From Nonomuraea aurantiaca (GTDB lineage: Bacteria > Actinomycetota > Actinomycetes > Streptosporangiales > Streptosporangiaceae): a stretch of 64,000 nucleotides of DNA. A program made the position numbers and the translations under genes. The notes under the pieces are model-generated. The model made no database searches. It had not been told where the DNA came from and was given only the letters and a program-made list of their open reading frames with translations. Shown here piece after piece: positions 1 to 64,000 of this stretch (its first letter is position 1; each line of letters starts with the position of its first letter). The DNA lies in the NCBI RefSeq assembly GCF_020215705.1, contig NZ_JAIWNB010000002.1, forward strand, positions 682,001-746,000, given 5' to 3'.

Positions 1-192
1 GGGATTTATGGGTTCAATGAGGGCTATGTCGCTTGGGTGCGAGAGCCTGATCTCGACGACCCGGCCACCCTGCCCAGTACGGTCGGCGGGGGCTGCATCG
101 TGATCGACAAAGTGTCCGGTGAGGTGGTCACCCGGCCGCTCCTCGATCCGGAAACGGTTGCCGAGCTCTGGCCCGGCCGTACCCCTCGCTGA
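1..192 (+). CDS. C-terminal fragment of a YrhB/Imm35-like domain protein (5' end outside window)
   Basis: Reading frame 1 is open from the first base to a TGA at 190-192, giving about 63 residues. The fragment includes GFNEGYVAWVREPD and GGGCIVIDKVSGEVV, a pattern I associate with the small YrhB/Imm35-type domain often found as an immunity or toxin-accessory domain in actinobacteria. The 5' end lies outside the window, so total length and partner domains cannot be judged. Family assignment is from memory of the motif, not a search. Confidence 0.5.
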   Translation, partial: GIYGFNEGYVAWVREPDLDDPATLPSTVGGGCIVIDKVSGEVVTRPLLDPETVAELWPGRTPR

Positions 193-306
193 TCGGCCGT
201 ACCCGGACGAGCGGGGGCCGGGGTGCGGGACGGCGAGGGATGCGGCTCGCCGCCCCGCATGGTTTCCTATCCGGAAATTGTCGTCTTTATCGTGATTTGT
301 CGGTGT

Positions 307-2799
307 TTATCCGGTTGCTAGTGAGCCCACGATCGACGCCCGAGCCGCCCGCCGCGCCGGTAGTACCGCGGCCAGCACCCCGGCCAGCCCCGACAGCACC
401 ACGAACAGCGTGATCTGTCCCACCGGCACCACGAACCAGGCACCATCGATCATCGCCCGCATCGCCGCCCACCCGAACACGCCGCCGAGCACCACCCCGA
501 CCACCGCCCCGATGAGCCCGAGCACCAGCGCCTCCACCGAGAGCATCCGCCGCAGCTGTGACCTGGTCAGCCCGAGGGCCCGCAGCAGTGCCGACTCCCT
601 GGTCCGCTCATGTACCGACAGCGACAGCGTGTTGGCGATGCCTAGCAGCGAGATCAGGATCGCCAGGCCCAGCAGCCCGGTGATGATCATCAGCAACATG
701 TCCAGCGTGTCGTCGAACTGCCCCCGCACCTCCGTCGCGCTCGTCACCTGGACCATCGGGTAGGCCGCCGTCGCCGCGTCCACCACCTTGCGCGCCTGGG
801 CGGGGGGCACGCCGTCCTTGATGTTCACCATCAGCCGCGTGTCGGGTAGCCGGCCGAAGTACTCCTCGAAGGGCTGCTCGGCCACGGTGAACATCGGCAG
901 GGACGCATCGCCCGAGAGAACGGCGACCACCCGCAACGTGACGGTCCCGCCCTTGGGGGTCCGCACCGCCACTGTGCCGCCGACCCGCAGCCCGAACTGG
1001 TTGGCCGCGGGGACGGCCACCGCGACCTGCCCCGGCTCCAGCCGGTCCAGCGAACCGGACCGTACCTCCGGCTTGAAGGGGCCGTTGAAGGTGCCGACCC
1101 GCACCGAATCGCCGGAGCCGGAGATCTTGGCCTTGGCCGCGCGGATCTGGACGACCGAGGCCAGTTCCGGACTGCGCCGCAGCGCGTCGGCCACCGGCCG
1201 GGGGACGGCGGCGTCGCGCTCCTGGGGGGCCACCAGGTAGTCGATCGGGAACTGGTTGTCGAGCTTGGTCGTCATCGTCTCCCGCGTCGAGGCGGTGACC
1301 ACCGAGATCAGCGTCATGAGCGTCACGCCGATGGTCAGCGCCACGGTCGTGGTGGCGGCCCGGCGGGGATTGCGTCCGGAGTTGTCCACGGCCAGCCGTC
1401 CCGGCACGCCGAACAGCCTGGCCGGGATCCAGCCGATCAGCGCGCTCAGCGGCTTGACCAGCACCGGTCCGAGGATGAGCACCCCCAGGAAGGTCAGCGC
1501 GCCACCGCCCATGACGACGAAGAGCGGCACCATCTGGCCCGGCTCCATCCCCAGCGCCCCGTAGCCGGCCGCGCCGAGCCCGGCGATGAGGAAGAGCGCG
1601 GCGAGGACCACGCGTACGACGCCGGTACGGAACGTCTGCTCCTCCACCTGCATGCCCAGCGCCGCGATCGGCGCGACCCGGGTGGCGGCCCGCGCGGGCA
1701 GCAGGGCCGCCCCCACGGTGACCAGCAGGCCGAGGCCCAGCCCGCTGAGCACCATGACCGGGGTCAGCGCGATGGCCGCGTTCGTGGGCAGCGGGGCGTC
1801 GAGCGCGCCCAGTACGGCCAGCGTGGCCGCCCCCAGGCCGTAGCCCGCGAGCAGGCCGAGCGCGGACGACAGGAGGCCGACGGCGGTGGACTCCAGCACG
1901 ATCGAGCCGAACACCTGCCCGCGCGTGGCGCCGATGCAGCGCAGCAGCGCCATCTCCCTGGCCCGCTGCGCGACGAGGATGTTGAAGGTGTTGTAGATGA
2001 CCAGCGCGGCCACCAGCATGGCCACCAGGCCGAACAGCAGCAGGCCGGTGGTCAGCGACTCCATCTGGATGCCCGCCTCGGCCGCCAGGCCCTTGGCGAG
2101 CTCCGCGCCCGTCTTGACCACCGCTCCCGCTCCGGCGGCGGCGGCGACCGCCTGCTTGAGCCCCGCGCCGTCGCCCGCGATGTCGATCTCGGCGAAGCCC
2201 TTGGCGCCGGTCATCCGCTGAGCCGTGGCCGGGGTGAAACCGACCGCGCCGGTGTAGGCCAGCGTCTGGTCCAGGCCGGTGTCCATGACGCCGACCAGCC
2301 TGAACCGCTGCTCGCGGTGCCGGGAGTCGAGCACGGTGATCGTGTCGCCGAGCTTGAGGCCCTGGGCCTTGGTGGTGTTCTTGTCGAGCACCGCCGCCTG
2401 GTCGTCGGACCCGGGGCCGGTGCCGCTGAGTATGGTGGTGCGGCCGAGCCGGCCGGTCACGATCGAGACGGCCGTGGTCGGCGCGTTCCCGACCACCTTG
2501 CCGTCCTTGCCCAGCAACGGCGCGCTGCCGCGGATCAGCCCTTGTGCCTCCAGCACGCCGGACAGGCCGCGCACCTGGTCGAGCAGGCGTTCCGGCAGCG
2601 CCCCCTCGTGGTCCTCGGGCAGTACGGCCAGGCCGACCTTGTCCGCCTCGGCCGTGGCCTGCTGCGACAAGCCGGCTTTGACGGTGTCGGTCAGCACGAA
2701 CGTACCGGCGATGAAGCCGACGCCCAGCGTGATCGCCAGCGAGGTGAGCAGCAGCCGCAGTTTGTGCGCGCGCAGCCCGGCCAGAGTCGTCCTCAGCAA
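307..2799 (-). CDS. FtsX/MacB-type ABC transporter permease
   Basis: An 830-residue membrane protein with the duplicated FtsX layout. It has an N-terminal membrane segment after the start ([17 protein letters not shown]), a large extracytoplasmic MacB_PCD-like domain, three TM segments from about residue 250, a second copy of the domain from about 480 ([16 protein letters not shown]), and three C-terminal TM segments. The family works as non-canonical ABC exporters or mechanotransmitters rather than classic importers. The TTG start lies one base after the stop of the ATPase gene, and GGAG in the ATPase 3' end can serve as ribosome binding site. It is cotranscribed with the ATPase and lies below a histidine kinase/response regulator pair, suggesting regulation by that system. 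The substrate is unknown. Confidence 0.93.
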
Positions 2800-2800
2800 C

Positions 2801-3553
2801 TCAGGCCTCCAGCTTCATCAGCGTGTCGAGCACCGACTGCGGCGAGGGCGCGCTGATCTCGCTGACCAGCTCGCCGTCGCGCAGGAACACCACGCGGTCG
2901 GCGTACGCCGCGGCCACCGGGTCGTGCGTGACCATGACGATGGTCTGGCCGAGCTCGCGTACGGACGTGCGCAAGAACGACAGCACCTCGGCGCCGCTAC
3001 GCGAGTCGAGGTTGCCCGTCGGCTCGTCGGCGAAGATCACCTGAGGCTTGCTGATCAGCGCCCTGGCCACGGCGACGCGCTGCTGCTGGCCGCCGGACAG
3101 CTCGGTCGGCTTGTGGGCGAGCCGGTCCCGCAGGCCGACCGTCTCGATGACCCGGTCGAACAGCAGCCGGTCCGGCTGGCGGGCGGCGATCTCCAGGGGC
3201 AGGCGGATGTTCTGCTCGGCGGTCAGCGTCGGCAGCAGGTTGAACGCCTGGAAGATGAAGCCGATCCGCTCGCGGCGCAGCAGCGTGAGCTGTTTGTCGT
3301 TGAGCCCGGTGAGCTCCACGTCGCCGATGTGCACGGTGCCGGAGGTCGCGGTGTCGAGCCCGGCCAGGCAGTGCATGAGCGTGGACTTGCCGGAACCGGA
3401 CGGGCCCATGATCGCGGTGAACGCGCCCGTCGCGAAGGCGACGTCCACACCGCGGAGGGCATGGACCTGCGCGTCGCCCTGGCCGTACACCTTGGTCAGC
3501 GCTCTGGCCACCACCGCCTCGGGGGCCTGCCGGCGGGTATCGGTGAGGGTCAC
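2801..3553 (-). CDS. ABC transporter ATP-binding protein (LolD/MacB type)
   Basis: A nucleotide-binding subunit of about 250 residues. Walker A is GPSGSGKST, the signature is [15 protein letters not shown], and Walker B is [12 protein letters not shown] followed by the H-loop in VMVTHD. The DEPTGNLD form is typical of LolD/MacB/FtsE-type ATPases that partner FtsX-fold permeases, and such a permease follows directly. I place the start at the GTG at 3553 because AAGGAG lies five bases upstream. A GTG at 3559 in the same frame would overlap that site and is less likely. Confidence 0.93.
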
Positions 3554-3658
3554 GTTCACTCCTTGTCGTCTGCGGGAACGTGACCAACCTAGGAGCGGAA
3601 AATGCAGGAAATATGGGCCCCGAGGAGGGGTTTTGTGTAGGTCCTGAGATGACCCGGG

Positions 3659-4309
3659 TCAGCCTTTCGTCTGACGTGTCGGGACCACCAGGCCCGCCTC
3701 GTACGCGTAGACCACCACCTGGGCGCGGTCCCGCAGCCCCAGCTTGGCCAGCACCCGGCCCAGGTGCGTCTTCACCGTGGCCTCCGCCACCTCCAGCCCG
3801 GCGGCGATCTCCATGTTGGACAGGCCGCGGGCCACCATGAGCAGCACCTCGCGCTCGCGCGGCGTCAGCTCTGACGCGGCCGCGAGCTCCTCCGTCGGCA
3901 GCTGTGCGGCGAACTTGGTGAGCATCCGCTTGAGCGTGCTCGGCGCCACGACGGCGTCGCCCGCGTGCACCGACCTGATCGCGGTCAGCAGGTCGGCCGG
4001 CGGCACGTCCTTGAGCAGGAAGCCCGAGGCGCCCGCCTTGACCGCCGCGAAGGCGTACTCGTCGAGGTCGAAGGTGGTCAGGATGAGCACCTTCGGGCCG
4101 TCGATCCGCCGGGTCGCCTCCACGCCGTCCATCCTCGGCATGCGTACGTCCATGAGCACCACGTCCACCTCGACGTCGCGCAGCACCTCCAGCGCCCGCA
4201 CCCCGTCACCGGCCTCGGCGACCACCTCGATGTCGGGCTGGGCGCCCAGCACCATCCTGAACCCGGCGCGCAACAACTCCTGGTCGTCGACCAGCATCAC
4301 CCGGATCAC
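3659..4309 (-). CDS. NarL/LuxR-family response regulator
   Basis: A 216-residue two-domain regulator. The receiver domain has the acidic pocket VDDQ, phospho-acceptor Asp54 in VLMDVRMPRMDG, and the conserved Lys in LLKD. The C-terminal LuxR helix-turn-helix is LTPREREVLLMVARGLSNMEIA with VKTHLGRVLAKLGLRDR. The GTG start shares one base with the TAG stop of the kinase gene (TAGTG), so the pair is translationally coupled. The ABC operon starts about 100 bp downstream on the same strand and is the likely target. Confidence 0.94.
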   Translation of the reverse strand: MIRVMLVDDQELLRAGFRMVLGAQPDIEVVAEAGDGVRALEVLRDVEVDVVLMDVRMPRMDGVEATRRIDGPKVLILTTFDLDEYAFAAVKAGASGFLLKDVPPADLLTAIRSVHAGDAVVAPSTLKRMLTKFAAQLPTEELAAASELTPREREVLLMVARGLSNMEIAAGLEVAEATVKTHLGRVLAKLGLRDRAQVVVYAYEAGLVVPTRQTKG

Positions 4310-5517
4310 TATGCCGCCCTGGTGTCCGGCACCGGCAGCCTGGCCAGCACCTCGAACCCGCCGCCCGATCTCGGCCCGGCCGCCACCTCTCCGCCGTACA
4401 TGCCGACCCGCTCGCGCATCCCCACCAGCCCGTGCCCGTCGGGGCTGCGTGGTGCCGCCGCGCCCCTGCCGTCGTCGGTCACCCGCACGACCAGCTCGCG
4501 CCCGGCGTACCGCAGCTCGACCAGCGCGCGGACGCCGGGGCCGCCGTGCTTGAGCGCGTTCGTCAGCGCCTCCTGCACGATGCGGTAGACCGCGAGCTGC
4601 TGCCCCTCGGGCAGCTCGCCCGGCGGCCCGCCGACCCGCAGCCGCGCGGGCACGCCCGCGCCGCGCACCAGCTCCTCCAGCTGCGCGAGGCCCGGCTGCG
4701 GCGTGTAGTCCGTCCCGTCGGACCCCTCTTCCCGCAGCACGCCGACCAGCCTGCGCATCTCGGCGAGCGCCTCGCGCCCGGTCTTGGAGATGGTGTGTAC
4801 GGCCTCCCGCGCCTGGTCGGGGTCGCTGTCGATGGCGTACCCGGCGCCGTCGGCCTGGACCACCATCACGCTGACGTTGTGGGCCACCACGTCGTGCAAC
4901 TCCCTGGCGATCCTGGTGCGCTCGGCCGCGGCCGCCATCCGGGCCTGCTGGTCGCGCTCGCGCTCGGCCCGTTCCGCCCGCTCCTCCAGGCTCTCCAGAT
5001 AGCGGCTGCGCGTCCTGGCGTACAGGCCGGTCAGCCAGACCGTCACGACGAGGATCGAGCCGCTGAAGAAGATGCTGAACGTCGGCGTCTGCCAGCGCAC
5101 GATGACCATGAACACGCCGAGCTCGGCCACCAGGCCCGAGGCGATCGCCCAAGGGAACCCGCACCGGAAGGCCACCGAGTAGAGCGCCACCAGCACCGCG
5201 ATGTTGGCCGGCATCGGATCGATCTTGGCCAGCCACTGCCCGAAACAGGCCAGTGAGAGGATCGTGAAGACGGTCAGCGGCCGGTCCCGCCGCCACAGCA
5301 GCGGGACGATCAGCACCGCGCAGAGCCCGAGGTAGCCGCTCACCCCGACGTACAGATTGCCGTTGTCGAACGGGCCGTTCTCCCCGTACGGCACGGCCAT
5401 GAACAGGCAGAACACTGCCAGCGGCGCCACCCGGAGGGCGTCCATGAGCCTGCCATGGCGCCCTGACCATCCCATTACCCTGCCGAACACATCATTACGA
5501 TACGGAGGCTTTGGCAT
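4309..5517 (-). CDS. NarL-family sensor histidine kinase
   Basis: A 402-residue kinase. Four to five N-terminal TM segments fill about residues 28-165, followed by a short coiled coil of charged repeats (EERAERAERERDQQAR). The HisKA_3 box has phospho-acceptor His208 in RTRIARELHDVVAHNVSV, and the C-terminal HATPase has VQEALTNALKH (N box) and DDGRGA (G1 box). There is no separate extracellular sensor domain, as in membrane-stress kinases of the LiaS/DesK style. It is the first gene of a kinase-regulator-ABC run on the minus strand, a common arrangement for exporters induced by envelope stress. The signal is unknown. Confidence 0.92.
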   Translation of the reverse strand: MPKPPYRNDVFGRVMGWSGRHGRLMDALRVAPLAVFCLFMAVPYGENGPFDNGNLYVGVSGYLGLCAVLIVPLLWRRDRPLTVFTILSLACFGQWLAKIDPMPANIAVLVALYSVAFRCGFPWAIASGLVAELGVFMVIVRWQTPTFSIFFSGSILVVTVWLTGLYARTRSRYLESLEERAERAERERDQQARMAAAAERTRIARELHDVVAHNVSVMVVQADGAGYAIDSDPDQAREAVHTISKTGREALAEMRRLVGVLREEGSDGTDYTPQPGLAQLEELVRGAGVPARLRVGGPPGELPEGQQLAVYRIVQEALTNALKHGGPGVRALVELRYAGRELVVRVTDDGRGAAAPRSPDGHGLVGMRERVGMYGGEVAAGPRSGGGFEVLARLPVPDTRAA

Positions 5518-5636
5518 GGGTTTGTCAGTCTGGAGGGGGAGGTTCGGCTACGACTCAGGTCTTACATCAGCCTTACGGGACATAGGGCACTCTTGTCGTT
5601 GGGAGCGCCCTTACGGGCGAGTAAAGGGAGATCGTG

Positions 5637-6155
5637 ATGGCGGATCATGATCGTGATGCCGGGTCGCGTGGCGAAGAGGAAGCGCCACGCGACCCGACCC
5701 CTGGAGACCGGCCCGCCGCTCCCCCCGACGCGGAAGCGGCGACCACCCGGGTCTCGGGCCCGCCGCCAGGAAGCGGGTGGGCGACAGCGGCTCCGCCACC
5801 ACCACCTCCGCGCTCTGACAGCTTCCGCGACTTCTTCCGGCTGAAGCCCACGCAGATCATCGGTGCCGGCCTGATCGGGCTGATCATCGGCGGCGTGCTC
5901 GGGGGCGGCGCCGTGGCGGTGATCAGCGGCATGGTCCACCGAGGCGACACCGCGCGCGTCTACTGGCAGGACTGGGAGCGCTATCCCGGCTACCAGGACT
6001 GTCGTCCGGGCCCTTACGGGAGTTACTGCCGGCGGCTGCCGCCGTACCCCGGTCCGTATCAGGTGCCCGCGACTCCGTATCCGTTGCCCACGGTGGTGCC
6101 TACGATGATGCCCCCCAGCGTCATGCCCACGCCGATGCCCACCAAGACCGGTTAA
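5637..6155 (+). CDS. Single-pass membrane protein with proline-rich ends, unknown function
   Basis: About 172 residues with no recognised domain. The N-terminal 60 residues are acidic and proline-rich (DNA about 5690-5815). One hydrophobic glycine-rich segment follows (IIGAGLIGLIIGGVLGGGAV), then an outward-facing tail rich in Pro, Tyr and Arg with four Cys or Tyr-Pro motifs (YPGYQDC, GSYCRRLPPYP). A GAGTAAAGGGAG ribosome binding site sits six bases before the ATG at 5637; the GTG directly in front (5634) is the alternative. The stop TAA overlaps the convergent stop of the next gene within one TTAA. Confidence 0.75.
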   Translation: MADHDRDAGSRGEEEAPRDPTPGDRPAAPPDAEAATTRVSGPPPGSGWATAAPPPPPPRSDSFRDFFRLKPTQIIGAGLIGLIIGGVLGGGAVAVISGMVHRGDTARVYWQDWERYPGYQDCRPGPYGSYCRRLPPYPGPYQVPATPYPLPTVVPTMMPPSVMPTPMPTKTG

Positions 6156-7186
6156 GGCGCCCGCAGCCCGGATCCGCGATCCAGGACCAGCAGATCGTGC
6201 TGCGCGGCCAGGAACCCGGCGTGGAACCGCGTACGGGCCCCCAGCCGCTCGCACAGCTCCTGCACCCGCCGCTGCACCGTACGCGGGCTGAGACCGAGCT
6301 GCCGCGCGATAGCGTCGTCCTTCATCCCCACCGCCAGCAGGGCGAGCACCTCGGTGTCGCCCGGCTGCGGCCACACGTCCCGCTCGATGTGCGCGGCCGG
6401 GTCCGCTGACAGCCGCAGCGGCACGGCCGCCTGCCACAGCACCTCGAACAGCCCGACGAGCGCGTCGAGCAGCGCCGACGGATGGACGACCAGTGCGCTC
6501 TCCACCGCCCGGTCCTCATCGGACACCAGCGGCAGCATGGCTGTACGGCCGTCGGCGATGGCCAGCTTGACGGGCACCTGCCCCAGCCGGGCCTGCTCGC
6601 CGTCGGCGATCGCCTGCCGCGTGTGCGCCAGCATGCCGGGCTCCTCGAACGCCAGCGGTCCGTAGATGCCGCGGACGGCCGGGCCCTGGTGGGCGGCGCG
6701 CTGCTGGTTCTCCTGATCGTCCAGGATGTCGACCGCGTACGGCGGGCGCACCAGCACGAGCATCTCGGCCGTGACGCTGCGTTCGAGCTGGAGATAGCGG
6801 CGGGCGACGGCGTAACGGCCGGTCACCACCTCCAGCACCTCCTCGGGATGCGGTCCGGTGCGGTCGGCCACCTCGGTGGCGAGCAGCGCCGCGGCGGCCC
6901 GGCTGTGCGTGATCTCCTCCTGGCGGCGGGCCACCAGCACGTCGATGGCGATGTTCGGCGGCGTGGCGATCAGCCGTAAGGGTCGGCCGGCCACCCGGGA
7001 GATCAGCCCGAGGTCCTCCAGCCTGGGCAGCATCCGGCGGATGGCGGCGGCGGACGCGCCGGTCTCGGTGGCCAGCTGGCTCAGCGTCGCGGGCCCGTGG
7101 CGGAGCAGCGCCCGATAGGCCGTCTCCTCGGCGACGCTGACCCCGAGGCCCTCCAGCAGCCGCCGTTGCGCCATGCCCGCCCCCAT
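6152..7186 (-). CDS. TrmB-like/LuxR-HTH hybrid transcriptional regulator
   Basis: A 344-residue regulator with two DNA-binding-like ends. Residues 8-65 form a TrmB-type winged helix (VAEETAYRALLRHGPATLSQ, then ASAAAIRRMLPRLEDLGLI). The C-terminus carries a LuxR-type helix-turn-helix (LAVGMKDDAIARQLGLSPRT, then VQRRVQELCERLGARTR). The middle resembles the sugar- or effector-binding part of TrmB proteins. In actinomycetes such proteins often sit next to secreted subtilases, and here a subtilase starts divergently 141 bp away, so it is a candidate regulator of that gene and of itself. A palindromic site lies between them. Confidence 0.82.
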   Translation of the reverse strand: MGAGMAQRRLLEGLGVSVAEETAYRALLRHGPATLSQLATETGASAAAIRRMLPRLEDLGLISRVAGRPLRLIATPPNIAIDVLVARRQEEITHSRAAAALLATEVADRTGPHPEEVLEVVTGRYAVARRYLQLERSVTAEMLVLVRPPYAVDILDDQENQQRAAHQGPAVRGIYGPLAFEEPGMLAHTRQAIADGEQARLGQVPVKLAIADGRTAMLPLVSDEDRAVESALVVHPSALLDALVGLFEVLWQAAVPLRLSADPAAHIERDVWPQPGDTEVLALLAVGMKDDAIARQLGLSPRTVQRRVQELCERLGARTRFHAGFLAAQHDLLVLDRGSGLRAP

Positions 7187-7241
7187 CGTCCGGTCGTCCC
7201 GAACGGGAGCGTAGCCCAGGCGGGTTTACGACAAGTCGGGA

Positions 7242-7256
7242 TCTCGCCAGACGAGA
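7242..7256. promoter_or_regulatory. Inverted repeat TCTCG-N5-CGAGA in divergent promoter
   Basis: A perfect 5-bp inverted repeat with a 5-base spacer lies in the 141-bp gap between the TrmB/LuxR-type regulator and the secreted subtilase. It is the only clear palindrome there and is a candidate binding site for that regulator. This is inference from position and symmetry. Confidence 0.35.
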
Positions 7257-7327
7257 CCTATAGACCGGAACGCCCCCAGGTCACTAGGAATTGGGCCGGT
7301 ACATTTCTCGCCTTCTGGAGGTGGCCG

Positions 7328-10300
7328 ATGAGGCCCAGGCGTTGGACAGCGGTGGCCGCCTCCCTGGCGGTGGCCGCGGTCACCACGATGACCGGCACGG
7401 GCGTACGGGCCGACGATGCTCCCGCCCTCGTACCGAACCCCGCCGAGCACGGCTACGACCTCACGCTGATCACCGGCGACCAGGTGCACGTCGCCGTCGC
7501 CGCCGACGGTCGTCAGAAGGCGAGCGTCACGGCCGCCTCGCGCGGGGACGGGCCGCCGGCCGGGTTCCGGATCACCGAGGACGCCGGGCAGCTCACCGTC
7601 CTGCCCAGAGACGTGGAAGGGCTGGTCCCCGGCCGCCTCGACCCCGAGCTCTTCAACGTGACCGCCCTCGCCGCGCAGGGCTACACCGACGCGCGGTCGG
7701 ACGCCATCCCCCTCATCGTCACGTACGGGAAACAGAGCGCCATGCCGGCCGTCCCCGCGCTGAAGGCGGTCCGCACGCTGGAGAGCATCGGCGGCTCGGG
7801 CGTCCGGCTGGCCAAGAGCGCGGCGCGGGGCTTCGGCGGTGACCTGTCCGCGCTGGCCGCGGGCCGTACGAAGAGCCCGCTCGACGGCGTCACCAAGATC
7901 TGGCTCGACCGCAAGGTGGAGCCGGCGCTGGACCGCAGCGTGCCGCAGATCGGCGCGCCGGCCGCGTGGTCGGCGGGCTACGACGGCGCGGGCACGACGG
8001 TCGCGGTCCTGGACACCGGCGTCGACACCGGGCACCCGGACCTGGCGGGGAAGGTCGCCGACGAGCGCGACTTCACCGACAGCGGCAGCGCCACCGACGA
8101 GTTCGGGCACGGCACGCACGTCGCCGACATCATCGCGGGCAGCGGCGCGGCCTCCGGCGGCTCACGCAAGGGCGTCGCGCCCGGCGTCAAGCTGCTCAAC
8201 GGCCGGGTCCTGGACGCCAACGGCGAGGGACTCAGCTCGTGGATCATCGACGGGATGGAATGGGCGGCGGGGGAGAAGCACGCCGACATCGTGAACATGA
8301 GCCTGGGCGACCCCAGCCCCGGCGGGCCGCTCACCGACGCTCTGGGCGAGCTGTACGCGGGCTACGGAACGCTGTTCGTGGTGGCCGCGGGTAACAGGGG
8401 CTGTGAAGCCTGCGTCGGCAGCCCCGGAGACGCCCCCGCGGCGCTGACCGTCGGCGCGGTCGACGGCCAGGACCGGCTGGCCGACTTCTCCAGCTTCGGA
8501 CCCATCGGGCTGGAGCGCGCGGTCAAGCCCGACATCACCGCTCCGGGCGTCGGCATCGTCGCGGCGCGGGCGAAGGGCACCTCACTCGGCGAGCCGGTGG
8601 ACGAGCACTACACCCGCCTGTCCGGCACCTCCATGGCCACCCCGCACGTCGCCGGGGCCGCCGCCCTCCTGCGGCAGTCACGCCCCGGCATCTCGGCCGG
8701 GGAGCTGAAGGCCCTGCTCATGGGTACGGCCAAGCCCCTGCCCGGCATCCCGGTGGACAAGCGGGGCACCGGCCGGGTGGACGTGGCCGCGGCGCTCGGG
8801 GAGCCGGTGCTGGCCGCCCAGGGCCCGGTCGACTTCGGGCTGTCCGAGGTGTCCGCCGGCCGGCCGGTGACCCGCGAGGTCACCTACCGCAATCCCGGCA
8901 AGACCCCGGTCACCCTCGGCCTGGCCACCGGCGGCCCGTTCAGCGTCTCGCCCGCCGGGCTGTCCCTGCCCGGCGGCGCGCAGGGCGCGGTCCGGCTCAC
9001 CCTCGACCCGGCCAAGGCGCAGGCGGGGCGGCAGCGCGCGGAGCTCGTCGCGACACCGAACCAGGGGCCGCCGATCCGTACCTCGCTGACCGGCAACGTC
9101 GAGGTGAAGCGGGTCCGGCTGCGGGTGAGCGGGATCGCCAGGGACGGCCGCCCCGCGCAGGCGTACGCCACCGCGCTGAACGTGGACGACGGGACCCGCG
9201 ACGGCCGCGAGATGCCCGGGGACCCGGTGCGGCGATGCGAGAGCGACCCGGGCGCCTCGTGCGTGCTGGTGCCGCCCGGCACCTACTCCGTGCTCGGCGT
9301 CATCAACACCCTGCGCCCATCGGTCGACAGCATGTCCTACGCCGACCGCGGCACCGTGCTCAACCTGAGCTTCACCGGGGAGCCCGAGCTGAAGGTCACC
9401 GGTGACACCAAGGTCGTGCTCGACGCCCGCAAGGCGGTCGAGATGCGGGTCGACACGCCCGACCACGTGACCAAGCGGAACCGGGGCACGGCGACCAAGC
9501 TCATCTGGACCCGCGCGCCCGCCAAGGGCACACCGCTCACCGAGACGGTCCTTCAGGACGAGAGCGCCGACGAGACGTACTACCTGCAGCCCACCAAGCG
9601 CGTCACCAAGGGCCGGTTCGCCCTCGCCACCCGGTGGCACCTGGAGGCCCCCGCCATCACCCTGCGGACCGCCGGGCTGGAGCTGAACCCCGACTACGTC
9701 GACCCCGTCTGGTTCAGCGACGTGTCGGCCGACTTCCCCCGCCTCGACGGCTCCGCGCTGCTCCTGGCCGTGAACGCCGGGACCGGCACACCCGCGGACC
9801 TCAAGGGTCGCGACCTGCGCGGCAGGCTCGCACTGATCCGCCGCACGGCCGACCTGACGGTCGCCGCCCAGTCCAACGCCGCCGCGGCGGCCGGGGCCCG
9901 GATGGTCGCGGTCTACGGGGACCTGCCCGTGTCCGAGAGCGGGGTGAAGCTGAAGGTCCCGACCGTCGCGCTCACCGGCCAGGAGGGCGCCCGGCTGGCC
10001 GAGCGGCTGCGCGGGCTGCCGGTGCCCGTCCTGGCCAAGGGCATCGTGGCCAGCCCGTACGTGTACGACCTGTACCTCACCGAGGAGGGCAGGATCGGGG
10101 ACCGGCCCGACCACACCCTGCGGGCGAGGTCCCTGGCCCGGGTGGACTCGGACTTCTTCAGCCAGCTCGCCGACGACGTGACGCTCTCCGAGAGCCGCTT
10201 CGGCTGGCAGCCGTGGGAGACCACCTCCTGGGACACCGGCCGGCCCGTCCCCCGTACGCCGCGCGACCGGGTCGACTACCTCACCGCCGGTTCCGGGGTG

Positions 10301-11101
10301 CGCTGGAGCAGCAGCATGGAGACGCCGGAGCGGCCGTACAACTACACATGGGAGCACGACCGCGCGCACATCGGCCTCGTGGGCCCCGACGACGCGCCCT
10401 TCCGGGCCGGGGAGCGGATCGGCCGCACCTGGTTCAAGCAGCCGCTGCTGCCCGGCCCCGATACGGTCCGGCCGCTGCGCAGGCAGGGCGACCTGCTCCA
10501 GGTCGACATGTGGGGGCTCATCGACGCGGGGCGGAACACCGGCGTCGCCCAGACCGAGAACTTCGAGACCGGCATGAAGACCGGCTGGCGGTTGTACCAG
10601 GGGGACACGCTGCTGGCACAGACCGAGCGGCGCCCCCAGGGGACGCTGCTCCTGCCGGCCGCCGCCGCCACGTATCGGATGGAGTACGACGTCGAGAACC
10701 GCGCCGCCTGGGCCCGGCTGTCGACCAGGACGAAGACGGCGTGGACGTTCCCGTCGCAGCACGACGCCGGTTCGGGCACGACGGTCCCGCTGCTGCTCGC
10801 CGACTATGACGTGGCGACGGACCTGAAGAACCAGGCCGCCTCGCCGCGGCTCGGCCTGACCCTGCGCCACCAGGACGGCGCGGCGGCCGCCCCGATCAAG
10901 GACGTGTCGCTGGAGGTGTCGTACGACGACGGCGCCTCGTGGCGCGCGGTCCGGCGGCTCACCTCGAAGGGGAACGGCGCCTACGAGGCCACGCTGGACC
11001 GGCCGCGGTCGGCCGAAGTCGTCTCGTTGCGTCTCAAGGCCACCGACACGCGCGGGGCGAGCCTGTCACAGGAGGTGATCAGGGCGTACGCGCTGAGGTA
11101 G
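7328..11101 (+). CDS. Secreted S8 (subtilisin-family) serine peptidase with PA-like insert
   Basis: A 1257-residue exported protease. The ATG at 7328 has GGAG seven bases upstream and begins a classic signal peptide (MRPRRWTAVAASLAVAAVTT ending near GVRADDAP). The frame is open further upstream, but that part overlaps the divergent regulator and lacks coding character. The catalytic triad is visible: Asp229 in VLDTGVDTGHPDL, His261 in FGHGTHVADI and Ser435 in SGTSMATPHVAG. A propeptide-like region precedes the catalytic domain. After it come Ig-like/Fn3-like segments (EVSAGRPVTREVTYRNPGKT), a PA-like stretch around DNA 9780-10020, and a C-terminal beta-rich domain. There is no LPXTG motif, so it is probably released. 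The substrate is unknown. Confidence 0.93.
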   Translation: MRPRRWTAVAASLAVAAVTTMTGTGVRADDAPALVPNPAEHGYDLTLITGDQVHVAVAADGRQKASVTAASRGDGPPAGFRITEDAGQLTVLPRDVEGLVPGRLDPELFNVTALAAQGYTDARSDAIPLIVTYGKQSAMPAVPALKAVRTLESIGGSGVRLAKSAARGFGGDLSALAAGRTKSPLDGVTKIWLDRKVEPALDRSVPQIGAPAAWSAGYDGAGTTVAVLDTGVDTGHPDLAGKVADERDFTDSGSATDEFGHGTHVADIIAGSGAASGGSRKGVAPGVKLLNGRVLDANGEGLSSWIIDGMEWAAGEKHADIVNMSLGDPSPGGPLTDALGELYAGYGTLFVVAAGNRGCEACVGSPGDAPAALTVGAVDGQDRLADFSSFGPIGLERAVKPDITAPGVGIVAARAKGTSLGEPVDEHYTRLSGTSMATPHVAGAAALLRQSRPGISAGELKALLMGTAKPLPGIPVDKRGTGRVDVAAALGEPVLAAQGPVDFGLSEVSAGRPVTREVTYRNPGKTPVTLGLATGGPFSVSPAGLSLPGGAQGAVRLTLDPAKAQAGRQRAELVATPNQGPPIRTSLTGNVEVKRVRLRVSGIARDGRPAQAYATALNVDDGTRDGREMPGDPVRRCESDPGASCVLVPPGTYSVLGVINTLRPSVDSMSYADRGTVLNLSFTGEPELKVTGDTKVVLDARKAVEMRVDTPDHVTKRNRGTATKLIWTRAPAKGTPLTETVLQDESADETYYLQPTKRVTKGRFALATRWHLEAPAITLRTAGLELNPDYVDPVWFSDVSADFPRLDGSALLLAVNAGTGTPADLKGRDLRGRLALIRRTADLTVAAQSNAAAAAGARMVAVYGDLPVSESGVKLKVPTVALTGQEGARLAERLRGLPVPVLAKGIVASPYVYDLYLTEEGRIGDRPDHTLRARSLARVDSDFFSQLADDVTLSESRFGWQPWETTSWDTGRPVPRTPRDRVDYLTAGSGVRWSSSMETPERPYNYTWEHDRAHIGLVGPDDAPFRAGERIGRTWFKQPLLPGPDTVRPLRRQGDLLQVDMWGLIDAGRNTGVAQTENFETGMKTGWRLYQGDTLLAQTERRPQGTLLLPAAAATYRMEYDVENRAAWARLSTRTKTAWTFPSQHDAGSGTTVPLLLADYDVATDLKNQAASPRLGLTLRHQDGAAAAPIKDVSLEVSYDDGASWRAVRRLTSKGNGAYEATLDRPRSAEVVSLRLKATDTRGASLSQEVIRAYALR

Positions 11102-11107
11102 CCGAGG

Positions 11108-11190
11108 TGCGGGCGGGGGGACTCGAACCCCCACAGTGTCGCCACCAACAGGACCTAAACCTGCCGCGTATGCCATTTCGCCACGCCCGC
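11108..11190 (-). tRNA. tRNA-Leu (anticodon TAG)
   Basis: On the minus strand a 7-bp acceptor stem GCGGGCG/CGCCCGC closes an 83-base tRNA. The anticodon stem GCAGG/CCTGT encloses loop TTTAGGT, giving anticodon TAG, and a long class II variable arm (about 14 bases) fits leucine. The T loop GGTTCGAGTCC is canonical. CCA is not encoded. Confidence 0.95.
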
Positions 11191-11244
11191 GCAGCCCCTG
11201 CCAGAGCGGGCCTGAGCCGAGTTTAGCGTCCCGGCAGTGCGCTG

Positions 11245-11268
11245 GGGGCCCGTCGCGCGACGGGCCCC
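11245..11268 (-). terminator. Terminator of bcp: 24-bp perfect palindrome
   Basis: A perfect 12-bp inverted repeat (arm GGGGCCCGTCGC) starts 8 bases beyond the bcp stop codon. It has no clear U-tract on the minus strand, like many actinobacterial I-shaped terminators. It also separates bcp from the tRNA gene. Confidence 0.7.
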
Positions 11269-11275
11269 TTTCCGG

Positions 11276-11749
11276 TCAAGCCAGCCCGAGCTTCTTCTTC
11301 AGGCTCGCCACGTGACCGGTCGCCTTCACGTTGTAGAGGGCCTGCTCGATCTTGCCGTCGGCGTCGATGACGAAGGTGGAGCGGATCACGCCGACGATCT
11401 CCTTGCCGTACAGCTTCTTGGGGCCGTAAGCCCCGTACGCCTTGTGCACGTCGAGTTCGGGGTCCGACAGGAGCGGGAAGGTGAGCGAGTCATGCTCGGC
11501 GAACTTGACCAGCTTGGCCGTCTTATCCTTCGACACGCCGAGCACCACGAAACCCTCGGCGGTCAGCTGGCCGAGGTTGTCGCGGAAGTCGCACGCCTGC
11601 TTGGTGCAGCCCGGCGTCATCGCGGCAGGGTAGAAATAGAGGATCACCCGCCGGCCGCGGTAGGTCTCGAGGGAGACGGTCTCGCCGTCGGCGGCGGGAA
11701 GCGTGAACTCGGGCGCGGCGTCGCCGGGCGCGAGCTTGGTTTCGGTCAT
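11276..11749 (-). CDS. bcp: Thioredoxin-dependent thiol peroxidase, Bcp/PrxQ family
   Basis: A 157-residue cytoplasmic peroxiredoxin of the usual Bcp length. The peroxidatic Cys48 lies in AAMTPGCTKQACDFRD, with Cys53 five residues later as the resolving cysteine of atypical 2-Cys PrxQ enzymes. The N-terminal APEFTLPAADGETVSL and YFYPAA motifs are canonical. The family reduces hydroperoxides using thioredoxin. GGAGGG lies just upstream of the ATG. The gene is monocistronic, with a strong palindromic terminator directly after it. Confidence 0.95.
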   Translation of the reverse strand: MTETKLAPGDAAPEFTLPAADGETVSLETYRGRRVILYFYPAAMTPGCTKQACDFRDNLGQLTAEGFVVLGVSKDKTAKLVKFAEHDSLTFPLLSDPELDVHKAYGAYGPKKLYGKEIVGVIRSTFVIDADGKIEQALYNVKATGHVASLKKKLGLA

Positions 11750-11892
11750 GGGGCCCTCCAGAGTTCGTCGTGCAAAACCTACCGGCCTGCCCGGAGTGCC
11801 GTGCGGGTCGCCGACCTGACAGACTGATCAGCGAAGAGCGCTTCATCGATCACCGGGCGGAGCTCGCACGGAGCGCGGCCGAAAGGAGAGTC

Positions 11893-12225
11893 ATGGCTGA
11901 CACCGATCCCGACGAGCTGGAGCGGCGGATCGCGCGGACGCGCGCGGAGTTGGCGGACACGGTGGACGCCATCGCCGACCGGGTGAGCCCCAAGCGGGTC
12001 GCCGAGCGCACGGTGGCCGACGTGAAGACACGGGCGAACAACCTGGTGGCCTCGGTGGGCGACGCGCTCGGCGTGACGCAGCGCCCCGTCGAGTACGCCG
12101 ACGACCCGGACCGGCTGTGGGCCGAGGAGCAACCCAGCCTGGCGCCGGTGCTGATCGGCGTGGGCGTCGTGCTGGTGGTCGGCGCGGCCATCACCCTCTG
12201 GCGCCGCCGTCGCCGCCGCTTCTAG
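11893..12225 (+). CDS. DUF3618 domain membrane protein
   Basis: A 110-residue protein with the DUF3618 start (PDELERRIARTRAELADTVDAIADRVSPKRVA), a short linker, and one C-terminal TM helix (APVLIGVGVVLVVGAAITLW) closed by a polybasic RRRRRRF tail, so the N-terminus is cytoplasmic. AAGGAGAG lies four bases before the ATG. The frame is open upstream to 11770, but the extra part is not coding-like. Function is unknown; in other actinobacteria the domain usually accompanies phage-holin-like and envelope-stress small proteins. Confidence 0.85.
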   Translation: MADTDPDELERRIARTRAELADTVDAIADRVSPKRVAERTVADVKTRANNLVASVGDALGVTQRPVEYADDPDRLWAEEQPSLAPVLIGVGVVLVVGAAITLWRRRRRRF

Positions 12226-12246
12226 CCCGTCCTTCCGCTCCCCCGG

Positions 12247-12295
12247 AGGGGTATCCCCCTGGGGGCACCAGCTACGAGGGAGGGGTATCCCTCCC
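12247..12295. terminator. Two hairpins with the same GGGGTATCC core between convergent genes
   Basis: Hairpin 1 (12247-12260) pairs AGGGG with CCCCT around TAT. Hairpin 2 (12278-12295) pairs GGGAGGG with CCCTCCC around GTAT with no mismatch. Both lie in the 84-bp gap between two converging genes and most likely act as a bidirectional terminator. The shared core sequence suggests one arose by duplication of the other. Confidence 0.6.
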
Positions 12296-12309
12296 AAAGG
12301 ACACCAGCG

Positions 12310-13503
12310 TCAGAGGAATGTCCGTCCCTCCCCCCGGTACGTCGGCGCTGTCTCCACGACGGTGTCGCCTTCGACGAGGTGCAGCTCGCTGAAGCGCTCG
12401 CACATCTCGCCCGCCTTGGCGTGCCTGAACCAGACCCGGTCGCCCACCCGCAGATCCTGGGCCGCCTGACCGAGCAGCGGCGTCTGCACCTCGCCCGCGC
12501 CCTCGTCGCGCGTGTAGCGGAGCCCCGCGGGCAGGTACGGCTGCGGCAGCAGGCTCGTCCCCGGCCGCCCGGAGGCCAGGTAGCCGCCCCCCAGCACCGT
12601 CACCGCGCACGGCCCCGGCCGGCGCACGACCGGGAGCGCGAACAGCGCGGCCGGGCGGCCGGTGAAGTTGCGGTAGAAGTCGAAGAGCCGGGGATGGAAG
12701 AACCCAGAGCCCGCTGCCACCTCGGTGATCGCCTTCTCCCGCACGGTCCGCTCGACGGAGCCGGTGCCGCCGCCGTTGACGAACTCCAGGTCGCAGAGCT
12801 GCCGGACGGCGTTCACGAGGCGGCCGCGGCGCAGGACCAGCTCGCGGGCCGACAGGCGCTGCATGATCCGGATGGCCCGGACCAGCGCCGCGTTGCCCGG
12901 CTGATCGTCGCCGACCCCCGCGATCTGTCCCTCGTACGCCATCAGACCCGTCAGGCGGAAGCCGGGCCGCTTGGCGATGTCGGCGGCCAGGTCGGCGGCT
13001 TGCTCGGGCTCGCGGATCGTGGAGCGCAGGGTCCCCGCCCGGAATCTGCCGCCCAGAGCGACATATCCCGCGTCGAGGTCCATCGACAACCGGATCTCCG
13101 ACCGTGAACGGACCGCCGCAACCGCGTCGTCGACGTAGTCGAGATGGTCGGCGGCGTCGATGGTCAGCGTGATCTCGGCGGCCGCCCGCGCGTCCCCGGC
13201 CAGCGCCGCGAGCGCCTGCCTGTCGGCCGTCGGGTAGGCCACGAGCACGTCGGTGAATCCCCGCTCGACCAGCCAGAGCGCCTCGGGCAGCGTGAAGGCC
13301 ATGATGCCGTGGAAGCCGTCCATGGCCAGGATGCGTTCCATGACCGAGCGGCAGCGGATCGACTTGCTCGCCACCCGGATCGGCTTGCCGGCCGCCCGCC
13401 GTACGAGATCGGCCGCGTTGGCGCGCATGGCCGCGAGATCGAGGATCGCCAGCGGCGGCTCGAGCGCTCTGGTCGCACTGTCATAGCGGCGGAGATCGTT
13501 CAT
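12310..13503 (-). CDS. PLP-dependent amino acid deaminase/aldolase (alanine racemase fold)
   Basis: A 397-residue fold-type III PLP protein. The N-terminal barrel has the PLP lysine in IRVASKSIRC, followed by the barrel segments GIMAFTLPEALWL, IRLSMDLDAGYVALGG and GLMAYEGQIAGV. The C-terminus has a beta domain with VGDRVWFRHAKAGEMCERF, as in D-threonine aldolase and D-serine dehydratase-like enzymes. The family acts on D-amino acids or beta-hydroxy amino acids; the exact substrate cannot be read here. It is a single gene, divergent from the DUF6286 gene with 68 bp between. Confidence 0.85.
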   Translation of the reverse strand: MNDLRRYDSATRALEPPLAILDLAAMRANAADLVRRAAGKPIRVASKSIRCRSVMERILAMDGFHGIMAFTLPEALWLVERGFTDVLVAYPTADRQALAALAGDARAAAEITLTIDAADHLDYVDDAVAAVRSRSEIRLSMDLDAGYVALGGRFRAGTLRSTIREPEQAADLAADIAKRPGFRLTGLMAYEGQIAGVGDDQPGNAALVRAIRIMQRLSARELVLRRGRLVNAVRQLCDLEFVNGGGTGSVERTVREKAITEVAAGSGFFHPRLFDFYRNFTGRPAALFALPVVRRPGPCAVTVLGGGYLASGRPGTSLLPQPYLPAGLRYTRDEGAGEVQTPLLGQAAQDLRVGDRVWFRHAKAGEMCERFSELHLVEGDTVVETAPTYRGEGRTFL

Positions 13504-13571
13504 AAAGGCATCTTAACGACATATCGGGCAAATGAATATGAGGGCGGTTCATCTTACTTGCGGTCCCCGTA

Positions 13572-14237
13572 ATGATCCTGCAAACTGGCGGCGAGGGCAT
13601 GGTCCGGGCGATGCCCGATCCGTGTACCTGTGGCGTTGTGACCACCCTCCAGCAGATACTGTCCGGCGCCGGGATCGTCGCCCAGGAGAGCCCGCTGCGC
13701 AGGTCTGGCCGGGTGCTCAGACCGGCGCGGACGCCCGCGGGGATCGTCGTGGCGCTCACGCTGACCACCGGGCTGTGGCTCGCCGCCGCCGAGGTGGTCT
13801 CCGCCCTGCTGGGCAGGCCGCTCGGCTGGCTTCCGGTGTCCGACCTCCTCGACCTCGCGGCCCATCGCGCCTGGGGGCAGCTGACGCTGCCCGCCCTCGT
13901 GACCATGGCCGTGGGGGTCGTGATGTTGCTGCTGGCCGCCGTACCCGGCCGGTGCCGGCTCGTACCGGTCGAGACGTCGGATCCGCTGATCGTCATCGGC
14001 ATCACCAGGGCCGGCCTCCGCCGTACGCTGCGGGCCGTCGCCCAGGAGGTCGACGGCGTGCAACGAGCGCGGGTACGGCTGCGCAGGCGGACGATCGAGG
14101 TCATGGTCATCACCGGCCCGGAGAGCTCCGGCTCGATGCTCAAGCAGGTCGGCACCGCGGTCGGTGACAGGCTGGCGGGCGTGGGCACCCTGGCCGCGGG
14201 CGAGGTCGTCGTGCGACTGCGCCGGAGGGGGTTGTGA
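13572..14237 (+). CDS. DUF6286-like membrane protein of the Asp23/AmaP envelope group
   Basis: A 221-residue protein with two TM helices (about residues 58-80 and 110-130). The cytoplasmic C-terminal domain (LIVIGITRAGLRRTLRAVAQ, then VDGVQRARVRLRRRTIEVMV) resembles DUF6286 and the Asp23/AmaP alkaline-shock group. The start is uncertain. The ATG at 13572 has no ribosome binding site, and ATGs at 13599 and 13611 and a GTG near 13638 are in frame and plausible. Its stop overlaps the ATG of an 11-codon ORF, which in turn overlaps the AmaP-like gene, so all three are coupled. The Asp23 gene usually found in such clusters is absent. Confidence 0.7.
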   Translation: MILQTGGEGMVRAMPDPCTCGVVTTLQQILSGAGIVAQESPLRRSGRVLRPARTPAGIVVALTLTTGLWLAAAEVVSALLGRPLGWLPVSDLLDLAAHRAWGQLTLPALVTMAVGVVMLLLAAVPGRCRLVPVETSDPLIVIGITRAGLRRTLRAVAQEVDGVQRARVRLRRRTIEVMVITGPESSGSMLKQVGTAVGDRLAGVGTLAAGEVVVRLRRRGL

Positions 14238-14291
14238 TGCGGCGGCACGCGGGCGACCGGAAGGGGCTGTGATGCGGCAGTACGCGGGCAA
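14222..14291 (+). repeat. 35-bp tandem duplication covering a ribosome binding site and start codon
   Basis: Copy 1 is 14222-14256 and copy 2 is 14257-14291; 30 of 35 positions match and the match continues 5 bp further. Each copy carries a purine-rich ribosome binding site and TGATG, the overlap of a stop and a start codon. The result is a short ORF between two membrane-protein genes. Confidence 0.85.
14237..14272 (+). CDS. 11-codon ORF created by the tandem duplication
   Basis: ATG at 14237 to TGA at 14270-14272 encodes MRRHAGDRKGL. It overlaps the upstream stop (TGATG) and the downstream ATG (TGATG), and has GGAGGGG upstream. The peptide matches the N-terminus of the following protein (MRQYAGNRIGL) at 7 of 11 residues, so it is a copy of that gene's start. 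Whether it is translated, and acts as a coupling leader or is just a scar, is not known. Confidence 0.5.
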   Translation: MRRHAGDRKGL

Positions 14292-14772
14292 CCGGATCGG
14301 CCTGGCCGTGGTCGGCGGGCTGCTGCTGCTCCTGGGCGGCTACGCCTGGCTGCGCGGTAAGGACAAGCTGCCGGGTCTGTCGCCGCGCGCCAAGGTGCTG
14401 CCGGACCACACCGCCAAGCTCGTCGCCGACCAGGTCTGGGCCTTGTGGCTGGTGGCGCTGGTCATGCTGGTGCTGGCGCTGGTCACGTTCCGCTGGCTGC
14501 TGCTCTGCCTGGGGTGGGGCCGCCGCGGGTTCCGTAGCGGCACGGGCACGGCCATGCTCTGCATCGGCCTGAAGGACGTGGAGGGCCTCACCCGGGTCAG
14601 CGCCCGCGTGGTCGGGGACGCCGCCCGCCTGCGCATCTCCCTCTGCTGCCCCGCCTCGGCCGACGTCGGCGCGGTGGTCCACAAACTGGACAAGGAGATC
14701 GTCAGCCGGATCCGCAGGGAGGTCCGTGACGACGAGGTCGGCGCGGTGGTCCGGGTCCACGTCCGCCGCTGA
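14272..14772 (+). CDS. AmaP-like alkaline-shock membrane anchor protein
   Basis: A 166-residue protein with two TM helices (IGLAVVGGLLLLLGGYAWL near residues 8-28 and LWLVALVMLVLALVTFRWLL near 58-80). A cytoplasmic domain follows (ISLCCPASADVGAVVHKLDK, then EIVSRIRREV), typical of AmaP proteins that tether Asp23 to the membrane. The ATG is preceded by GGAAGGGG in the second copy of the 35-bp duplication. It is the last gene of the DUF6286-AmaP pair. A role in envelope homeostasis follows from the family only. Confidence 0.75.
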   Translation: MRQYAGNRIGLAVVGGLLLLLGGYAWLRGKDKLPGLSPRAKVLPDHTAKLVADQVWALWLVALVMLVLALVTFRWLLLCLGWGRRGFRSGTGTAMLCIGLKDVEGLTRVSARVVGDAARLRISLCCPASADVGAVVHKLDKEIVSRIRREVRDDEVGAVVRVHVRR

Positions 14773-14781
14773 CGGCGCCCC

Positions 14782-15324
14782 TCAGTCCGCCGGTAGCGCC
14801 GCCCGGCGCGGCGGCTCGTACGGTAGTGCCGTGCGGTCGGCGGTGTCGAGGGACTGAACGTCCGGCCCGGTCGAGCCCCCATATGTGGCGATCTTGTACT
14901 CGACCGCCGTGAGGGAGAGGGTCAGCTCGCGGATCCGGCGGCGGATGGTGTCGCGGTGCTCGATCAGCAGGTCGAGCCGCTCGGGTGTGGTGTGCTGCCC
15001 GGCGTCGACGAGCGAGATGTAGTGCTGCAGGTCGCGCATCGGCATGCCGGACAGCCGCATCCGGGTGAGGAACACCAGGCGCCGCACCGCCTGGGCGTCG
15101 TAGACGCGATGACCGTTGCCGTCGCGGGCCACCTCGACCAGCCCGGCCCGCTCGTAGTAGCGCAGCGTGTGGGGCGAGATGTCGAGCAGGTCGGCGACCT
15201 CGGCGATCGTCATCGACTCGGGCACGTCGGCCAGGTCGGTGAGGCGGTGGATCGCCTCGACCGACAGCGGGCCGTCGTCCCCGAGCATTTCGAGCGCCCT
15301 GGTCATCAGTTCGTCGGTGGCCAT
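14782..15324 (-). CDS. MerR-family transcriptional regulator
   Basis: A 180-residue regulator. After an N-terminal extension of about 37 residues (DELMTRALEMLGDDGPLSV...) comes the MerR helix-turn-helix MTIAEVADLLDISPHTLRYY with ERAGLV. The dimerisation helix region follows (LLIEHRDTIRRRIRELTLSL). There are no conserved metal-binding cysteines, so a small-molecule or redox effector is more likely than a metal. It follows the SDR gene by 10 bp on the same strand and probably regulates it. The palindromic repeats upstream of the SDR gene are its candidate sites. Confidence 0.9.
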   Translation of the reverse strand: MATDELMTRALEMLGDDGPLSVEAIHRLTDLADVPESMTIAEVADLLDISPHTLRYYERAGLVEVARDGNGHRVYDAQAVRRLVFLTRMRLSGMPMRDLQHYISLVDAGQHTTPERLDLLIEHRDTIRRRIRELTLSLTAVEYKIATYGGSTGPDVQSLDTADRTALPYEPPRRAALPAD

Positions 15325-15334
15325 GACAACCAGC

Positions 15335-16207
15335 TTAAATCGGCCGTACTGAGGCCGGGACGCCCTCGAAGTCGGCGCTGCGGGAGGTCTCGGCCCACCG
15401 CTCGACCTCGTCCAGGCCACGCCGGTACGCGCCCGAGATGCGCTCGACCGCCTCGCGCCCGAGCGGCAACCGCAGCGGCACCTCGTCACTGTGCGCGAGG
15501 GACACGATGATCTCGGCCGCCCGCGCCGGGTCGCCTTCCTGGCGGCCGTCGGCCCCCGCCATGTCCGCGCGAACGTTGGCCAGCAGGTCACGGTAGGTCT
15601 CGGATTCCTCGACGAACTCCAGCACGTCGTTGGCGTGGAAGTCGGTCCTGAACCGGCTGGGCTCGACGATCATCACCCGGATCCCGAGCGGTGCGACCTC
15701 CCCGGCCAGGGCTTCGGACCAGCCTTCGAGGGCGAACTTCGACGCGGAGTACGCCGACACGCCGGGGAAGGACATCCGCCCACCCTGGCTGCTCATCTGC
15801 ACGATCGTGCCGGTGCCCCGCGCGTGCATCGCGGGCAACGCCGCGCGGACGAGCGCGGCCGGGCCGAACAGGTGCAGGTCCATCAGCTCACGCAGTTGCG
15901 CGTCGCCGATCTCCTCGACCGCGCCGACCATGCCCCGGCCCGCGTTGTTGACGAGTACGTCGAGCTGCCCGAAGTGGTCGAGGGTGTCGCGTACGAGGTC
16001 CGCGGCGGCGGTGGTGTCCCGGACGTCGAACGTCGCGATCAGGCAGTCGTCCGGGTAGGCGGCCTTCAGGTCGGCCACGCTCTCGGGCCGGCGTACCGCC
16101 GCCACCACGTGGTCGCCCGCCGCGAGCGCCGCCTCCGCGAGTGCGCGGCCGAGGCCGCGGGACGCGCCGGTGATGATCCAGGTCTGTGTCTGTGTCTGTG
16201 TCGTCAT
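15335..16207 (-). CDS. Short-chain dehydrogenase/reductase
   Basis: A 290-residue classical SDR. The cofactor motif TGASRGLG lies near residue 13, NNAGRG follows in the next strand, and the catalytic YSASK with the upstream Ser (QMSSQGG) is intact. The ATG at 16207 is chosen because the motif must lie close to the N-terminus; the frame stays open upstream only through the palindromic repeats. A run of three TGTGTC units encodes a Gln-Thr repeat at residues 4-9. It is the first gene of an SDR-MerR operon. The substrate is unknown. Confidence 0.88.
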   Translation of the reverse strand: MTTQTQTQTWIITGASRGLGRALAEAALAAGDHVVAAVRRPESVADLKAAYPDDCLIATFDVRDTTAAADLVRDTLDHFGQLDVLVNNAGRGMVGAVEEIGDAQLRELMDLHLFGPAALVRAALPAMHARGTGTIVQMSSQGGRMSFPGVSAYSASKFALEGWSEALAGEVAPLGIRVMIVEPSRFRTDFHANDVLEFVEESETYRDLLANVRADMAGADGRQEGDPARAAEIIVSLAHSDEVPLRLPLGREAVERISGAYRRGLDEVERWAETSRSADFEGVPASVRPI

Positions 16208-16223
16208 GTCGGCGACGCTATGG

Positions 16224-16294
16224 CTTCGAGCGCGCTCGAACGCAAACCCGCTTCGAGCGCGCTCGAACGCAAACCCGCTTCGAGCGCGAACCCG
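16224..16294. repeat. 27-bp tandem repeats, each with a perfect 16-bp palindrome, upstream of SDR-merR
   Basis: Two identical 27-bp units (16224-16250 and 16251-16277) each contain the palindrome TTCGAGCGCGCTCGAA (16225-16240 and 16252-16267). A third copy (16278-16294) lacks 10 internal bases. Further TTTGAACG/GCGCTCG half-site variants run to about 16335. The array fills the 133-bp gap upstream of the SDR gene. Spacing of 27 bp puts the palindromes on roughly one face every 2.5 turns. A regulator-binding array is the likely role. Confidence 0.8.
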
Positions 16295-16340
16295 CTTTGA
16301 ACGAGAACGCGCTCGGGCGCGAGCGCGAGCGCGCTGCAGG

Positions 16341-17717
16341 TCAGCACTCGATGACGTTGACCGCGAGGCCGCCGCGTGAGGTCTCCTTGTACTTGTCCAG
16401 CATGTCCCGGCCCGTGTCACGCATGGTCTTGATGGCCCGGTCCAGGGCGACGAAGTGCTGGCCGTCGCCGCGCAGGGCGATGCGGGCCGCGGCGATGGCC
16501 TTGATGGAGGCCACCGCGTTGCGCTCGATGCACGGGATCTGGACCAGGCCGCCGACCGGGTCGCAGGTCAGGCCCAGGTTGTGCTCGATGCCGATCTCCG
16601 CCGCGTTCTCCACCTGTTCGGGCGTGCCGCCCATGACCTCCGTGAGGCCCGCGGCGGCCATGGAGCAGGCCGAGCCGACCTCGCCCTGGCAGCCGACCTC
16701 GGCGCCCGAGATCGAGGCGTTCTCCTTGAACAGGACGCCGATGGCCGCCGCGGTGAGGAAGAAGCGGACGATGCCGTCGTCGTCGGCGTGCGGAATGAAG
16801 CGGGAGTAGTAGGTCAGTACGGCGGGGATGATGCCGGCGGCGCCGTTCGTGGGGGCGGTGACGATGCGGCCGCCCGCGGCGTTCTCCTCGTTGACCGCCA
16901 GCGCGAACAGCGACACCCAGTCCATGGCGTGCAGCGGGTCGGTCTTCGGCGACTCGGTCTGCAGGCGGCGGTGGAGGCGGTTCGCGCGGCGCTTGACCTT
17001 GAGGCCGCCCGGCAGCACGCCCTCCTTGGCGATGCCGCGCTCGACGCACTCGCACATGACCTGCCACAGATGCAGGATCTGCGCGCGGATCTCGGCGGCG
17101 GAGCGGCCGAACGCCTGCTCGTTCTCCAGCATCAGCGCGGAGATGGACAGCCCGGTGTTGGAGCAGTGCTTGAGCAGTTCGTCCCCGGTCGTGAAGGGGT
17201 AGGGCAGAACGGTGTCGTCGGGCTTGATGCGGTCGGCGCCCGTGGCCTGCTCGTCCACCACGAAGCCGCCGCCGACCGAGAAGTAGACCTTCTCGCGCAG
17301 TTTCTCGCCCGATTCGGAGAAGGCGGTGAAGCGCATGCCGTTCGGGTGTTCGGGCAGGGAGATCTTGCGCTCGAAGACGAGGTCCTCGCCTACGACGAAG
17401 GGGATCTCGTGCGCGCCGTAGAGCCGGACCGTGCCGGACTCGCGCATCGCGGCCAGGCGCCCGTCGATGGAGTCCACGTCGACCAGCTCGGGCTTCTCGC
17501 CCGACAGCCCCAGCAGAACGGCCTTGTCGCTGCCGTGGCCCTTGCCGGTCAGGCCGAGCGAGCCGTACAGGATCGCCTCGACGCGGGCCGTACGCGCGAG
17601 CAGGTCGTCGTCATGCAGACCACGGGCGAATTTGTGCGCGGCGGCCATGGGACCGCCGGTGTGCGAGCTCGACGGGCCGATGCCGATCTTGAACAGGTCG
17701 AAGACGCTGATCGCCAT
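16341..17717 (-). CDS. sdaA: L-serine ammonia-lyase (iron-sulfur, single chain)
   Basis: A 458-residue enzyme converting L-serine to pyruvate and ammonia. The beta-domain start [20 protein letters not shown] with the SSSHTGGP motif is canonical. The C-terminal alpha domain holds the 4Fe-4S cysteines in [16 protein letters not shown] and [14 protein letters not shown]. Length fits the one-chain SdaA type. It follows gcvH by 52 bp on the same strand, below a glycine riboswitch, so glycine made into serine could be drained to pyruvate. A short hairpin lies in the gap to gcvH. Confidence 0.95.
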
Positions 17718-17738
17718 TGATGGGCGCCCTTCAGAAAG

Positions 17739-17762
17739 GCCGGGGCCCGGCAGGACCCCGGC
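17739..17762 (-). terminator. Hairpin between gcvH and sdaA
   Basis: GCCGGGG pairs with CCCCGGC around a 10-base loop in the 52-bp gap between the two genes. It has no T-run, so it could be an attenuator or RNA-processing hairpin that lowers sdaA expression relative to gcvTH rather than a full terminator. Confidence 0.45.
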
Positions 17763-17769
17763 GGGTGGG

Positions 17770-18159
17770 TCAGGACTCGCCTGAGGTGAGCGCCGAATAC
17801 TCCTCGGCGGTGAGCAGGTCCTCGGGGTCGCCTTCCACGCGCACGCGGAACATCCAGCCATCGCCGTAGGAGTCGCTGTTGGCCAGCGACGGATCGTCCA
17901 CGACGGCCTGGTTGACCTCGACGATCTCGCCGCCGACAGGGGTGTAGATCTCGCTGACCGACTTGGTCGACTCGACCTCACCTACGGAGTCGCCCGCCTC
18001 GACGGTCGAGCCGACCTCCGGAAGCTGCACGAAGACGACATCACCCAGCGCCTCGGCCGCGTAGGCCGTGATGCCGATGGTCACGGTGATGCCGTCGTCG
18101 AGCCCGGCCACCCACTCGTGCTCCTTGGTGTAGCTCAGCTCGTCTGGGATGTTGCTCAC
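17770..18159 (-). CDS. gcvH: Glycine cleavage system H protein
   Basis: A 129-residue lipoyl carrier. The lipoylated Lys66 lies in [20 protein letters not shown], with the usual [19 protein letters not shown] upstream. It shuttles the aminomethyl group between GcvP, GcvT and Lpd. Its ATG overlaps the gcvT stop by 4 bp, so it is translationally coupled to gcvT. Confidence 0.97.
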
Positions 18160-19241
18160 TTGTTCCTCCTGTAAAAGGGCAGCTCAATGAGGTCCATAGG
18201 TTCATGGCTGCCCCGGATGTCCACGGCCAGACCTGCGTCGGCCCCATTGTCGACGTAGGCCATGGCGATGGGCTTACCCAGGGTCTGGGAGGGCGCCCCG
18301 CTGGTGACCTCGCCGACGACGGCGCCGTCCTTGGTCACCGGGTATCCGTGGCGCGGCACCCGGCGACCCCGCGCGACCAGTCCGACGAGCCGGCGCCGCG
18401 GCGGCGTGTCCTTGACCGCCTCCAGCGCCGACCTGCCGACGAAGTCGCCCGGCTTGTCGAATTTCACCACTCTGCCCAGCCCCGCGTCGAACGGGGTCAG
18501 CTCGACGCCGAGCTCGTTGCCGTACAGCGGCATGCCCGCTTCGAGCCTGAGCGTGTCACGGCTGGACAGACCCGCCGCCCGGAGCTCGTACGGCCGCCCT
18601 GCCTCGGTCAGCGCGTGCCAGAGCGGCACGGCGTCCTGGTTGGCCACGAACAGCTCGAACCCGTCCTCGCCCGTGTAGCCGGTGCGCGCGATGAGCGCCT
18701 GCCGCCCGTCGACCAGCCCGGGCAGGCCCGCGTAGTACTTCAGCCCGGCGAGGTCGGCGTCGGTGAGCGTGACGAGGATCTCCTGCGCGCGCGGTCCCTG
18801 TACGGCGATCAGCGCGTACTGCTCCGAGCGATCCTCGACCACCGCGTTGTACGACTTGGCACGATTTTTCAGCTCTTCCCCGACTTTTTCATAGTTGGAG
18901 GCGTTAGCCACCACCATGAATTCCTCGTCCCCGAGCCGGTAGACGATCAGGTCGTCCAGCACCCCACCACGCTCGTTCACGATCATGGTGTAGCGGGCCC
19001 GGCCGGGCGCGAGCGCCGACAGGTGTCCGACCAGCGCGTAGTCGAGCGCCTGGCCCGCCTGAGGCCCGGTCACGAAGATCTCGCCCATGTGGGAGAGGTC
19101 GAACAGCCCGGCCGCCTGGCGGACGGCGTTGTGCTCGGCGGACTCGCTGCCGTAGCGGAGTGGCATCAGCCACCCGGCGAAATCAGTCAATGTCGCGCCG
19201 AGGCTCTCGTGGATCTCTCGGAGCGGTGTAGGACGTGACAT
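18156..19241 (-). CDS. gcvT: Glycine cleavage system aminomethyltransferase (T protein)
   Basis: A 361-residue tetrahydrofolate-dependent aminomethyltransferase. It starts with [20 protein letters not shown] and has [24 protein letters not shown] and [20 protein letters not shown] as in the family. It releases ammonia and forms methylene-THF from the H protein. CTGAGGTG precedes the ATG. It is the first gene after the glycine riboswitch. gcvP is not in this window, so the P protein must be encoded elsewhere. Confidence 0.97.
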
Positions 19242-19275
19242 ATGCGCACCTCAGGGCAGGATCGGATGCCAGACA

Positions 19276-19465
19276 TCCTCCCCCTCTGTCATGGGTGCCT
19301 GAGAGCTTCGCCCGTAATTTGCCGGACTTTCACCTTCGGCGAGGCCGCCAGGCCTGCTTTCCAGAGGACACCTCGTCCGTGCGGTCCTTTGCCTTGAGAG
19401 GTTCGCGGGGAGGGCTTGCTCCTTCAGGGGACCTGGCCGGATGCCAGGACACTCTCCCGCACGGT
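19276..19465 (-). ncRNA. Tandem glycine riboswitch upstream of gcvT
   Basis: Two consecutive glycine aptamers can be read on the minus strand. The first has GTGCGGGAGAGTGTC, a CTGAAGGAGCAAGCC core, and CCTCTCAAGGCAAAGGACCG. The second has GCCGAAGGTGAAAGTCC and GAAGCTCTCAGGCACCCATG closing with GACAGAGGGGGA. These are the conserved blocks of the gcvT RNA element. It ends 35 bases before the gcvT start, so control of gcvT-gcvH-sdaA in response to glycine is expected. Confidence 0.93.
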
Positions 19466-19562
19466 TTCGTCGGTGATGTCGGCAAGCCTAGTGCTGTTAT
19501 GGGGGAGTTGTCGCGTGCGGATCCGGCCGCTTGGGGACAAAAGCACTGCGCCGGGGTGCGGC

Positions 19563-20252
19563 TCAGCAGGCGGCGACGAGCGTCTCGAACAGCGCGCAGT
19601 CCTTCGCCGCCTCCGGATGCCACTGCACGGCGATGGCGAACGCACGGGAGTCCAGCTCCACCGCCTCGATCGTGCCGTCGTCCGCGACGGCGGACACGGT
19701 GAGGCCGGGCCCGAGCCGGTCGACGGCCTGGTGGTGGTAGTGCGGCACGGCCACCGGCTCGGGGCCGAGCGCCTTGCCGACGCGGGTCCCCGCGACGGGC
19801 CGGACGGGCAGGTGGCCGAACTCGCCGGGTGCGGGGGAGTGTCCGATGTGTCCCACCACGTCGGGCAGATGCTGGTGCAGGGTCCCGCCGAGTGCGACGT
19901 TGAGCACCTGCATGCCCCGACATATCCCGAGATAGGGCAGGTCGGCCTCAAGAGCCGCCTCGATCACCGCGAACTCCGCCGTGTCCCGAAATTTCCGAAT
20001 GTAGCCGGTCTGCTCGTGCGGCTCCTGGCCGTACCGCTCGGGCGAGACGTCACCACCACCGGCCAGGATCAACCCGTCCAGCCGCGCCACCAGCCGCGCG
20101 GGCGACCCGGCGGGGGGCAGGATCACCGGCTGCCCGCCGGCCCGGACCACCTGCTCCACATACATGTACGGCAGCAGGGCGACCGGCATCTCCCACACGG
20201 TGTAGCGGGCAGGCTCGACATAGGACGTGATCCCGATGACGGGTCGCTCCAC
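19563..20252 (-). CDS. Gamma-glutamyl-gamma-aminobutyrate hydrolase (PuuD-like, class I amidotransferase fold)
   Basis: A 229-residue peptidase C26 protein. The nucleophile Cys111 is in YLGICRGMQVLNVALGG and the His of the triad in AVQWHPEAA. The GTG start at 20252 has GGAAGGG five bases upstream and begins VERPVIGITSYVE, the usual family start; the longer frame upstream runs into the SDR gene. It would release GABA or a related amino acid from the gamma-glutamyl adduct. It is the last gene of a glutamine synthetase-ALDH-SDR-PuuD operon. Confidence 0.9.
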   Translation of the reverse strand: MERPVIGITSYVEPARYTVWEMPVALLPYMYVEQVVRAGGQPVILPPAGSPARLVARLDGLILAGGGDVSPERYGQEPHEQTGYIRKFRDTAEFAVIEAALEADLPYLGICRGMQVLNVALGGTLHQHLPDVVGHIGHSPAPGEFGHLPVRPVAGTRVGKALGPEPVAVPHYHHQAVDRLGPGLTVSAVADDGTIEAVELDSRAFAIAVQWHPEAAKDCALFETLVAAC

Positions 20253-20263
20253 GACTTCCCTTC

Positions 20264-21037
20264 CTACAGAGGCGTGACGTACGCGCCCGAGATGCCCCCG
20301 TCGACCAGGAACTCCGAGCCTGTGATGAAGGAGGCGTCGTCGCTGGCCAGGAACGCCACCGCCGCCGCGATCTCGGACGCCTCGGCGAAGCGCCCCACCG
20401 GCACGTGCACCAGGCGGCGCGCGGCCCGCTCGGGGTCCTTCGCGAACAGCTCCTGCAGCAGCGGCGTGTTGACCGGCCCCGGGCACAGCGCGTTCACCCG
20501 GATCCCCTCGCGCGCGAACTGGACGCCGAGCTCGCGCGACATTGCGAGCACCCCGCCCTTGGAGGCCGTGTAGGAGATCTGCGACGTCGCCGAGCCCATC
20601 ACCGCCACGAACGACGCGGTGTTGATGATCGAGCCCTTGCCCTGCCGCTGCATGTACGGGATCGCGTGCTTGCAGCAGAGGTAGACGCTCGTCAGGTTCA
20701 CCTCCTGCACCCGGCGCCACGCCTCGATGCCGGTCTCCAGGATCGAGTCGTCCTCGGGCGGCGAGATGCCCGCGTTGTTGAAGGCGATGTCGACGGAGCC
20801 GTAGGTGTCGAACGCCGTCCGGAACATCCGCACGACGTCCTCCTCGCTGGTCACGTCGACCTTGACGAAGAGGCCGCCCACCTCGGAGGCGGCCTTGGTG
20901 CCCGCCTCCTCGTCGATGTCGGCGCAGACCACCTTGGCGCCCTCTTCGGCGAACCGCCGCGCGGTGGCCAGGCCGATGCCGCCGCCCGCCCCGGTGATCA
21001 CGGCGACGCGGTTGTGCAAACGCTGCATGTGTGTCAC
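20264..21037 (-). CDS. SDR-family oxidoreductase in polyamine operon
   Basis: A 257-residue classical SDR with TGAGGGIGLA (cofactor), NNAGIS, NTASF and catalytic YTASKGG, ending with the FabG-like ITGSEFLVDGG. The first ATG overlaps the ALDH stop by 4 bp. In E. coli the matching position in the pathway is filled by the flavin oxidase PuuB; an SDR cannot simply oxidise a secondary amine, so its role here (aldehyde or hydroxy-acid step) is open. Confidence 0.88.
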   Translation of the reverse strand: MTHMQRLHNRVAVITGAGGGIGLATARRFAEEGAKVVCADIDEEAGTKAASEVGGLFVKVDVTSEEDVVRMFRTAFDTYGSVDIAFNNAGISPPEDDSILETGIEAWRRVQEVNLTSVYLCCKHAIPYMQRQGKGSIINTASFVAVMGSATSQISYTASKGGVLAMSRELGVQFAREGIRVNALCPGPVNTPLLQELFAKDPERAARRLVHVPVGRFAEASEIAAAVAFLASDDASFITGSEFLVDGGISGAYVTPL

Positions 21038-22386
21038 TCCGTTGAGATGAAGACGTTCTTGGTCTCGGTGAACGCCATGAGGGCGTCCGGGCCCAGCTCC
21101 CGGCCGAGGCCGGACTCCTTGAATCCGCCGAACGGCGTCCAGTGGCGGACCGAGGAGTGCGAGTTCACCGACAGCGCGCCCGCCTCCACGGCCCGCGCGA
21201 CGCGCAGCGCGCGGCCGACGTCGCGGGTCCAGATGGAGCCGCTCAGGCCGTACGGCGTGTCGTTGGCGATCCGCACCGCCTCCGCCTCGTCCGCGAACGG
21301 CACCACCGACACCACCGGCCCGAAGATCTCCTCGGTGAACGCCCGGTCGGTGAGCGCCGGCGTCAGGACCGTCGGCGGGAACCAGAACCCCTTGCCCTGC
21401 GGGCAGTCGCCCTGCGAGTACGGCGGGCCGTCGATGAAGCCACGCACCCGTTCCAGATGTTCGGCGCTGATCAGGGGGCCCATCTCGGTGCTCTCGTCGA
21501 GCGGGTCGCCGACTCTGACGTTCTGTACGGCCGGCAGCAGCAGCTCCAGGAACGCGTCGTAGACCTCCGCCTGCACCAGGACCCTGGACCGGGCGCAGCA
21601 GTCCTGGCCGGAGTTATCGAAGACCGCATACGGCGCTGTTTTCGCCGCTTTTTCCAGATCCGAGTCCGCAAACACGATATTTGCGGACTTGCCGCCCAGT
21701 TCGAGGGTTATCCGCTTTACCTGGGTTGCCGCCTTGGCGGCGATCTCCTTGCCCACCTCGGTCGAGCCGGTGAACACGATCTTGGCCACCCGCGGATGCT
21801 CGACCAGGCGGGCCCCCGCGACCTCCCCTGCCCCAGGCAGCACCTGGAGCACCCCCTCGGGGAGGCCCGCGGCGAGGGCCAGCTCGGCCAGCCTCAGCGC
21901 GGTCAGCGGGGTCCATTCGGCGGGCTTGACGATCACCGTGTTGCCCGCGGCAAGGGCCGGGGCGACGCCCCAGCTCATGATGAGCATCGGGAAGTTCCAA
22001 GGCACGATCACGCCCACCACGCCCAGCGGCTCCTGGAAGGTGATGTCCACGCCGCCGGGCACCGGGATCTGCTTGCCGTGGTTGCGCTCGGGGGCGGCGG
22101 CGTAGAAGTGCAGCACGTCGCGTACCGCGCCCGCCTCCCAGCGGGCGTTGCCGATCGGGTGGCCGGAGTTCGTGAGCTCCAGCAGGGCCAGCTCCTCCCG
22201 GTGCTCGTCCACCAGGTCGGCGAAGCGGCGCAGCAGCCGCGCCCGGTCTCCGGGCGCCACGTCGCGCCAGCCCTCATAGGCCCGCCTGGCACGCTCCACG
22301 GCCCGGTCGACCTCGGCCGCGTCGGCCATCTCCACGTCGGCGAGGACTTCCTCCGTCGCCGGATTGACGATCTGCATCCTGCTCAC
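21034..22386 (-). CDS. NAD(P)-dependent aldehyde dehydrogenase
   Basis: A 450-residue ALDH. The catalytic Cys263 is in GQDCCARSR and the general base Glu229 in ITLELGGKSAN; the cofactor motif FTGSTEVGK and the PWNFP motif are intact. It is about 40 residues shorter than most ALDHs, mainly at the N-terminus, which starts directly at MSRMQIVNPATEEVL. It sits between the glutamine synthetase-like and SDR genes with 4-bp overlaps at both ends. The likely role is oxidation of a gamma-glutamyl-aminobutyraldehyde-type intermediate (PuuC step). Confidence 0.9.
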   Translation of the reverse strand: MSRMQIVNPATEEVLADVEMADAAEVDRAVERARRAYEGWRDVAPGDRARLLRRFADLVDEHREELALLELTNSGHPIGNARWEAGAVRDVLHFYAAAPERNHGKQIPVPGGVDITFQEPLGVVGVIVPWNFPMLIMSWGVAPALAAGNTVIVKPAEWTPLTALRLAELALAAGLPEGVLQVLPGAGEVAGARLVEHPRVAKIVFTGSTEVGKEIAAKAATQVKRITLELGGKSANIVFADSDLEKAAKTAPYAVFDNSGQDCCARSRVLVQAEVYDAFLELLLPAVQNVRVGDPLDESTEMGPLISAEHLERVRGFIDGPPYSQGDCPQGKGFWFPPTVLTPALTDRAFTEEIFGPVVSVVPFADEAEAVRIANDTPYGLSGSIWTRDVGRALRVARAVEAGALSVNSHSSVRHWTPFGGFKESGLGRELGPDALMAFTETKNVFISTE

Positions 22387-23759
22387 ATCCGCTCGAAACC
22401 CCGGAACAGCTCCCAGTCCGTGACAGCCGCGTCGAAGGCGGCCAGCTCGATCCGGGCGTTGTTCGCATAGTGCGCCACCACGTCGTCGCCGAACGTCTCA
22501 CGCGCCAGCTTCGACCCCTCGAACAGCGCCAGCGCGTCCCGCAACGTGTGGGGCACGGTCTCGGCGCCGGAGTCGTAGGCATTGCCCCCGAACGCGTCCT
22601 CCAGCGGCAACTCCTCGTCGATGCCGCGCAGCCCGGCCGCGATCAGCGCCGACACCGCGAGGTAGGGGTTCACGTCGCCGCCCGGCACCCGGTTCTCGAT
22701 GCGCAGCGATTCCCCGTGGCCCACGAGCCGGAGCGAGCAGGTGCGGTTGTCCACGCCCCACTTGACGGCCGTGGGGGCGAAGCTGCCGGGGACGTAGCGC
22801 TTGTAGGAGTTGATGTTCGGGGCGTAGAAGAGGGTGAGCTCGCGCATGTGGGCCAGCTGCCCGGCGATGAAGCGGGCGCCGAGCTCGGACAGCCCGTGGG
22901 GGCCGTCGCCCGCCATCACCGGGTCGCCGTCCACGCTCCGCAACGAGATGTGGATGTGGCAGGAGTTGCCCTCGCGCTGGTTCGGCTTGGCCATGAAGGT
23001 GATCGACTTGCCCTCCTGAGCCGCGATCTCCTTGGCGCCGTTCTTGTAGATGGAATGGTTGTCGCAGGTCTTCAGCGCCTCGTCGTAGCGGAAGGCGATC
23101 TCGTGCTGGCCCAGGTTGCACTCGCCCTTGGCGGACTCGACGTACAGACCGGCTCCCTCCATCTCCCGCCTTATCCGGCGAAGGAGGGGTTCGATGCGGG
23201 CCGTACCGAGGAGGGAGTAGTCGACGTTGTAGAGGTTCGCGGGGGACATGTCGCGGTACGCGCGCTTCCACGCGTCCTCGTAGCTGTCCTCGTACACCAC
23301 GAACTCCAGCTCGGTGCCCACGAAGGCGGCCAGGCCGCGGTCGGCGAGCCGGGCGAGCTGCGCGCGCAGGATCTGCCGCGGCGAGGCGGTCACGTCGTCG
23401 CCGTTCTCCCAGGTCAGGTCCGCCATGAGCATGACGGTCCCCTCCTGCCACGGAACCCACCGCAACGTGGAAATATCGGGCTTCATCACGAAATCGCCGT
23501 AGCCGCGGTCCCACGACGACATCGCATAGCCGTCGACCGTGTTCATGTCCACGTCCACGGCGAGCAGGTAGTTGCAGCCCTCCGAGCCGTGTCCCAGCAC
23601 CTCGTTCAGGAAGTAACGCGCCGACAGGCGCTTGCCCTGCAGCCTGCCCTGCATGTCGGCGAGCGCGAGCAGCACGGTGTCGACCCGTCCGGCGGCCACC
23701 TCGTCACGCAGTTCGTCGATGGACAGCGGTCCGGGCTGTGGAAGACCTCGCTCGCTCAC
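22383..23759 (-). CDS. Glutamine synthetase-family gamma-glutamylpolyamine synthetase
   Basis: A 458-residue member of the GlnA3/PuuA branch. It has the N-terminal beta-grasp (MQGRLQGKRLSARYF), FVGTELEFVVYE, the metal site ESAKGECNLGQHEIAFRYDE, and the ATP-binding KPNQREGNSCHIHISL. It lacks the adenylylation-loop Tyr typical of GlnA1. PuuA/GlnA3-type enzymes attach glutamate to putrescine or polyamines. Linkage to an ALDH and a PuuD-type hydrolase supports a polyamine or similar amine as the substrate. It is the first gene of the operon, divergent from a GntR/FadR regulator. Confidence 0.9.
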   Translation of the reverse strand: MSERGLPQPGPLSIDELRDEVAAGRVDTVLLALADMQGRLQGKRLSARYFLNEVLGHGSEGCNYLLAVDVDMNTVDGYAMSSWDRGYGDFVMKPDISTLRWVPWQEGTVMLMADLTWENGDDVTASPRQILRAQLARLADRGLAAFVGTELEFVVYEDSYEDAWKRAYRDMSPANLYNVDYSLLGTARIEPLLRRIRREMEGAGLYVESAKGECNLGQHEIAFRYDEALKTCDNHSIYKNGAKEIAAQEGKSITFMAKPNQREGNSCHIHISLRSVDGDPVMAGDGPHGLSELGARFIAGQLAHMRELTLFYAPNINSYKRYVPGSFAPTAVKWGVDNRTCSLRLVGHGESLRIENRVPGGDVNPYLAVSALIAAGLRGIDEELPLEDAFGGNAYDSGAETVPHTLRDALALFEGSKLARETFGDDVVAHYANNARIELAAFDAAVTDWELFRGFERM

Positions 23760-23825
23760 GGAAGTTCGCTCGCTTTCCCGCTAATTGGGCTACTGTTAGA
23801 CCATTGATGTGCATACGGGGATCGC

Positions 23826-24572
23826 TTGTCAAGACCTGAGGACACGTTGGACGACTCGGCGCGGTTGATGACGGTGTTACGGCCGGTCAGGGCAGGAAAC
23901 GCCTTCGAGGAGACGGTAGAACGGCTGCTCCAGGCGATCAAGCTCGGCGTGGTCGCGCCCGGCCGGAAACTGCCGCCGGAGCGCGAGCTGGCCGTCCAGC
24001 TCGGCATCAGCCGGGTGACGCTGCGGGAGGCGATCCGGGCGCTCCAGGACGCGGGCTACCTCGACGTACGGCGCGGCCGCTACGGCGGCGCGTTCGTCAC
24101 CTACGCCCCGCCCCCTCCGGAGAGCGGTGACCTGCGCAGGGTCGTGGCCGACATGGGCACGGCCGACCTCACCGACGCGCTGACCTTCCGCATGGCGGTC
24201 GAATGCGGTGCGGCGGCGGTGCTGGCGGCGGCCACCCTGACCGACGACCAGCGCGCTCTCCTGCGCGGCCGGCTCGCGGCGCTCAACAAGGCGGGCATCG
24301 AGGACTACCGGCGGCTGGACACGGCCTTCCACCTCTCGATCGCCGAGCTGACCGGCTCCGCCCTGCTCGCCACCGCCTGCGCCGACGCCCGCCTGCGGGT
24401 CAGCGACCTGCTCAACGCCATCCCCATGCTCCAGGTGAACCTCGACCACTCCGCCCGCCAGCACGAGGCGATCGTGGCGGCCATCCTGGCGGGCGACCCT
24501 GAAGGGGCCCGCCGGGCGGTGGCGGAACATCTGGAGGGCACGGCGGCGCTGCTGCGCGCGTTCCTGTCCTGA
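23826..24572 (+). CDS. GntR/FadR-family transcriptional regulator
   Basis: A 248-residue FCD-domain regulator. The winged helix lies near residues 20-80 (PPERELAVQLGISRVTLREA, then IRALQDAGYLDVRRGRYGG) and the all-alpha FCD domain follows (DYRRLDTAFHLSIAELTGS). The start is uncertain: TTG at 23826 has no good ribosome binding site; ATG near 23868 (MTVLRPVRAG) is possible. It is divergent from the polyamine operon with a 66-bp gap, so it most likely controls that operon and itself. Confidence 0.88.
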   Translation: MSRPEDTLDDSARLMTVLRPVRAGNAFEETVERLLQAIKLGVVAPGRKLPPERELAVQLGISRVTLREAIRALQDAGYLDVRRGRYGGAFVTYAPPPPESGDLRRVVADMGTADLTDALTFRMAVECGAAAVLAAATLTDDQRALLRGRLAALNKAGIEDYRRLDTAFHLSIAELTGSALLATACADARLRVSDLLNAIPMLQVNLDHSARQHEAIVAAILAGDPEGARRAVAEHLEGTAALLRAFLS

Positions 24573-24636
24573 GTCCGTTTCCCACCCCAGATGGTCAAGG
24601 GAGGACGATTGGCCTCGTAGCATCGTTTTCAAGGTC

Positions 24637-25392
24637 ATGGGGAACTGGTTCGAGCTGAGCATTGTCGACACAGGACGGCTGCCGCTGTTCTGTTTCTTCG
24701 TCGCGCTCATCGGCGCCTTCGTGGCCACCCGCGTCAACGTGCGGCTGATCAGGGCGAAGGTCGGGTGGTTCCGCAACGTCAACGTGGGCGAGATGCACAT
24801 CCACCATGTGGTGTTCGGGGTCGTGCTCATGCTGATCGGCGGGGTCACCGGGCTGATCGTGTCCTCGGCGTCGCAGGTGGCCTACGCCGCGGCGGCCGCC
24901 GTCTTCGGCATCGGGTCGGCGCTGGTGCTGGACGAGTTCGCGCTGATCCTGCACCTGCACGACGTGTACTGGGAGGAAGAGGGCCGCACCTCGGTCGACG
25001 CGGTGTTCATCGCGGTCGCGATGACGGGGCTGCTGCTCACCGGGCTCCGGCCGCTGTCCTTCGACTACGGGACCCCGGTCAATCCGGGTGCGCTGCTCGT
25101 GGCGAACATGCTGCTCGCCGTGATCACCCTGCTGAAGGGGAAGATCTGGACCGGGATCGTGGGCCTGTTCGTGCCCGTGCTGCTGCTGGTGAGCGCCGTG
25201 CGGCTGGCCAGGCCGGGGTCACCGTGGGCCCACCTGTTCTACCAGAAGCGGCGGTCACGGAAGCTGGCCACGGCCGCGCACCGGGAGGAACGGTGGCGCC
25301 GGCCGGTGATCAGGGCCAAGATCGCCGTCCAGGAGTTCGTCTCGGGGCGGCACGACCTGCCCTCCACCCGGCGCGGACGCCGGCAGATCTAA
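24637..25392 (+). CDS. Multi-pass integral membrane protein, unknown function
   Basis: A 251-residue protein with about six TM helices (LFCFFVALIGAFVATRV, FGVVLMLIGGVTGLIV, AAAAVFGIGSALVLDEF, AVFIAVAMTGLLLTGL, LVANMLLAVITLLKGK, GLFVPVLLLVSAVRLA). A histidine-rich conserved patch in the first cytoplasmic loop (VGEMHIHHVVFG) and a second HLHDVYWEEEGR are striking and might bind metal or be catalytic. The C-terminus is basic. It converges on a pseudogene with a 4-bp overlap of stops. I do not recognise a named family. Confidence 0.75.
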   Translation: MGNWFELSIVDTGRLPLFCFFVALIGAFVATRVNVRLIRAKVGWFRNVNVGEMHIHHVVFGVVLMLIGGVTGLIVSSASQVAYAAAAAVFGIGSALVLDEFALILHLHDVYWEEEGRTSVDAVFIAVAMTGLLLTGLRPLSFDYGTPVNPGALLVANMLLAVITLLKGKIWTGIVGLFVPVLLLVSAVRLARPGSPWAHLFYQKRRSRKLATAAHREERWRRPVIRAKIAVQEFVSGRHDLPSTRRGRRQI

Positions 25393-26275
25393 CCCGCGCT
25401 GTAGACGGGTTCGTCCCAGTCGATGTGGTGCTCGTAGATCCAGCGGCTCGGGTCGTTGCCGGTGCGGGCCATCTGTTTCATGGCGAGGCTTATGATCAGG
25501 TCGCGGGGCACCCGGGCGACGGGACTGAGTGTCTTCCAGCCGCTGGTGCGATTGCCCTGCGCGACGACGCGTTCCACGCGCTCGCGCCGTAGCCGCTCGT
25601 AGGCGGCGAACGCGGTGGCGATGTCCGGGCTGTCCCGCAGGCACTTGGCCAGCACGACGGTGTCCTCGATGGCCATGGCCGCGCCCTGCCCGATCGAGGG
25701 GGCGGTCGCGTGGGCCGCGTCGCCGATGATGATCATCCGGTCGTCGTGCCACTTCGGCACGGTCGGCACGTCGTAGGTGCTCCAGCCCGCGAAGATCTCG
25801 CCGGTCGCCGCGATGATGTCCGCGGCGGGTCCGCGGTCGTGCCGGAACAGGTCGATCAGCCGGGACCGCCACTGCTCGGGGGGTGATCGCGGCCAGCTCG
25901 GCGGGGGTGGGCTCGGTAGCCTGAGCCGGATTCGCCGCCCACCACACCTCGCCGCTCGGATGCGTCGTGTGGGTGAAGAAGCAGCGCTTGCCGAAGATCG
26001 CGTTCATCGTGCCCGGCTCGCAGCCGGTGGAGACGTCGCGGGCGTAGCCGCCGGTGTTGAGCAGCCCGGCGTAGCGCGCGTCCGGGGCGTCCGGGTCGAT
26101 GATCTCGCGGGTACGTGACCGCAGACCGTCCGCGCCGACCAGCAGATCACCGCGGACCAGTGTGCCGTCGGCGAACCTCGCCAGCACCCCGTCGCCGGTG
26201 CTCTCGGCGTCGACGAGCCGCTTGTCGTACTCGACGCGCACGCCGGATCGGACGGCCAGCTCGCGGGCGGTCGAC
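25389..26275 (-). pseudogene. FAD-dependent monooxygenase remnant (5' end lost, frameshifted)
   Basis: The 3' half of an aromatic-ring-hydroxylase type FAD monooxygenase. The upstream piece reads ARELAVRSGVRVEYDKRLVD and LVGADGLRSRTRE; the downstream piece has the second FAD motif IIIGDAAHATAPSIGQGAAM. The two are in different frames, joined at a run of six G at 25878-25883. Five would restore the frame (ITP-EQWRSRLIDLFRHDRGP). The N-terminal GxGxxG nucleotide-binding half is missing, and the homology stops near 26275 where a piece of a different gene begins on the other strand. This is a decayed gene. Confidence 0.85.
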
Positions 26276-26407
26276 GCGGGCGCCTTCGACTATCCGGCGG
26301 AGACCGCCGAGCCGGAGCGGCGTTTCGACTACTCCTTCGGCCTCGCCCGGATCCTGGACGGCGTGGACACGCTCATCCGTCAGCGCGGCGGCGCCGGGGC
26401 GAGCTAG
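26276..26407 (+). pseudogene. TetR-family regulator remnant (C-terminus only)
   Basis: The frame ending at 26407 encodes GAFDYPAETAEPERRFDYSF followed by GLARILDGVDTLIRQRG. The end matches the usual C-terminus of AcrR/TetR proteins, for example FEFGLERVLDGIDALITRR in the intact TetR gene at 52.3 kb. No helix-turn-helix precedes it; the upstream sequence is the antisense of the monooxygenase remnant. It is the surviving 3' end of a regulator once divergent from that gene. Confidence 0.65.
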
Positions 26408-26418
26408 AGCATGGGCAA

Positions 26419-26441
26419 CCCCAGGTGCGGTGGCCCTGGGG
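26419..26441 (-). terminator. Hairpin terminator after the NicO-like gene
   Basis: CCCCAGG pairs with CCTGGGG around a 9-base loop. It lies five bases beyond the stop of the NicO-type gene and before the TetR remnant. Confidence 0.6.
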
Positions 26442-26445
26442 CGGG

Positions 26446-27921
26446 CTAGAGCGCGATGGCCGAGCGGAGGGCCAGGCCCGCGCCCAGCAGCATCACCATG
26501 CCGGCCGTGCCCAGCGGCGCCAGGGCGGACAGCCGGGCGGCCAGGCCCCGTCCCCGTGAGGCGCGGCGTTCGAGGCGGTCGACGAGCTTGACCAGCAGCA
26601 GGCCCGTCACGGTAAGCGTCGCCGCCATGCCGATGCCGTACGCGGTGACCAGCGCCACCCCGAACCAGGTACGACCCAGCCCGATCGCCCCCAGCAGCAC
26701 GATGAGCGCCGACGGGCTCGGCACCAGCCCGCCCGCCACCCCCATCCCCAGCAGCCCGGCCCGCGTCGAGCGCTCGCGCCCATGCCCGTGACCGTGCCCA
26801 TGGCCATGGCCATGGCCATGCCCGTGACCGTGACCGTGACCGTGACCGTGGCCATGTCCGTGCCCGTGATCGGTGGTGCGGCGGGTGGACAGGAGCAGGC
26901 GCAGGCCGATGAAGGCGATCAGCAGGCCGCTGGCCACCCCCAGCCACCCCAGCACCGACTCCCCGGCGAGCGCCGTGAACGCGCTCAGCAGCAGCCCCAC
27001 CACCAGCACCCCGACCGTGTGCGTGGCCGTCACCGTGGCCCCCACGACCAGGGCGTCACGCGGCCGTCCGCGCCGCCCGGCCAGGTACGCGGCCATGATC
27101 GTCTTGCCGTGCCCGGGGATCAGCGCGTGCCCGGCCCCGAGGAGCATGGCCAGCGCCACAGCCAGCAGCCCGAGCGGCACGGTCAGCGAGTCGGCGCCGA
27201 CCAGGCCGGTGAAAGTCCGGTCCAGCGCCGCCAGCGCGTCCCCGATCGGCCCGCCGACGCTGATCGTGCCGAGCCCGGAAGGCGTGCCGCCGGAGCCGGG
27301 GGAGCCGCCGGACAGGGCGGAGGCGGCGCCGCCGACGGTGACGGCGGCCGTGCGCTGGTCGAGCGGGTCGGCCAGGAGGTCCTGCGGGTACCTGCGCAGC
27401 TCGTCGCTCACGCTGACCGACGGCACGGACGACCGGGTCAGCCGTACCCCGTCACCGACGGCGGTGATCTCGCGCCAGCCGATCCGGTCCTGCTCGAACG
27501 CGTCGGTGAAGGACACCGCGCCCGACACCCGGGCCTCGGCGACCAGCCCGCAGGTCAGGCGGCTGGTCTGCAGGCCGCCCTGCCCCGGCGCGTAGGCGAA
27601 CGCCGAACGCGACACCCGCCACGGCACCGCCGTGCCCCGCACGGTGAGCCGCTGGGCGGCGGCCAGCGCGGCGCAGGTCCTGGCCGCGTACGAGCCGTCC
27701 ACGCCCGGTTTCGCCTGGAGCGTCGGCAGCTCCGCCGCGTCCACGACCGCCTCGTTCTCCACCCGGTCGGGCCGCAGGCGCAGCCCGTTGTAGTGGTTGA
27801 CGGTGAAGTTGCCGAGCGGATGCCTGGCCGCCGTCTCCGCCTGCGCCGCGGTCGTGAACAGGATTGACACGCCCATCGACAACAGCAGGCCCACGAGCAG
27901 GCCGAGCCGGAGCACCCTCAT
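26446..27921 (-). CDS. NicO/RcnA-like nickel-cobalt type membrane transporter with His-Gly loop
   Basis: A 491-residue protein. A signal-like N-terminus (MRVLRLGLLVGLLLSMGVSI) is followed by an extracytoplasmic domain of about 200 residues with Cys pairs (RTCAALAAAQ, LTCGLV). The C-terminal NicO permease has six TM helices, GAGHALIPGHGKTIMAAYLA as the signature, and a cytoplasmic loop with 15 consecutive His-Gly dipeptides. NicO/RcnA proteins move nickel or cobalt, usually outward; the direction and metal here are not shown by the sequence. The ATG overlaps the stop of the TPR gene (ATGA). It is the last gene of the DUF4331-TPR-NicO module. Confidence 0.88.
   Translation of the reverse strand: MRVLRLGLLVGLLLSMGVSILFTTAAQAETAARHPLGNFTVNHYNGLRLRPDRVENEAVVDAAELPTLQAKPGVDGSYAARTCAALAAAQRLTVRGTAVPWRVSRSAFAYAPGQGGLQTSRLTCGLVAEARVSGAVSFTDAFEQDRIGWREITAVGDGVRLTRSSVPSVSVSDELRRYPQDLLADPLDQRTAAVTVGGAASALSGGSPGSGGTPSGLGTISVGGPIGDALAALDRTFTGLVGADSLTVPLGLLAVALAMLLGAGHALIPGHGKTIMAAYLAGRRGRPRDALVVGATVTATHTVGVLVVGLLLSAFTALAGESVLGWLGVASGLLIAFIGLRLLLSTRRTTDHGHGHGHGHGHGHGHGHGHGHGHGHGHGHGRERSTRAGLLGMGVAGGLVPSPSALIVLLGAIGLGRTWFGVALVTAYGIGMAATLTVTGLLLVKLVDRLERRASRGRGLAARLSALAPLGTAGMVMLLGAGLALRSAIAL
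26779..26868 (-). repeat. (Gly-His)15-coding repeat
   Basis: Thirty codons alternate His and Gly without interruption inside the NicO-like gene. The DNA is a mixed GTGACC/GTGCCC/ATGGCC hexamer repeat, prone to slippage in 6-bp steps that keep the frame. The stretch is a likely metal-binding cytoplasmic loop. Confidence 0.95.
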
Positions 27922-29123
27922 GAGAACCTCGCCAGTGCGGGCAGGGACGGATCGAAGCCCGGGGGCACGCGCGCGGGCCTGCCGAGCGCGCGCTCGATCC
28001 GGGCGCGGTGGTAGCCGAGCAGCGGGTTGCGCCAGCCGGTGGAGGTGGCCTTCTTCGCGTACGGCAGGGCCTCGCGCGGCTTGCCCGCCTTGAACAGCGC
28101 CCAGCCGAGCGCGTCGGCGGCGACGAGGTTGGGGCTGCGCGCGTACTCGGCCCTGGCATGCCGTACGGCCAGCGCCGGGTCGCCGTGATCGGCCTCGAAC
28201 TCGGCCCAGGTGAGGTCGTCCCGCACCCCGGCGGCCCGCAGCAGCCTCCGCTGGGCCTCCAGCAGGGTCCAGTCCGGTTTCAGCCCCGCCTTGATCCGGG
28301 TCTCGCCCTGCTCGATCAGGTACTGGGACAGCGGCAGCCGCTCGACCACCCGCTGATAGAGATCGAGGGCCTCGGCCGTCCGCCCGCCGAGCGCCGCGAC
28401 CCTGGCCTGTCCGGCGAGCGCGGGGGTGTAGGCGGGGTAGGCCTGGAGCGCCTTGGCGTACCAGCCGCCGGCCGCGGCCAGGTCGCCCGCATGCAGGGCC
28501 AGCTCGCCCAGGTAGTAGCGGGTGTAGGCGACGTCGGCCGGGGTGTAGGCGTCGTTCTGGGCGTACTCCAGGAACTTGCGGGCCCCCGTCCGGTCGCCCC
28601 GCAGCTCGGCCGAGTAGGAGGCGCGGGCGAACGACGCCACGCCGGGACGCAGCCCCATCATCCTGTCCACGGCCTTCGAGGCGCCGCTCAGGTCGCCGAG
28701 CTGCGTCTTCGCGTCGGCCAGTACTCCGTGCGCCGCCGCGCTGTAGGGGTTGGCGCCGATGGCCCGCCGCGCCAGCCGTACCGCGTCGGCGAACTCGTGG
28801 CGGCCGGCGGCGAGCGCCGCCTGGCCGGTCAGGACCGCGTCGTCTGCGGGGTTCAGCCTGGCGGCGGTGGCCAGGGCGCCTTGGGCCTTGGTGTAGTACG
28901 ACGGGTCGCCGGTGACCCTGGCCTGGTCGACGTACTCCAGGCCGAGCTGGGCCCAGCCGCGGTAGTCGCCGGGCAGGCGCTTCAGGCGGGCCTGCAGCGT
29001 CTCCGTGAAGGTCGCGGCCTGCGTGGTTCCAGTAGAGGTCGCCGGCGGGGCGTAGACGGCGTAGGCCGTGACGGCCAGCGCGCCGGCCACGACGAGGCCA
29101 CCGGCAAGGGCGAGGGATCGCAT
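27918..29123 (-). CDS. Membrane-anchored or secreted TPR protein
   Basis: A 401-residue protein. It has an N-terminal signal/anchor (LALAGGLVVAGALAVTAYAV), then about eight tetratricopeptide repeats from residue 55 to 380 (for example GWAQLGLEYVDQARV, AALAAGRHEFADAVRLARRA, LGELALHAGDLAAAGGWYAK). TPR arrays are protein-protein docking surfaces. In actinobacteria the DUF4331, TPR and NicO genes are often found together; here the order is DUF4331, then two hairpins, TPR, NicO. A role as an outside-facing assembly factor for the module is inferred. Confidence 0.82.
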   Translation of the reverse strand: MRSLALAGGLVVAGALAVTAYAVYAPPATSTGTTQAATFTETLQARLKRLPGDYRGWAQLGLEYVDQARVTGDPSYYTKAQGALATAARLNPADDAVLTGQAALAAGRHEFADAVRLARRAIGANPYSAAAHGVLADAKTQLGDLSGASKAVDRMMGLRPGVASFARASYSAELRGDRTGARKFLEYAQNDAYTPADVAYTRYYLGELALHAGDLAAAGGWYAKALQAYPAYTPALAGQARVAALGGRTAEALDLYQRVVERLPLSQYLIEQGETRIKAGLKPDWTLLEAQRRLLRAAGVRDDLTWAEFEADHGDPALAVRHARAEYARSPNLVAADALGWALFKAGKPREALPYAKKATSTGWRNPLLGYHRARIERALGRPARVPPGFDPSLPALARFS

Positions 29124-29167
29124 CCAAGGCTCCGGAGATCGGAAGGGGTCGGCGCGGACGGGTCGAG

Positions 29168-29205
29168 GGCCGGCCGGCCCTGACGGGGGACAAGGCCGGC
29201 CGGCC
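29168..29205 (-). terminator. Hairpin 2 between DUF4331 and TPR genes
   Basis: Two copies of GGCCGGCCGGCC, separated by 14 bases, form a 12-bp perfect stem. It lies 45 bp upstream of the TPR gene start, still in the transcribed gap. A second strong hairpin lies nearer the DUF4331 stop. Confidence 0.55.
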
Positions 29206-29249
29206 GTGGTCGCGGCGGGAGTTTGGGAGACGGGCCCGCCGCGGAGGGG

Positions 29250-29280
29250 ACCGGCCGGCCCGGAGAGGAGGCCGGCCGGT
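29250..29280 (-). terminator. Hairpin 1 directly after the DUF4331 stop
   Basis: ACCGGCCGGCC pairs with GGCCGGCCGGT, an 11-bp perfect stem with a 9-base loop, starting seven bases beyond the stop codon. There is no U-tract. It is likely a partial terminator or 3'-end stabiliser that keeps DUF4331 mRNA more abundant than the downstream genes. Confidence 0.6.
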
Positions 29281-29286
29281 CGGGGC

Positions 29287-30663
29287 TCACCGCTGGTTCA
29301 CAGCCACGTTGCTGGGCAGCGGGATGTACGGGAACGACTCCAGGATGGCCTTGTCGTTCTTGTCGACCTTGTCCGTCAGACCTGGGACGAGCTTGCCGGT
29401 CACCGCGGCACCCGCCACGGCCTGCAGCGAGATGTCCACGACGTCGTCGGACAGGCGGCGGCCGTTCGGGAAGCCCGCCAGGTCACCGGCCAGCACGCCG
29501 AGCCGGTTGGGGTCCTTGGCCGGTGGGACCGCCATGTTGAGCCGCAGCATCTCGGCGGGCCGCAGCCGGCCGGCGTCCTTGTTGAGGGTCTGCGAGTTCA
29601 GGTCGGCCTTGATCGGCCCGTTGCCCTTGGCGATGCCGGTCAGGAAGATCTCGACCAGGTCGCCGCGCGGGGTCGGCGGCGCCTTGATGCCGTAGATGCC
29701 CTCCAGCAGCCTGGCCACCTCGGGGTCGGTGACGCGCTTGACCACGGCCGGGATGTCGGCGTCCTTGGCCGGGGGAAGCGAGTTGAACGCGTCCTTCAGA
29801 CCGGCCGGCATCACGACCTCGTTGACCAGCGGGTTGCCCAGGCGCGAGACCTGGACGTAGCCGTTCGGGCGCCACTTGTCCGTGGTGGACCAGATGCCGA
29901 CCACCGGGTTGCGCCGGGCGTCGCCCCGCAGCGCCAGGTCGTGGGCGGGCACCTGGACGGCCAGGGTGCTCACGTTGTAGCCCTTGGTGGTGTCCTGGCC
30001 GACCTCGGACAGGTTGCCGCCGTAGAGCAGGTCGAACACGCGCAGGTCCAGGAAGAACGCCTCGTCGGACTGGCCGGCGTAGGCCTTGCCGCCGTTCGGG
30101 AGGCTCTTGAGGGACTGGGCGCGCAGCGTGCCGTAGTCGGGCATCGAGGCGGGGCCGACGTTGCTCGGCGCGACGATGCCGTCCGAGATGAGCGTCCGGC
30201 TGCCGCCCTCGGTGATCCGCTTGAGCGTGTAGTGCTGGCGGAAGAGCAGGTTCTCGTCGTGGAGCGAGGTGACGGGCCCGTTGTTGTACAGGAACGTGGC
30301 GTTGCCGCGCCGGTCCTCATCGCGGAAGGTCCACTGGTACGTGATGTCGGGCCGGGCGTCGCCGTCGTTGTCGATCTTGATGTTGTAGCGGGACTTGGTG
30401 TCGAACGTGTAGAAGTTCGGCCCGCCCTGCGGCTCCTGGAACGGGATCCAGTTGGCCAGCAGCGTCACCGTGTCGGCCTTGTCGGGGCTGACGAACGCGT
30501 ACACGTCGGTGTTGTCGTTACGCGGGTCCCCCGCGATCATCGGCGCCTCGCGGTGCGAGGAAGCGTCGCCGGAGTCGGTACGAAGCACAGCGAACGAGGA
30601 GGCGGTCAACGCCGCCGCGACGCCCAGTCCGACTAGAGCGCGCCGGTTGATCCGGAGCTCCAT
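29287..30663 (-). CDS. DUF4331 secreted protein
   Basis: A 458-residue exported protein. The N-terminus (MELRINRRALVGLGVAAALT, cleaved near SFAVL) is followed by the DUF4331 hallmark SHREAPMIAGDPRNDNTDVYAF. Other family features follow: FYTFDTKSRYNIKIDNDGD and RVFDLLYGGNLSEVG. The family is widespread in actinobacteria and proteobacteria, with no proven function. AAAGGA precedes the ATG at 30663; the longer frame to 30783 enters the divergent promoter. It is the first gene of the module with TPR and NicO genes, divergent from an ABC exporter. Confidence 0.92.
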   Translation of the reverse strand: MELRINRRALVGLGVAAALTASSFAVLRTDSGDASSHREAPMIAGDPRNDNTDVYAFVSPDKADTVTLLANWIPFQEPQGGPNFYTFDTKSRYNIKIDNDGDARPDITYQWTFRDEDRRGNATFLYNNGPVTSLHDENLLFRQHYTLKRITEGGSRTLISDGIVAPSNVGPASMPDYGTLRAQSLKSLPNGGKAYAGQSDEAFFLDLRVFDLLYGGNLSEVGQDTTKGYNVSTLAVQVPAHDLALRGDARRNPVVGIWSTTDKWRPNGYVQVSRLGNPLVNEVVMPAGLKDAFNSLPPAKDADIPAVVKRVTDPEVARLLEGIYGIKAPPTPRGDLVEIFLTGIAKGNGPIKADLNSQTLNKDAGRLRPAEMLRLNMAVPPAKDPNRLGVLAGDLAGFPNGRRLSDDVVDISLQAVAGAAVTGKLVPGLTDKVDKNDKAILESFPYIPLPSNVAVNQR

Positions 30664-30778
30664 GTTCGGTCCTTTCGAGAGAGCTGATCGTGATCGAGAG
30701 GTTCCGGCCGGGTTCCTCGACGGCGTATTCGTGGCAACTCCGCGAACGGATGTGTCTTCTCCTCCTCGAGAATGAGAC

Positions 30779-30821
30779 GTCAACGAAAGTTGACATACTT
30801 AGGTCGTCAATTTAAGTTGAC
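30779..30821. promoter_or_regulatory. Two GTCAA-N6-TTGAC operators in the DUF4331/ABC divergent promoter
   Basis: Site 1 is GTCAACGAAAGTTGAC at 30779-30794 and site 2 is GTCAATTTAAGTTGAC at 30806-30821, 27 bp apart. Both are near-perfect inverted repeats with a local AT-rich core that stands out in GC-rich DNA. They lie between two divergent starts, so one regulator could control both the DUF4331 module and the ABC exporter. The family is not evident; MarR or TetR sites have this look. Confidence 0.75.
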
Positions 30822-30825
30822 GGGT

Positions 30826-30841
30826 GCGGATCGCGATCCGC
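30826..30841. promoter_or_regulatory. 16-bp perfect palindrome GCGGATCGCGATCCGC
   Basis: A third symmetric site lies five bases from the second GTCAA-N6-TTGAC operator on the exporter side of the promoter, 43 bp before the GTG start. It differs in sequence, so a second regulator may bind. Confidence 0.5.
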
Positions 30842-30883
30842 CGTTCGTTGGGATTTTCGGGATATATCTCGAGAGGAGACACG

Positions 30884-32599
30884 GTGATCAGAGAGCTGCT
30901 CGCCTACATGCGCCCGCACAGGAAGATCTTGGTGCTTGGGGGGTTACTCGGCCTGGTCGGCTCGGCGGCGGGCCTGGCGATGCCGTTGCTGGCCAAGTAC
31001 GTGGTGGACGCCTTCGGTGAGAACCAGTCGATGGCCGGGCCGTTGCTCGGGCTGACCGTGGCGGTGCTGGTCGGGGCGGTGGTGTCGGCCCTGGGCACGT
31101 ACCTGATGGAGCGCACCGGCGAGGGCATCGTGCTGGGCGCGCGGCGCCGGCTCATCGACCGGATGTTCCGGCTCAAGGTCGCCGACGTGGACCGGCTCAA
31201 GCCCGGCGACCTGCTGTCGCGAGTGACCGGTGACACGACGTTGTTGCGGGCCGTACTGACCAACGGGGTCGTGAACTCGATCGGCTCGGTGTTCATGCTG
31301 GCCGGCGCGATCATCATGATGGCGACCATGGACGGCGTGCTGTTGCTGGTCACGCTGCTCGTGGTGGTGGTGATCGGCGGGCTGACCGGGCTGGTGATGC
31401 CCAGGATCCAGCTGGCGCAGAAGCAGGCCCAGGAGGCCGTCGGCGAGATGGGCGCGGTGCTCGACCGGGCGCTGCAGGCGTACCGGACGGTCAAGGCCAG
31501 CGGCGCGGAGGAGCGCGAGATCGCCGTCGTCGGGGGCGCCGCCGTGCGGGCTCGCGACCGAGGGCTGCAGGTGGCCGGGTGGACCTCGCTGGCCGGGGTG
31601 GCGACCTGGATGACGGTGCAGATCGCCTTCCTGTGCGTGCTGGCCGTGGGCGGGGCGCGGGTGGCCTCGGGCGTGCTGGAGGTCTCGTCGCTGATCGCGT
31701 TCCTGCTCTACCTGTTCTACCTGGTCGCGCCCATCGGGCAGATCGTCGAGGGCATGGTGCAGTTGCAGCAGGGCCTGGCGGCGATGAAGCGGATCAAGGA
31801 GATCGAGGACCTGCCCGCCGAGCCCGTCGGCACCCCGGTTCCGGCGGCCCTCGTCGGGGTGCGGCCGGCGGGGGTGCGGTTCGACGACGTGGTGTTCCGG
31901 TACGGGGACGACCGGCCGATCGTGCACGACGGGGTCAGCTTCGAGGTGCCGCCGGGCGGGCTGACCGCGCTCGTCGGGCCGTCGGGCGCGGGCAAGTCGA
32001 CGGTGTTCGCCCTGCTGGAGCGCTTCTACGAGCACCAGGACGGCTTGATCACGGTCGACGGCCGGGACATCCGCGACTGGCCGCTCGCCGAGCTGCGGGC
32101 CACGCTGGGCTATGTCGAGCAGGACGCGCCCGTGCTGGCGGGCACGCTCAAGGAGAACCTGCTCTTCGCCGCCCAGGACGCCAGCGAGGAGGAGCTGCGG
32201 CGCGCGATCGTCCGCACCCGCCTGGACGACCTGGTGGCCAGGCTGCCCGAGGGGCTTGAGACGGCCGTGGGACACCGGGGCGTACTGCTGTCGGGCGGCG
32301 AGCGGCAGCGGGTGGCGATCGCCAGGGCGCTGCTGCGCAAGCCCAGGCTGCTCCTGCTCGACGAGGCCACCTCGCAGCTCGACGCGGTCAACGAGCTCCG
32401 GCTGCGCGAGGTCATCGCCGAGGTGGCCGCCGAGACGACCGTCCTCGTCATCGCCCACCGGCTGTCTACGGTGACCAACGCGGACCGGATCGTGGTCATG
32501 GAGGCGGGCGGTGTCCGGGCGGTCGGCACCCATGACGAGCTGGTGGGCCAGGACGACCTCTACCGCGAACTGGCCGCGACCCAGTTCCTGGTGAGCTAG
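30884..32599 (+). CDS. ABC exporter, fused membrane and ATPase domains (half-transporter)
   Basis: A 571-residue type IV exporter half-transporter. The six-helix domain (about 1-300) includes LFRLKVADVDRLKPGDLLSRV-like coupling sequence. The ATPase follows with Walker A GPSGAGKST, signature LSGGERQRVAIARALL, Walker B LLLLDEATSQLD and H-loop VIAHRLST. GAGAGGAGAC precedes the GTG at 30884; the frame is open to 30824 but that part covers the palindromic operators. It probably acts as a homodimer exporting a drug or lipid. It is divergent from the DUF4331 module. Confidence 0.92.
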   Translation: MIRELLAYMRPHRKILVLGGLLGLVGSAAGLAMPLLAKYVVDAFGENQSMAGPLLGLTVAVLVGAVVSALGTYLMERTGEGIVLGARRRLIDRMFRLKVADVDRLKPGDLLSRVTGDTTLLRAVLTNGVVNSIGSVFMLAGAIIMMATMDGVLLLVTLLVVVVIGGLTGLVMPRIQLAQKQAQEAVGEMGAVLDRALQAYRTVKASGAEEREIAVVGGAAVRARDRGLQVAGWTSLAGVATWMTVQIAFLCVLAVGGARVASGVLEVSSLIAFLLYLFYLVAPIGQIVEGMVQLQQGLAAMKRIKEIEDLPAEPVGTPVPAALVGVRPAGVRFDDVVFRYGDDRPIVHDGVSFEVPPGGLTALVGPSGAGKSTVFALLERFYEHQDGLITVDGRDIRDWPLAELRATLGYVEQDAPVLAGTLKENLLFAAQDASEEELRRAIVRTRLDDLVARLPEGLETAVGHRGVLLSGGERQRVAIARALLRKPRLLLLDEATSQLDAVNELRLREVIAEVAAETTVLVIAHRLSTVTNADRIVVMEAGGVRAVGTHDELVGQDDLYRELAATQFLVS

Positions 32600-33008
32600 T
32601 CCCGTCTTCCGAGCGTGCCGCCCCTTGGCGGGCCCAGCCCTGTCTGGGTGGCGGCACGGCGAGTGATCGAGTCCGGCACGTCCCGGCTCCCTCCGGTGAG
32701 GAACCCCCGCCGACGACGTCCTCCGCTGGCGGCTTCCTCCTCTGCGAGAGCACCGCCGGCGGCTCCCTCCCCTGAAGGACCTCCGCCGAAGTGCGGCGGG
32801 GGAGGGAGCGGCGACCGCTGGGAGTGACGTGCGGAGTACTCTGCGAGTGACATGGGTGAATATGGTCATTCATTGCTCGCACCGTGCACCCCACAAGGCA
32901 CGACGATCGGGCCATCCTGGAGCTGTTCCCCGACAACGAGCCGCCGACCAGGTGGATCCGTCTGGCGCGAGAGGGATGAGAAGTCGGACAGATGGTGTTG
33001 GAGCTGCT
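32600..33008. other. 409-bp gap between ABC exporter and RpiR regulator
   Basis: The first 200 bp hold several GC-rich inverted repeats (for example GCCGCC...GGCGGC around 32620-32670, and CCGCCGAAGTGCGGCGG near 32787) that probably terminate the exporter transcript. A short frame at 32884-32979 (GTG start, ending LFPDNEPPTRWIRLAREG) has high GC at third positions and may be a small gene or a gene remnant. No RNA gene was recognised. Confidence 0.5.
32884..32979 (+). CDS. Possible 31-codon small ORF or gene remnant
   Basis: GTG at 32884 to TGA at 32977-32979. The translation HPTRHDDRAILELFPDNEPP followed by TRWIRLAREG has natural composition, and about 26 of 31 codons end in G or C. There is no ribosome binding site, and the frame is closed 24 bases upstream. 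It could be a decayed C-terminus. Low confidence. Confidence 0.25.
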   Translation: MHPTRHDDRAILELFPDNEPPTRWIRLAREG

Positions 33009-33833
33009 GTGACAGGTGGATACCACAGTGGTCTCGACGGGCTCCTCGATGGGCGACGGCTCTCTCCGGTGCAGCGGCGGATCGCCCACTACCTGTCCGA
33101 GCATCTCGACGAGGCGATCTTCCTGTCCAGCGTCGAGCTGGCCGAGCGGTCAGGGGTGAGCCAGCCGTCCGTGACCAGGTTCGCCATGGTGCTCGGCTTC
33201 GCCGGCTATCCGGAGCTGCGGCAGGCGCTGCGTCCGCTGGTGCTCGGCGGGCCGCCGGAGGAGAGCCTGCTCGAGGGCGCCATCGACAGTGAGATCCGTA
33301 ACCTGGCGGTCGTCAGGGAGCGGCTGGCGGGCCTGCCCCTGAAGGAGCTGGGGGAGTCGCTGGCCGCCACCGAGCCGCTCCCGGTGCTGGGGCTCCGGGT
33401 CTCCTGCGGGCTGGCCACCACCTTCGCCTACTACGCGCGGCGGATCCATCCGGAAGTGCGGCTGCTGACCCACGGCGGCTCCGAGCTGATCGACGGGCTG
33501 CACGCCGCGCGGCGGGCGGGCGCGGAATGGCTGCTCGCCGTGGTGCTGCCGCGCTATCCGGCCGAGGTCATGCACGCCCTGGAGTACGCCGAGAAGCTGG
33601 GGCTGCGGATCGCCGCCATCTGCGACAAGGCCGCTTTTCCCGCCGAGGTGGTGCTCGACGCGCCGGTGGGGGATCGGCTGGTGTTCGACTCCCACGCGGC
33701 GCCGCTCACGCTGGCCATGGCCCTGGTCGAGGCCATGGCCGACGCGGCGCCGCTGCGTACTCAGGCCCGGCTGGAGGAGTACGAGCGGATGACTGACGAG
33801 ACCGGCACGTTCGTGACCGGCGATCTCCCCTGA
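33009..33833 (+). CDS. MurR/RpiR-family transcriptional regulator
   Basis: A 274-residue regulator. The N-terminal RpiR helix-turn-helix covers about residues 15-80 (SSVELAERSGVSQPSVTRFA, then MVLGFAGYPELRQAL), and a SIS-like domain follows (VSCGLATTFAYYARRIHP, LLTHGGSELIDGL). GGAG lies five bases before the GTG at 33009; an ATG at 32976 is the alternative. RpiR proteins sense phosphosugars; no sugar genes are nearby, so the target is unknown. Confidence 0.87.
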   Translation: MTGGYHSGLDGLLDGRRLSPVQRRIAHYLSEHLDEAIFLSSVELAERSGVSQPSVTRFAMVLGFAGYPELRQALRPLVLGGPPEESLLEGAIDSEIRNLAVVRERLAGLPLKELGESLAATEPLPVLGLRVSCGLATTFAYYARRIHPEVRLLTHGGSELIDGLHAARRAGAEWLLAVVLPRYPAEVMHALEYAEKLGLRIAAICDKAAFPAEVVLDAPVGDRLVFDSHAAPLTLAMALVEAMADAAPLRTQARLEEYERMTDETGTFVTGDLP

Positions 33834-33852
33834 TCGGTCCCGGCCCGACCGG

Positions 33853-34599
33853 CTAACCGGCGATCCGGCGTAGTGAGCGCACCGACCAGGTCACGGTCAG
33901 CGTGGCCAGCACCAGCATGACCGCGAACGCGATCGGGATCGACACGTCGGTCAGATTCCCCGCGAACAGCGCCCGGCCCGCCACCACCGGGTGGTACATC
34001 GGATTGAACACGGCCACCTTCCGCATCCACTCCGGCGCCAGCGTCATCGGCAGCAGCGCCCCCGACAGCAGCATGACGGGCAGGGCGAAGAACTGCATGA
34101 TCTGCGCCATGCCGTTCTCGTCCCGCAGCGACAGCGCCAGGCCGTATCCGATGCCGGAGGAGAACAGGCCGGTCACCGCGATGAGCACCACCATGATGGC
34201 GAGGCCGGGCAGGCTGGCGCGCATGCCCATGACCAGCGCGATCACGATCACCACGACCGACTGGAGCATGAGCACGACCCCGTCGCGGAGCGTGCGGCCG
34301 AGCACGATCGACGGGCGCCACGCGGGGCTGACCGCGATGCGCTCCAGGACGCCGCTGCGCAGCTCGTAGAGCATGCCGTAGCCGACGCCGATCGCCCCGA
34401 ACAGCGCGGTGATCACCAGCATGCCCGGCGCGAAGCTGGTGAGCTGCGCGGAGATGGGCTGCCCGGCGGCGCCCGCCACCAGCGGGCCGAACAGCAGCAG
34501 GTACACCACCGGCTGGACGATGCCGAACAGCGGCCAGATCGGGTTCCTGAACGTGTTGCGCAGCTCGTACACCAGGAACAGCAGCGTGTGGCGGATCAT
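33853..34599 (-). CDS. ABC-2 type permease (DrrB-like)
   Basis: A 248-residue permease with six TM helices (MIRHTLLFLVYELRNTFRNP start, then IWPLFGIVQPVVYLLLFGPL, MLVITALFGAIGVGYGMLY, VVIVIALVMGMR, FFALPVMLLSGALLPMTL, IAFAVMLVLATLTVTW). The ABC-2 signature region GYGLALSLRDENGMAQ is intact. Its ATG overlaps the ATPase gene stop by 4 bp. It forms a DrrAB-type drug exporter with that ATPase; the substrate is unknown. Confidence 0.92.
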   Translation of the reverse strand: MIRHTLLFLVYELRNTFRNPIWPLFGIVQPVVYLLLFGPLVAGAAGQPISAQLTSFAPGMLVITALFGAIGVGYGMLYELRSGVLERIAVSPAWRPSIVLGRTLRDGVVLMLQSVVVIVIALVMGMRASLPGLAIMVVLIAVTGLFSSGIGYGLALSLRDENGMAQIMQFFALPVMLLSGALLPMTLAPEWMRKVAVFNPMYHPVVAGRALFAGNLTDVSIPIAFAVMLVLATLTVTWSVRSLRRIAG

Positions 34600-35549
34600 G
34601 CGGCGGCTCCGGTGTCGCGCAGGGACCGGCCGGTCTTGGCCAGGAAGACGTCGTCGAGGGTGGCGCGGTCGAGCGCGATCGAGGACAGGGCGAGGCGCTG
34701 CTCCTCCAGCGCCCGCAGCAGCGTGGGCAGGGTGTGCTCGCCGTCGTCGACGTACACGCGCAGCACGTCGTCGTCGACGCGCGTCTCGCGGGCGTACGGT
34801 TTGAGCGTCTCGGCGGCCCGGTCCGGCTCGTCCAGCCGGAGCGTGACGACGTCGTCGGCGACCTCGCGCTTGAGCGCGCCCGGTGTGCCCTCGGCCACCA
34901 CCAGGCCGTGGTCGACGATCACCAGCCGATCGCACAGGGCGTCGGCCTCGTCGAGGTAGTGGGTGCTGAGCAGCACGCTGGTGCCGAGCTCGCGCAGCTG
35001 CCTGATGCGGTCCCAGAGGTTGGCCCGGTTCTGGGGGTCGAGCCCGGTGGTGGGCTCGTCGAGGAAGAGCAGCGGCGGGCTGTGCACCAGCCCGAGCGCG
35101 ATGGCCACGCGCCGCTTCTGGCCGCCGGAGAGTGTACGGCCGGGCCGGTCGGCGATCTCTGTCAGGTCGAACCTGGCGAGCACGTCGGCCGTGGCCCCGG
35201 CTGGGTCGGGCACGCTGTGGATCTTCGCGGCCATGATGATCTGTGCCCGTGGCGTGGTGCTTTCCTCCACCCCGCCTGCCTGGCTGACGTAGCCCAGGTT
35301 GCGCCGGACGGCGCCGGGCGCCTTGAGCAGGTCGTGCCCGGCGACGGTGGCCGTGCCGGCGTCGGGCGTGATCAGCGTGGCGAGCATTCTGATCGTGGTC
35401 GTCTTGCCGGCGCCGTTCGGGCCGAGGACGCCGAAGATCTCGCCCTTGCCCACCTCGAGGTCGACACCGCGGACCGCTTCCACGGTCTGGGTGCCCTTCC
35501 TGCTCCTGGTGGTGAATGTCTTGCGTAAGCCGTGCGCGTCAATGATCAT
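34596..35549 (-). CDS. DrrA-like ABC ATPase
   Basis: A 317-residue DrrA-family ATPase. Walker A is LGPNGAGKTTTIRML, the signature is LSGGQKRRVAIALGL, Walker B is LLFLDEPTTGLDPQNR, and the H-loop is LLSTHYLDEAD. A DUF4162-like C-terminal domain follows (RLDEPDRAAETLKPYARETR). The ATG follows the PadR gene by 8 bp, so padR-drrA-drrB is one transcript. Confidence 0.93.
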   Translation of the reverse strand: MIIDAHGLRKTFTTRSRKGTQTVEAVRGVDLEVGKGEIFGVLGPNGAGKTTTIRMLATLITPDAGTATVAGHDLLKAPGAVRRNLGYVSQAGGVEESTTPRAQIIMAAKIHSVPDPAGATADVLARFDLTEIADRPGRTLSGGQKRRVAIALGLVHSPPLLFLDEPTTGLDPQNRANLWDRIRQLRELGTSVLLSTHYLDEADALCDRLVIVDHGLVVAEGTPGALKREVADDVVTLRLDEPDRAAETLKPYARETRVDDDVLRVYVDDGEHTLPTLLRALEEQRLALSSIALDRATLDDVFLAKTGRSLRDTGAAA

Positions 35550-35557
35550 GGGGCTCC

Positions 35558-36091
35558 TCAGGGGAGTTCGTCGTTCTCCACTCTGATGACCGCCTTCTCC
35601 GCCCAGTCGAGCTGCGCGGTGAGCATGGCGACGGTCAGGTGAAGGTTCTCGTCGATGTGCTTGGGGGCGCCGTAGCGCTGTTTGACGCCGTAGGCGCCGC
35701 TTATCGCATCGATGGACATCCTGAGCTGCCGGATCCTGCCGTCGAGTGAGTCGAGGATCTCCTGCTTGGTCAGGCGGTCCATGAACGTGAGTGCCACTTG
35801 GAAGGGGTCGATGATGGGTTTGACCTCGTACCAGTTCTGAAGCAGCAGGCGGTGGAACTCCATGCGGCCCGCCTCGGTGATCTGGTAGACCGTCTTGCCG
35901 CCTTTGCCGCTCTCGACCACCTCAAGCAGGCCCTCTTCGGCCATCTTGCCCAGCCCGTGATAGATCGAGCCGAACGCCACGTTGGCCCAGTGCTCCGCGC
36001 CCATCACATCCAGCTGCCGGCGGACCTGATATCCGTTGAGCGGCTTGTCGAGCAGGCAACCGAGGACGAGCACACGGGTCGAAGAAGACAT
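35558..36091 (-). CDS. PadR-family transcriptional regulator
   Basis: A 177-residue regulator with the PadR winged helix (LDKPLNGYQVRRQLDVMGAE, IYHGLGKMAEEGLLE, then YQITEAGRMEFHRLL) and a C-terminal Vir_act_alpha_C-type helical dimer domain. The ATG at 36091 is the family-like start (MSSSTRVLVLGCLLDK); the frame extends 30 bases further into the palindromic operator. It leads the DrrAB operon and is its likely repressor, relieved by the exported drug. Confidence 0.93.
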   Translation of the reverse strand: MSSSTRVLVLGCLLDKPLNGYQVRRQLDVMGAEHWANVAFGSIYHGLGKMAEEGLLEVVESGKGGKTVYQITEAGRMEFHRLLLQNWYEVKPIIDPFQVALTFMDRLTKQEILDSLDGRIRQLRMSIDAISGAYGVKQRYGAPKHIDENLHLTVAMLTAQLDWAEKAVIRVENDELP

Positions 36092-36092
36092 A

Positions 36093-36116
36093 TTCAAGTT
36101 TGTAGTCAAATTTGAA
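36093..36116. promoter_or_regulatory. PadR operator: 24-bp AT-rich inverted repeat
   Basis: TTCAAGTTTG and CAAATTTGAA form 10-bp arms (one mismatch) around TAGT, one base upstream of the padR ATG and 29 bp before the divergent SDR gene. It is a distinct AT-rich island and the obvious PadR-binding candidate, likely covering both promoters. Confidence 0.75.
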
Positions 36117-36144
36117 CCCATGTCAAGGTCATAAACTGAGCCGC

Positions 36145-36831
36145 ATGACTGAACGACCGATCGCGCTGGTCACCGGCGCCTCCCGCGGTGTGGGCGAAGC
36201 GATTGCCAGGGCGCTGGCGCCCACGCACCACGTCATCCTCGGCGGCCGCGACCGCGACGCGCTGGCCGCCCTCGCGGCCGAGTTGCCCGACGCCAGAGCG
36301 TGGCCGGTCGAGCTGACCGAGGTCACCGAGGCCGACGCGGCGGGCGTCGAGCGGCTCGACCTGCTCGTGCACAGCGCCGGGATCGGCCTGCTCGGCAAGG
36401 TCGCGGAACTCACGACCGACGTGTGGCGCAGGACGATGGAGCTCAACGTGATCGCCGTCGCCGAGCTCACCCGGCTGCTGCTGCCCGCCCTCAGAGCGGC
36501 CGGCGGTCACGTGGTCTGCGTCAACTCCGGCGCCGGGCTCCGGGCGAACCCCGGCTGGGGCGCCTACGCGGCCAGCAAGTTCGCGCTGCGAGCCTTCGCC
36601 GACGCGCTGCGCCAGGAGGAGGCCGAGCTCAGGGTGACCACCATCTACCCGGGCCGGGTGGACACCGACATGCAGCGCGGCGTCCGTGAGCACGAGGGCG
36701 GCGACTACGAGCCGGACAAATACCTCAAGCCCGAGTCCGTGGCCCGCGCGGTGCTGGCCGCCGTCAACGCCGGGCCCGACGCGCACCTGACCGAGCTCAC
36801 GCTGCGGCCCAGCGCGGGCCCGGTCAACTGA
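36145..36831 (+). CDS. Short-chain dehydrogenase/reductase
   Basis: A 228-residue classical SDR with TGASRGVGEA, NSGAG, catalytic YAASKFALRAF and LLVHSAGIG. The ATG at 36145 starts MTERPIALVTGASR, the typical distance to the cofactor motif. There is no clear ribosome binding site, so a leaderless transcript is possible. It is divergent from padR and shares the palindrome, so PadR may regulate it. The substrate is unknown. Confidence 0.87.
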   Translation: MTERPIALVTGASRGVGEAIARALAPTHHVILGGRDRDALAALAAELPDARAWPVELTEVTEADAAGVERLDLLVHSAGIGLLGKVAELTTDVWRRTMELNVIAVAELTRLLLPALRAAGGHVVCVNSGAGLRANPGWGAYAASKFALRAFADALRQEEAELRVTTIYPGRVDTDMQRGVREHEGGDYEPDKYLKPESVARAVLAAVNAGPDAHLTELTLRPSAGPVN

Positions 36832-36844
36832 ATGGATTCATTCA
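36829..36844. promoter_or_regulatory. Inverted repeat TGAAT-N6-ATTCA before hutF
   Basis: A 5-bp inverted repeat begins in the SDR stop codon and sits about 59 bp before the hutF start, with a TACAGT -10-like hexamer just after. It is a candidate operator of the hutF-hutI operon. Confidence 0.3.
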
Positions 36845-36902
36845 CTACAGTGTCCTCATGCGAGGCGGGGGTCGTCGCTCTCGCGAACGTTCTGGAGGAC
36901 CT

Positions 36903-38249
36903 GTGTCGGTGACCTACTGGTGCGAGCACGCCTGGCTGCCCGACGGCGTCCGCGAAAGCGTGCTCATCAGGGTCGACGGGACCCGGGTCGCCGACGTGAC
37001 GCAGGGCGACCCCGACGGCGCCGAATGCCTGGCGGGCCTGACGGTGCCCGGCCTGGCCAACGCCCACTCCCACGCCTTCCACCGGGCGCTGCGCGGCATC
37101 ACGCAGGCGGGGGCGGGCGACTTCTGGACCTGGCGCGAGCGGATGTACGAGGTGGCCGCGGCGCTCGACCCCGATCGCTACCTCGCGCTGGCCAGGGCCG
37201 CCTACGCGGAGATGGCGCTGGCGGGGGTCACCTGCGTGGGGGAGTTCCACTACCTGCACCACGCGCCGGGCGGCCGGCCCTACGACGACGCGAACGCGAT
37301 GGGCCACGCGCTCATCCAGGCCGCCCGAGAGGCGGGCCTGCGCATCGCGCTGCTCGACACCTGCTACCTGACGGGTGGCATCGGCACGGGCGCGGCGGCC
37401 GGTGGCGGCACGAGCCTGGTGGGGGCGCAGGTGCGCTTCGGTGACGGGGACGCCGACCGGTGGGCGGGCCGGGCCGAGGAGCTGGCCGCCGCCTACAAGG
37501 GGCAGCCCGACGTGGAGATCGGCGCGGCCGTCCACTCGGTGCGGACCGTGCCGGCGGAGCAGATGCCGGTGGTCGCCGAGTTCTCCCGCCACCACGCGGC
37601 GCCGCTGCACGCGCACGTCTCCGAGCAGCGGGCCGAGAACGCCGCGTGCGTGGAGATGTACGCGGCCAGCCCGGTGCAGGTGCTGCACGAGCGGGGCGTG
37701 CTCGGGCCGCGCTCCACCGCCGTCCACGCCACCCACCTGAGCGACGTCGACATCGAGCTGCTCGCCCAGTCGGGCACGCACATCTGCATGTGCCCCACCA
37801 CCGAACGCGACCTGGCCGACGGCATCGGGCCCGCCAGGACGCTGTTCGACCGCGGCGCGCCCATCACGCTCGGCTCCGACAGCCATGCCGTCGTCGACCT
37901 GTTCGAGGAGGCCCGGGCGGTCGAGCTGGACGAACGGCTGGCCAGCGGCGAACGCGGCCACTGGCGCGCCGACGAGCTCCTGACCGCCGCCACGGCCGCC
38001 GGCCACACCTCGCTGGGCTTCCCGGACGCAGGACTGCTGGTGCCGGGGGCCTGGGCGGACCTGGTCTCCGTACGCCTCGACTCGGTCCGTACGGCGGGCG
38101 CCGGTGGGGTGGAGGCGGTGGTGTTCGCGGCGACGGCGGCCGACGTGCACGCGGTGATCTCAGGTGGCCGGCGCGTCGTGTCGGACGGACGGCACACGCT
38201 GGGCGACGTGGGCGCCATGCTGACCGAGGCGATTGGACGGGTTCGATGA
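36903..38249 (+). CDS. hutF: Formimidoylglutamate deiminase
   Basis: A 448-residue amidohydrolase-superfamily enzyme. Metal ligands lie in [15 protein letters not shown], the His pair in [15 protein letters not shown], and the Asp in [20 protein letters not shown]. HutF turns N-formimidoyl-glutamate into N-formyl-glutamate plus ammonia, the five-step route of histidine degradation. TGGAGGAC precedes the GTG start at 36903 (a second GTG at 36909 is also possible). Its stop overlaps the hutI ATG. Confidence 0.94.
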
Positions 38250-39409
38250 CCTCTGTACTGTTCGACGGGATCAAGCTGCTCTACACCGGGGATCCGGAGC
38301 GCGAGGAGATCGAGGACGCGGCGCTGGTCGCCGAGGACGGCCTGGTCACCTGGGTGGGTCCGGCGGAGCGGGCGCCGGACGCCGACGAGCGGGTGGACGC
38401 CGGGGGCCGGGCCGTCATCCCGGGGTTCGTGGACAGCCACGCGCACCTGGTGTTCGCCGGCGACCGGACGCACGAGTTCCAGGCGCGCATGTCCGGCGTG
38501 CCCTACACCGGTGGCGGCATCAGGACCACGGTCGCCGCCACGCGCGCGGCCTCCGACGCGGAGCTGGCGACGAGAGCCGCCGCCCTGGTCGGCGAGATGC
38601 GGGCGCAGGGCACCACGACCGTGGAGATCAAGAGCGGCTACGGGCTGACCGTCGAGGACGAACGGCGCTCGCTGGAGATCGCCACCGGGCTGACCGACGA
38701 GACCACCTACCTCGGGGCGCACGTGGTGCCCTCGGGCATCGCGGCCGACGACTACGTGGGGCTCGTCACCGGCGAGATGCTGCGGGCGTGCGCGCCGTAC
38801 GCCAAGTGGGTGGACGCCTTCTGCGAGCGCGGCGCCTTCGACGGCGACCAGACCAGAGCGGTGCTGGAGGCCGGGATCAAGGCGGGGCTGCAGGCCAGAG
38901 TGCACGCCAACCAGCTCGGCGAGGGGCCTGGCGTGCGGATCGCCTGCGAGCTGGGCGCCGCCTCGGCCGACCACTGCACCCACCTGACCGCCGCCGACGT
39001 CGACGCGCTGGCCGCCTGCGCCCCGAAGGACGCCCCCGGCACCGTGGCGACGCTGCTGCCCGGCGCCGAGTTCTCCACCCGCTCGCCGTACCCTGACGCC
39101 AGGAGGCTGCTCGACGCGGGGGCGGTCGTCGCGCTGGCCACCGACTGCAATCCCGGCTCCTCCTACACCTCGTCGATGGCGTTCTGCGTGGCGCTGGCCG
39201 TGCGGGAGATGGGCATGACGCCGCTGGAGGCGATCAGGGCGGCGACCCGTGGCGGGGCCCGCGCGCTGCGGCGTACGGACGTAGGCTGGCTGCTACCGGG
39301 AGCCCGCGCGGACCTCGTCGTGCTCGACGCTCCTTCCTACGTGCATCTCGCCTATCGGCCGGGTGTTCCCCTCGTTCACCAGGTGTTTCTCGGTGGTCTC
39401 CTCCTTTAG
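38246..39409 (+). CDS. hutI: Imidazolonepropionase
   Basis: A 387-residue amidohydrolase. The metal-binding [13 protein letters not shown], substrate motif [22 protein letters not shown] and [15 protein letters not shown] are all intact. It converts imidazolone propionate to N-formimidoyl-glutamate, feeding HutF. The ATG overlaps the hutF stop by 4 bp. HutH and HutU are not in the window. Confidence 0.96.
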
Positions 39410-39514
39410 GAGGACATCCAGAACCGTCCCCTGGTCGTAGCCCTTTAGGGAATCTTTGCATCTGGCCGGACGTTGGCCGGATAAGAACGTAGCTGCGGAA
39501 CGAGGTGCCTGGGG

Positions 39515-40456
39515 ATGGCAAGGCCTACGGGGAGTCGCACGCAGGAGCAGCACGTCGCTGATCGCGATCTGCTGGGGACCTACCTGGCGGAGATCGGGCG
39601 GGTCCCGCTGCTGACGGCGGAGGAAGAGGTGGAGCTCGCCAAGCGCATCGAGGCGGGCCTCTTCGCCGAGCAACTGCTCGACAGCGGGGGTGCGGAGCCG
39701 CGCATCGGTGACGCGGCCGATGAGGAGCTGGAGCGCGTCGCGATCTCCGGCCAGCGGGCGAAAGACGAGTTCATCCAGGCCAACCTGCGCCTGGTGGTGG
39801 CGGTGGCCCGCAAATACTCGGGGCGCGGGATGCCGCTGATCGACCTGGTCCAGGAGGGGAACCTGGGGCTGGTCCGGGCGGTGGAGAAGTTCGACTACAA
39901 GCGGGGCTACAAGTTCTCGACGTACGCCACGTGGTGGATCAGGCAGTCCGTGGGCCGGGCCATCCACGAGCAGGCGCGGCCGGTGCGGCTGCCCACCCAC
40001 GCGGGTGAGCAGATGACCAGGCTGATGCGGGTGCGCCGGGACATGCTGGCCGAGTTCGACGTCGAACCGACCGACGAGGACCTCGCCGGGATCCTGGAGC
40101 TGCCGATCGAGCGGGTCAAGGAGCTGCGCCGCTGGGCGTCCGACCCGGTGTCGCTGCAGCTCGGCGTGGGCGACGAGGACGAGACCGAGCTGGGCGACAT
40201 GATCGCCGACGAGACCTGGGCCGACCCGGAGCAGCAGGCGATCGACATCCTGGAGCGCGAACGGCTCGACCAGTGGCTCACCGACCTCGAAGGTGACACG
40301 CGCGACATGCTGCGCTGGCGCTACGGGCTGGTGGACGGCCGCGAGCACACGCTGACCGAGGTGGGCGAACGCTACGGCATCGGACGCGACCGCGCCCGCC
40401 GCATCGAACGCGACGCGCTCGCTCGCCTCCGGAAGATGGCCACCGCGGCGGCTTGA
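39515..40456 (+). CDS. Group 2 sigma-70 family RNA polymerase sigma factor
   Basis: A 313-residue principal-like sigma factor (HrdC/D-like). Region 1.2 (LLGTYLAEIGRVPLLTAEEE), region 2 (FIQANLRLVVAVARKYSGRG, YKFSTYATWWIRQSVGRAI, ARPVRLPTH), region 3 and region 4 (LTEVGERYGIGRDRARRIER) are complete; region 1.1 is missing. It lies 105 bp after hutI with its own upstream space, so it is likely a separate transcript. The ATG at 39515 has weak GGGG upstream. Its regulon cannot be told. Confidence 0.93.
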   Translation: MARPTGSRTQEQHVADRDLLGTYLAEIGRVPLLTAEEEVELAKRIEAGLFAEQLLDSGGAEPRIGDAADEELERVAISGQRAKDEFIQANLRLVVAVARKYSGRGMPLIDLVQEGNLGLVRAVEKFDYKRGYKFSTYATWWIRQSVGRAIHEQARPVRLPTHAGEQMTRLMRVRRDMLAEFDVEPTDEDLAGILELPIERVKELRRWASDPVSLQLGVGDEDETELGDMIADETWADPEQQAIDILERERLDQWLTDLEGDTRDMLRWRYGLVDGREHTLTEVGERYGIGRDRARRIERDALARLRKMATAAA

Positions 40457-40477
40457 CAAGCAGTTTCTTTTACGGCA

Positions 40478-40506
40478 GAGCACGGTGGGCCCCACCCACC
40501 GTGCTC
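40478..40506 (+). terminator. Terminator of the sigma factor gene
   Basis: GAGCACGGTGGG pairs with its perfect complement around a CCCCA loop (12-bp stem), 21 bases after the stop codon. A short T-run precedes rather than follows it. Confidence 0.75.
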
Positions 40507-40610
40507 GGTTGCCGTCTGTCCAGGGGCACGCTCCTCCGGTGGAGCGGGCTGAGCGCCGTGACGTGCGCACTCTTGGCCCCGTCCGTGGATTGAGCTGATC
40601 GCCGTGCTCT

Positions 40611-41180
40611 CTACGGGCAATGCAGGATGCGCCGGAGGAACTCCTCGACCGCCGCCTCCGCCGTTTCACGGGAGCCGCCTCTGGCGACCAGCAGGGCGCT
40701 CTCGTTGATCGCGGCCAGCAGCATGTGAGCGTGCAGGTCCAGGAAGTCGGCGGGGATCGCGCCCGTGGTGCGCAGCGCGCCCTTCAGCATGCCGAAGGAG
40801 TAGCGCTCCTCCATCGCCCGCCACTTCTCCCACCCCAGCACCGACGGCGCGTCGATCAGCACGATGCGCTGGATCACCGGGTCGCCAGCGAGCCTGATCC
40901 AGGCCAGAACGCCGGCCCGAAGCGACTCGGCGGGGTCGGTGATGCCCGCGACCGCCTCGACGATCTTGGCGCCGATCCCCGCCTCGGTCGCCTCCAGCAC
41001 CGCCTCGAACAGCGCGTCCTTACCCGCGTAGTGGTGGTAGAGGGCGCCTCTGCTCAGGCCCGACTCCTGGAGGACCGCCTCGATCGAGGTGCCCTCGTAG
41101 CCGTGCTCGGCGAACAGCCGCGTGGCGATCGCGAGGAGCTGGTCGCGGGTGGCCGCGCCGCGTTCCGCCTTGAGGTTCAT
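40611..41180 (-). CDS. TetR-family regulator of the divergent hydrolase
   Basis: A 189-residue TetR protein. The helix-turn-helix is in TRLFAEHGYEGTSIEAVLQE, with SGLSRGALYHHYAGKDALFE; the C-terminal domain is unassigned. The ATG at 41180 is chosen because the frame upstream runs into the operator. It is divergent from an alpha/beta hydrolase with 113 bp between, and two palindromes lie there. Confidence 0.92.
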   Translation of the reverse strand: MNLKAERGAATRDQLLAIATRLFAEHGYEGTSIEAVLQESGLSRGALYHHYAGKDALFEAVLEATEAGIGAKIVEAVAGITDPAESLRAGVLAWIRLAGDPVIQRIVLIDAPSVLGWEKWRAMEERYSFGMLKGALRTTGAIPADFLDLHAHMLLAAINESALLVARGGSRETAEAAVEEFLRRILHCP

Positions 41181-41224
41181 GGAACCACTGTAGAAGCGGA
41201 CCTCTGCCCGCAGGCCATAGACAA

Positions 41225-41264
41225 ACCGACAGTCGGTCTGTAATTTCATATACCGACAGTCGGT
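41225..41264. promoter_or_regulatory. Two ACCGACAGTCGGT operators
   Basis: Perfect 13-bp palindromes at 41225-41237 and 41252-41264, spaced 27 bp, between the tetR-type gene and the hydrolase gene. Two identical sites in a divergent promoter is the standard layout for an autoregulating TetR repressor. Confidence 0.88.
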
Positions 41265-41293
41265 TTTTAATCTAGGCATGAGGACACAAGATC

Positions 41294-42091
41294 ATGAACG
41301 ACATCAGTTACGTGGACGTCGGCGACGGACCGGTCGCCCTGTTCGTGCACGGCGTAGGCACCAGCTCCTACCTCTGGCGCAACGTCATCGCCGAGCTGCG
41401 CGACGAGCGCCGGTGCGTGGCGATCGACCTGCCCCTGCACGGCGGCAGCGCGCCGCGCGACGATCTCTCGATCCCCGCGCTGGCCGAGGCGGTGGAGGAG
41501 CTCTGCGCCGAGCTCGGGCTGGATCAGGTCGACCTGGTCGCCAACGACACGGGCGGCGCGGTGGCGCAGGTCTTCGCCGTACGGCACCCGGAGCGGCTGC
41601 GCTCACTCACGCTCACCAACTGCGACGTCCACACCAACACGCCGCCGGAGACCTTCCAGCCCACGGTCGACCTGGCCGCCCGGGGCGAGCTCGCGCCCTT
41701 GACCGTTGCCCTGCTGGACCAGCCGGAGCTGCTGGCCCGGACGGCGCTCGGCGACGGCTATGAGCGCATCGACGATCCGGCGGACCTGGTCGAGCACTAC
41801 CTGCGGCCGATCTTCGACAAGCCCGATGGCGGGCGGGCCTTCGAGCGGCTGCTGACCTCGATCGACGCCAAGGACATGATCGCGATCGAGCCGCTGCTCA
41901 CCGTGCTGGCCGTGCCGACCCTGGTGGTGTGGGGGACCGGCGACGTCTTCTTCGACGTGAGCTGGGCCCGCTGGCTGCGCGACACGATCCCTGGCGTCAA
42001 GGAGATCGTGGAGATCGAGGGCGGGCGGCTGTTCTTCCCCGACGAGCGGGCCGGCGAGCTGGTGCCGCACCTGCGCCGGTTCTGGGGCTGA
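41294..42091 (+). CDS. Alpha/beta-fold hydrolase with Asp nucleophile
   Basis: A 265-residue alpha/beta hydrolase. The oxyanion motif HGVGTSSYLWRN is present, and the nucleophile elbow is Asp85 in LVANDTGGAVAQ instead of G-x-S-x-G, as in haloalkane dehalogenases and epoxide hydrolases. The acid Asp is in VWGTGDVFF. The expected base His is missing at its usual place, where the sequence reads EIEGGRLFFPDERAGEL. It is probably induced by a ligand of the divergent TetR protein. The substrate is unknown. Confidence 0.85.
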   Translation: MNDISYVDVGDGPVALFVHGVGTSSYLWRNVIAELRDERRCVAIDLPLHGGSAPRDDLSIPALAEAVEELCAELGLDQVDLVANDTGGAVAQVFAVRHPERLRSLTLTNCDVHTNTPPETFQPTVDLAARGELAPLTVALLDQPELLARTALGDGYERIDDPADLVEHYLRPIFDKPDGGRAFERLLTSIDAKDMIAIEPLLTVLAVPTLVVWGTGDVFFDVSWARWLRDTIPGVKEIVEIEGGRLFFPDERAGELVPHLRRFWG

Positions 42092-43006
42092 TCAGGCGAG
42101 CGGGGCCAGATACTTGTCCAGGTCGTCGAGGATCCCGCCGGCGGCCGTGACGCCGATGCCGAGCATCCACACCTCGTCGTCCACGTTGTGGGCGTTGCCC
42201 GACTTGACCGCCCCGAGGTTCTTCCAGAGCGGGCCGCCGGTCACCGCCGCCTGACTCTTGGCCGCCGCCTGGCCGTACGCGGTGTAGAAGACGGCGTCGG
42301 CGTCGGCCTGGGCGATGTTCTCCTGGCTCAGCTTGCCGAAGCGCTTGTCCTGCTGCGTGGCCAGCATCTGCGTCTCCGGGCGGGGGATGCCGGCGTCGCC
42401 GACGACGATGCCGCTGAACGACTCGGGGCCGTACATCCGGATCTCCGTCGGCATGAAGCGGACGATGCTCACCTTCAGCTTCGCGTACTTGGCGCCGACC
42501 TGCTTGGCCCGCGCCTCGTAGGCCGACAGCAGCCCGGCCGCCTGGTCCTTCTTGCCCAGGGCCTCGGCGTCGAGCAGGAAGTTCTGCTTCCAGGTGACGC
42601 CGACCTTCTCCGTGAACACGGTCGGGGCGATCTTGCTGAGCTTGTCGTAGAAGGCCGCCTGCCGGAACTTGGTGCCGAGGATGAGGTCCGGCTTGAGCGC
42701 CATGATGGCCTCGATGTTCGGCTGCTGAAGGGTGCCGACCGCCTTGGTCGCGGACAGCGCCGAGCCGAGGTACTTCGGCCACGCCTGGCTCTCGGTCGCC
42801 TGGGCCGCGCCCACGGGGGCCAGGCCCAGCGAGACCATCGTGTCGAGTTTGTCGGTGTCGAGAACCACGACCCGCTTCGGCGCCATCGGCACCTTCGTCT
42901 GGCCCATGGCGTGGGTGACCGTCCTGGTCGGCCCCGCCTGCTGGGGAGTGGTGGAGGTGCCGCAGGCGGCGAGCACGAGAAGGGGCAGCAGGAACGCCAG
43001 ACGCAT
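42092..43006 (-). CDS. Iron-siderophore ABC transporter substrate-binding lipoprotein
   Basis: A 304-residue FecB/FhuD-type binding protein. The lipobox LVLAACGT marks a lipoprotein. The Fe-siderophore fold shows in PKRVVVLDTDKLDTMVSLGL and IEAIMALKPDLILGT. An IdeR/DmdR-like iron box lies upstream. No permease or ATPase gene is adjacent, so it must use components encoded elsewhere. The chelate is unknown. Confidence 0.92.
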   Translation of the reverse strand: MRLAFLLPLLVLAACGTSTTPQQAGPTRTVTHAMGQTKVPMAPKRVVVLDTDKLDTMVSLGLAPVGAAQATESQAWPKYLGSALSATKAVGTLQQPNIEAIMALKPDLILGTKFRQAAFYDKLSKIAPTVFTEKVGVTWKQNFLLDAEALGKKDQAAGLLSAYEARAKQVGAKYAKLKVSIVRFMPTEIRMYGPESFSGIVVGDAGIPRPETQMLATQQDKRFGKLSQENIAQADADAVFYTAYGQAAAKSQAAVTGGPLWKNLGAVKSGNAHNVDDEVWMLGIGVTAAGGILDDLDKYLAPLA

Positions 43007-43025
43007 TGGGGGATCCCTTGATCGA

Positions 43026-43044
43026 TTAGGTTAGGCAAGCCTAA
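43026..43044 (-). promoter_or_regulatory. Iron box (IdeR/DmdR type)
   Basis: TTAGGTTAGGCAAGCCTAA differs from the classic 19-bp iron box at two central positions. It lies 20 bp before the lipoprotein gene start, so iron-loaded IdeR/DmdR would repress that gene. Confidence 0.85.
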
Positions 43045-43076
43045 GTCTATGCCTGAATATTCGGAACGCGCGGTCC

Positions 43077-43123
43077 GAAACATGGACGAAACACCAGTGG
43101 GACGAGATTCACGAATGTGAAAC
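43077..43123 (+). promoter_or_regulatory. GAAAC repeats upstream of amt: possible GlnR-type site
   Basis: GAAAC-ATGGAC-GAAAC (43077-43092) has the 5-6-5 spacing of half of a GlnR box, and a further GAAAC at 43119 overlaps a TTCAC-GAAT-GTGAA palindrome (43108-43121). The gTnAC partner elements are not clear. Nitrogen control of amt-glnB-glnD by GlnR is common in actinobacteria, so this is a reasonable candidate, not a proof. Confidence 0.4.
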
Positions 43124-43195
43124 ACACCCGGTCGAGCCACGAAACGCCGGGCGAACACGCTGTGGCCACACGTCACATGTAAGGAGGGTCGCGTC

Positions 43196-47063
<3,868 letters not shown>

Positions 47064-47194
47064 CCAACAGCACACATGAGTTACGGGTATGTTTTGCAGC
47101 GACGTGCCCGTTTTGCCGGGAAAGTCGGTTGCTTTACCTAGTGGACGGGCTGAACCCGCCGACGGAACGGGATGATTGAGGGGTAGCGGAAGCA

Positions 47195-50107
47195 GTGACT
47201 ACGGGGAACTCTGAAGGCGGCCAAACCGCCAGGCAGGCCCGCGGAAAGCGGCTGCTGCCCCGGCTGGGGCTGCGTAACTGGCGCGTGAGATGGCGTCTCA
47301 CCGCGCTGGTCCTCGTTCCCACCATGGCGGGGGTCGTGCTCGGGGGAGCGCGCGTGGTGGGCTCGGTCCAGAGCATCGGCGACTACGACCGCACGGCGCT
47401 CGCCGCGGAGCAGGCCGGTCACATCCGCGACCTGGTGCAGGCGCTCGGGCTGGAGCGTGACACCGGCGGCTGGCTGGCCGCCTCCAGCAAGGTGCGCAAG
47501 AAGCTCACCGAGCCGTACAAGGAGCGCAAGGCGAAGGTCGACGCGCTGGTCAAGACCGTGCAGGCCGACATGGCGGTCATGGACGAGTCCTACGGCGACC
47601 GCGTGCTCAACGCGGTCAAGCGGGCCCGCTACGACTTCAACGTCCTGAACAGGACCCGCAGCGAGGGCCAGAAGGACACCACCCGCTACGACTCGCTGCT
47701 CGACACGCTGCTCAAGCTGCACGACGAGCTGAGCCTGCTCAGCGACGACTCGCAGATCATCGGCCAGTTCCGCGCGCTGAGCGCGCTGGCGCGCGCGAAG
47801 GAGGAGGTGTCCAAGCAGCGTGTCCAGCTGCTCAAGGGCTACTACAACTCCGCGAGCGTGGACGCCAAGGAGGTCGAGCGGTTCATCGCCTCCAACGCCA
47901 GGCAGCGCGCGGAGATCGCCTCCGTCGGCCAGGAGGCCGGACCGGTCGTCGGCCTCGCGCTGTCGAAGGCGCTGACGGCGCCCGAGTACTACAACACCGA
48001 GCTGACCAAGGCCCGCGCCATCACGCTCGCCGCCGGCAAGGCGCCGGGCGTCAGGATCAGGGACGACCTGCTCGCCCAGACCGACCGCAAGAAGCCGGCG
48101 CCGGACCAGTGGTTCGACGACAACGCCACCGCCATCGACATCCTGCACTCCATCGAGGTCGACCTGAGCCAGAAGGTGGCGCTGCGCAGCCAGGAGCTAC
48201 GCGACTCCGAGACCCGAAACGCGATCATCGCCGGTGTGCTCATCGTCGCGCTGCTGCTGCTCGTCCTGCTGTTCACCGTCGCGATCGCCCGCTCGATGGT
48301 CACGCCGCTGCGCCGCCTGCGCACCGAGGCCCTGGAGATCGCCGGGTTCCGGTTGCCCGACGTGGTGCGCAAGCTCCGCGTCACCGGTGACGCCCCCGCC
48401 GACGTCCGCCCGATCGAGATCGAGGGCGACGACGAGATCGGCGACGTGGCCAGGGCCTTCGACCAGGTGCACCGCCAGGCCGTACGGCTGGCGGGCGAGG
48501 AGGCCGACCTCCGCAGCAACATCAGCTCGATGTTCGTCAACCTCTCGCGCCGCACCCAGACGCTGGTCGAGCGGCAGATCTCGCTGATCGATGGCCTGGA
48601 GAAGGGCGAGCAGGACGGCGCCCGCTTGGCCGACCTGTTCAAGCTCGACCACCTGGCCACCCGCATGCGGCGCAACTCGGAGAACCTCCTGGTCCTGGCC
48701 GGGCACGAGGCCACCCGCAGGCGCAGCCAGCCGGCCAAGCTGGTCGACGTGGTCCGCGCGGCGCTGTCGGAGGTCGAGGGCTACGAGCGCGTGCAGGTCA
48801 AGGTGCACCGGGCCACCTCGGTGCTCGGCAGCGCCGCCAACGACCTCGTCCACCTGGTGGCCGAGCTGGTCGAGAACGCCATCCAGTTCTCCCCGAACAA
48901 CTCCAACGTCGTGGTGTCGAGCAGCCTCATCGAAGGCGGCGGCGCGCTGCTGTCGGTGAACGACGTCGGCATCAGCATGACCGAGGACGAGCTCGCCGAG
49001 GCCAACCGCCGCCTGGCCGAGCCGCCGGTCGTGGACGTGTCGGTGTCGCGGCGGATGGGCCTGTTCGTGGTCGGCCGGCTGGCGCTGCGCCACGGCATCC
49101 GGGTCCAGCTGCGCAAGGGCGAAGGCGCCGGGCTGATCGCCATGGTGCTGCTGCCCCCGTCGCTGATCCCCGACGGCTCCCGGCCACCGCTGCCCCAGCG
49201 GCCCGCGTTCGGCGCCGGCACGCCGCCGAACGGCATGCCCGCGAACGGCGCGCCTGCGGCCACGCCGACCAACGGCGTGCCCGCGCCCAACGGCACGTTC
49301 CGGTCGTTCGCCAGCTTCGACTCCTTCGACACCGGCGCCGGGGCATCGCGTCCCCCCTTCACGGCCGACACGGACGGCGGGGCCCACCGGCCGTCCTTCG
49401 ACTCGGGCAACTACCCGTCGTACCCGAGCCAGTCGCCGTCGTACCCCGACCCGGGTCAGCCGCCGTCGTATCCCACTCCGGACCAGGGAGCGCGGTCGCC
49501 CGGCCGGGCGTATCCGGCGCAGCCGCCGGCGTCCGGGCCGCGCTATCCGGCCCAGCCCCCGGCGTACCCCAGCCAGGAGCGCACCGGCTCCTTCCCCTCC
49601 TACCCCGGTCCCGGCTCTGATGGTGCGTTCCAGACGCCCTACAGCACCGGTGAGCCGCGCAGGCAGGACGCTCCGCCGTCGGTGGACGTCTCGCCCATGG
49701 AGCCCGGCCAGGAGGAGTTCCTGCCCATCTTCGCCGCCGTGGAATCCGCCTGGTTCCGCCGGCCGACGGAAGAGCGGGCACCGGATTCGCCGAGCCGGGA
49801 TGAGTCGACCCCCACACAAGCCATACTCTCTGTGGAGGATTCGTGGCGAAACCCCGCTGACGCCGGTTGGCAGGCGGCGGCCGCCGCGAGCGATCCCAGC
49901 CTTGGGGGCACCACGTCCTCGGGGCTACCCAAGCGCACTCCCAAGGCGAACCTGGTTCCTGGTACGGCCGGCCAACCGCAGCAGTCGCAGCGGCAGGCCC
50001 CGATGCCACCGGTCTCCGCCGAGCGATCGCGCAGCAGGTTGGCGAGCTTCCAGCAGGGAGTACGCCGGGGTCGTGCGGAAGTACGTGGACAGGAGGAACA
50101 ACAGTGA
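47195..50107 (+). CDS. cvnA: CvnA-type nitrate/nitrite-sensing-domain histidine kinase (conservon gene A)
   Basis: A 970-residue membrane kinase. TM1 lies near residues 33-55 and TM2 near 345-370, with a NIT-type four-helix sensor domain outside. HAMP and kinase parts follow (LSRRTQTLVERQISLIDGLE, LDHLATRMRRNSENLLVLAG, then LVAELVENAIQFSPN as N box and SVSRRMGLFVVGRLALRHG). The last 300 residues are a Pro/Ser/Tyr-rich tail (for example SYPSQSPSYPDPGQPPSYP). The start is GTG at 47195. It is the first gene of cvnABCD. NIT-domain family membership does not prove that nitrate is the signal. Confidence 0.92.
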   Translation: MTTGNSEGGQTARQARGKRLLPRLGLRNWRVRWRLTALVLVPTMAGVVLGGARVVGSVQSIGDYDRTALAAEQAGHIRDLVQALGLERDTGGWLAASSKVRKKLTEPYKERKAKVDALVKTVQADMAVMDESYGDRVLNAVKRARYDFNVLNRTRSEGQKDTTRYDSLLDTLLKLHDELSLLSDDSQIIGQFRALSALARAKEEVSKQRVQLLKGYYNSASVDAKEVERFIASNARQRAEIASVGQEAGPVVGLALSKALTAPEYYNTELTKARAITLAAGKAPGVRIRDDLLAQTDRKKPAPDQWFDDNATAIDILHSIEVDLSQKVALRSQELRDSETRNAIIAGVLIVALLLLVLLFTVAIARSMVTPLRRLRTEALEIAGFRLPDVVRKLRVTGDAPADVRPIEIEGDDEIGDVARAFDQVHRQAVRLAGEEADLRSNISSMFVNLSRRTQTLVERQISLIDGLEKGEQDGARLADLFKLDHLATRMRRNSENLLVLAGHEATRRRSQPAKLVDVVRAALSEVEGYERVQVKVHRATSVLGSAANDLVHLVAELVENAIQFSPNNSNVVVSSSLIEGGGALLSVNDVGISMTEDELAEANRRLAEPPVVDVSVSRRMGLFVVGRLALRHGIRVQLRKGEGAGLIAMVLLPPSLIPDGSRPPLPQRPAFGAGTPPNGMPANGAPAATPTNGVPAPNGTFRSFASFDSFDTGAGASRPPFTADTDGGAHRPSFDSGNYPSYPSQSPSYPDPGQPPSYPTPDQGARSPGRAYPAQPPASGPRYPAQPPAYPSQERTGSFPSYPGPGSDGAFQTPYSTGEPRRQDAPPSVDVSPMEPGQEEFLPIFAAVESAWFRRPTEERAPDSPSRDESTPTQAILSVEDSWRNPADAGWQAAAAASDPSLGGTTSSGLPKRTPKANLVPGTAGQPQQSQRQAPMPPVSAERSRSRLASFQQGVRRGRAEVRGQEEQQ

Positions 50108-50132
50108 TTGAGCGTCCTGCCGGGGAGGGCGA

Positions 50133-50555
50133 GTGACCACCCTTAGCCATGAGGCCCACAGGTTCGACTGGCTGATCACCGACTTCGTGCGGAACACGCC
50201 CGGAGTCGCGCATGCCGTCGTCGTCTCGGCCGACGGCCTCTGCCTGGCCAGCTCCGAGGGCTTCCCGCCGGACCGCGCCGACCAGCTCGCCGCGGTGTCC
50301 GCGGGCCTGCTGAGCCTGACGGTGGGCGCGTCCCGGGTGTTCGAGGGCGGCTCCGTGTCGCAGACCGTCGTCGAGATGCAGCGCGGGCTGCTCGTCGTGA
50401 TGGCGATCAGCGACGGCTCCGTCCTGACCGTGTTGGCGGGGATCGACTGCGACATGGGACTGGTGGCGTATCAGATGACGCTGCTCGTCGACCGGGCGGG
50501 CCAGGCGCTGACGCCGGCCCTGCGCGCGGAGCTTCAGGCGGCCAGGACGCGGTGA
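50133..50555 (+). CDS. cvnB: CvnB roadblock/LC7 domain protein
   Basis: A 140-residue roadblock/LC7 protein (FDWLITDFVRNTPGVAHAVV, then VSADGLCLASSEGF and GQALTPALRAELQAA). In conservons it forms a complex with CvnA, CvnC and the CvnD GTPase at the membrane; roadblock proteins act as GTPase-activating or scaffold subunits. CGGGGAGGG lies ahead of the GTG start at 50133. It starts 26 bp after cvnA. Confidence 0.95.
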   Translation: MTTLSHEAHRFDWLITDFVRNTPGVAHAVVVSADGLCLASSEGFPPDRADQLAAVSAGLLSLTVGASRVFEGGSVSQTVVEMQRGLLVVMAISDGSVLTVLAGIDCDMGLVAYQMTLLVDRAGQALTPALRAELQAARTR

Positions 50556-50581
50556 TGCAATGGAACTGATGGGGGAGGGCC

Positions 50582-50944
50582 GTGTACGGCGTTGACGGAA
50601 CCGGGGACGATGAGCCCCTGTTCCGTCCGTACGCGGTGACCGGCGGCCGCTCAGAGCCGCGTTACCACCTGGCGATGGAGACGCTGATCTCGTCGATGTC
50701 CATACCGGATGACGAGATGTCCATGCTCACTCCCGAGCAGGAGGCCATCATGCAGCTCTGTCGTACGTTCCGGTCGGTCGCCGAGATCTCGGCCCTGCTC
50801 CGCGTCCCGCTGGGCGTGGCTCGAGTGCTCGTGGCGGACATGTCCGACGAAGGACTTGTCCGCCTGCACCAGCCACGTCTCAGCGAGGGACAGCCAGACC
50901 TCAATATGCTCGAAAGGGTGCTCAGTGGACTTCGCAGGCTCTAG
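50582..50944 (+). CDS. cvnC: CvnC DUF742 domain protein
   Basis: A 120-residue DUF742 protein, the invariant third gene of conservons. It has the family features LFRPYAVTGGRSEPRYHLAM near the start, a winged-helix-like part (FRSVAEISALLRVPLGVARV, LVADMSDEGLV) and C-terminal LNMLERVLSGLRRL. GGGGGAG precedes the GTG start at 50582. Its 3' end overlaps cvnD by 20 bp. Confidence 0.95.
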   Translation: MYGVDGTGDDEPLFRPYAVTGGRSEPRYHLAMETLISSMSIPDDEMSMLTPEQEAIMQLCRTFRSVAEISALLRVPLGVARVLVADMSDEGLVRLHQPRLSEGQPDLNMLERVLSGLRRL

Positions 50945-51503
50945 CCCCGGCCTCACGTCGACGAAGATCGTCGTCGCGGGCGGGTTCGGCGTCGGCAAGA
51001 CGACGTTCGTGGGGGCGGTGTCCGAGATCCTGCCGCTCACCACAGAAGCGGTCATGACCGACGCGTCCGCGGGCATCGACGACCTCGGCATGACGCCGAA
51101 CAAGCAGACGACGACCGTCGCCATGGACTTCGGGCGCGTGTCGTTGGACCGTGACCTGATCCTCTACCTGTTCGGCACGCCCGGACAGCACCGGTTCTGG
51201 TTCATGTGGGACGACCTCGTGCGCGGCGCGATCGGCGCCGTGGTGCTGCTCGACACGCGGCGCCTGGCCGACAGCTTCCCGGCGATCGACTACTTCGAAG
51301 AGGCCAAGCTGCCGTTCGTGGTGGGCGTCAACGGCTGGGAGGGCCAGTTCCCGCACTCGGAGGAAGAGGTGCGCGAGGCGCTGGCGCTGTCGTCGAACGT
51401 GCCGATCGTGCGTACGGACGCGCGGCACCGCGAGTCGGTGAAGGGGACGCTGATCTCCCTCGTCGAGCACGTCGTTCGCCTACGTGCGGCGCCCGTCTCC
51501 TAG
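50925..51503 (+). CDS. cvnD: CvnD small GTPase-like ATP/GTP-binding protein
   Basis: A 192-residue Ras-like GTPase of the MglA/CvnD type. P-loop GGFGVGKTTFVGA, switch region GMTPNKQTTTVAMDFGR, then DLILYLFGTPGQHRFWFMWD (G3-like DxxG) and VGVNGWEG for base recognition. The GTG start at 50925 overlaps the cvnC 3' end; AAAGGG is upstream. With cvnABC it makes the complete membrane-linked GTPase switch of a conservon. No cytochrome P450 (cvnE) follows. Confidence 0.93.
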   Translation: MDFAGSSPGLTSTKIVVAGGFGVGKTTFVGAVSEILPLTTEAVMTDASAGIDDLGMTPNKQTTTVAMDFGRVSLDRDLILYLFGTPGQHRFWFMWDDLVRGAIGAVVLLDTRRLADSFPAIDYFEEAKLPFVVGVNGWEGQFPHSEEEVREALALSSNVPIVRTDARHRESVKGTLISLVEHVVRLRAAPVS

Positions 51504-51511
51504 CGGGCATC

Positions 51512-52273
51512 ATGGGGATCGCGCTCGCGGCCGCTGCCGTGGTGCTCGGCGTGGCCGTCTGGTGGGCCCGCCGTGTCTTCATCTCCGGCTCGGTCGGCTC
51601 ATCTGACCCGGTTGCGGCCGGGCACGGGGCGGGGTGGGCGGCGCGGCTGGACGAAGAGGCCGCGACTGCGCTGCTGGAAGGTCTGAGGGCCTACGCCGAC
51701 GCGGGGAACGCGGTGGACATGGGCGGGGAACGCGGCGTCCTGACGGTCTTCGAGCCGCCGCGGCTCATCTCGCTCGACCTGCTCGCCGGCCGGTTCGCCG
51801 CCCGGGGGCCGGAGGCCATGCACGATCCGCAGACCACGGTCGGCGCGCTGCTGGCCGGGTTCCTGGCCGTCGAGGAGCCGGGGGTGCTGCACCTGCGCCC
51901 AGGTTGGGCGGATGGCGAGGGCTTCGCCGCCAGGGTGCGCGCGATCGTCCGCTCCGAAATCGCCGTGCCGGATGGAGGCGCCCTGGGTGTGCTGGGGATC
52001 GCCGTGCCGGGTGACGACGGGCGGCCCGGCACCACGCTGCTGCTCGACCTGGCCCGAATCCGTGACCAGTACGACGAGTCGCGGGCCCGGCAGCCGGGGG
52101 CGCCCGACGAGGTGGTGCTCCGCAGCGTGCTGACGAGCGCGATCGCCAACGGCGGCCCTGGCCTGACCTGGACCGTGCCACCTACGGAACGGCAACTCGG
52201 CAACGCGCTCGCCACCGTCGGCCTGCCTGAGCGCCGCGCCGCACCCGCCGTCAAGCAAGCGGCCGACCACTAG
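51512..52273 (+). CDS. Conservon-linked membrane-anchored protein, unknown function
   Basis: A 253-residue protein. A single N-terminal TM helix (MGIALAAAAVVLGVAVWWAR) is followed by a long soluble domain with no motif I recognise (for example DMGGERGVLTVFEPPRLISL, TTVGALLAGFLAVEEPGVLH, TTLLLDLARIRDQYDESR). The start ATG lies 8 bp after the cvnD stop, so it is cotranscribed with cvnABCD and could be an effector or membrane partner of the GTPase. Confidence 0.75.
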   Translation: MGIALAAAAVVLGVAVWWARRVFISGSVGSSDPVAAGHGAGWAARLDEEAATALLEGLRAYADAGNAVDMGGERGVLTVFEPPRLISLDLLAGRFAARGPEAMHDPQTTVGALLAGFLAVEEPGVLHLRPGWADGEGFAARVRAIVRSEIAVPDGGALGVLGIAVPGDDGRPGTTLLLDLARIRDQYDESRARQPGAPDEVVLRSVLTSAIANGGPGLTWTVPPTERQLGNALATVGLPERRAAPAVKQAADH

Positions 52274-52334
52274 CGGAACCGGCCGTGCCGGGGATCGTCA
52301 GGCCGATCCGGCGTCCCTTCCGGAGCGTGGCCTG

Positions 52335-53105
52335 CTAGGCCGATCCGGCCCGTCGGGTGATCAGGGCGTCGATGCCGTCCAGGACGCGTTCGAGGCCGAA
52401 CTCGAAGGCGTGCTCCGCGCTGTAGGCGCCGCCCAGGGCCTCCGCCGCGGCCTGGCCGACGCGGGAGGCCGTGGGCCAGCGCGACGCGTCAGAGATTCGG
52501 CTGAGGAACGGGGCGTGCGCCGCCCACCACTGCTCGTCCGTCAGCCCGGTCTGGCTCTCCGCCTGCGCGGCCTCCACCGCCCCCCTGGCCGTGCCGTGCA
52601 CGAACCCGGTCACCAGGGTGATCACCGAGTCCATCTCCACGTCCGTCAGCCCGATGCCCTCGACGGCGCGCAGCTCGTAGTCGTACTTGGCCGTGGTGTT
52701 CGGTCCCAGCACCGGGCGGCTGATCGCCACTTGCAGGAGCCAGGGGTGGCGGTGGTAGAGGGCCCAGTTCTCCTTGGCGATGAGCGTCAGCCTGCTCCGC
52801 CAGTCGCCGGGAACGTCCTCCGGCCTGGCCGTCTCGCCGTACACGGTGTCGAGCATGAGGTCGAGCAGCTCCGGCTTGCCCGGTACGTACGTGTAGAGCG
52901 ACATCGTGCCGACGCCCAGCCGCTCGGCGACGCGGCGCATCGACAGTGCCGGGAGGCCGTCGGCGTCGGCCACCTCGATGGCGGCACGGACGATCCGGTC
53001 GACGCTCAGGTCGGGCTTGCCCTTGCGGCTGGTCCGCTCGCTGGTGCGCCAGAGCAGGGCCAGGCTGCGTGCCGGGTCGCCCTTGCCGGAGTACTCGATG
53101 GTCAC
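52335..53105 (-). CDS. TetR/AcrR-family regulator of the divergent DrrAB exporter
   Basis: A 256-residue TetR protein. The helix-turn-helix is in IEVADADGLPALSMRRVAER, LGVGTMSLYTYVPGKPELLD; the C-terminal ligand-binding domain is of the TetR_C type (FEFGLERVLDGIDALITRR). The start is unclear: GTG at 53105 follows GGAG directly, and a GTG at 53120 is in frame. The frame continues upstream, but that part overlaps the operator and the exporter gene. It is divergent from the DrrAB genes and likely represses them. Confidence 0.9.
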   Translation of the reverse strand: MTIEYSGKGDPARSLALLWRTSERTSRKGKPDLSVDRIVRAAIEVADADGLPALSMRRVAERLGVGTMSLYTYVPGKPELLDLMLDTVYGETARPEDVPGDWRSRLTLIAKENWALYHRHPWLLQVAISRPVLGPNTTAKYDYELRAVEGIGLTDVEMDSVITLVTGFVHGTARGAVEAAQAESQTGLTDEQWWAAHAPFLSRISDASRWPTASRVGQAAAEALGGAYSAEHAFEFGLERVLDGIDALITRRAGSA

Positions 53106-53107
53106 CT

Positions 53108-53167
53108 CCGTACGGTACACCGTACGGTTGCGGGCTTGAATCGTATACTGTACGGTACAACGTACGG
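53108..53167. promoter_or_regulatory. Two palindromic CGTACGGTACANCGTACGG operators
   Basis: Near-identical 19-bp sites at 53109-53127 and 53149-53167, exactly 40 bp apart, fill the promoter between the TetR gene and the exporter. Each is itself built from nested CCGTACGG palindromes. Two dimers on the same DNA face are expected. The first site overlaps the 5' edge of the TetR gene. Confidence 0.88.
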
Positions 53168-53183
53168 AGTTTAGGGAGGCGCC

Positions 53184-54107
53184 ATGGCGGCGGTAATCGC
53201 ACAGAGCCTGCGCAAGGCGTACGGCAAGAAGACGGCCCTTGACGGCTTCGACCTGGAAGTGGCCGAAGGCACGGTCTGCGGGCTGCTCGGCCCGAACGGC
53301 GCGGGCAAGACCACGGCCGTCCGCATCCTCACCACGCTCCTGCGCCCGGACGGCGGCCGCGCGGAGGTGGCCGGGTTCGACGTGGCGGCCCGCCCCCGGC
53401 TGGTACGGCGGAGCATCGGCCTCGTCGGCCAGCACGCGGCGGTGGACGAGGTGCTGACCGGCAGGCAGAACCTGGAGCTGTTCGGCCGCCTCTACCACCT
53501 GGACGCCCGCGCGGCCAGGGGACGGGCCGCCGAGCTGCTGGACGCGTTCGACCTGGAGCATCCGGGCCCCGTCAAGGAGTATTCGGGCGGCATGCGGCGC
53601 CGGCTCGACTTGGCGGCCGGCATGATCCTCTCCCCGCCCGTGCTCTTCCTCGACGAGCCCACCACGGGGCTCGACCCGCGCAGCCGGGGCGAGGTGTGGA
53701 AGGCGGTGCGCGCCCTCGTCGCCACCGGCACCACGGTGCTGCTCACCACCCAATACCTGGAGGAGGCCGACCAGCTCGCGGACCGCGTCTCGGTCATCGA
53801 CGCCGGCCGGGTCGTCGCCGAGGGCACGCCGGGCGAGCTCAAGTCCAAGCTCGGCGGCGACCGGCTCGACGTGGTCGTCAGGGACGCGGCGCGGCTGGCC
53901 GAGGCCGCCGGGATCGTCGGCCGGGCGGCCGCCGGGCCCGCCGAGTTCGACGAGGACACCCGTCACGTGAGCGCCCCGGTGAGCGAGCGGGTTCAGGCGC
54001 TCACGGCGGTCCTGACGGCGTTCTCGGCCGCGGGCATCGAGGCCGAGGACGTCGCGCTGCGCAGGCCGACACTCGACGAGGTCTTCCTGAGCCTCACGGC
54101 CGCCTGA
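53184..54107 (+). CDS. DrrA-like ABC ATPase
   Basis: A 307-residue DrrA-family ATPase: Walker A LGPNGAGKTTAVRIL, signature YSGGMRRRLDLAAGM, Walker B VLFLDEPTTGLDPRSR, H-loop TQYLEEAD (a Gln in place of His, as in DrrA), then a DUF4162-like tail. GGGAGGC lies four bases before the ATG. It pairs with the downstream ABC-2 permease as the second DrrAB system of the window. Confidence 0.95.
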   Translation: MAAVIAQSLRKAYGKKTALDGFDLEVAEGTVCGLLGPNGAGKTTAVRILTTLLRPDGGRAEVAGFDVAARPRLVRRSIGLVGQHAAVDEVLTGRQNLELFGRLYHLDARAARGRAAELLDAFDLEHPGPVKEYSGGMRRRLDLAAGMILSPPVLFLDEPTTGLDPRSRGEVWKAVRALVATGTTVLLTTQYLEEADQLADRVSVIDAGRVVAEGTPGELKSKLGGDRLDVVVRDAARLAEAAGIVGRAAAGPAEFDEDTRHVSAPVSERVQALTAVLTAFSAAGIEAEDVALRRPTLDEVFLSLTAA

Positions 54108-54133
54108 AACCCTTCGACGTCAGGAGTTCCCAC

Positions 54134-54949
54134 ATGACTGAACTGGCAATGGACCCGCCGCTCACCCGGCTGCGCTGGGCGCTGGCCGACGGGTGGTCGG
54201 TCGCGCGGCGTGACCTGATCCACTGGATCGCCCAGCCCATGACGATCGTGTTCGGGGTCGCGTTCCCCGTGGTGATCACCCTGGCGTTCGGCTACCTGTT
54301 CGGCGGCGCGGTGGACGTGCCGGAGGGAGCCGGCTACTTCGCCTTCCTCATGCCCGGCATGTACGGCATGACGATGCTGTTCGGACTCGGTGCCACCATG
54401 GTCGCGATCACCACCGACCTCTCCCGTGGCGTGACCGACCGGTTCCGGTCCATGCCGATGGCCCCCTCGGCCGTCCTCATCGGCCGGGCCGTCGCCGACC
54501 TGCTCAACTCGGTGCTGGTCCTGGCGGGCCTGCTGGCCTGCGGCTTCGCGGTGGGCTGGCGCCCGGACAGCCTGGGTGGAGCGCTCGGGGCCGTGGCACT
54601 GCTCCTGCTGTTGCGCTTCGCCCTGCTGTGGGTGGGGATGTACCTGGGCCTGGTGACCAAGGACCCGGGGGCGGTGACGGTCATCCAGACGCTGGAGTTT
54701 CCGATCGGGTTCCTCTCGAACGCCTTCGTCGCCCCGGCCACCATGCCGGGCTGGCTGGGCGCCGTCTCCGAGTGGAACCCTCTGTCGTCGACCGTCGCGG
54801 CGGCCAGGGAGCTGTTCGGCAATCCCGGCTGGGGCGGCGACTCATGGGTTGCCCAGCACGCGGTGACGATGGCGATCGTCTGGCCGCTGGCGATCACCGC
54901 CGTCTTCTTCGTCCTGTCGGTCCGCCGCTACCAGCGCCTGGACCGGTAG
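54134..54949 (+). CDS. ABC-2 type permease (DrrB-like)
   Basis: A 271-residue permease with six TM helices (PMTIVFGVAFPVVITLAFGY, GMYGMTMLFGLGATMVAI, LLNSVLVLAGLLACGFAVGW, LLLLLRFALLWVGMYLGL, then FPIGFLSNAFVAPATMPGWL and AIVWPLAITAVFFVLSVRR). The start at 54134 follows the ATPase by 26 bp with AGGAG upstream. With the ATPase it forms a drug exporter. Confidence 0.95.
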   Translation: MTELAMDPPLTRLRWALADGWSVARRDLIHWIAQPMTIVFGVAFPVVITLAFGYLFGGAVDVPEGAGYFAFLMPGMYGMTMLFGLGATMVAITTDLSRGVTDRFRSMPMAPSAVLIGRAVADLLNSVLVLAGLLACGFAVGWRPDSLGGALGAVALLLLLRFALLWVGMYLGLVTKDPGAVTVIQTLEFPIGFLSNAFVAPATMPGWLGAVSEWNPLSSTVAAARELFGNPGWGGDSWVAQHAVTMAIVWPLAITAVFFVLSVRRYQRLDR

Positions 54950-54980
54950 CGCGGTAGCCACCATGGTTCCCTGGGTGTTT

Positions 54981-54996
54981 CGTCACGCGAGTGACG
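54981..54996. terminator. Hairpin CGTCAC-GCGA-GTGACG between convergent genes
   Basis: A perfect 6-bp stem with a 4-base loop in the 86-bp gap between the convergent DrrB-like and betA genes. It is a likely bidirectional terminator. Confidence 0.5.
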
Positions 54997-55035
54997 GTCC
55001 GTCGGGGCTGGGGTCTCTTTTGAGGGATGTCCCTG

Positions 55036-56664
55036 TCACGGAGCGTGGCGGTAGAACTCGATGGGTTCGGGCGGCAGGGGCGTGTTGCCGAGCACGAGGT
55101 CGGCCGCCTTCTCGGCCAGCATCATCACCGGCGCGTAGATGTTGCCGTTCGTGACGTAGGGCATGGCCGAGGCGTCCACCACGCGCAGCCCGTCCAGGCC
55201 GTGGACGCGCATGGTCGCGGGGTCCACGACGGCCAGCTCGCCGGTGCCCATCTTGCAGGTGCACGACGGGTGCAGCGCGGTCTCGCCGTCCCTGGCCACC
55301 CAGTCGAGGATCTCCTCGTCGGTCTGTACGGCGGGCCCCGGCGAGAGCTCACCGGCGTCCAGGCCGGCCCAGGCGGGCTGGGAGAGAATGGCGCGGGCAT
55401 GCCTGACGGCCTCCACCCACTCGCGCCGGTCCTGGTCCGTGGACAGGTAGTTGAAGCGCAGCGCGGGCTTGCGCCGGGGATCGGCCGACCTGATCCGCAC
55501 CGAGCCGCGGGCGTCGGAGTACATCGGCCCAATGTGCACCTGGTAGCCGTGGCCGCCGGCGGGGGCGGAACCGTCGTAGCGGATCGCGATCGGCAGGAAG
55601 TGGAACATCAGGTTCGGGTAGCGGACCTGGTCGTTGGAGCGGATGAAGCCGCCGGCCTCGAAATGGTTGGTGGCGCCGGGGCCGCCGCGCAGGAAGAGCC
55701 AGTTCGCGCCGATGAGGGGCCGGCGCCACAGCGCCAGCGACGGCTGCTGCGACACCGGCTCGGCGCAGGCGTGCTGGACGTAGACCTCCAGGTGGTCCTG
55801 GAGGTTCTCGCCCACGCCCGGCAGGTCGTGGACCACGTCGATGCCCAGCGGTTCGAGCAGCGCCCGCGGGCCGACGCCCGACAGCTGCAGCAGCTGCGGG
55901 GAGTTGATGGCGCCGCCGCACAGGATGACCTCGCCCGCGGGGATGCGCCGGCCGTCGCAGATCACGCCGACCGCGCAGGTGCCCTCGAAGACCACCTTCT
56001 CCACGAAGGCCCGGGTCCTGACCGTGAGGTTGCGGCGATGCCGTACGGGATGCAGGTAGGCGCGCGCGGCGCTCAGCCGGCGGCCACGGAAGACGTTGCG
56101 GTCGAAGGCGGCGAAGCCCTCCTGCCGGAAGCCGTTCACGTCGTCGGTGAGCGGATGCCCGGCCTGCTGGACGGCCTCGAAGAACGCCTCGAAGAGCGGC
56201 CCCTTCGCGGGACCGCGCTCCAGCATCAGCGGCCCGTCGTCGCCGCGGAACTCCGAGCCGGGGTCGGCCAGGCAGTGCTCCATCCGCTTGAAGTACGGCA
56301 GGCAGTGCGCGTAGTCCCAGCTCTCCATGCCCGGATCGGCGGCCCAGCGCTCGTAGTCCAGCGGGTTGCCGCGCTGGAAGATCATGCCGTTGATGCTGCT
56401 GGAGCCGCCGAGCACCTTGCCGCGGGCGTGGTAGACGCGCCGGTCGTTCATGTACGGCTCGGGCTCCGACTCGTACTTCCAGTCGTAGAACCGGCTGCCG
56501 ATGGGGAACATCAGCGCCGCCGGCATATGGATGAACACATCCCAGGAGTAGTCGGGCCGGCCCGCCTCCAGCACCAGCACCGACACCGAAGGATCGGCGC
56601 TGAGCCGGTTGGCCAGGGCGCACCCGGCCGACCCGCCGCCCACGATGACGTAGTCGAACCTCAA
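55036..56664 (-). CDS. betA: GMC-family FAD oxidoreductase, choline dehydrogenase-like (BetA)
   Basis: A 542-residue GMC oxidoreductase. The FAD motif [20 protein letters not shown] is at the N-terminus, [18 protein letters not shown] is the GMC signature, and the catalytic His is in HPSCTCKMG, with the C-terminal [21 protein letters not shown] choose the TTG at 56664 since FDYVIVGG then starts right after Met and TTGA overlaps the upstream stop; a GTG at 56685 is possible. Linkage to a betaine/choline transporter suggests choline to betaine aldehyde oxidation. No betB is seen here. Confidence 0.88.
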
Positions 56665-57605
56665 CGGGGGATCCAGTCCTTCCACACGATCTTGTTCTCG
56701 TCGACCCACTTCTTGGCGGCCTCGTCGGCGGTCATCTTGCCGTTGATCATGTCACTGGCGACCGCGTTCTGGTTGTCGTTGCTCCAGGTGAAGTTGCGGA
56801 CCAGCTCGTACGCCGGGCCGCCGGTCTCGGCGAACCTCCTGCTCACGATCTTGTCGAGCAGGTACGGCGGATAGTCGCAGGCGACCTTGGTGGCCGCGGC
56901 GTCGCAGCCGATGGAGTAGGCGGGCAAATTGATCTTGACGAGTTTGACCTTGGTGAACAGCCATTGGGGTTCGTAGAAATACATCAGCACCGGTGTGCGG
57001 TTCTTGGTCGCCACCTGTGCCGCCTTGATCAGAGCGTCCTCGCTGCCGGAGTAGATCACCCGGTAATCGAGGCCGAGGTTCTTCACGAGCGCCTCGTCAT
57101 TGGTGACGAACGACGGGTCGCCGTCGAGTACCTGACCGGAATTTCCAGATTTAGCGGTCCGAAAAAGGCTCGAATACTTGTTCAAGCTCCGCCAGCTGGT
57201 GATGTCCGGATATTTCTTGACCATCCACTCGGGCACGTACCATCCGATCACGCCTTTGTTTCCGGTGAGACCAGCGGAGAGCGCGACCTTCTTGTCCTCG
57301 ATGTACTCCTTCTTAAGATTGTTGTGCCCCCAGTTCTCGACGATCACGTCGACCTGGCCGGTCTCGAAGCCCTTCCAGGAGTCCTCCTCCTTCATCTTGC
57401 GCTTCTGGACCTTGTACCCCAGCTCGTGTTCGAGCAGGTAGGCCAGTACGGCGGCCTGGGCCTCGTAGCCCACCCAGCCGTGCACGTCGATGTGCACCGT
57501 GCCCTTCGCCGCGGCGGCGGGCGACGGCGCCCCGCTGGAACAGGCCGTCAGCAGCAGGGCCGCCATCAGCGGCCCGGCGATCGTCTTGGTACGCGTGTGA
57601 GGCAT
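56661..57605 (-). CDS. Betaine/choline-type ABC substrate-binding lipoprotein (proX paralogue 2)
   Basis: A 314-residue OpuAC-family binding protein. The lipobox LLLTACSS gives a lipoprotein. The binding fold shows in [50 protein letters not shown] and [17 protein letters not shown]. Several Trp and Tyr residues suit a quaternary-amine aromatic cage. It follows paralogue 1 by about 57 bp; GGAG precedes the ATG at 57605. Which amine each paralogue binds is unknown. Confidence 0.9.
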
Positions 57606-57662
57606 GAGAGGCTCCACGACCGCGGCCCGCCCGGGGCCGCGGTCAAGAGGGGTTAAGACGGT

Positions 57663-58631
57663 TTACTTGGGGATCCACGCCTGCCACTTGGCGGTGTTGG
57701 CCTCGACCCACTTCTTGGCGGCCTGCTCGCCGGTCATACCCGCGTTGGTCATGTCGTTGGCGACGGCGTTCTGGTCCTCGTTGGTCCAGCTGAAGTTCTT
57801 GACCAGGTCGTAGGCCTTGCCGCCGGTGTCGGCGAACTTCTTGCTCACGATCTTGTCGAGGTCCAGCTCCGCGTAGTCGCAGGCGACCTTCTTGGGGTCG
57901 CTGTCGCAGCCCTGGGTGTAGGGGGGCAGGTTGACGCGTACGAGATCGACCTTGTCGAACAGCCAGTGCGGCGTCCAGAAGTAGAACAGCAGCGCCTTCT
58001 TCTGCTCCTGCGCCTGGGTCGCCGACTTGAGCAGGGCCGCCTCGCTGCCGCCCGTGACCACCTTGAAGTCCAGTTTGAGGTTCTTGACCAGGGCCTCGTC
58101 ATTGGTGACGTAGCTGGGGTCGCCGTCGAGGAGCTGGCCCTTGCCGCCGGACTCCGAGGTCTTGAACAGACTGGCGTACTTGTTCAGGTTCTTCCAGTCG
58201 GTGATGTCCGGGTACTTGTCGGCCATCCACTTGGGCACGTACCAGCCGATGACGCCCTTGTTGCCGGTCGAACCGGCCGACAGCGCGACCTTCTTCTCCT
58301 CGATGAACTTCTTCGCCAGATCCGGGTGACCCCAGTTCTCGATGATGACGTCCACGTCGCCGGTCTCGAAGCCCTCCCAAGCGAGCTGTTCCTTGATCTC
58401 CGGGAGCTGGACGTCGTAGTGGAGCTCGTTCTTCAGCAGATACGCCACGACGTTGGCGCTGGCCTCGTAGCCCACCCACGGGTTGATCGCTATCTTGACG
58501 GTTCCGGCGCTCGAGGCGCTGCCCTGGGCCTTCGGCGCGGCGGAGCTGGAAGGCTCTTCGACCTTGGCGCCGCCGCATCCCGCAGCCGCGAGCCCGAGCG
58601 CGAGAAGGCCTGCGAGCAGGCGAATCTTCAT
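57663..58631 (-). CDS. Betaine/choline-type ABC substrate-binding lipoprotein (proX paralogue 1)
   Basis: A 322-residue OpuAC-family binding lipoprotein. The lipobox is LAAAGCGG, and the fold features are [50 protein letters not shown] and [17 protein letters not shown]. It shares many blocks with the next gene, so the two arose by tandem duplication. It overlaps the permease stop by 4 bp. Confidence 0.92.
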   Translation of the reverse strand: MKIRLLAGLLALGLAAAGCGGAKVEEPSSSAAPKAQGSASSAGTVKIAINPWVGYEASANVVAYLLKNELHYDVQLPEIKEQLAWEGFETGDVDVIIENWGHPDLAKKFIEEKKVALSAGSTGNKGVIGWYVPKWMADKYPDITDWKNLNKYASLFKTSESGGKGQLLDGDPSYVTNDEALVKNLKLDFKVVTGGSEAALLKSATQAQEQKKALLFYFWTPHWLFDKVDLVRVNLPPYTQGCDSDPKKVACDYAELDLDKIVSKKFADTGGKAYDLVKNFSWTNEDQNAVANDMTNAGMTGEQAAKKWVEANTAKWQAWIPK

Positions 58632-60541
58632 GTGGTCTTCCTTCTTTGGGGGGAAGGGCGCCTGTCGGCACCCTGCGTGATGCGGTCGAGCATGACCCCG
58701 AGCAGGACCGTCGCGATGCCGGCGACGAACCCCATCCCGAAGTCGGTCCGCTGGGAGAAGCCCACGACCACGTCGTAGCCGAGGGCGCCGGCCCCGACCA
58801 GGCCGCCCACGACGACCATGGCCAGCGTCATCACGATGCCCTGGTTGGCGGCCAGCAGGATCGCCCTGCGGGCCATCGGCAGCTGCACCTTCCACAGGAG
58901 CTGGCCCGAGGTGGACCCGGCGGCCGCGGCCGCCTCCACCACGGTCGCGGGCACCGCCCTGATGCCGTCCTCGACCAGGCGGACGACCGGGGGCACCGCG
59001 TAGATGACCGAGGCGAAGATCGCGGTGAACCGGGTCGTCTCGAACAGGGCGAGCGCGGGCAGCAGGTAGACGAAGGCCGGCATGGTCTGCGCGGCGTCGA
59101 GTATCGGGCGCTGCACGGCCGAGTACCGGGACGACCGCGCGGCCGCCACGCCCAGCAGCAGGCCGATGACCAGGGTGACGAGCACCGCGACCGCGACGGT
59201 GGTGAGCGTCTGCATGGCGTGCTCCCAGATGCCGAGCAGCGCGATCGCCAGCAGGCAGCCGAGTGCCGTGAGCGCCGGTCGTACCCCGCTCACGCACCAG
59301 GCCAGGAGCAGCGCGGCGGCGGCGATCAGCCACCACGGCGCCGAGGTGAGCAGGTCTTCCAGCGGGTTGAGCAGGAGACTCGTGGTGACGTCCTTGACGA
59401 ACGTGGTGACGCCGTACCAGCTGGTCTCGGCCCAGTGCACCGCGTCGTTGACCTGGACGACGAAGTTGACCGTCCAGCCCTCGGGCCACTCGGCGGGCAG
59501 CAGCGGCGTCAGCGCCAGCCCGGCGGCGGCCAGCACGGCGGCGGGGATAAGGCGAGCCCCGCCGATTCGGTGGTGCGGGTTTTTTCTGGCGAGCGCGACC
59601 AGCATGCGGTCCAGCACCACCGCCATGATGACGATCGCGATCCCGGCCGGGAGCATGATGCCGACCTGGGCGCGCGACAGGCCCCGGATGATGTCGCCGC
59701 CCAGGCCCGGCGCCGAGATGAGGTTCGCGATGACGACCATCGACAGCGCCATCATGATGGTCTGGTTGACCGCCAGCGCCATCGTCGACCTGGCCAGCGG
59801 CAGGTAGACCTTGAACAGGGTCTGGCGGCCCGTGGCGCCCAGCGACGACGACGCCTCGACGGCGGTGGGGGAGACCTGCTCGATGGCCAGCGCGGTGATG
59901 CGGATGGCCGGCGGGATCGAGTAGATCATCGTCGCGATGGCCCCGGCGGGCGCGCCGATGTGGAAGAACAGCACCAGCGGCGCCAGGTAGGCGAACGTCG
60001 GCATGATCTGCATGACGTCGAGAACCGGCATGATCGCCCGGCGCACCCGTGGCGAGAGCCCCGCCCAGACGCCCAGCGGGATCCCGATCGCCAGCGACAG
60101 CAGCACCGAGGCCGCGACCAGGGCCAGCGTGTCGACGCTCGACTGCCAGAGCCCGAGCACGCCGAACGAGCCGACCCCGGCGAGCGCCAGCAGCGCGATC
60201 CGCCACCCGCCCGCGAGCCAGGCCAGCGCGCCCATCACGCCGATGAGCCCGGGCCAGCCGAGCGCGTACAGCCCGACCTGGAAGGCCGTGTAGACCGAGC
60301 CGACGAAGATCCGGATGTAGTTCAGGAAGTACAGGAACAGCGGATTGGAGTTGCGGTGGTCGTCGATCCACTCGCGCAGGTCGGTGAGCGCCAGGAACTG
60401 CGGCGCCGACTTGTCGTGCGGGAGCGTTCCCGTGCCCCGGAAGACGAGGTAGGCGACCGCGAACAGCACCGCGATCCCCGCCGGCACCGCCCACCTGGGC
60501 ACCCGCAGCCTGGAGGGGGTCGTGACGGCCGTGGTGCTCAT
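58628..60541 (-). CDS. Fused tandem betaine/choline ABC permease (two ProW domains)
   Basis: A 637-residue membrane protein with two complete BPD_transp_1-type domains. Domain 1 (about 130-330) carries [40 protein letters not shown] and domain 2 (about 425-630) carries [40 protein letters not shown]. Most ProW/OpuAB proteins have one such domain and dimerise, so a single chain here supplies both halves. The ATG overlaps the ATPase gene stop by 4 bp. Confidence 0.9.
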
Positions 60542-61599
60542 GCGCTCGCCTGTACGGCGGTCGCCGCGTCCTGCCCCGCGAGGAAGGTGAGCATGTCCAC
60601 CCGGTCAACGACGCCGGCCAGCTCGTCACCGTCGACGACCCGGATGGGCCGGGAGGAGGACGACATGGCGCCGATCGCGTCCTTGATGATGGTGCGCGCG
60701 GGCAGGACCGGGCCGTCGAGGGGCTCGCCGGGCTCGGGCGGGCGGCAGATCCAGCGCAGCGTGAGTACGTGGCTCCTGGGGATGTCGCGGACGAAGTCGG
60801 CCACGTAGTCGTCGGCCGGCGCGCCCACCAGCTCCTCCGGCGTGCCGAGCTGCACGATCGACCCGGCCCGCATGATCGCGATGCGTTCGCCCAGCTTGAG
60901 CGCCTCGGACAGGTCGTGGGTGATGAACACCATCGTCTTGCCGACCTCGCGGTGCAGGCGGATCACCTCGGCCTGCATGTCGCGGCGGATCAGCGGGTCG
61001 AGCGCGCTGAACGGCTCGTCGAAGAGCATCACCCGAGGGTCGACGGCGAGCGCGCGGGCCAGGCCGACCCGCTGCTGCATGCCGCCGGAGAGCTGGTCGG
61101 GGTAGGCGTCGGCGTGCCCGTCGAGGCCGACGAGGGAGAGGATCTCCCCGGCCCGCGCGTGCCGGGCGGCCTTGGCGATGCCCTGGACCTCCAGGCCGTA
61201 GGCGACGTTGTCGATCACTCGCCGGTGGGGGAGCAGGCCGAAGTGCTGGAACACCATGCTGACCCGGTGGCGGCGGATCTCGCGCAAGCGGGCGGGGGTG
61301 GCGCGGCCGATGTCCTCGCCGTCGATCCTGACCTCGCCCGCGCTCGGCTCGATGAGCCTGGTGAGGCAGCGGACCAGGGTGGATTTGCCGCTTCCCGAAA
61401 GGCCCATGACGACGAACACCTCGCCGGGCCGTACTTCGAAACTGACGTCTCTGACTGCGGCGGTGCAACCGGTCTTCTCTCTCAGCGCGGTGGGTTCGAG
61501 ATACCTGTCATCGCACTCCAGGACCCTTTCCGCCTTTGGGCCGAAGATCTTCCACAGCCCGCCGACTTCGATGGCCGCACTGTCGGGAGAAACCGCCAC
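60538..61599 (-). CDS. Betaine/proline ABC transporter ATP-binding protein (ProV/OpuAA-like)
   Basis: A 353-residue ATPase of the ProV type. The N-terminal helix ([20 protein letters not shown]) is followed by Walker [15 protein letters not shown], signature [15 protein letters not shown], Walker [17 protein letters not shown], and a C-terminal CBS-like region ([38 protein letters not shown]). CBS modules sense ionic strength in this family. It is the first gene of proV-proW-proX1-proX2-betA. Confidence 0.93.
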
Positions 61600-61946
61600 A
61601 CTCGCCTCCTCGCTTTGACGGGGCTCAACCTATGTCTTGGATAACGCAAATCTCAACGCTGTGACCTTTAGGAGACATTCGTGCTTCTCCGGTGTTATAG
61701 CCATGGAACGGTGCAAACGCCCACAAGCGGACACTTGTTCTGTTATTGGAATATTTCTCGGCCAATGGTCGGTATAAATGGGGCTCCAGGTTCTCGCCTC
61801 ATGTGCCACACAACTCAACTTTTGTGGCCTTATGTTCGCTTGGCCGAGCTGGTAGGTATGTGTTCCAATTACCGGCACTTGCTGATTTTCCCCAGGGGCC
61901 TCAGGCGCCCTTCATATACGCCGATTCGGGCGAGAGGTTGCGTTCG
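61600..61946. other. 347-bp AT-richer intergenic region between divergent operons
   Basis: This region is markedly less GC-rich than the rest and holds the promoters of the betaine operon (minus) and of the second cvnA (plus). A GCCACA...TGTGGC inverted repeat (12-base loop) lies at 61805-61828, and a tetranucleotide-rich stretch near 61740-61790 includes TTATTGGAATATTT and GGTATAAATGG, plausible -10 elements. Short open frames here (for example 61681-61950) look accidental. No RNA gene was recognised. Confidence 0.5.
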
Positions 61947-64000
61947 GTGAGTACTCAGTTGGGTGAACGGCAGGCGGACGAGGCGAACTGGCGTCTGCGC
62001 AACTGGCGCGTCCGGGCGCGGCTGGTCGCCCTCATCGCCATCCCGACCGCCGCCGCCGTCCTGCTCGGCGGCTTCCAGGTGTTCGCCTCGATAGGGGCCG
62101 CCGGTGACTACACCCGTACCAACCGGCTGGCGCAGCTGTCCCAGCAGGTCGGCGCGCTCACCCACCTGGTCGCCGGCGAGCGCGCCAGGACCTCGTGGTT
62201 CATCGCCAGGGGCCGGCCCGTGACGGGGCTGGCCGCCGTGCGCAACCAGATGGACCAGGTGGACGAGTCCACCAATGAGGTACGGGCCAGCGCCGAGCAG
62301 CTGGTGGGCGACGTCACCGGCCGTACCGCCGACCAGATCGAGAACATGCTGAGCCGCCTGAAGGACCTGGCCGGCCTGCGCGAGCAGGCGCTCGAAGCCG
62401 AGCTGCTGCCCGGTGCCTGCGTCGAGCTCTACACCACGGTGATCAACGAGCTGCTGTCGGTGCACAACGAGCTGATCAAGGGCAGCCAGGACGACGAGCT
62501 GTTCCGGCAGACCCGCATGCTCGACTCGCTGGCCCAGGCCAAGGAGAGCGTCTCGCTCCAGCAGGCGTTGGTCACCACCGGCCTGGTCGAGGGGAGCCTC
62601 GACCAGGAACAGCTCAAGCGCTTCCTCGGCGAGCTGTCGCGCGAGCGCAACGAGCGCAAGAGCTTCGGCGACGAGGCCACCGCCGAGGAGCGCCGCTTCT
62701 TCGACGAGACCGTCAACGGCAGGCCCGCCGACCGCATGCTGTTCCTGCGCGAGCTGGTGCTGATCCGGGCCACGGCCGGCCTGCCGCTGCGCGGGCTCGA
62801 CCAGGCCGGCCGCGGAGACGACGCCAAGGAGTGGTACGACGCGGGCAACGTCGTCGTCGACTCCTTCCGCAAGGTCGAGCAGCGCCAGGCCGCCGGCATC
62901 CTGACCCGCAGCGAGGCGCTGAGCGCGGCCGAGCGGCAGCGCGCCCTCGTCATCGCCTGCGCCGTGCTCGCGCTGCTCGTCGCCGTCCTGCTGATCACCA
63001 CAGGGGTGGCCAGATCGCTGGTCCGCCCGCTGCGCCGGCTGCGCGGCGAGGCGCTGGAGATCGCCGGCCGGCGGCTGCCGGAGTTCGTCCAGCACCTGCG
63101 CGAGTCGCGCGACGGCGCGCTCAACGCCGAGGTGCCGCCGATCGGCATCTTCTCCAAGGACGAGGTGGGCGAGGTCGCGCGGGCCTTCGACGAGGTGCAC
63201 CGCGAGGCCGTACGGCTGGCCGGCGACGAGGCGCGGCTGCGCTCGAACGTCAACGCGATGTTCGTCAACCTGTCGCGGCGCAGCCAGACCCTGGTCGAGC
63301 GGCAGCTGACGCTGATCGAGCGGCTGGAGCGCGGCGAGCGCGACGACACCCGGCTCGGCGACCTGTTCCTGCTCGACCACCTGGCCACCCGCATGCGCCG
63401 CAACAGCGAGAACCTGCTGGTCCTGGCCGGCCAGGAGGCGGCGCGCAAGTGGAGCGAGGCCGTCGAGCTGATGGACGTCGTCCGCGCCTCGCTCGGCGAG
63501 GTCGAGAGCTACGACCGGGTCAGCGTCCAGGTGCAGTCGGCGGCCGCCATCGCCGGCCAGGCGGTCAGCGACGTCGTGCACCTGCTCGCCGAGCTGGTCG
63601 AGAACGCGGTCTCGTTCTCCCCGCGCGACACCAAGGTCATCATCTCCAGCAGCCACATCGACGGCGGCGGGCTGATGGTCTCGGTCACCGACCACGGCAT
63701 CGGCATGAGCCCGGAGGAGCTGGCCCAGGCCAACTGGCGGCTGGCCAACCCGCCGGTGGTCGACGTCTCGGTCTCCCGGCGGATGGGCCTGTTCGTGGTC
63801 GGCCGGCTCGCGCTGCGGCACAGCATCAGGGTGCAGCTGCGCCCCCAGGACACCGGCGGCCTGACCGCCATGGTGCTGATCCCCGAGATGCTGCTCACCT
63901 CGGTCCCCGGGCCGGTGGCGCCCCCGGAGCCGCCGTTCATCCAGGTGCCGATGCAGGCCACACCGGCGATGCCCGGTCTCGGCCACCCGTCGTACGACCC
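61947..64000 (+). CDS. Second CvnA-type nitrate/nitrite-sensing histidine kinase (3' end cut by window)
   Basis: GTG at 61947 opens a frame that stays open to the last base. The N-terminal TM (RARLVALIAIPTAAAVLLGG), a NIT-type sensor region, a second TM (RALVIACAVLALLVAVLLIT) and HAMP are followed by the kinase part (LSRRSQTLVERQLTLIERLE, LDHLATRMRRNSENLLVLAG, LLAELVENAVSFSPRD, SVSRRMGLFVVGRLALRHS). It matches the first CvnA block for block but is clearly diverged. GAGAGG lies 8 bases upstream of the GTG. It probably begins another conservon continuing beyond the window. Confidence 0.92.
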   Translation, partial: MSTQLGERQADEANWRLRNWRVRARLVALIAIPTAAAVLLGGFQVFASIGAAGDYTRTNRLAQLSQQVGALTHLVAGERARTSWFIARGRPVTGLAAVRNQMDQVDESTNEVRASAEQLVGDVTGRTADQIENMLSRLKDLAGLREQALEAELLPGACVELYTTVINELLSVHNELIKGSQDDELFRQTRMLDSLAQAKESVSLQQALVTTGLVEGSLDQEQLKRFLGELSRERNERKSFGDEATAEERRFFDETVNGRPADRMLFLRELVLIRATAGLPLRGLDQAGRGDDAKEWYDAGNVVVDSFRKVEQRQAAGILTRSEALSAAERQRALVIACAVLALLVAVLLITTGVARSLVRPLRRLRGEALEIAGRRLPEFVQHLRESRDGALNAEVPPIGIFSKDEVGEVARAFDEVHREAVRLAGDEARLRSNVNAMFVNLSRRSQTLVERQLTLIERLERGERDDTRLGDLFLLDHLATRMRRNSENLLVLAGQEAARKWSEAVELMDVVRASLGEVESYDRVSVQVQSAAAIAGQAVSDVVHLLAELVENAVSFSPRDTKVIISSSHIDGGGLMVSVTDHGIGMSPEELAQANWRLANPPVVDVSVSRRMGLFVVGRLALRHSIRVQLRPQDTGGLTAMVLIPEMLLTSVPGPVAPPEPPFIQVPMQATPAMPGLGHPSYD

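Follow-up and report, generated by a model that had tools for sequence, protein, structure and literature searches.

How can two genes whose stop and start codons overlap keep their translation linked once a duplication has come to lie between them? The question is raised by a junction in Nonomuraea aurantiaca, studied here within a stretch of 64,000 nucleotides (contig NZ_JAIWNB010000002.1, positions 682,001 to 746,000; hereafter the window), where a tandem repeat between a DUF6286 gene and an AmaP-like gene holds a very short open reading frame (ORF). The features of the junction, in window coordinates, are as follows.

13572–14237, forward strand: gene of the DUF6286 membrane protein (Pfam PF19803, E 8e-20), with its TGA stop at 14235–14237
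14222–14256, forward strand: copy 1 of the 35-bp repeat, with the DUF6286 end, the purine-rich ribosome-binding site (RBS) GGAGGGGG, TGATG and a copy of the codons with which the AmaP-like gene begins
14235–14239, forward strand: first TGATG, overlap of the DUF6286 stop with the mini-ORF start
14237–14272, forward strand: candidate relay mini-ORF MRRHAGDRKGL, seven codons from the AmaP-like start and four from the DUF6286 end
14257–14291, forward strand: copy 2 of the 35-bp repeat, with the copied DUF6286 end, RBS GGAAGGGG, TGATG and the genuine first AmaP-like codons
14270–14274, forward strand: second TGATG, overlap of the mini-ORF stop with the AmaP-like start
14272–14772, forward strand: gene of the AmaP-like membrane protein (166 aa), whose start MRQY is kept in most of the genus

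The sequence confirms the two observations on which the preliminary description was built, namely the repeat with its duplicated signals and the ORF of 11 codons with coupling at either end. The two copies agree at 30 of 35 positions, and each carries a TGATG and, upstream of the start, a purine-rich RBS (14224–14231 and 14259–14266, respectively); all five mismatches are transitions and none lies within the 11-nt core TGTGATGCGGC. The Tandem Repeats Finder score of 115 is the third highest among the 18 rows for the window, and a 100-base query spanning the repeat matches the genome (11.8 Mb) once. The final codons and the stop of DUF6286 fall within copy 1; the start of this gene is placed at 13638, not 13572, by an alternative gene model and in the alignment. 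Genes are regarded as a coupled pair when stop and start overlap as NTGA or as TGATG/TAATG, and such an overlap is found at either end of the mini-ORF. The RNA around the two starts does not exceed shuffled sequences in structure (z -0.47 and 0.52).

The origin of the ORF has to be described somewhat differently. MRRHAGDRKGL had been read as a copy of the AmaP-like start MRQYAGNRIGL, which holds for its first seven codons; the remaining four (RKGL) derive from the DUF6286 end (RRGL), making the ORF a fusion, and because of this second source the likeness to the AmaP-like RIGL is incidental. The frame had been explained by a repeat length that is not a multiple of three, which is incomplete: for coupling at both ends after a tandem copy across TGATG the length must be 2 modulo 3 and no stop may intervene, so that about one duplication in three would yield such a frame. 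The term 'overprinted mini-gene' is not apt either, since the ORF lies in inserted DNA, has one nucleotide in common with each neighbouring gene, and has counterparts in other clades whose peptides are unrelated to it.

The window holds other repeats. At 16223–16288 a perfect 27-bp repeat (2.4 copies, 100% identity) lengthens, by units of nine residues, the open frame that lies immediately upstream of a minus-strand gene (15335–16207, modelled start 16207), judged by eye to encode a short-chain dehydrogenase. Units of 6, 18 and 36 bp are repeated at 26778–26869, towards the C-terminus of the protein of minus-strand ORF 26446–27921, which has no Pfam hit at E 1e-5.

In a tree of the two proteins the nearest relatives are the sister pair Nonomuraea sp. 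NEAU-A123 (G043) and N. guangzhouensis (G019), both of which have a plain TGATG junction with no second copy and the same protein start. Since both are free of it, the 35-bp copy is a local scar and not a conserved element. Just outside this pair, N. rhizosphaerae (G032) carries a 41-bp insertion with the copied start MRQYAGCQVREAR, either an independent event or a diverged relative of the duplication in the window. The absence of the copy beside an identical protein start is what had been expected of a neutral scar, and as far as the sequence of the copy goes this expectation stands; the mini-ORF would then owe its frame to a one-in-three chance and be irrelevant to the AmaP-like gene, which would start from its own RBS. 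Yet the inserts found across the genus keep their chains of coupled frames beyond what shuffling gives, as set out below.

We favour, at a probability of roughly 70%, the reading that the mini-ORF is a translational relay that preserves coupling under selection, its peptide being irrelevant. In a reporter study coupling was almost lost at a spacing of about 20 nt (PMC10666635), and a review describes it as 3- to 10-fold less efficient up to about +40 nt (PMC12548453). Because published coupling falls with spacing, an insert of 35 nt would cut or weaken it unless the insert were translated. By separating the genes by 35 nt the tandem duplication would have gone past what termination–reinitiation reportedly bridges well; instead, ribosomes ending DUF6286 would restart at the overlapping ATG, read the mini-ORF of 11 codons and reinitiate a second time where its stop overlaps the AmaP-like ATG, assisted at both points by the copied RBS. 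A length of 2 modulo 3 with no intervening stop would have let coupling survive and so made the duplication tolerable, whereas inserts that broke the relay would have been removed by selection, leaving mainly relay-forming survivors, and the peptide would have no function of its own. That ribosomes use the mini-ORF, that coupling is important since the two proteins cooperate, and that selection acts against relay-breaking inserts is what we infer. The tolerance of weaker coupling to about +40 nt in the review also means that a gap of 35 nt need not abolish coupling, and the AmaP-like gene in the window genome (G000), which retains its own RBS, could start independently.

The junction was surveyed in 54 Nonomuraea genomes, taking as offset the position of the AmaP-like start counted from the T of the DUF6286 stop codon and as insert any offset above 19 nt; a further 22 named Nonomuraea loci duplicate genomes of this set and were used for structure alignments without being counted again. 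An insert was classed as RELAY when a path leading at every stop into a start that overlaps it ran through one or more mini-ORFs and finished on the conserved AmaP-like start. The AmaP-like gene is present in all 54 genomes. The offset is -1 in one genome, 2 in 27, 3 in two, 8 in one and 25–150 in 23, which means that the genes overlap or almost adjoin in 31 genomes and are parted by an insert in 23. Fifteen inserts are RELAY, three are in-frame N-terminal extensions (two of them following relay steps), four are misframed and one has no start. Two of the misframe class (G011 and G052) are nevertheless relays in which TGACATG replaces the overlap, and three inserts (G025, G036 and G049) have no chain even by loose rules. 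A chain into the AmaP-like frame thus exists in 18 of the 23 inserts by strict rules and in 20 by loose ones, and strict coupling, direct or via a relay, in 47 of the 54 genomes. By eye, some 15–18 separate insertions can be counted on the tree. Outside the genus, 6 of 60 family loci, drawn from the best matches of a search, have an offset above 19 nt: L095 has a strict relay, L107 and L108 relays after TAGATG, L094 a loose relay, and L087 and L088 no chain.

Could the mini-ORF encode a functional small protein between the two genes? Relay peptides in the genus include MRRHMGGRSRRGER, MPARRSV followed by MRQYIRRSV, MSYWRIR, MLVPMRGL and VTGEPAKSKGEGP; several clearly copy the AmaP-like start, others bear no resemblance to it, and only close sisters have peptides in common, those of different clades being mostly unrelated. 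Peptide conservation was thus not found at the DUF6286–AmaP junction, where moreover 31 of the 54 genomes have no insert at all, and we give this explanation hardly any weight in spite of the longer frames at a second junction described below. It is about equally improbable that the extra step serves to lower or regulate the ratio of AmaP-like protein to DUF6286 protein and not to preserve coupling: each reinitiation step should cost some ribosomes, and some species (G042 and G002) have two relay steps, but neither the number of steps nor the peptide is conserved, and sister species differ freely.

Whether relays exceed chance was assessed against shuffled spacers whose length was shifted at random and whose two ends were kept, a null whose P values ignore shared ancestry. 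At the DUF6286–AmaP junction 15 of the 22 inserts with a start are RELAY against 5.2 expected (P 1.2e-6, phylogeny ignored), and RELAY or extension accounts for 18 against 11.9 (P 0.004, phylogeny ignored). Under another null, in which extensions count as success, the figures are 18 against 12.2 by strict rules (P 0.004) and 20 against 13.2 by loose rules (P 0.0009); it is because N-terminal extensions are counted that the significance of this chain null is modest.

Four coupled junctions, AmtB–GlnK, GlnK–GlnD, GcvT–GcvH and permease–OpuAC, had been chosen as controls for the frequency of inserts. Three had too few for the test: AmtB–GlnK stands at offset -1 in all 54 genomes, GcvT–GcvH at -1 in 27 of the 30 genomes examined (the others at 4, 16 and 35), and permease–OpuAC has one insert above 19 nt among the 30 genomes examined. 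GlnK–GlnD supplied a second junction.

44838–44841, forward strand: GTGA overlap of GlnK and GlnD, coupled directly in the window genome; relatives often have relay ORFs here

Inserts occur here in 45 of the 54 genomes, with offsets of 29–298: 30 are RELAY, two extensions, five misframed and eight without a start. Relays recur at this junction as at DUF6286–AmaP, and the 30 among 37 inserts with a start compare with 10.0 expected (P 1e-12, ancestry ignored). A TAG stop of GlnK cannot overlap a start as NTGA, so no such start is possible, and the seven inserts that follow a GlnK gene ending in TAG include no relay and have lengths spread over all three classes (3, 3 and 1); where GlnK ends in TGA, 28 of 38 lengths are 1 modulo 3.

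It is at GlnK–GlnD that a small protein finds some support, in frames open for up to about 80 codons and in a C-terminal motif that recurs in many species. This motif overlaps a palindrome, however, and among 20 aligned tails the single-base codon differences, 245 synonymous to 360 not against 31 to 91 expected by sites, amount to a weak excess in which transition bias is uncorrected. The palindrome itself, seen by eye in the spacers of relatives (L145–L174 and L235–L258), has paired changes: CCCGGAC...GTCCGGG, CCAGGAC...GTCCTGG and GCGCGGAC...GTCCGCGC. This suggests a conserved hairpin or a palindromic repeat inside the relay ORF. In addition, the repeat unit GATCCGCAGCG.AGCGAGGACATCC stands in tandem in some of the spacers (L157, L159 and L246). 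Among five genomes searched the unit is dispersed in G050, with 12 matches at up to two mismatches, and has no match in G000; it may be a mobile repeat of the MIRU kind.

Insertions that arose independently at a single junction constitute a natural experiment, in which insert length would be free if there were no need for coupling. We therefore compared phylogenetically independent sister pairs with unequal insert lengths and asked whether the difference is a multiple of three, a test that avoids the problem of ancestry. It is in 7 of 10 pairs at DUF6286–AmaP (P 0.02) and in 12 of 18 at GlnK–GlnD, or 19 of 28 for both junctions pooled (P 2e-4). Two kinds of control spacer behaved differently: GcvH–SdaA spacers (34 genomes), normally without a coupling motif, gave 0 of 10 pairs, and the spacers between the convergent AmaP-like and SdaA genes (22 genomes) 2 of 7. 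The frame is thus kept across relatives in spite of changed length, in 19 of 28 pairs at the coupled junctions versus 2 of 17 in the control spacers (Fisher P 2.6e-4). Among the 19, two pairs belong to uncoupled lineages (G036/G049 at DUF6286 and G029/G021 at GlnK), and in G011/G052 coupling is loose only, which speaks against an entirely clear picture. The nine remaining pairs comprise five whose members are both coupled but through unequal numbers of relay steps, and four in which at least one member is uncoupled. The excess of relays beside such control spacers is evidence that points to selection on coupling itself.

A neutral scar would leave all of this unexplained, namely the 15 relays among 22, the pattern at GlnK–GlnD and the difference between coupled junctions and controls. 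There is evidence on the other side too. Three of the 23 inserts at DUF6286–AmaP have no chain, and strict rules leave 13 of the 45 at GlnK–GlnD without one, so coupling is not indispensable. A second mini-ORF in the window is a counter-case: at 50104–50136 a 10-codon ORF (VIERPAGEGE), with GTGA coupling at both ends, stands 3' of a gene for a NIT-domain histidine kinase and before a gene that we take to be CvnB-like. At this CvnA–CvnB junction 14 of the 30 genomes examined have a relay (spacing 28 in 11, 25 in two and 82 in one), while in the remaining 16 the spacing is 24 nt, six of them being misframed and ten lacking a start. Since the relay is found in just 14 of 30, mini-ORFs coupled at both ends are not always retained, and some may be products of chance. 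On balance we regard a neutral origin of the 11-codon ORF, with no bearing on its neighbour, as unlikely.

The products of the DUF6286 and AmaP-like genes both look like small membrane proteins. The label 'AmaP-like' in the preliminary description has no direct hit behind it, the protein starting at 14272 being without an AmaP (NF033218) match in the model search, and draws its support from a paralogue in the Asp23 operon of the same genome. This operon (contig C89, 157800–161600; L292) has Asp23 hits at 158417 and 159521, followed by a DUF6286 gene at 160189 and the AmaP-like paralogue, which scores 40.5 against NF033218 (E 2e-10), below the cut-off of 55; the DUF6286 paralogue also hits the AmaP model, weakly (E 8e-5), and this paralogous pair overlaps by GTGA. 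The three Asp23 hits of the genome lie on contigs C89 and C44, none of them with the window pair, which stands apart from Asp23 as an orphan copy. When the profiles of the two proteins in the window were compared, no homology emerged (probability 1.3%), and the word DUF6286 was absent from the literature matches listed (open-licence PMC). Structure models of the two have low confidence (mean pLDDT 59.8 and 65.9); Foldseek hits to MamM C-terminal domains (TM 0.23–0.27 by query) cover no more than a single small domain, and nothing was concluded from them. A common membrane complex of the two proteins is plausible. Related species repeatedly have different inserts in the same arrangement, which suggests that linked translation of the two genes matters to the cell.

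The duplication is modest in itself, and it is as one among many relays that it is evidence of selected coupling at this junction. We lean against, without dismissing, the wider rule that a junction selected for coupling retains an insert, whatever its sequence, mainly when this reads as one or more relay ORFs coupled end to end. If it were true, relay ORFs would be a common unannotated class, constrained in frame, stop–start overlaps and RBS and free in peptide, and insert length modulo three could map genome-wide which gene pairs need coupling. The frequency of stop–start overlaps alone hardly separates selection for coupling from compactness, and the relay test requires related genomes only. 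The relays are also a warning against taking every coupled small ORF between two genes for the gene of a functional microprotein.

The idea of a relay ORF is already known from MIRUs, integron attC ORFs and bicistronic design. The original description of MIRUs, mycobacterial interspersed repetitive units, is reportedly that of Supply and colleagues in 1997. A review presents them as mobile, dispersed repeats that insert at start codons, where an internal ORF is coupled to the gene (PMC12548453). The 11-codon ORF in the window is likewise short and joined by coupling to the genes on either side. It differs in that its repeat is a local tandem copy with one match in the genome and no sign of a mobile family, and in that the insert sequences at this junction vary between clades.

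In bicistronic design, short leader cistrons are arranged as RBS, short ORF, stop–start overlap and gene. The window junction has the same order; the engineered version stands at the 5' end of the transcript, whereas the relay is natural and lies between two genes. The short ORFs in attC sites of integrons, and likewise ORF-11 of attI1, are described as having no peptide function and as taking over ribosomes from the gene before them, or loading them, and passing them to the next gene (PMC8876359). ORF-11 has 11 residues like the window ORF (PMC8876359); these ORFs sit in recombination sites, whereas that of the window arose by tandem duplication between chromosomal genes. Termination–reinitiation pairs with ATGA or TGATG have the same stop–start motifs as the window junction; such published pairs overlap or almost touch (PMC6728339, PMC10666635), whereas the window pair is bridged by a third, dispensable ORF. 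Among the matches listed (open-licence PMC), titles and abstracts hold no description of recurrent relay ORFs. What seems new here, seen against comparative controls, is that relays have arisen repeatedly at one junction and independently of sequence.
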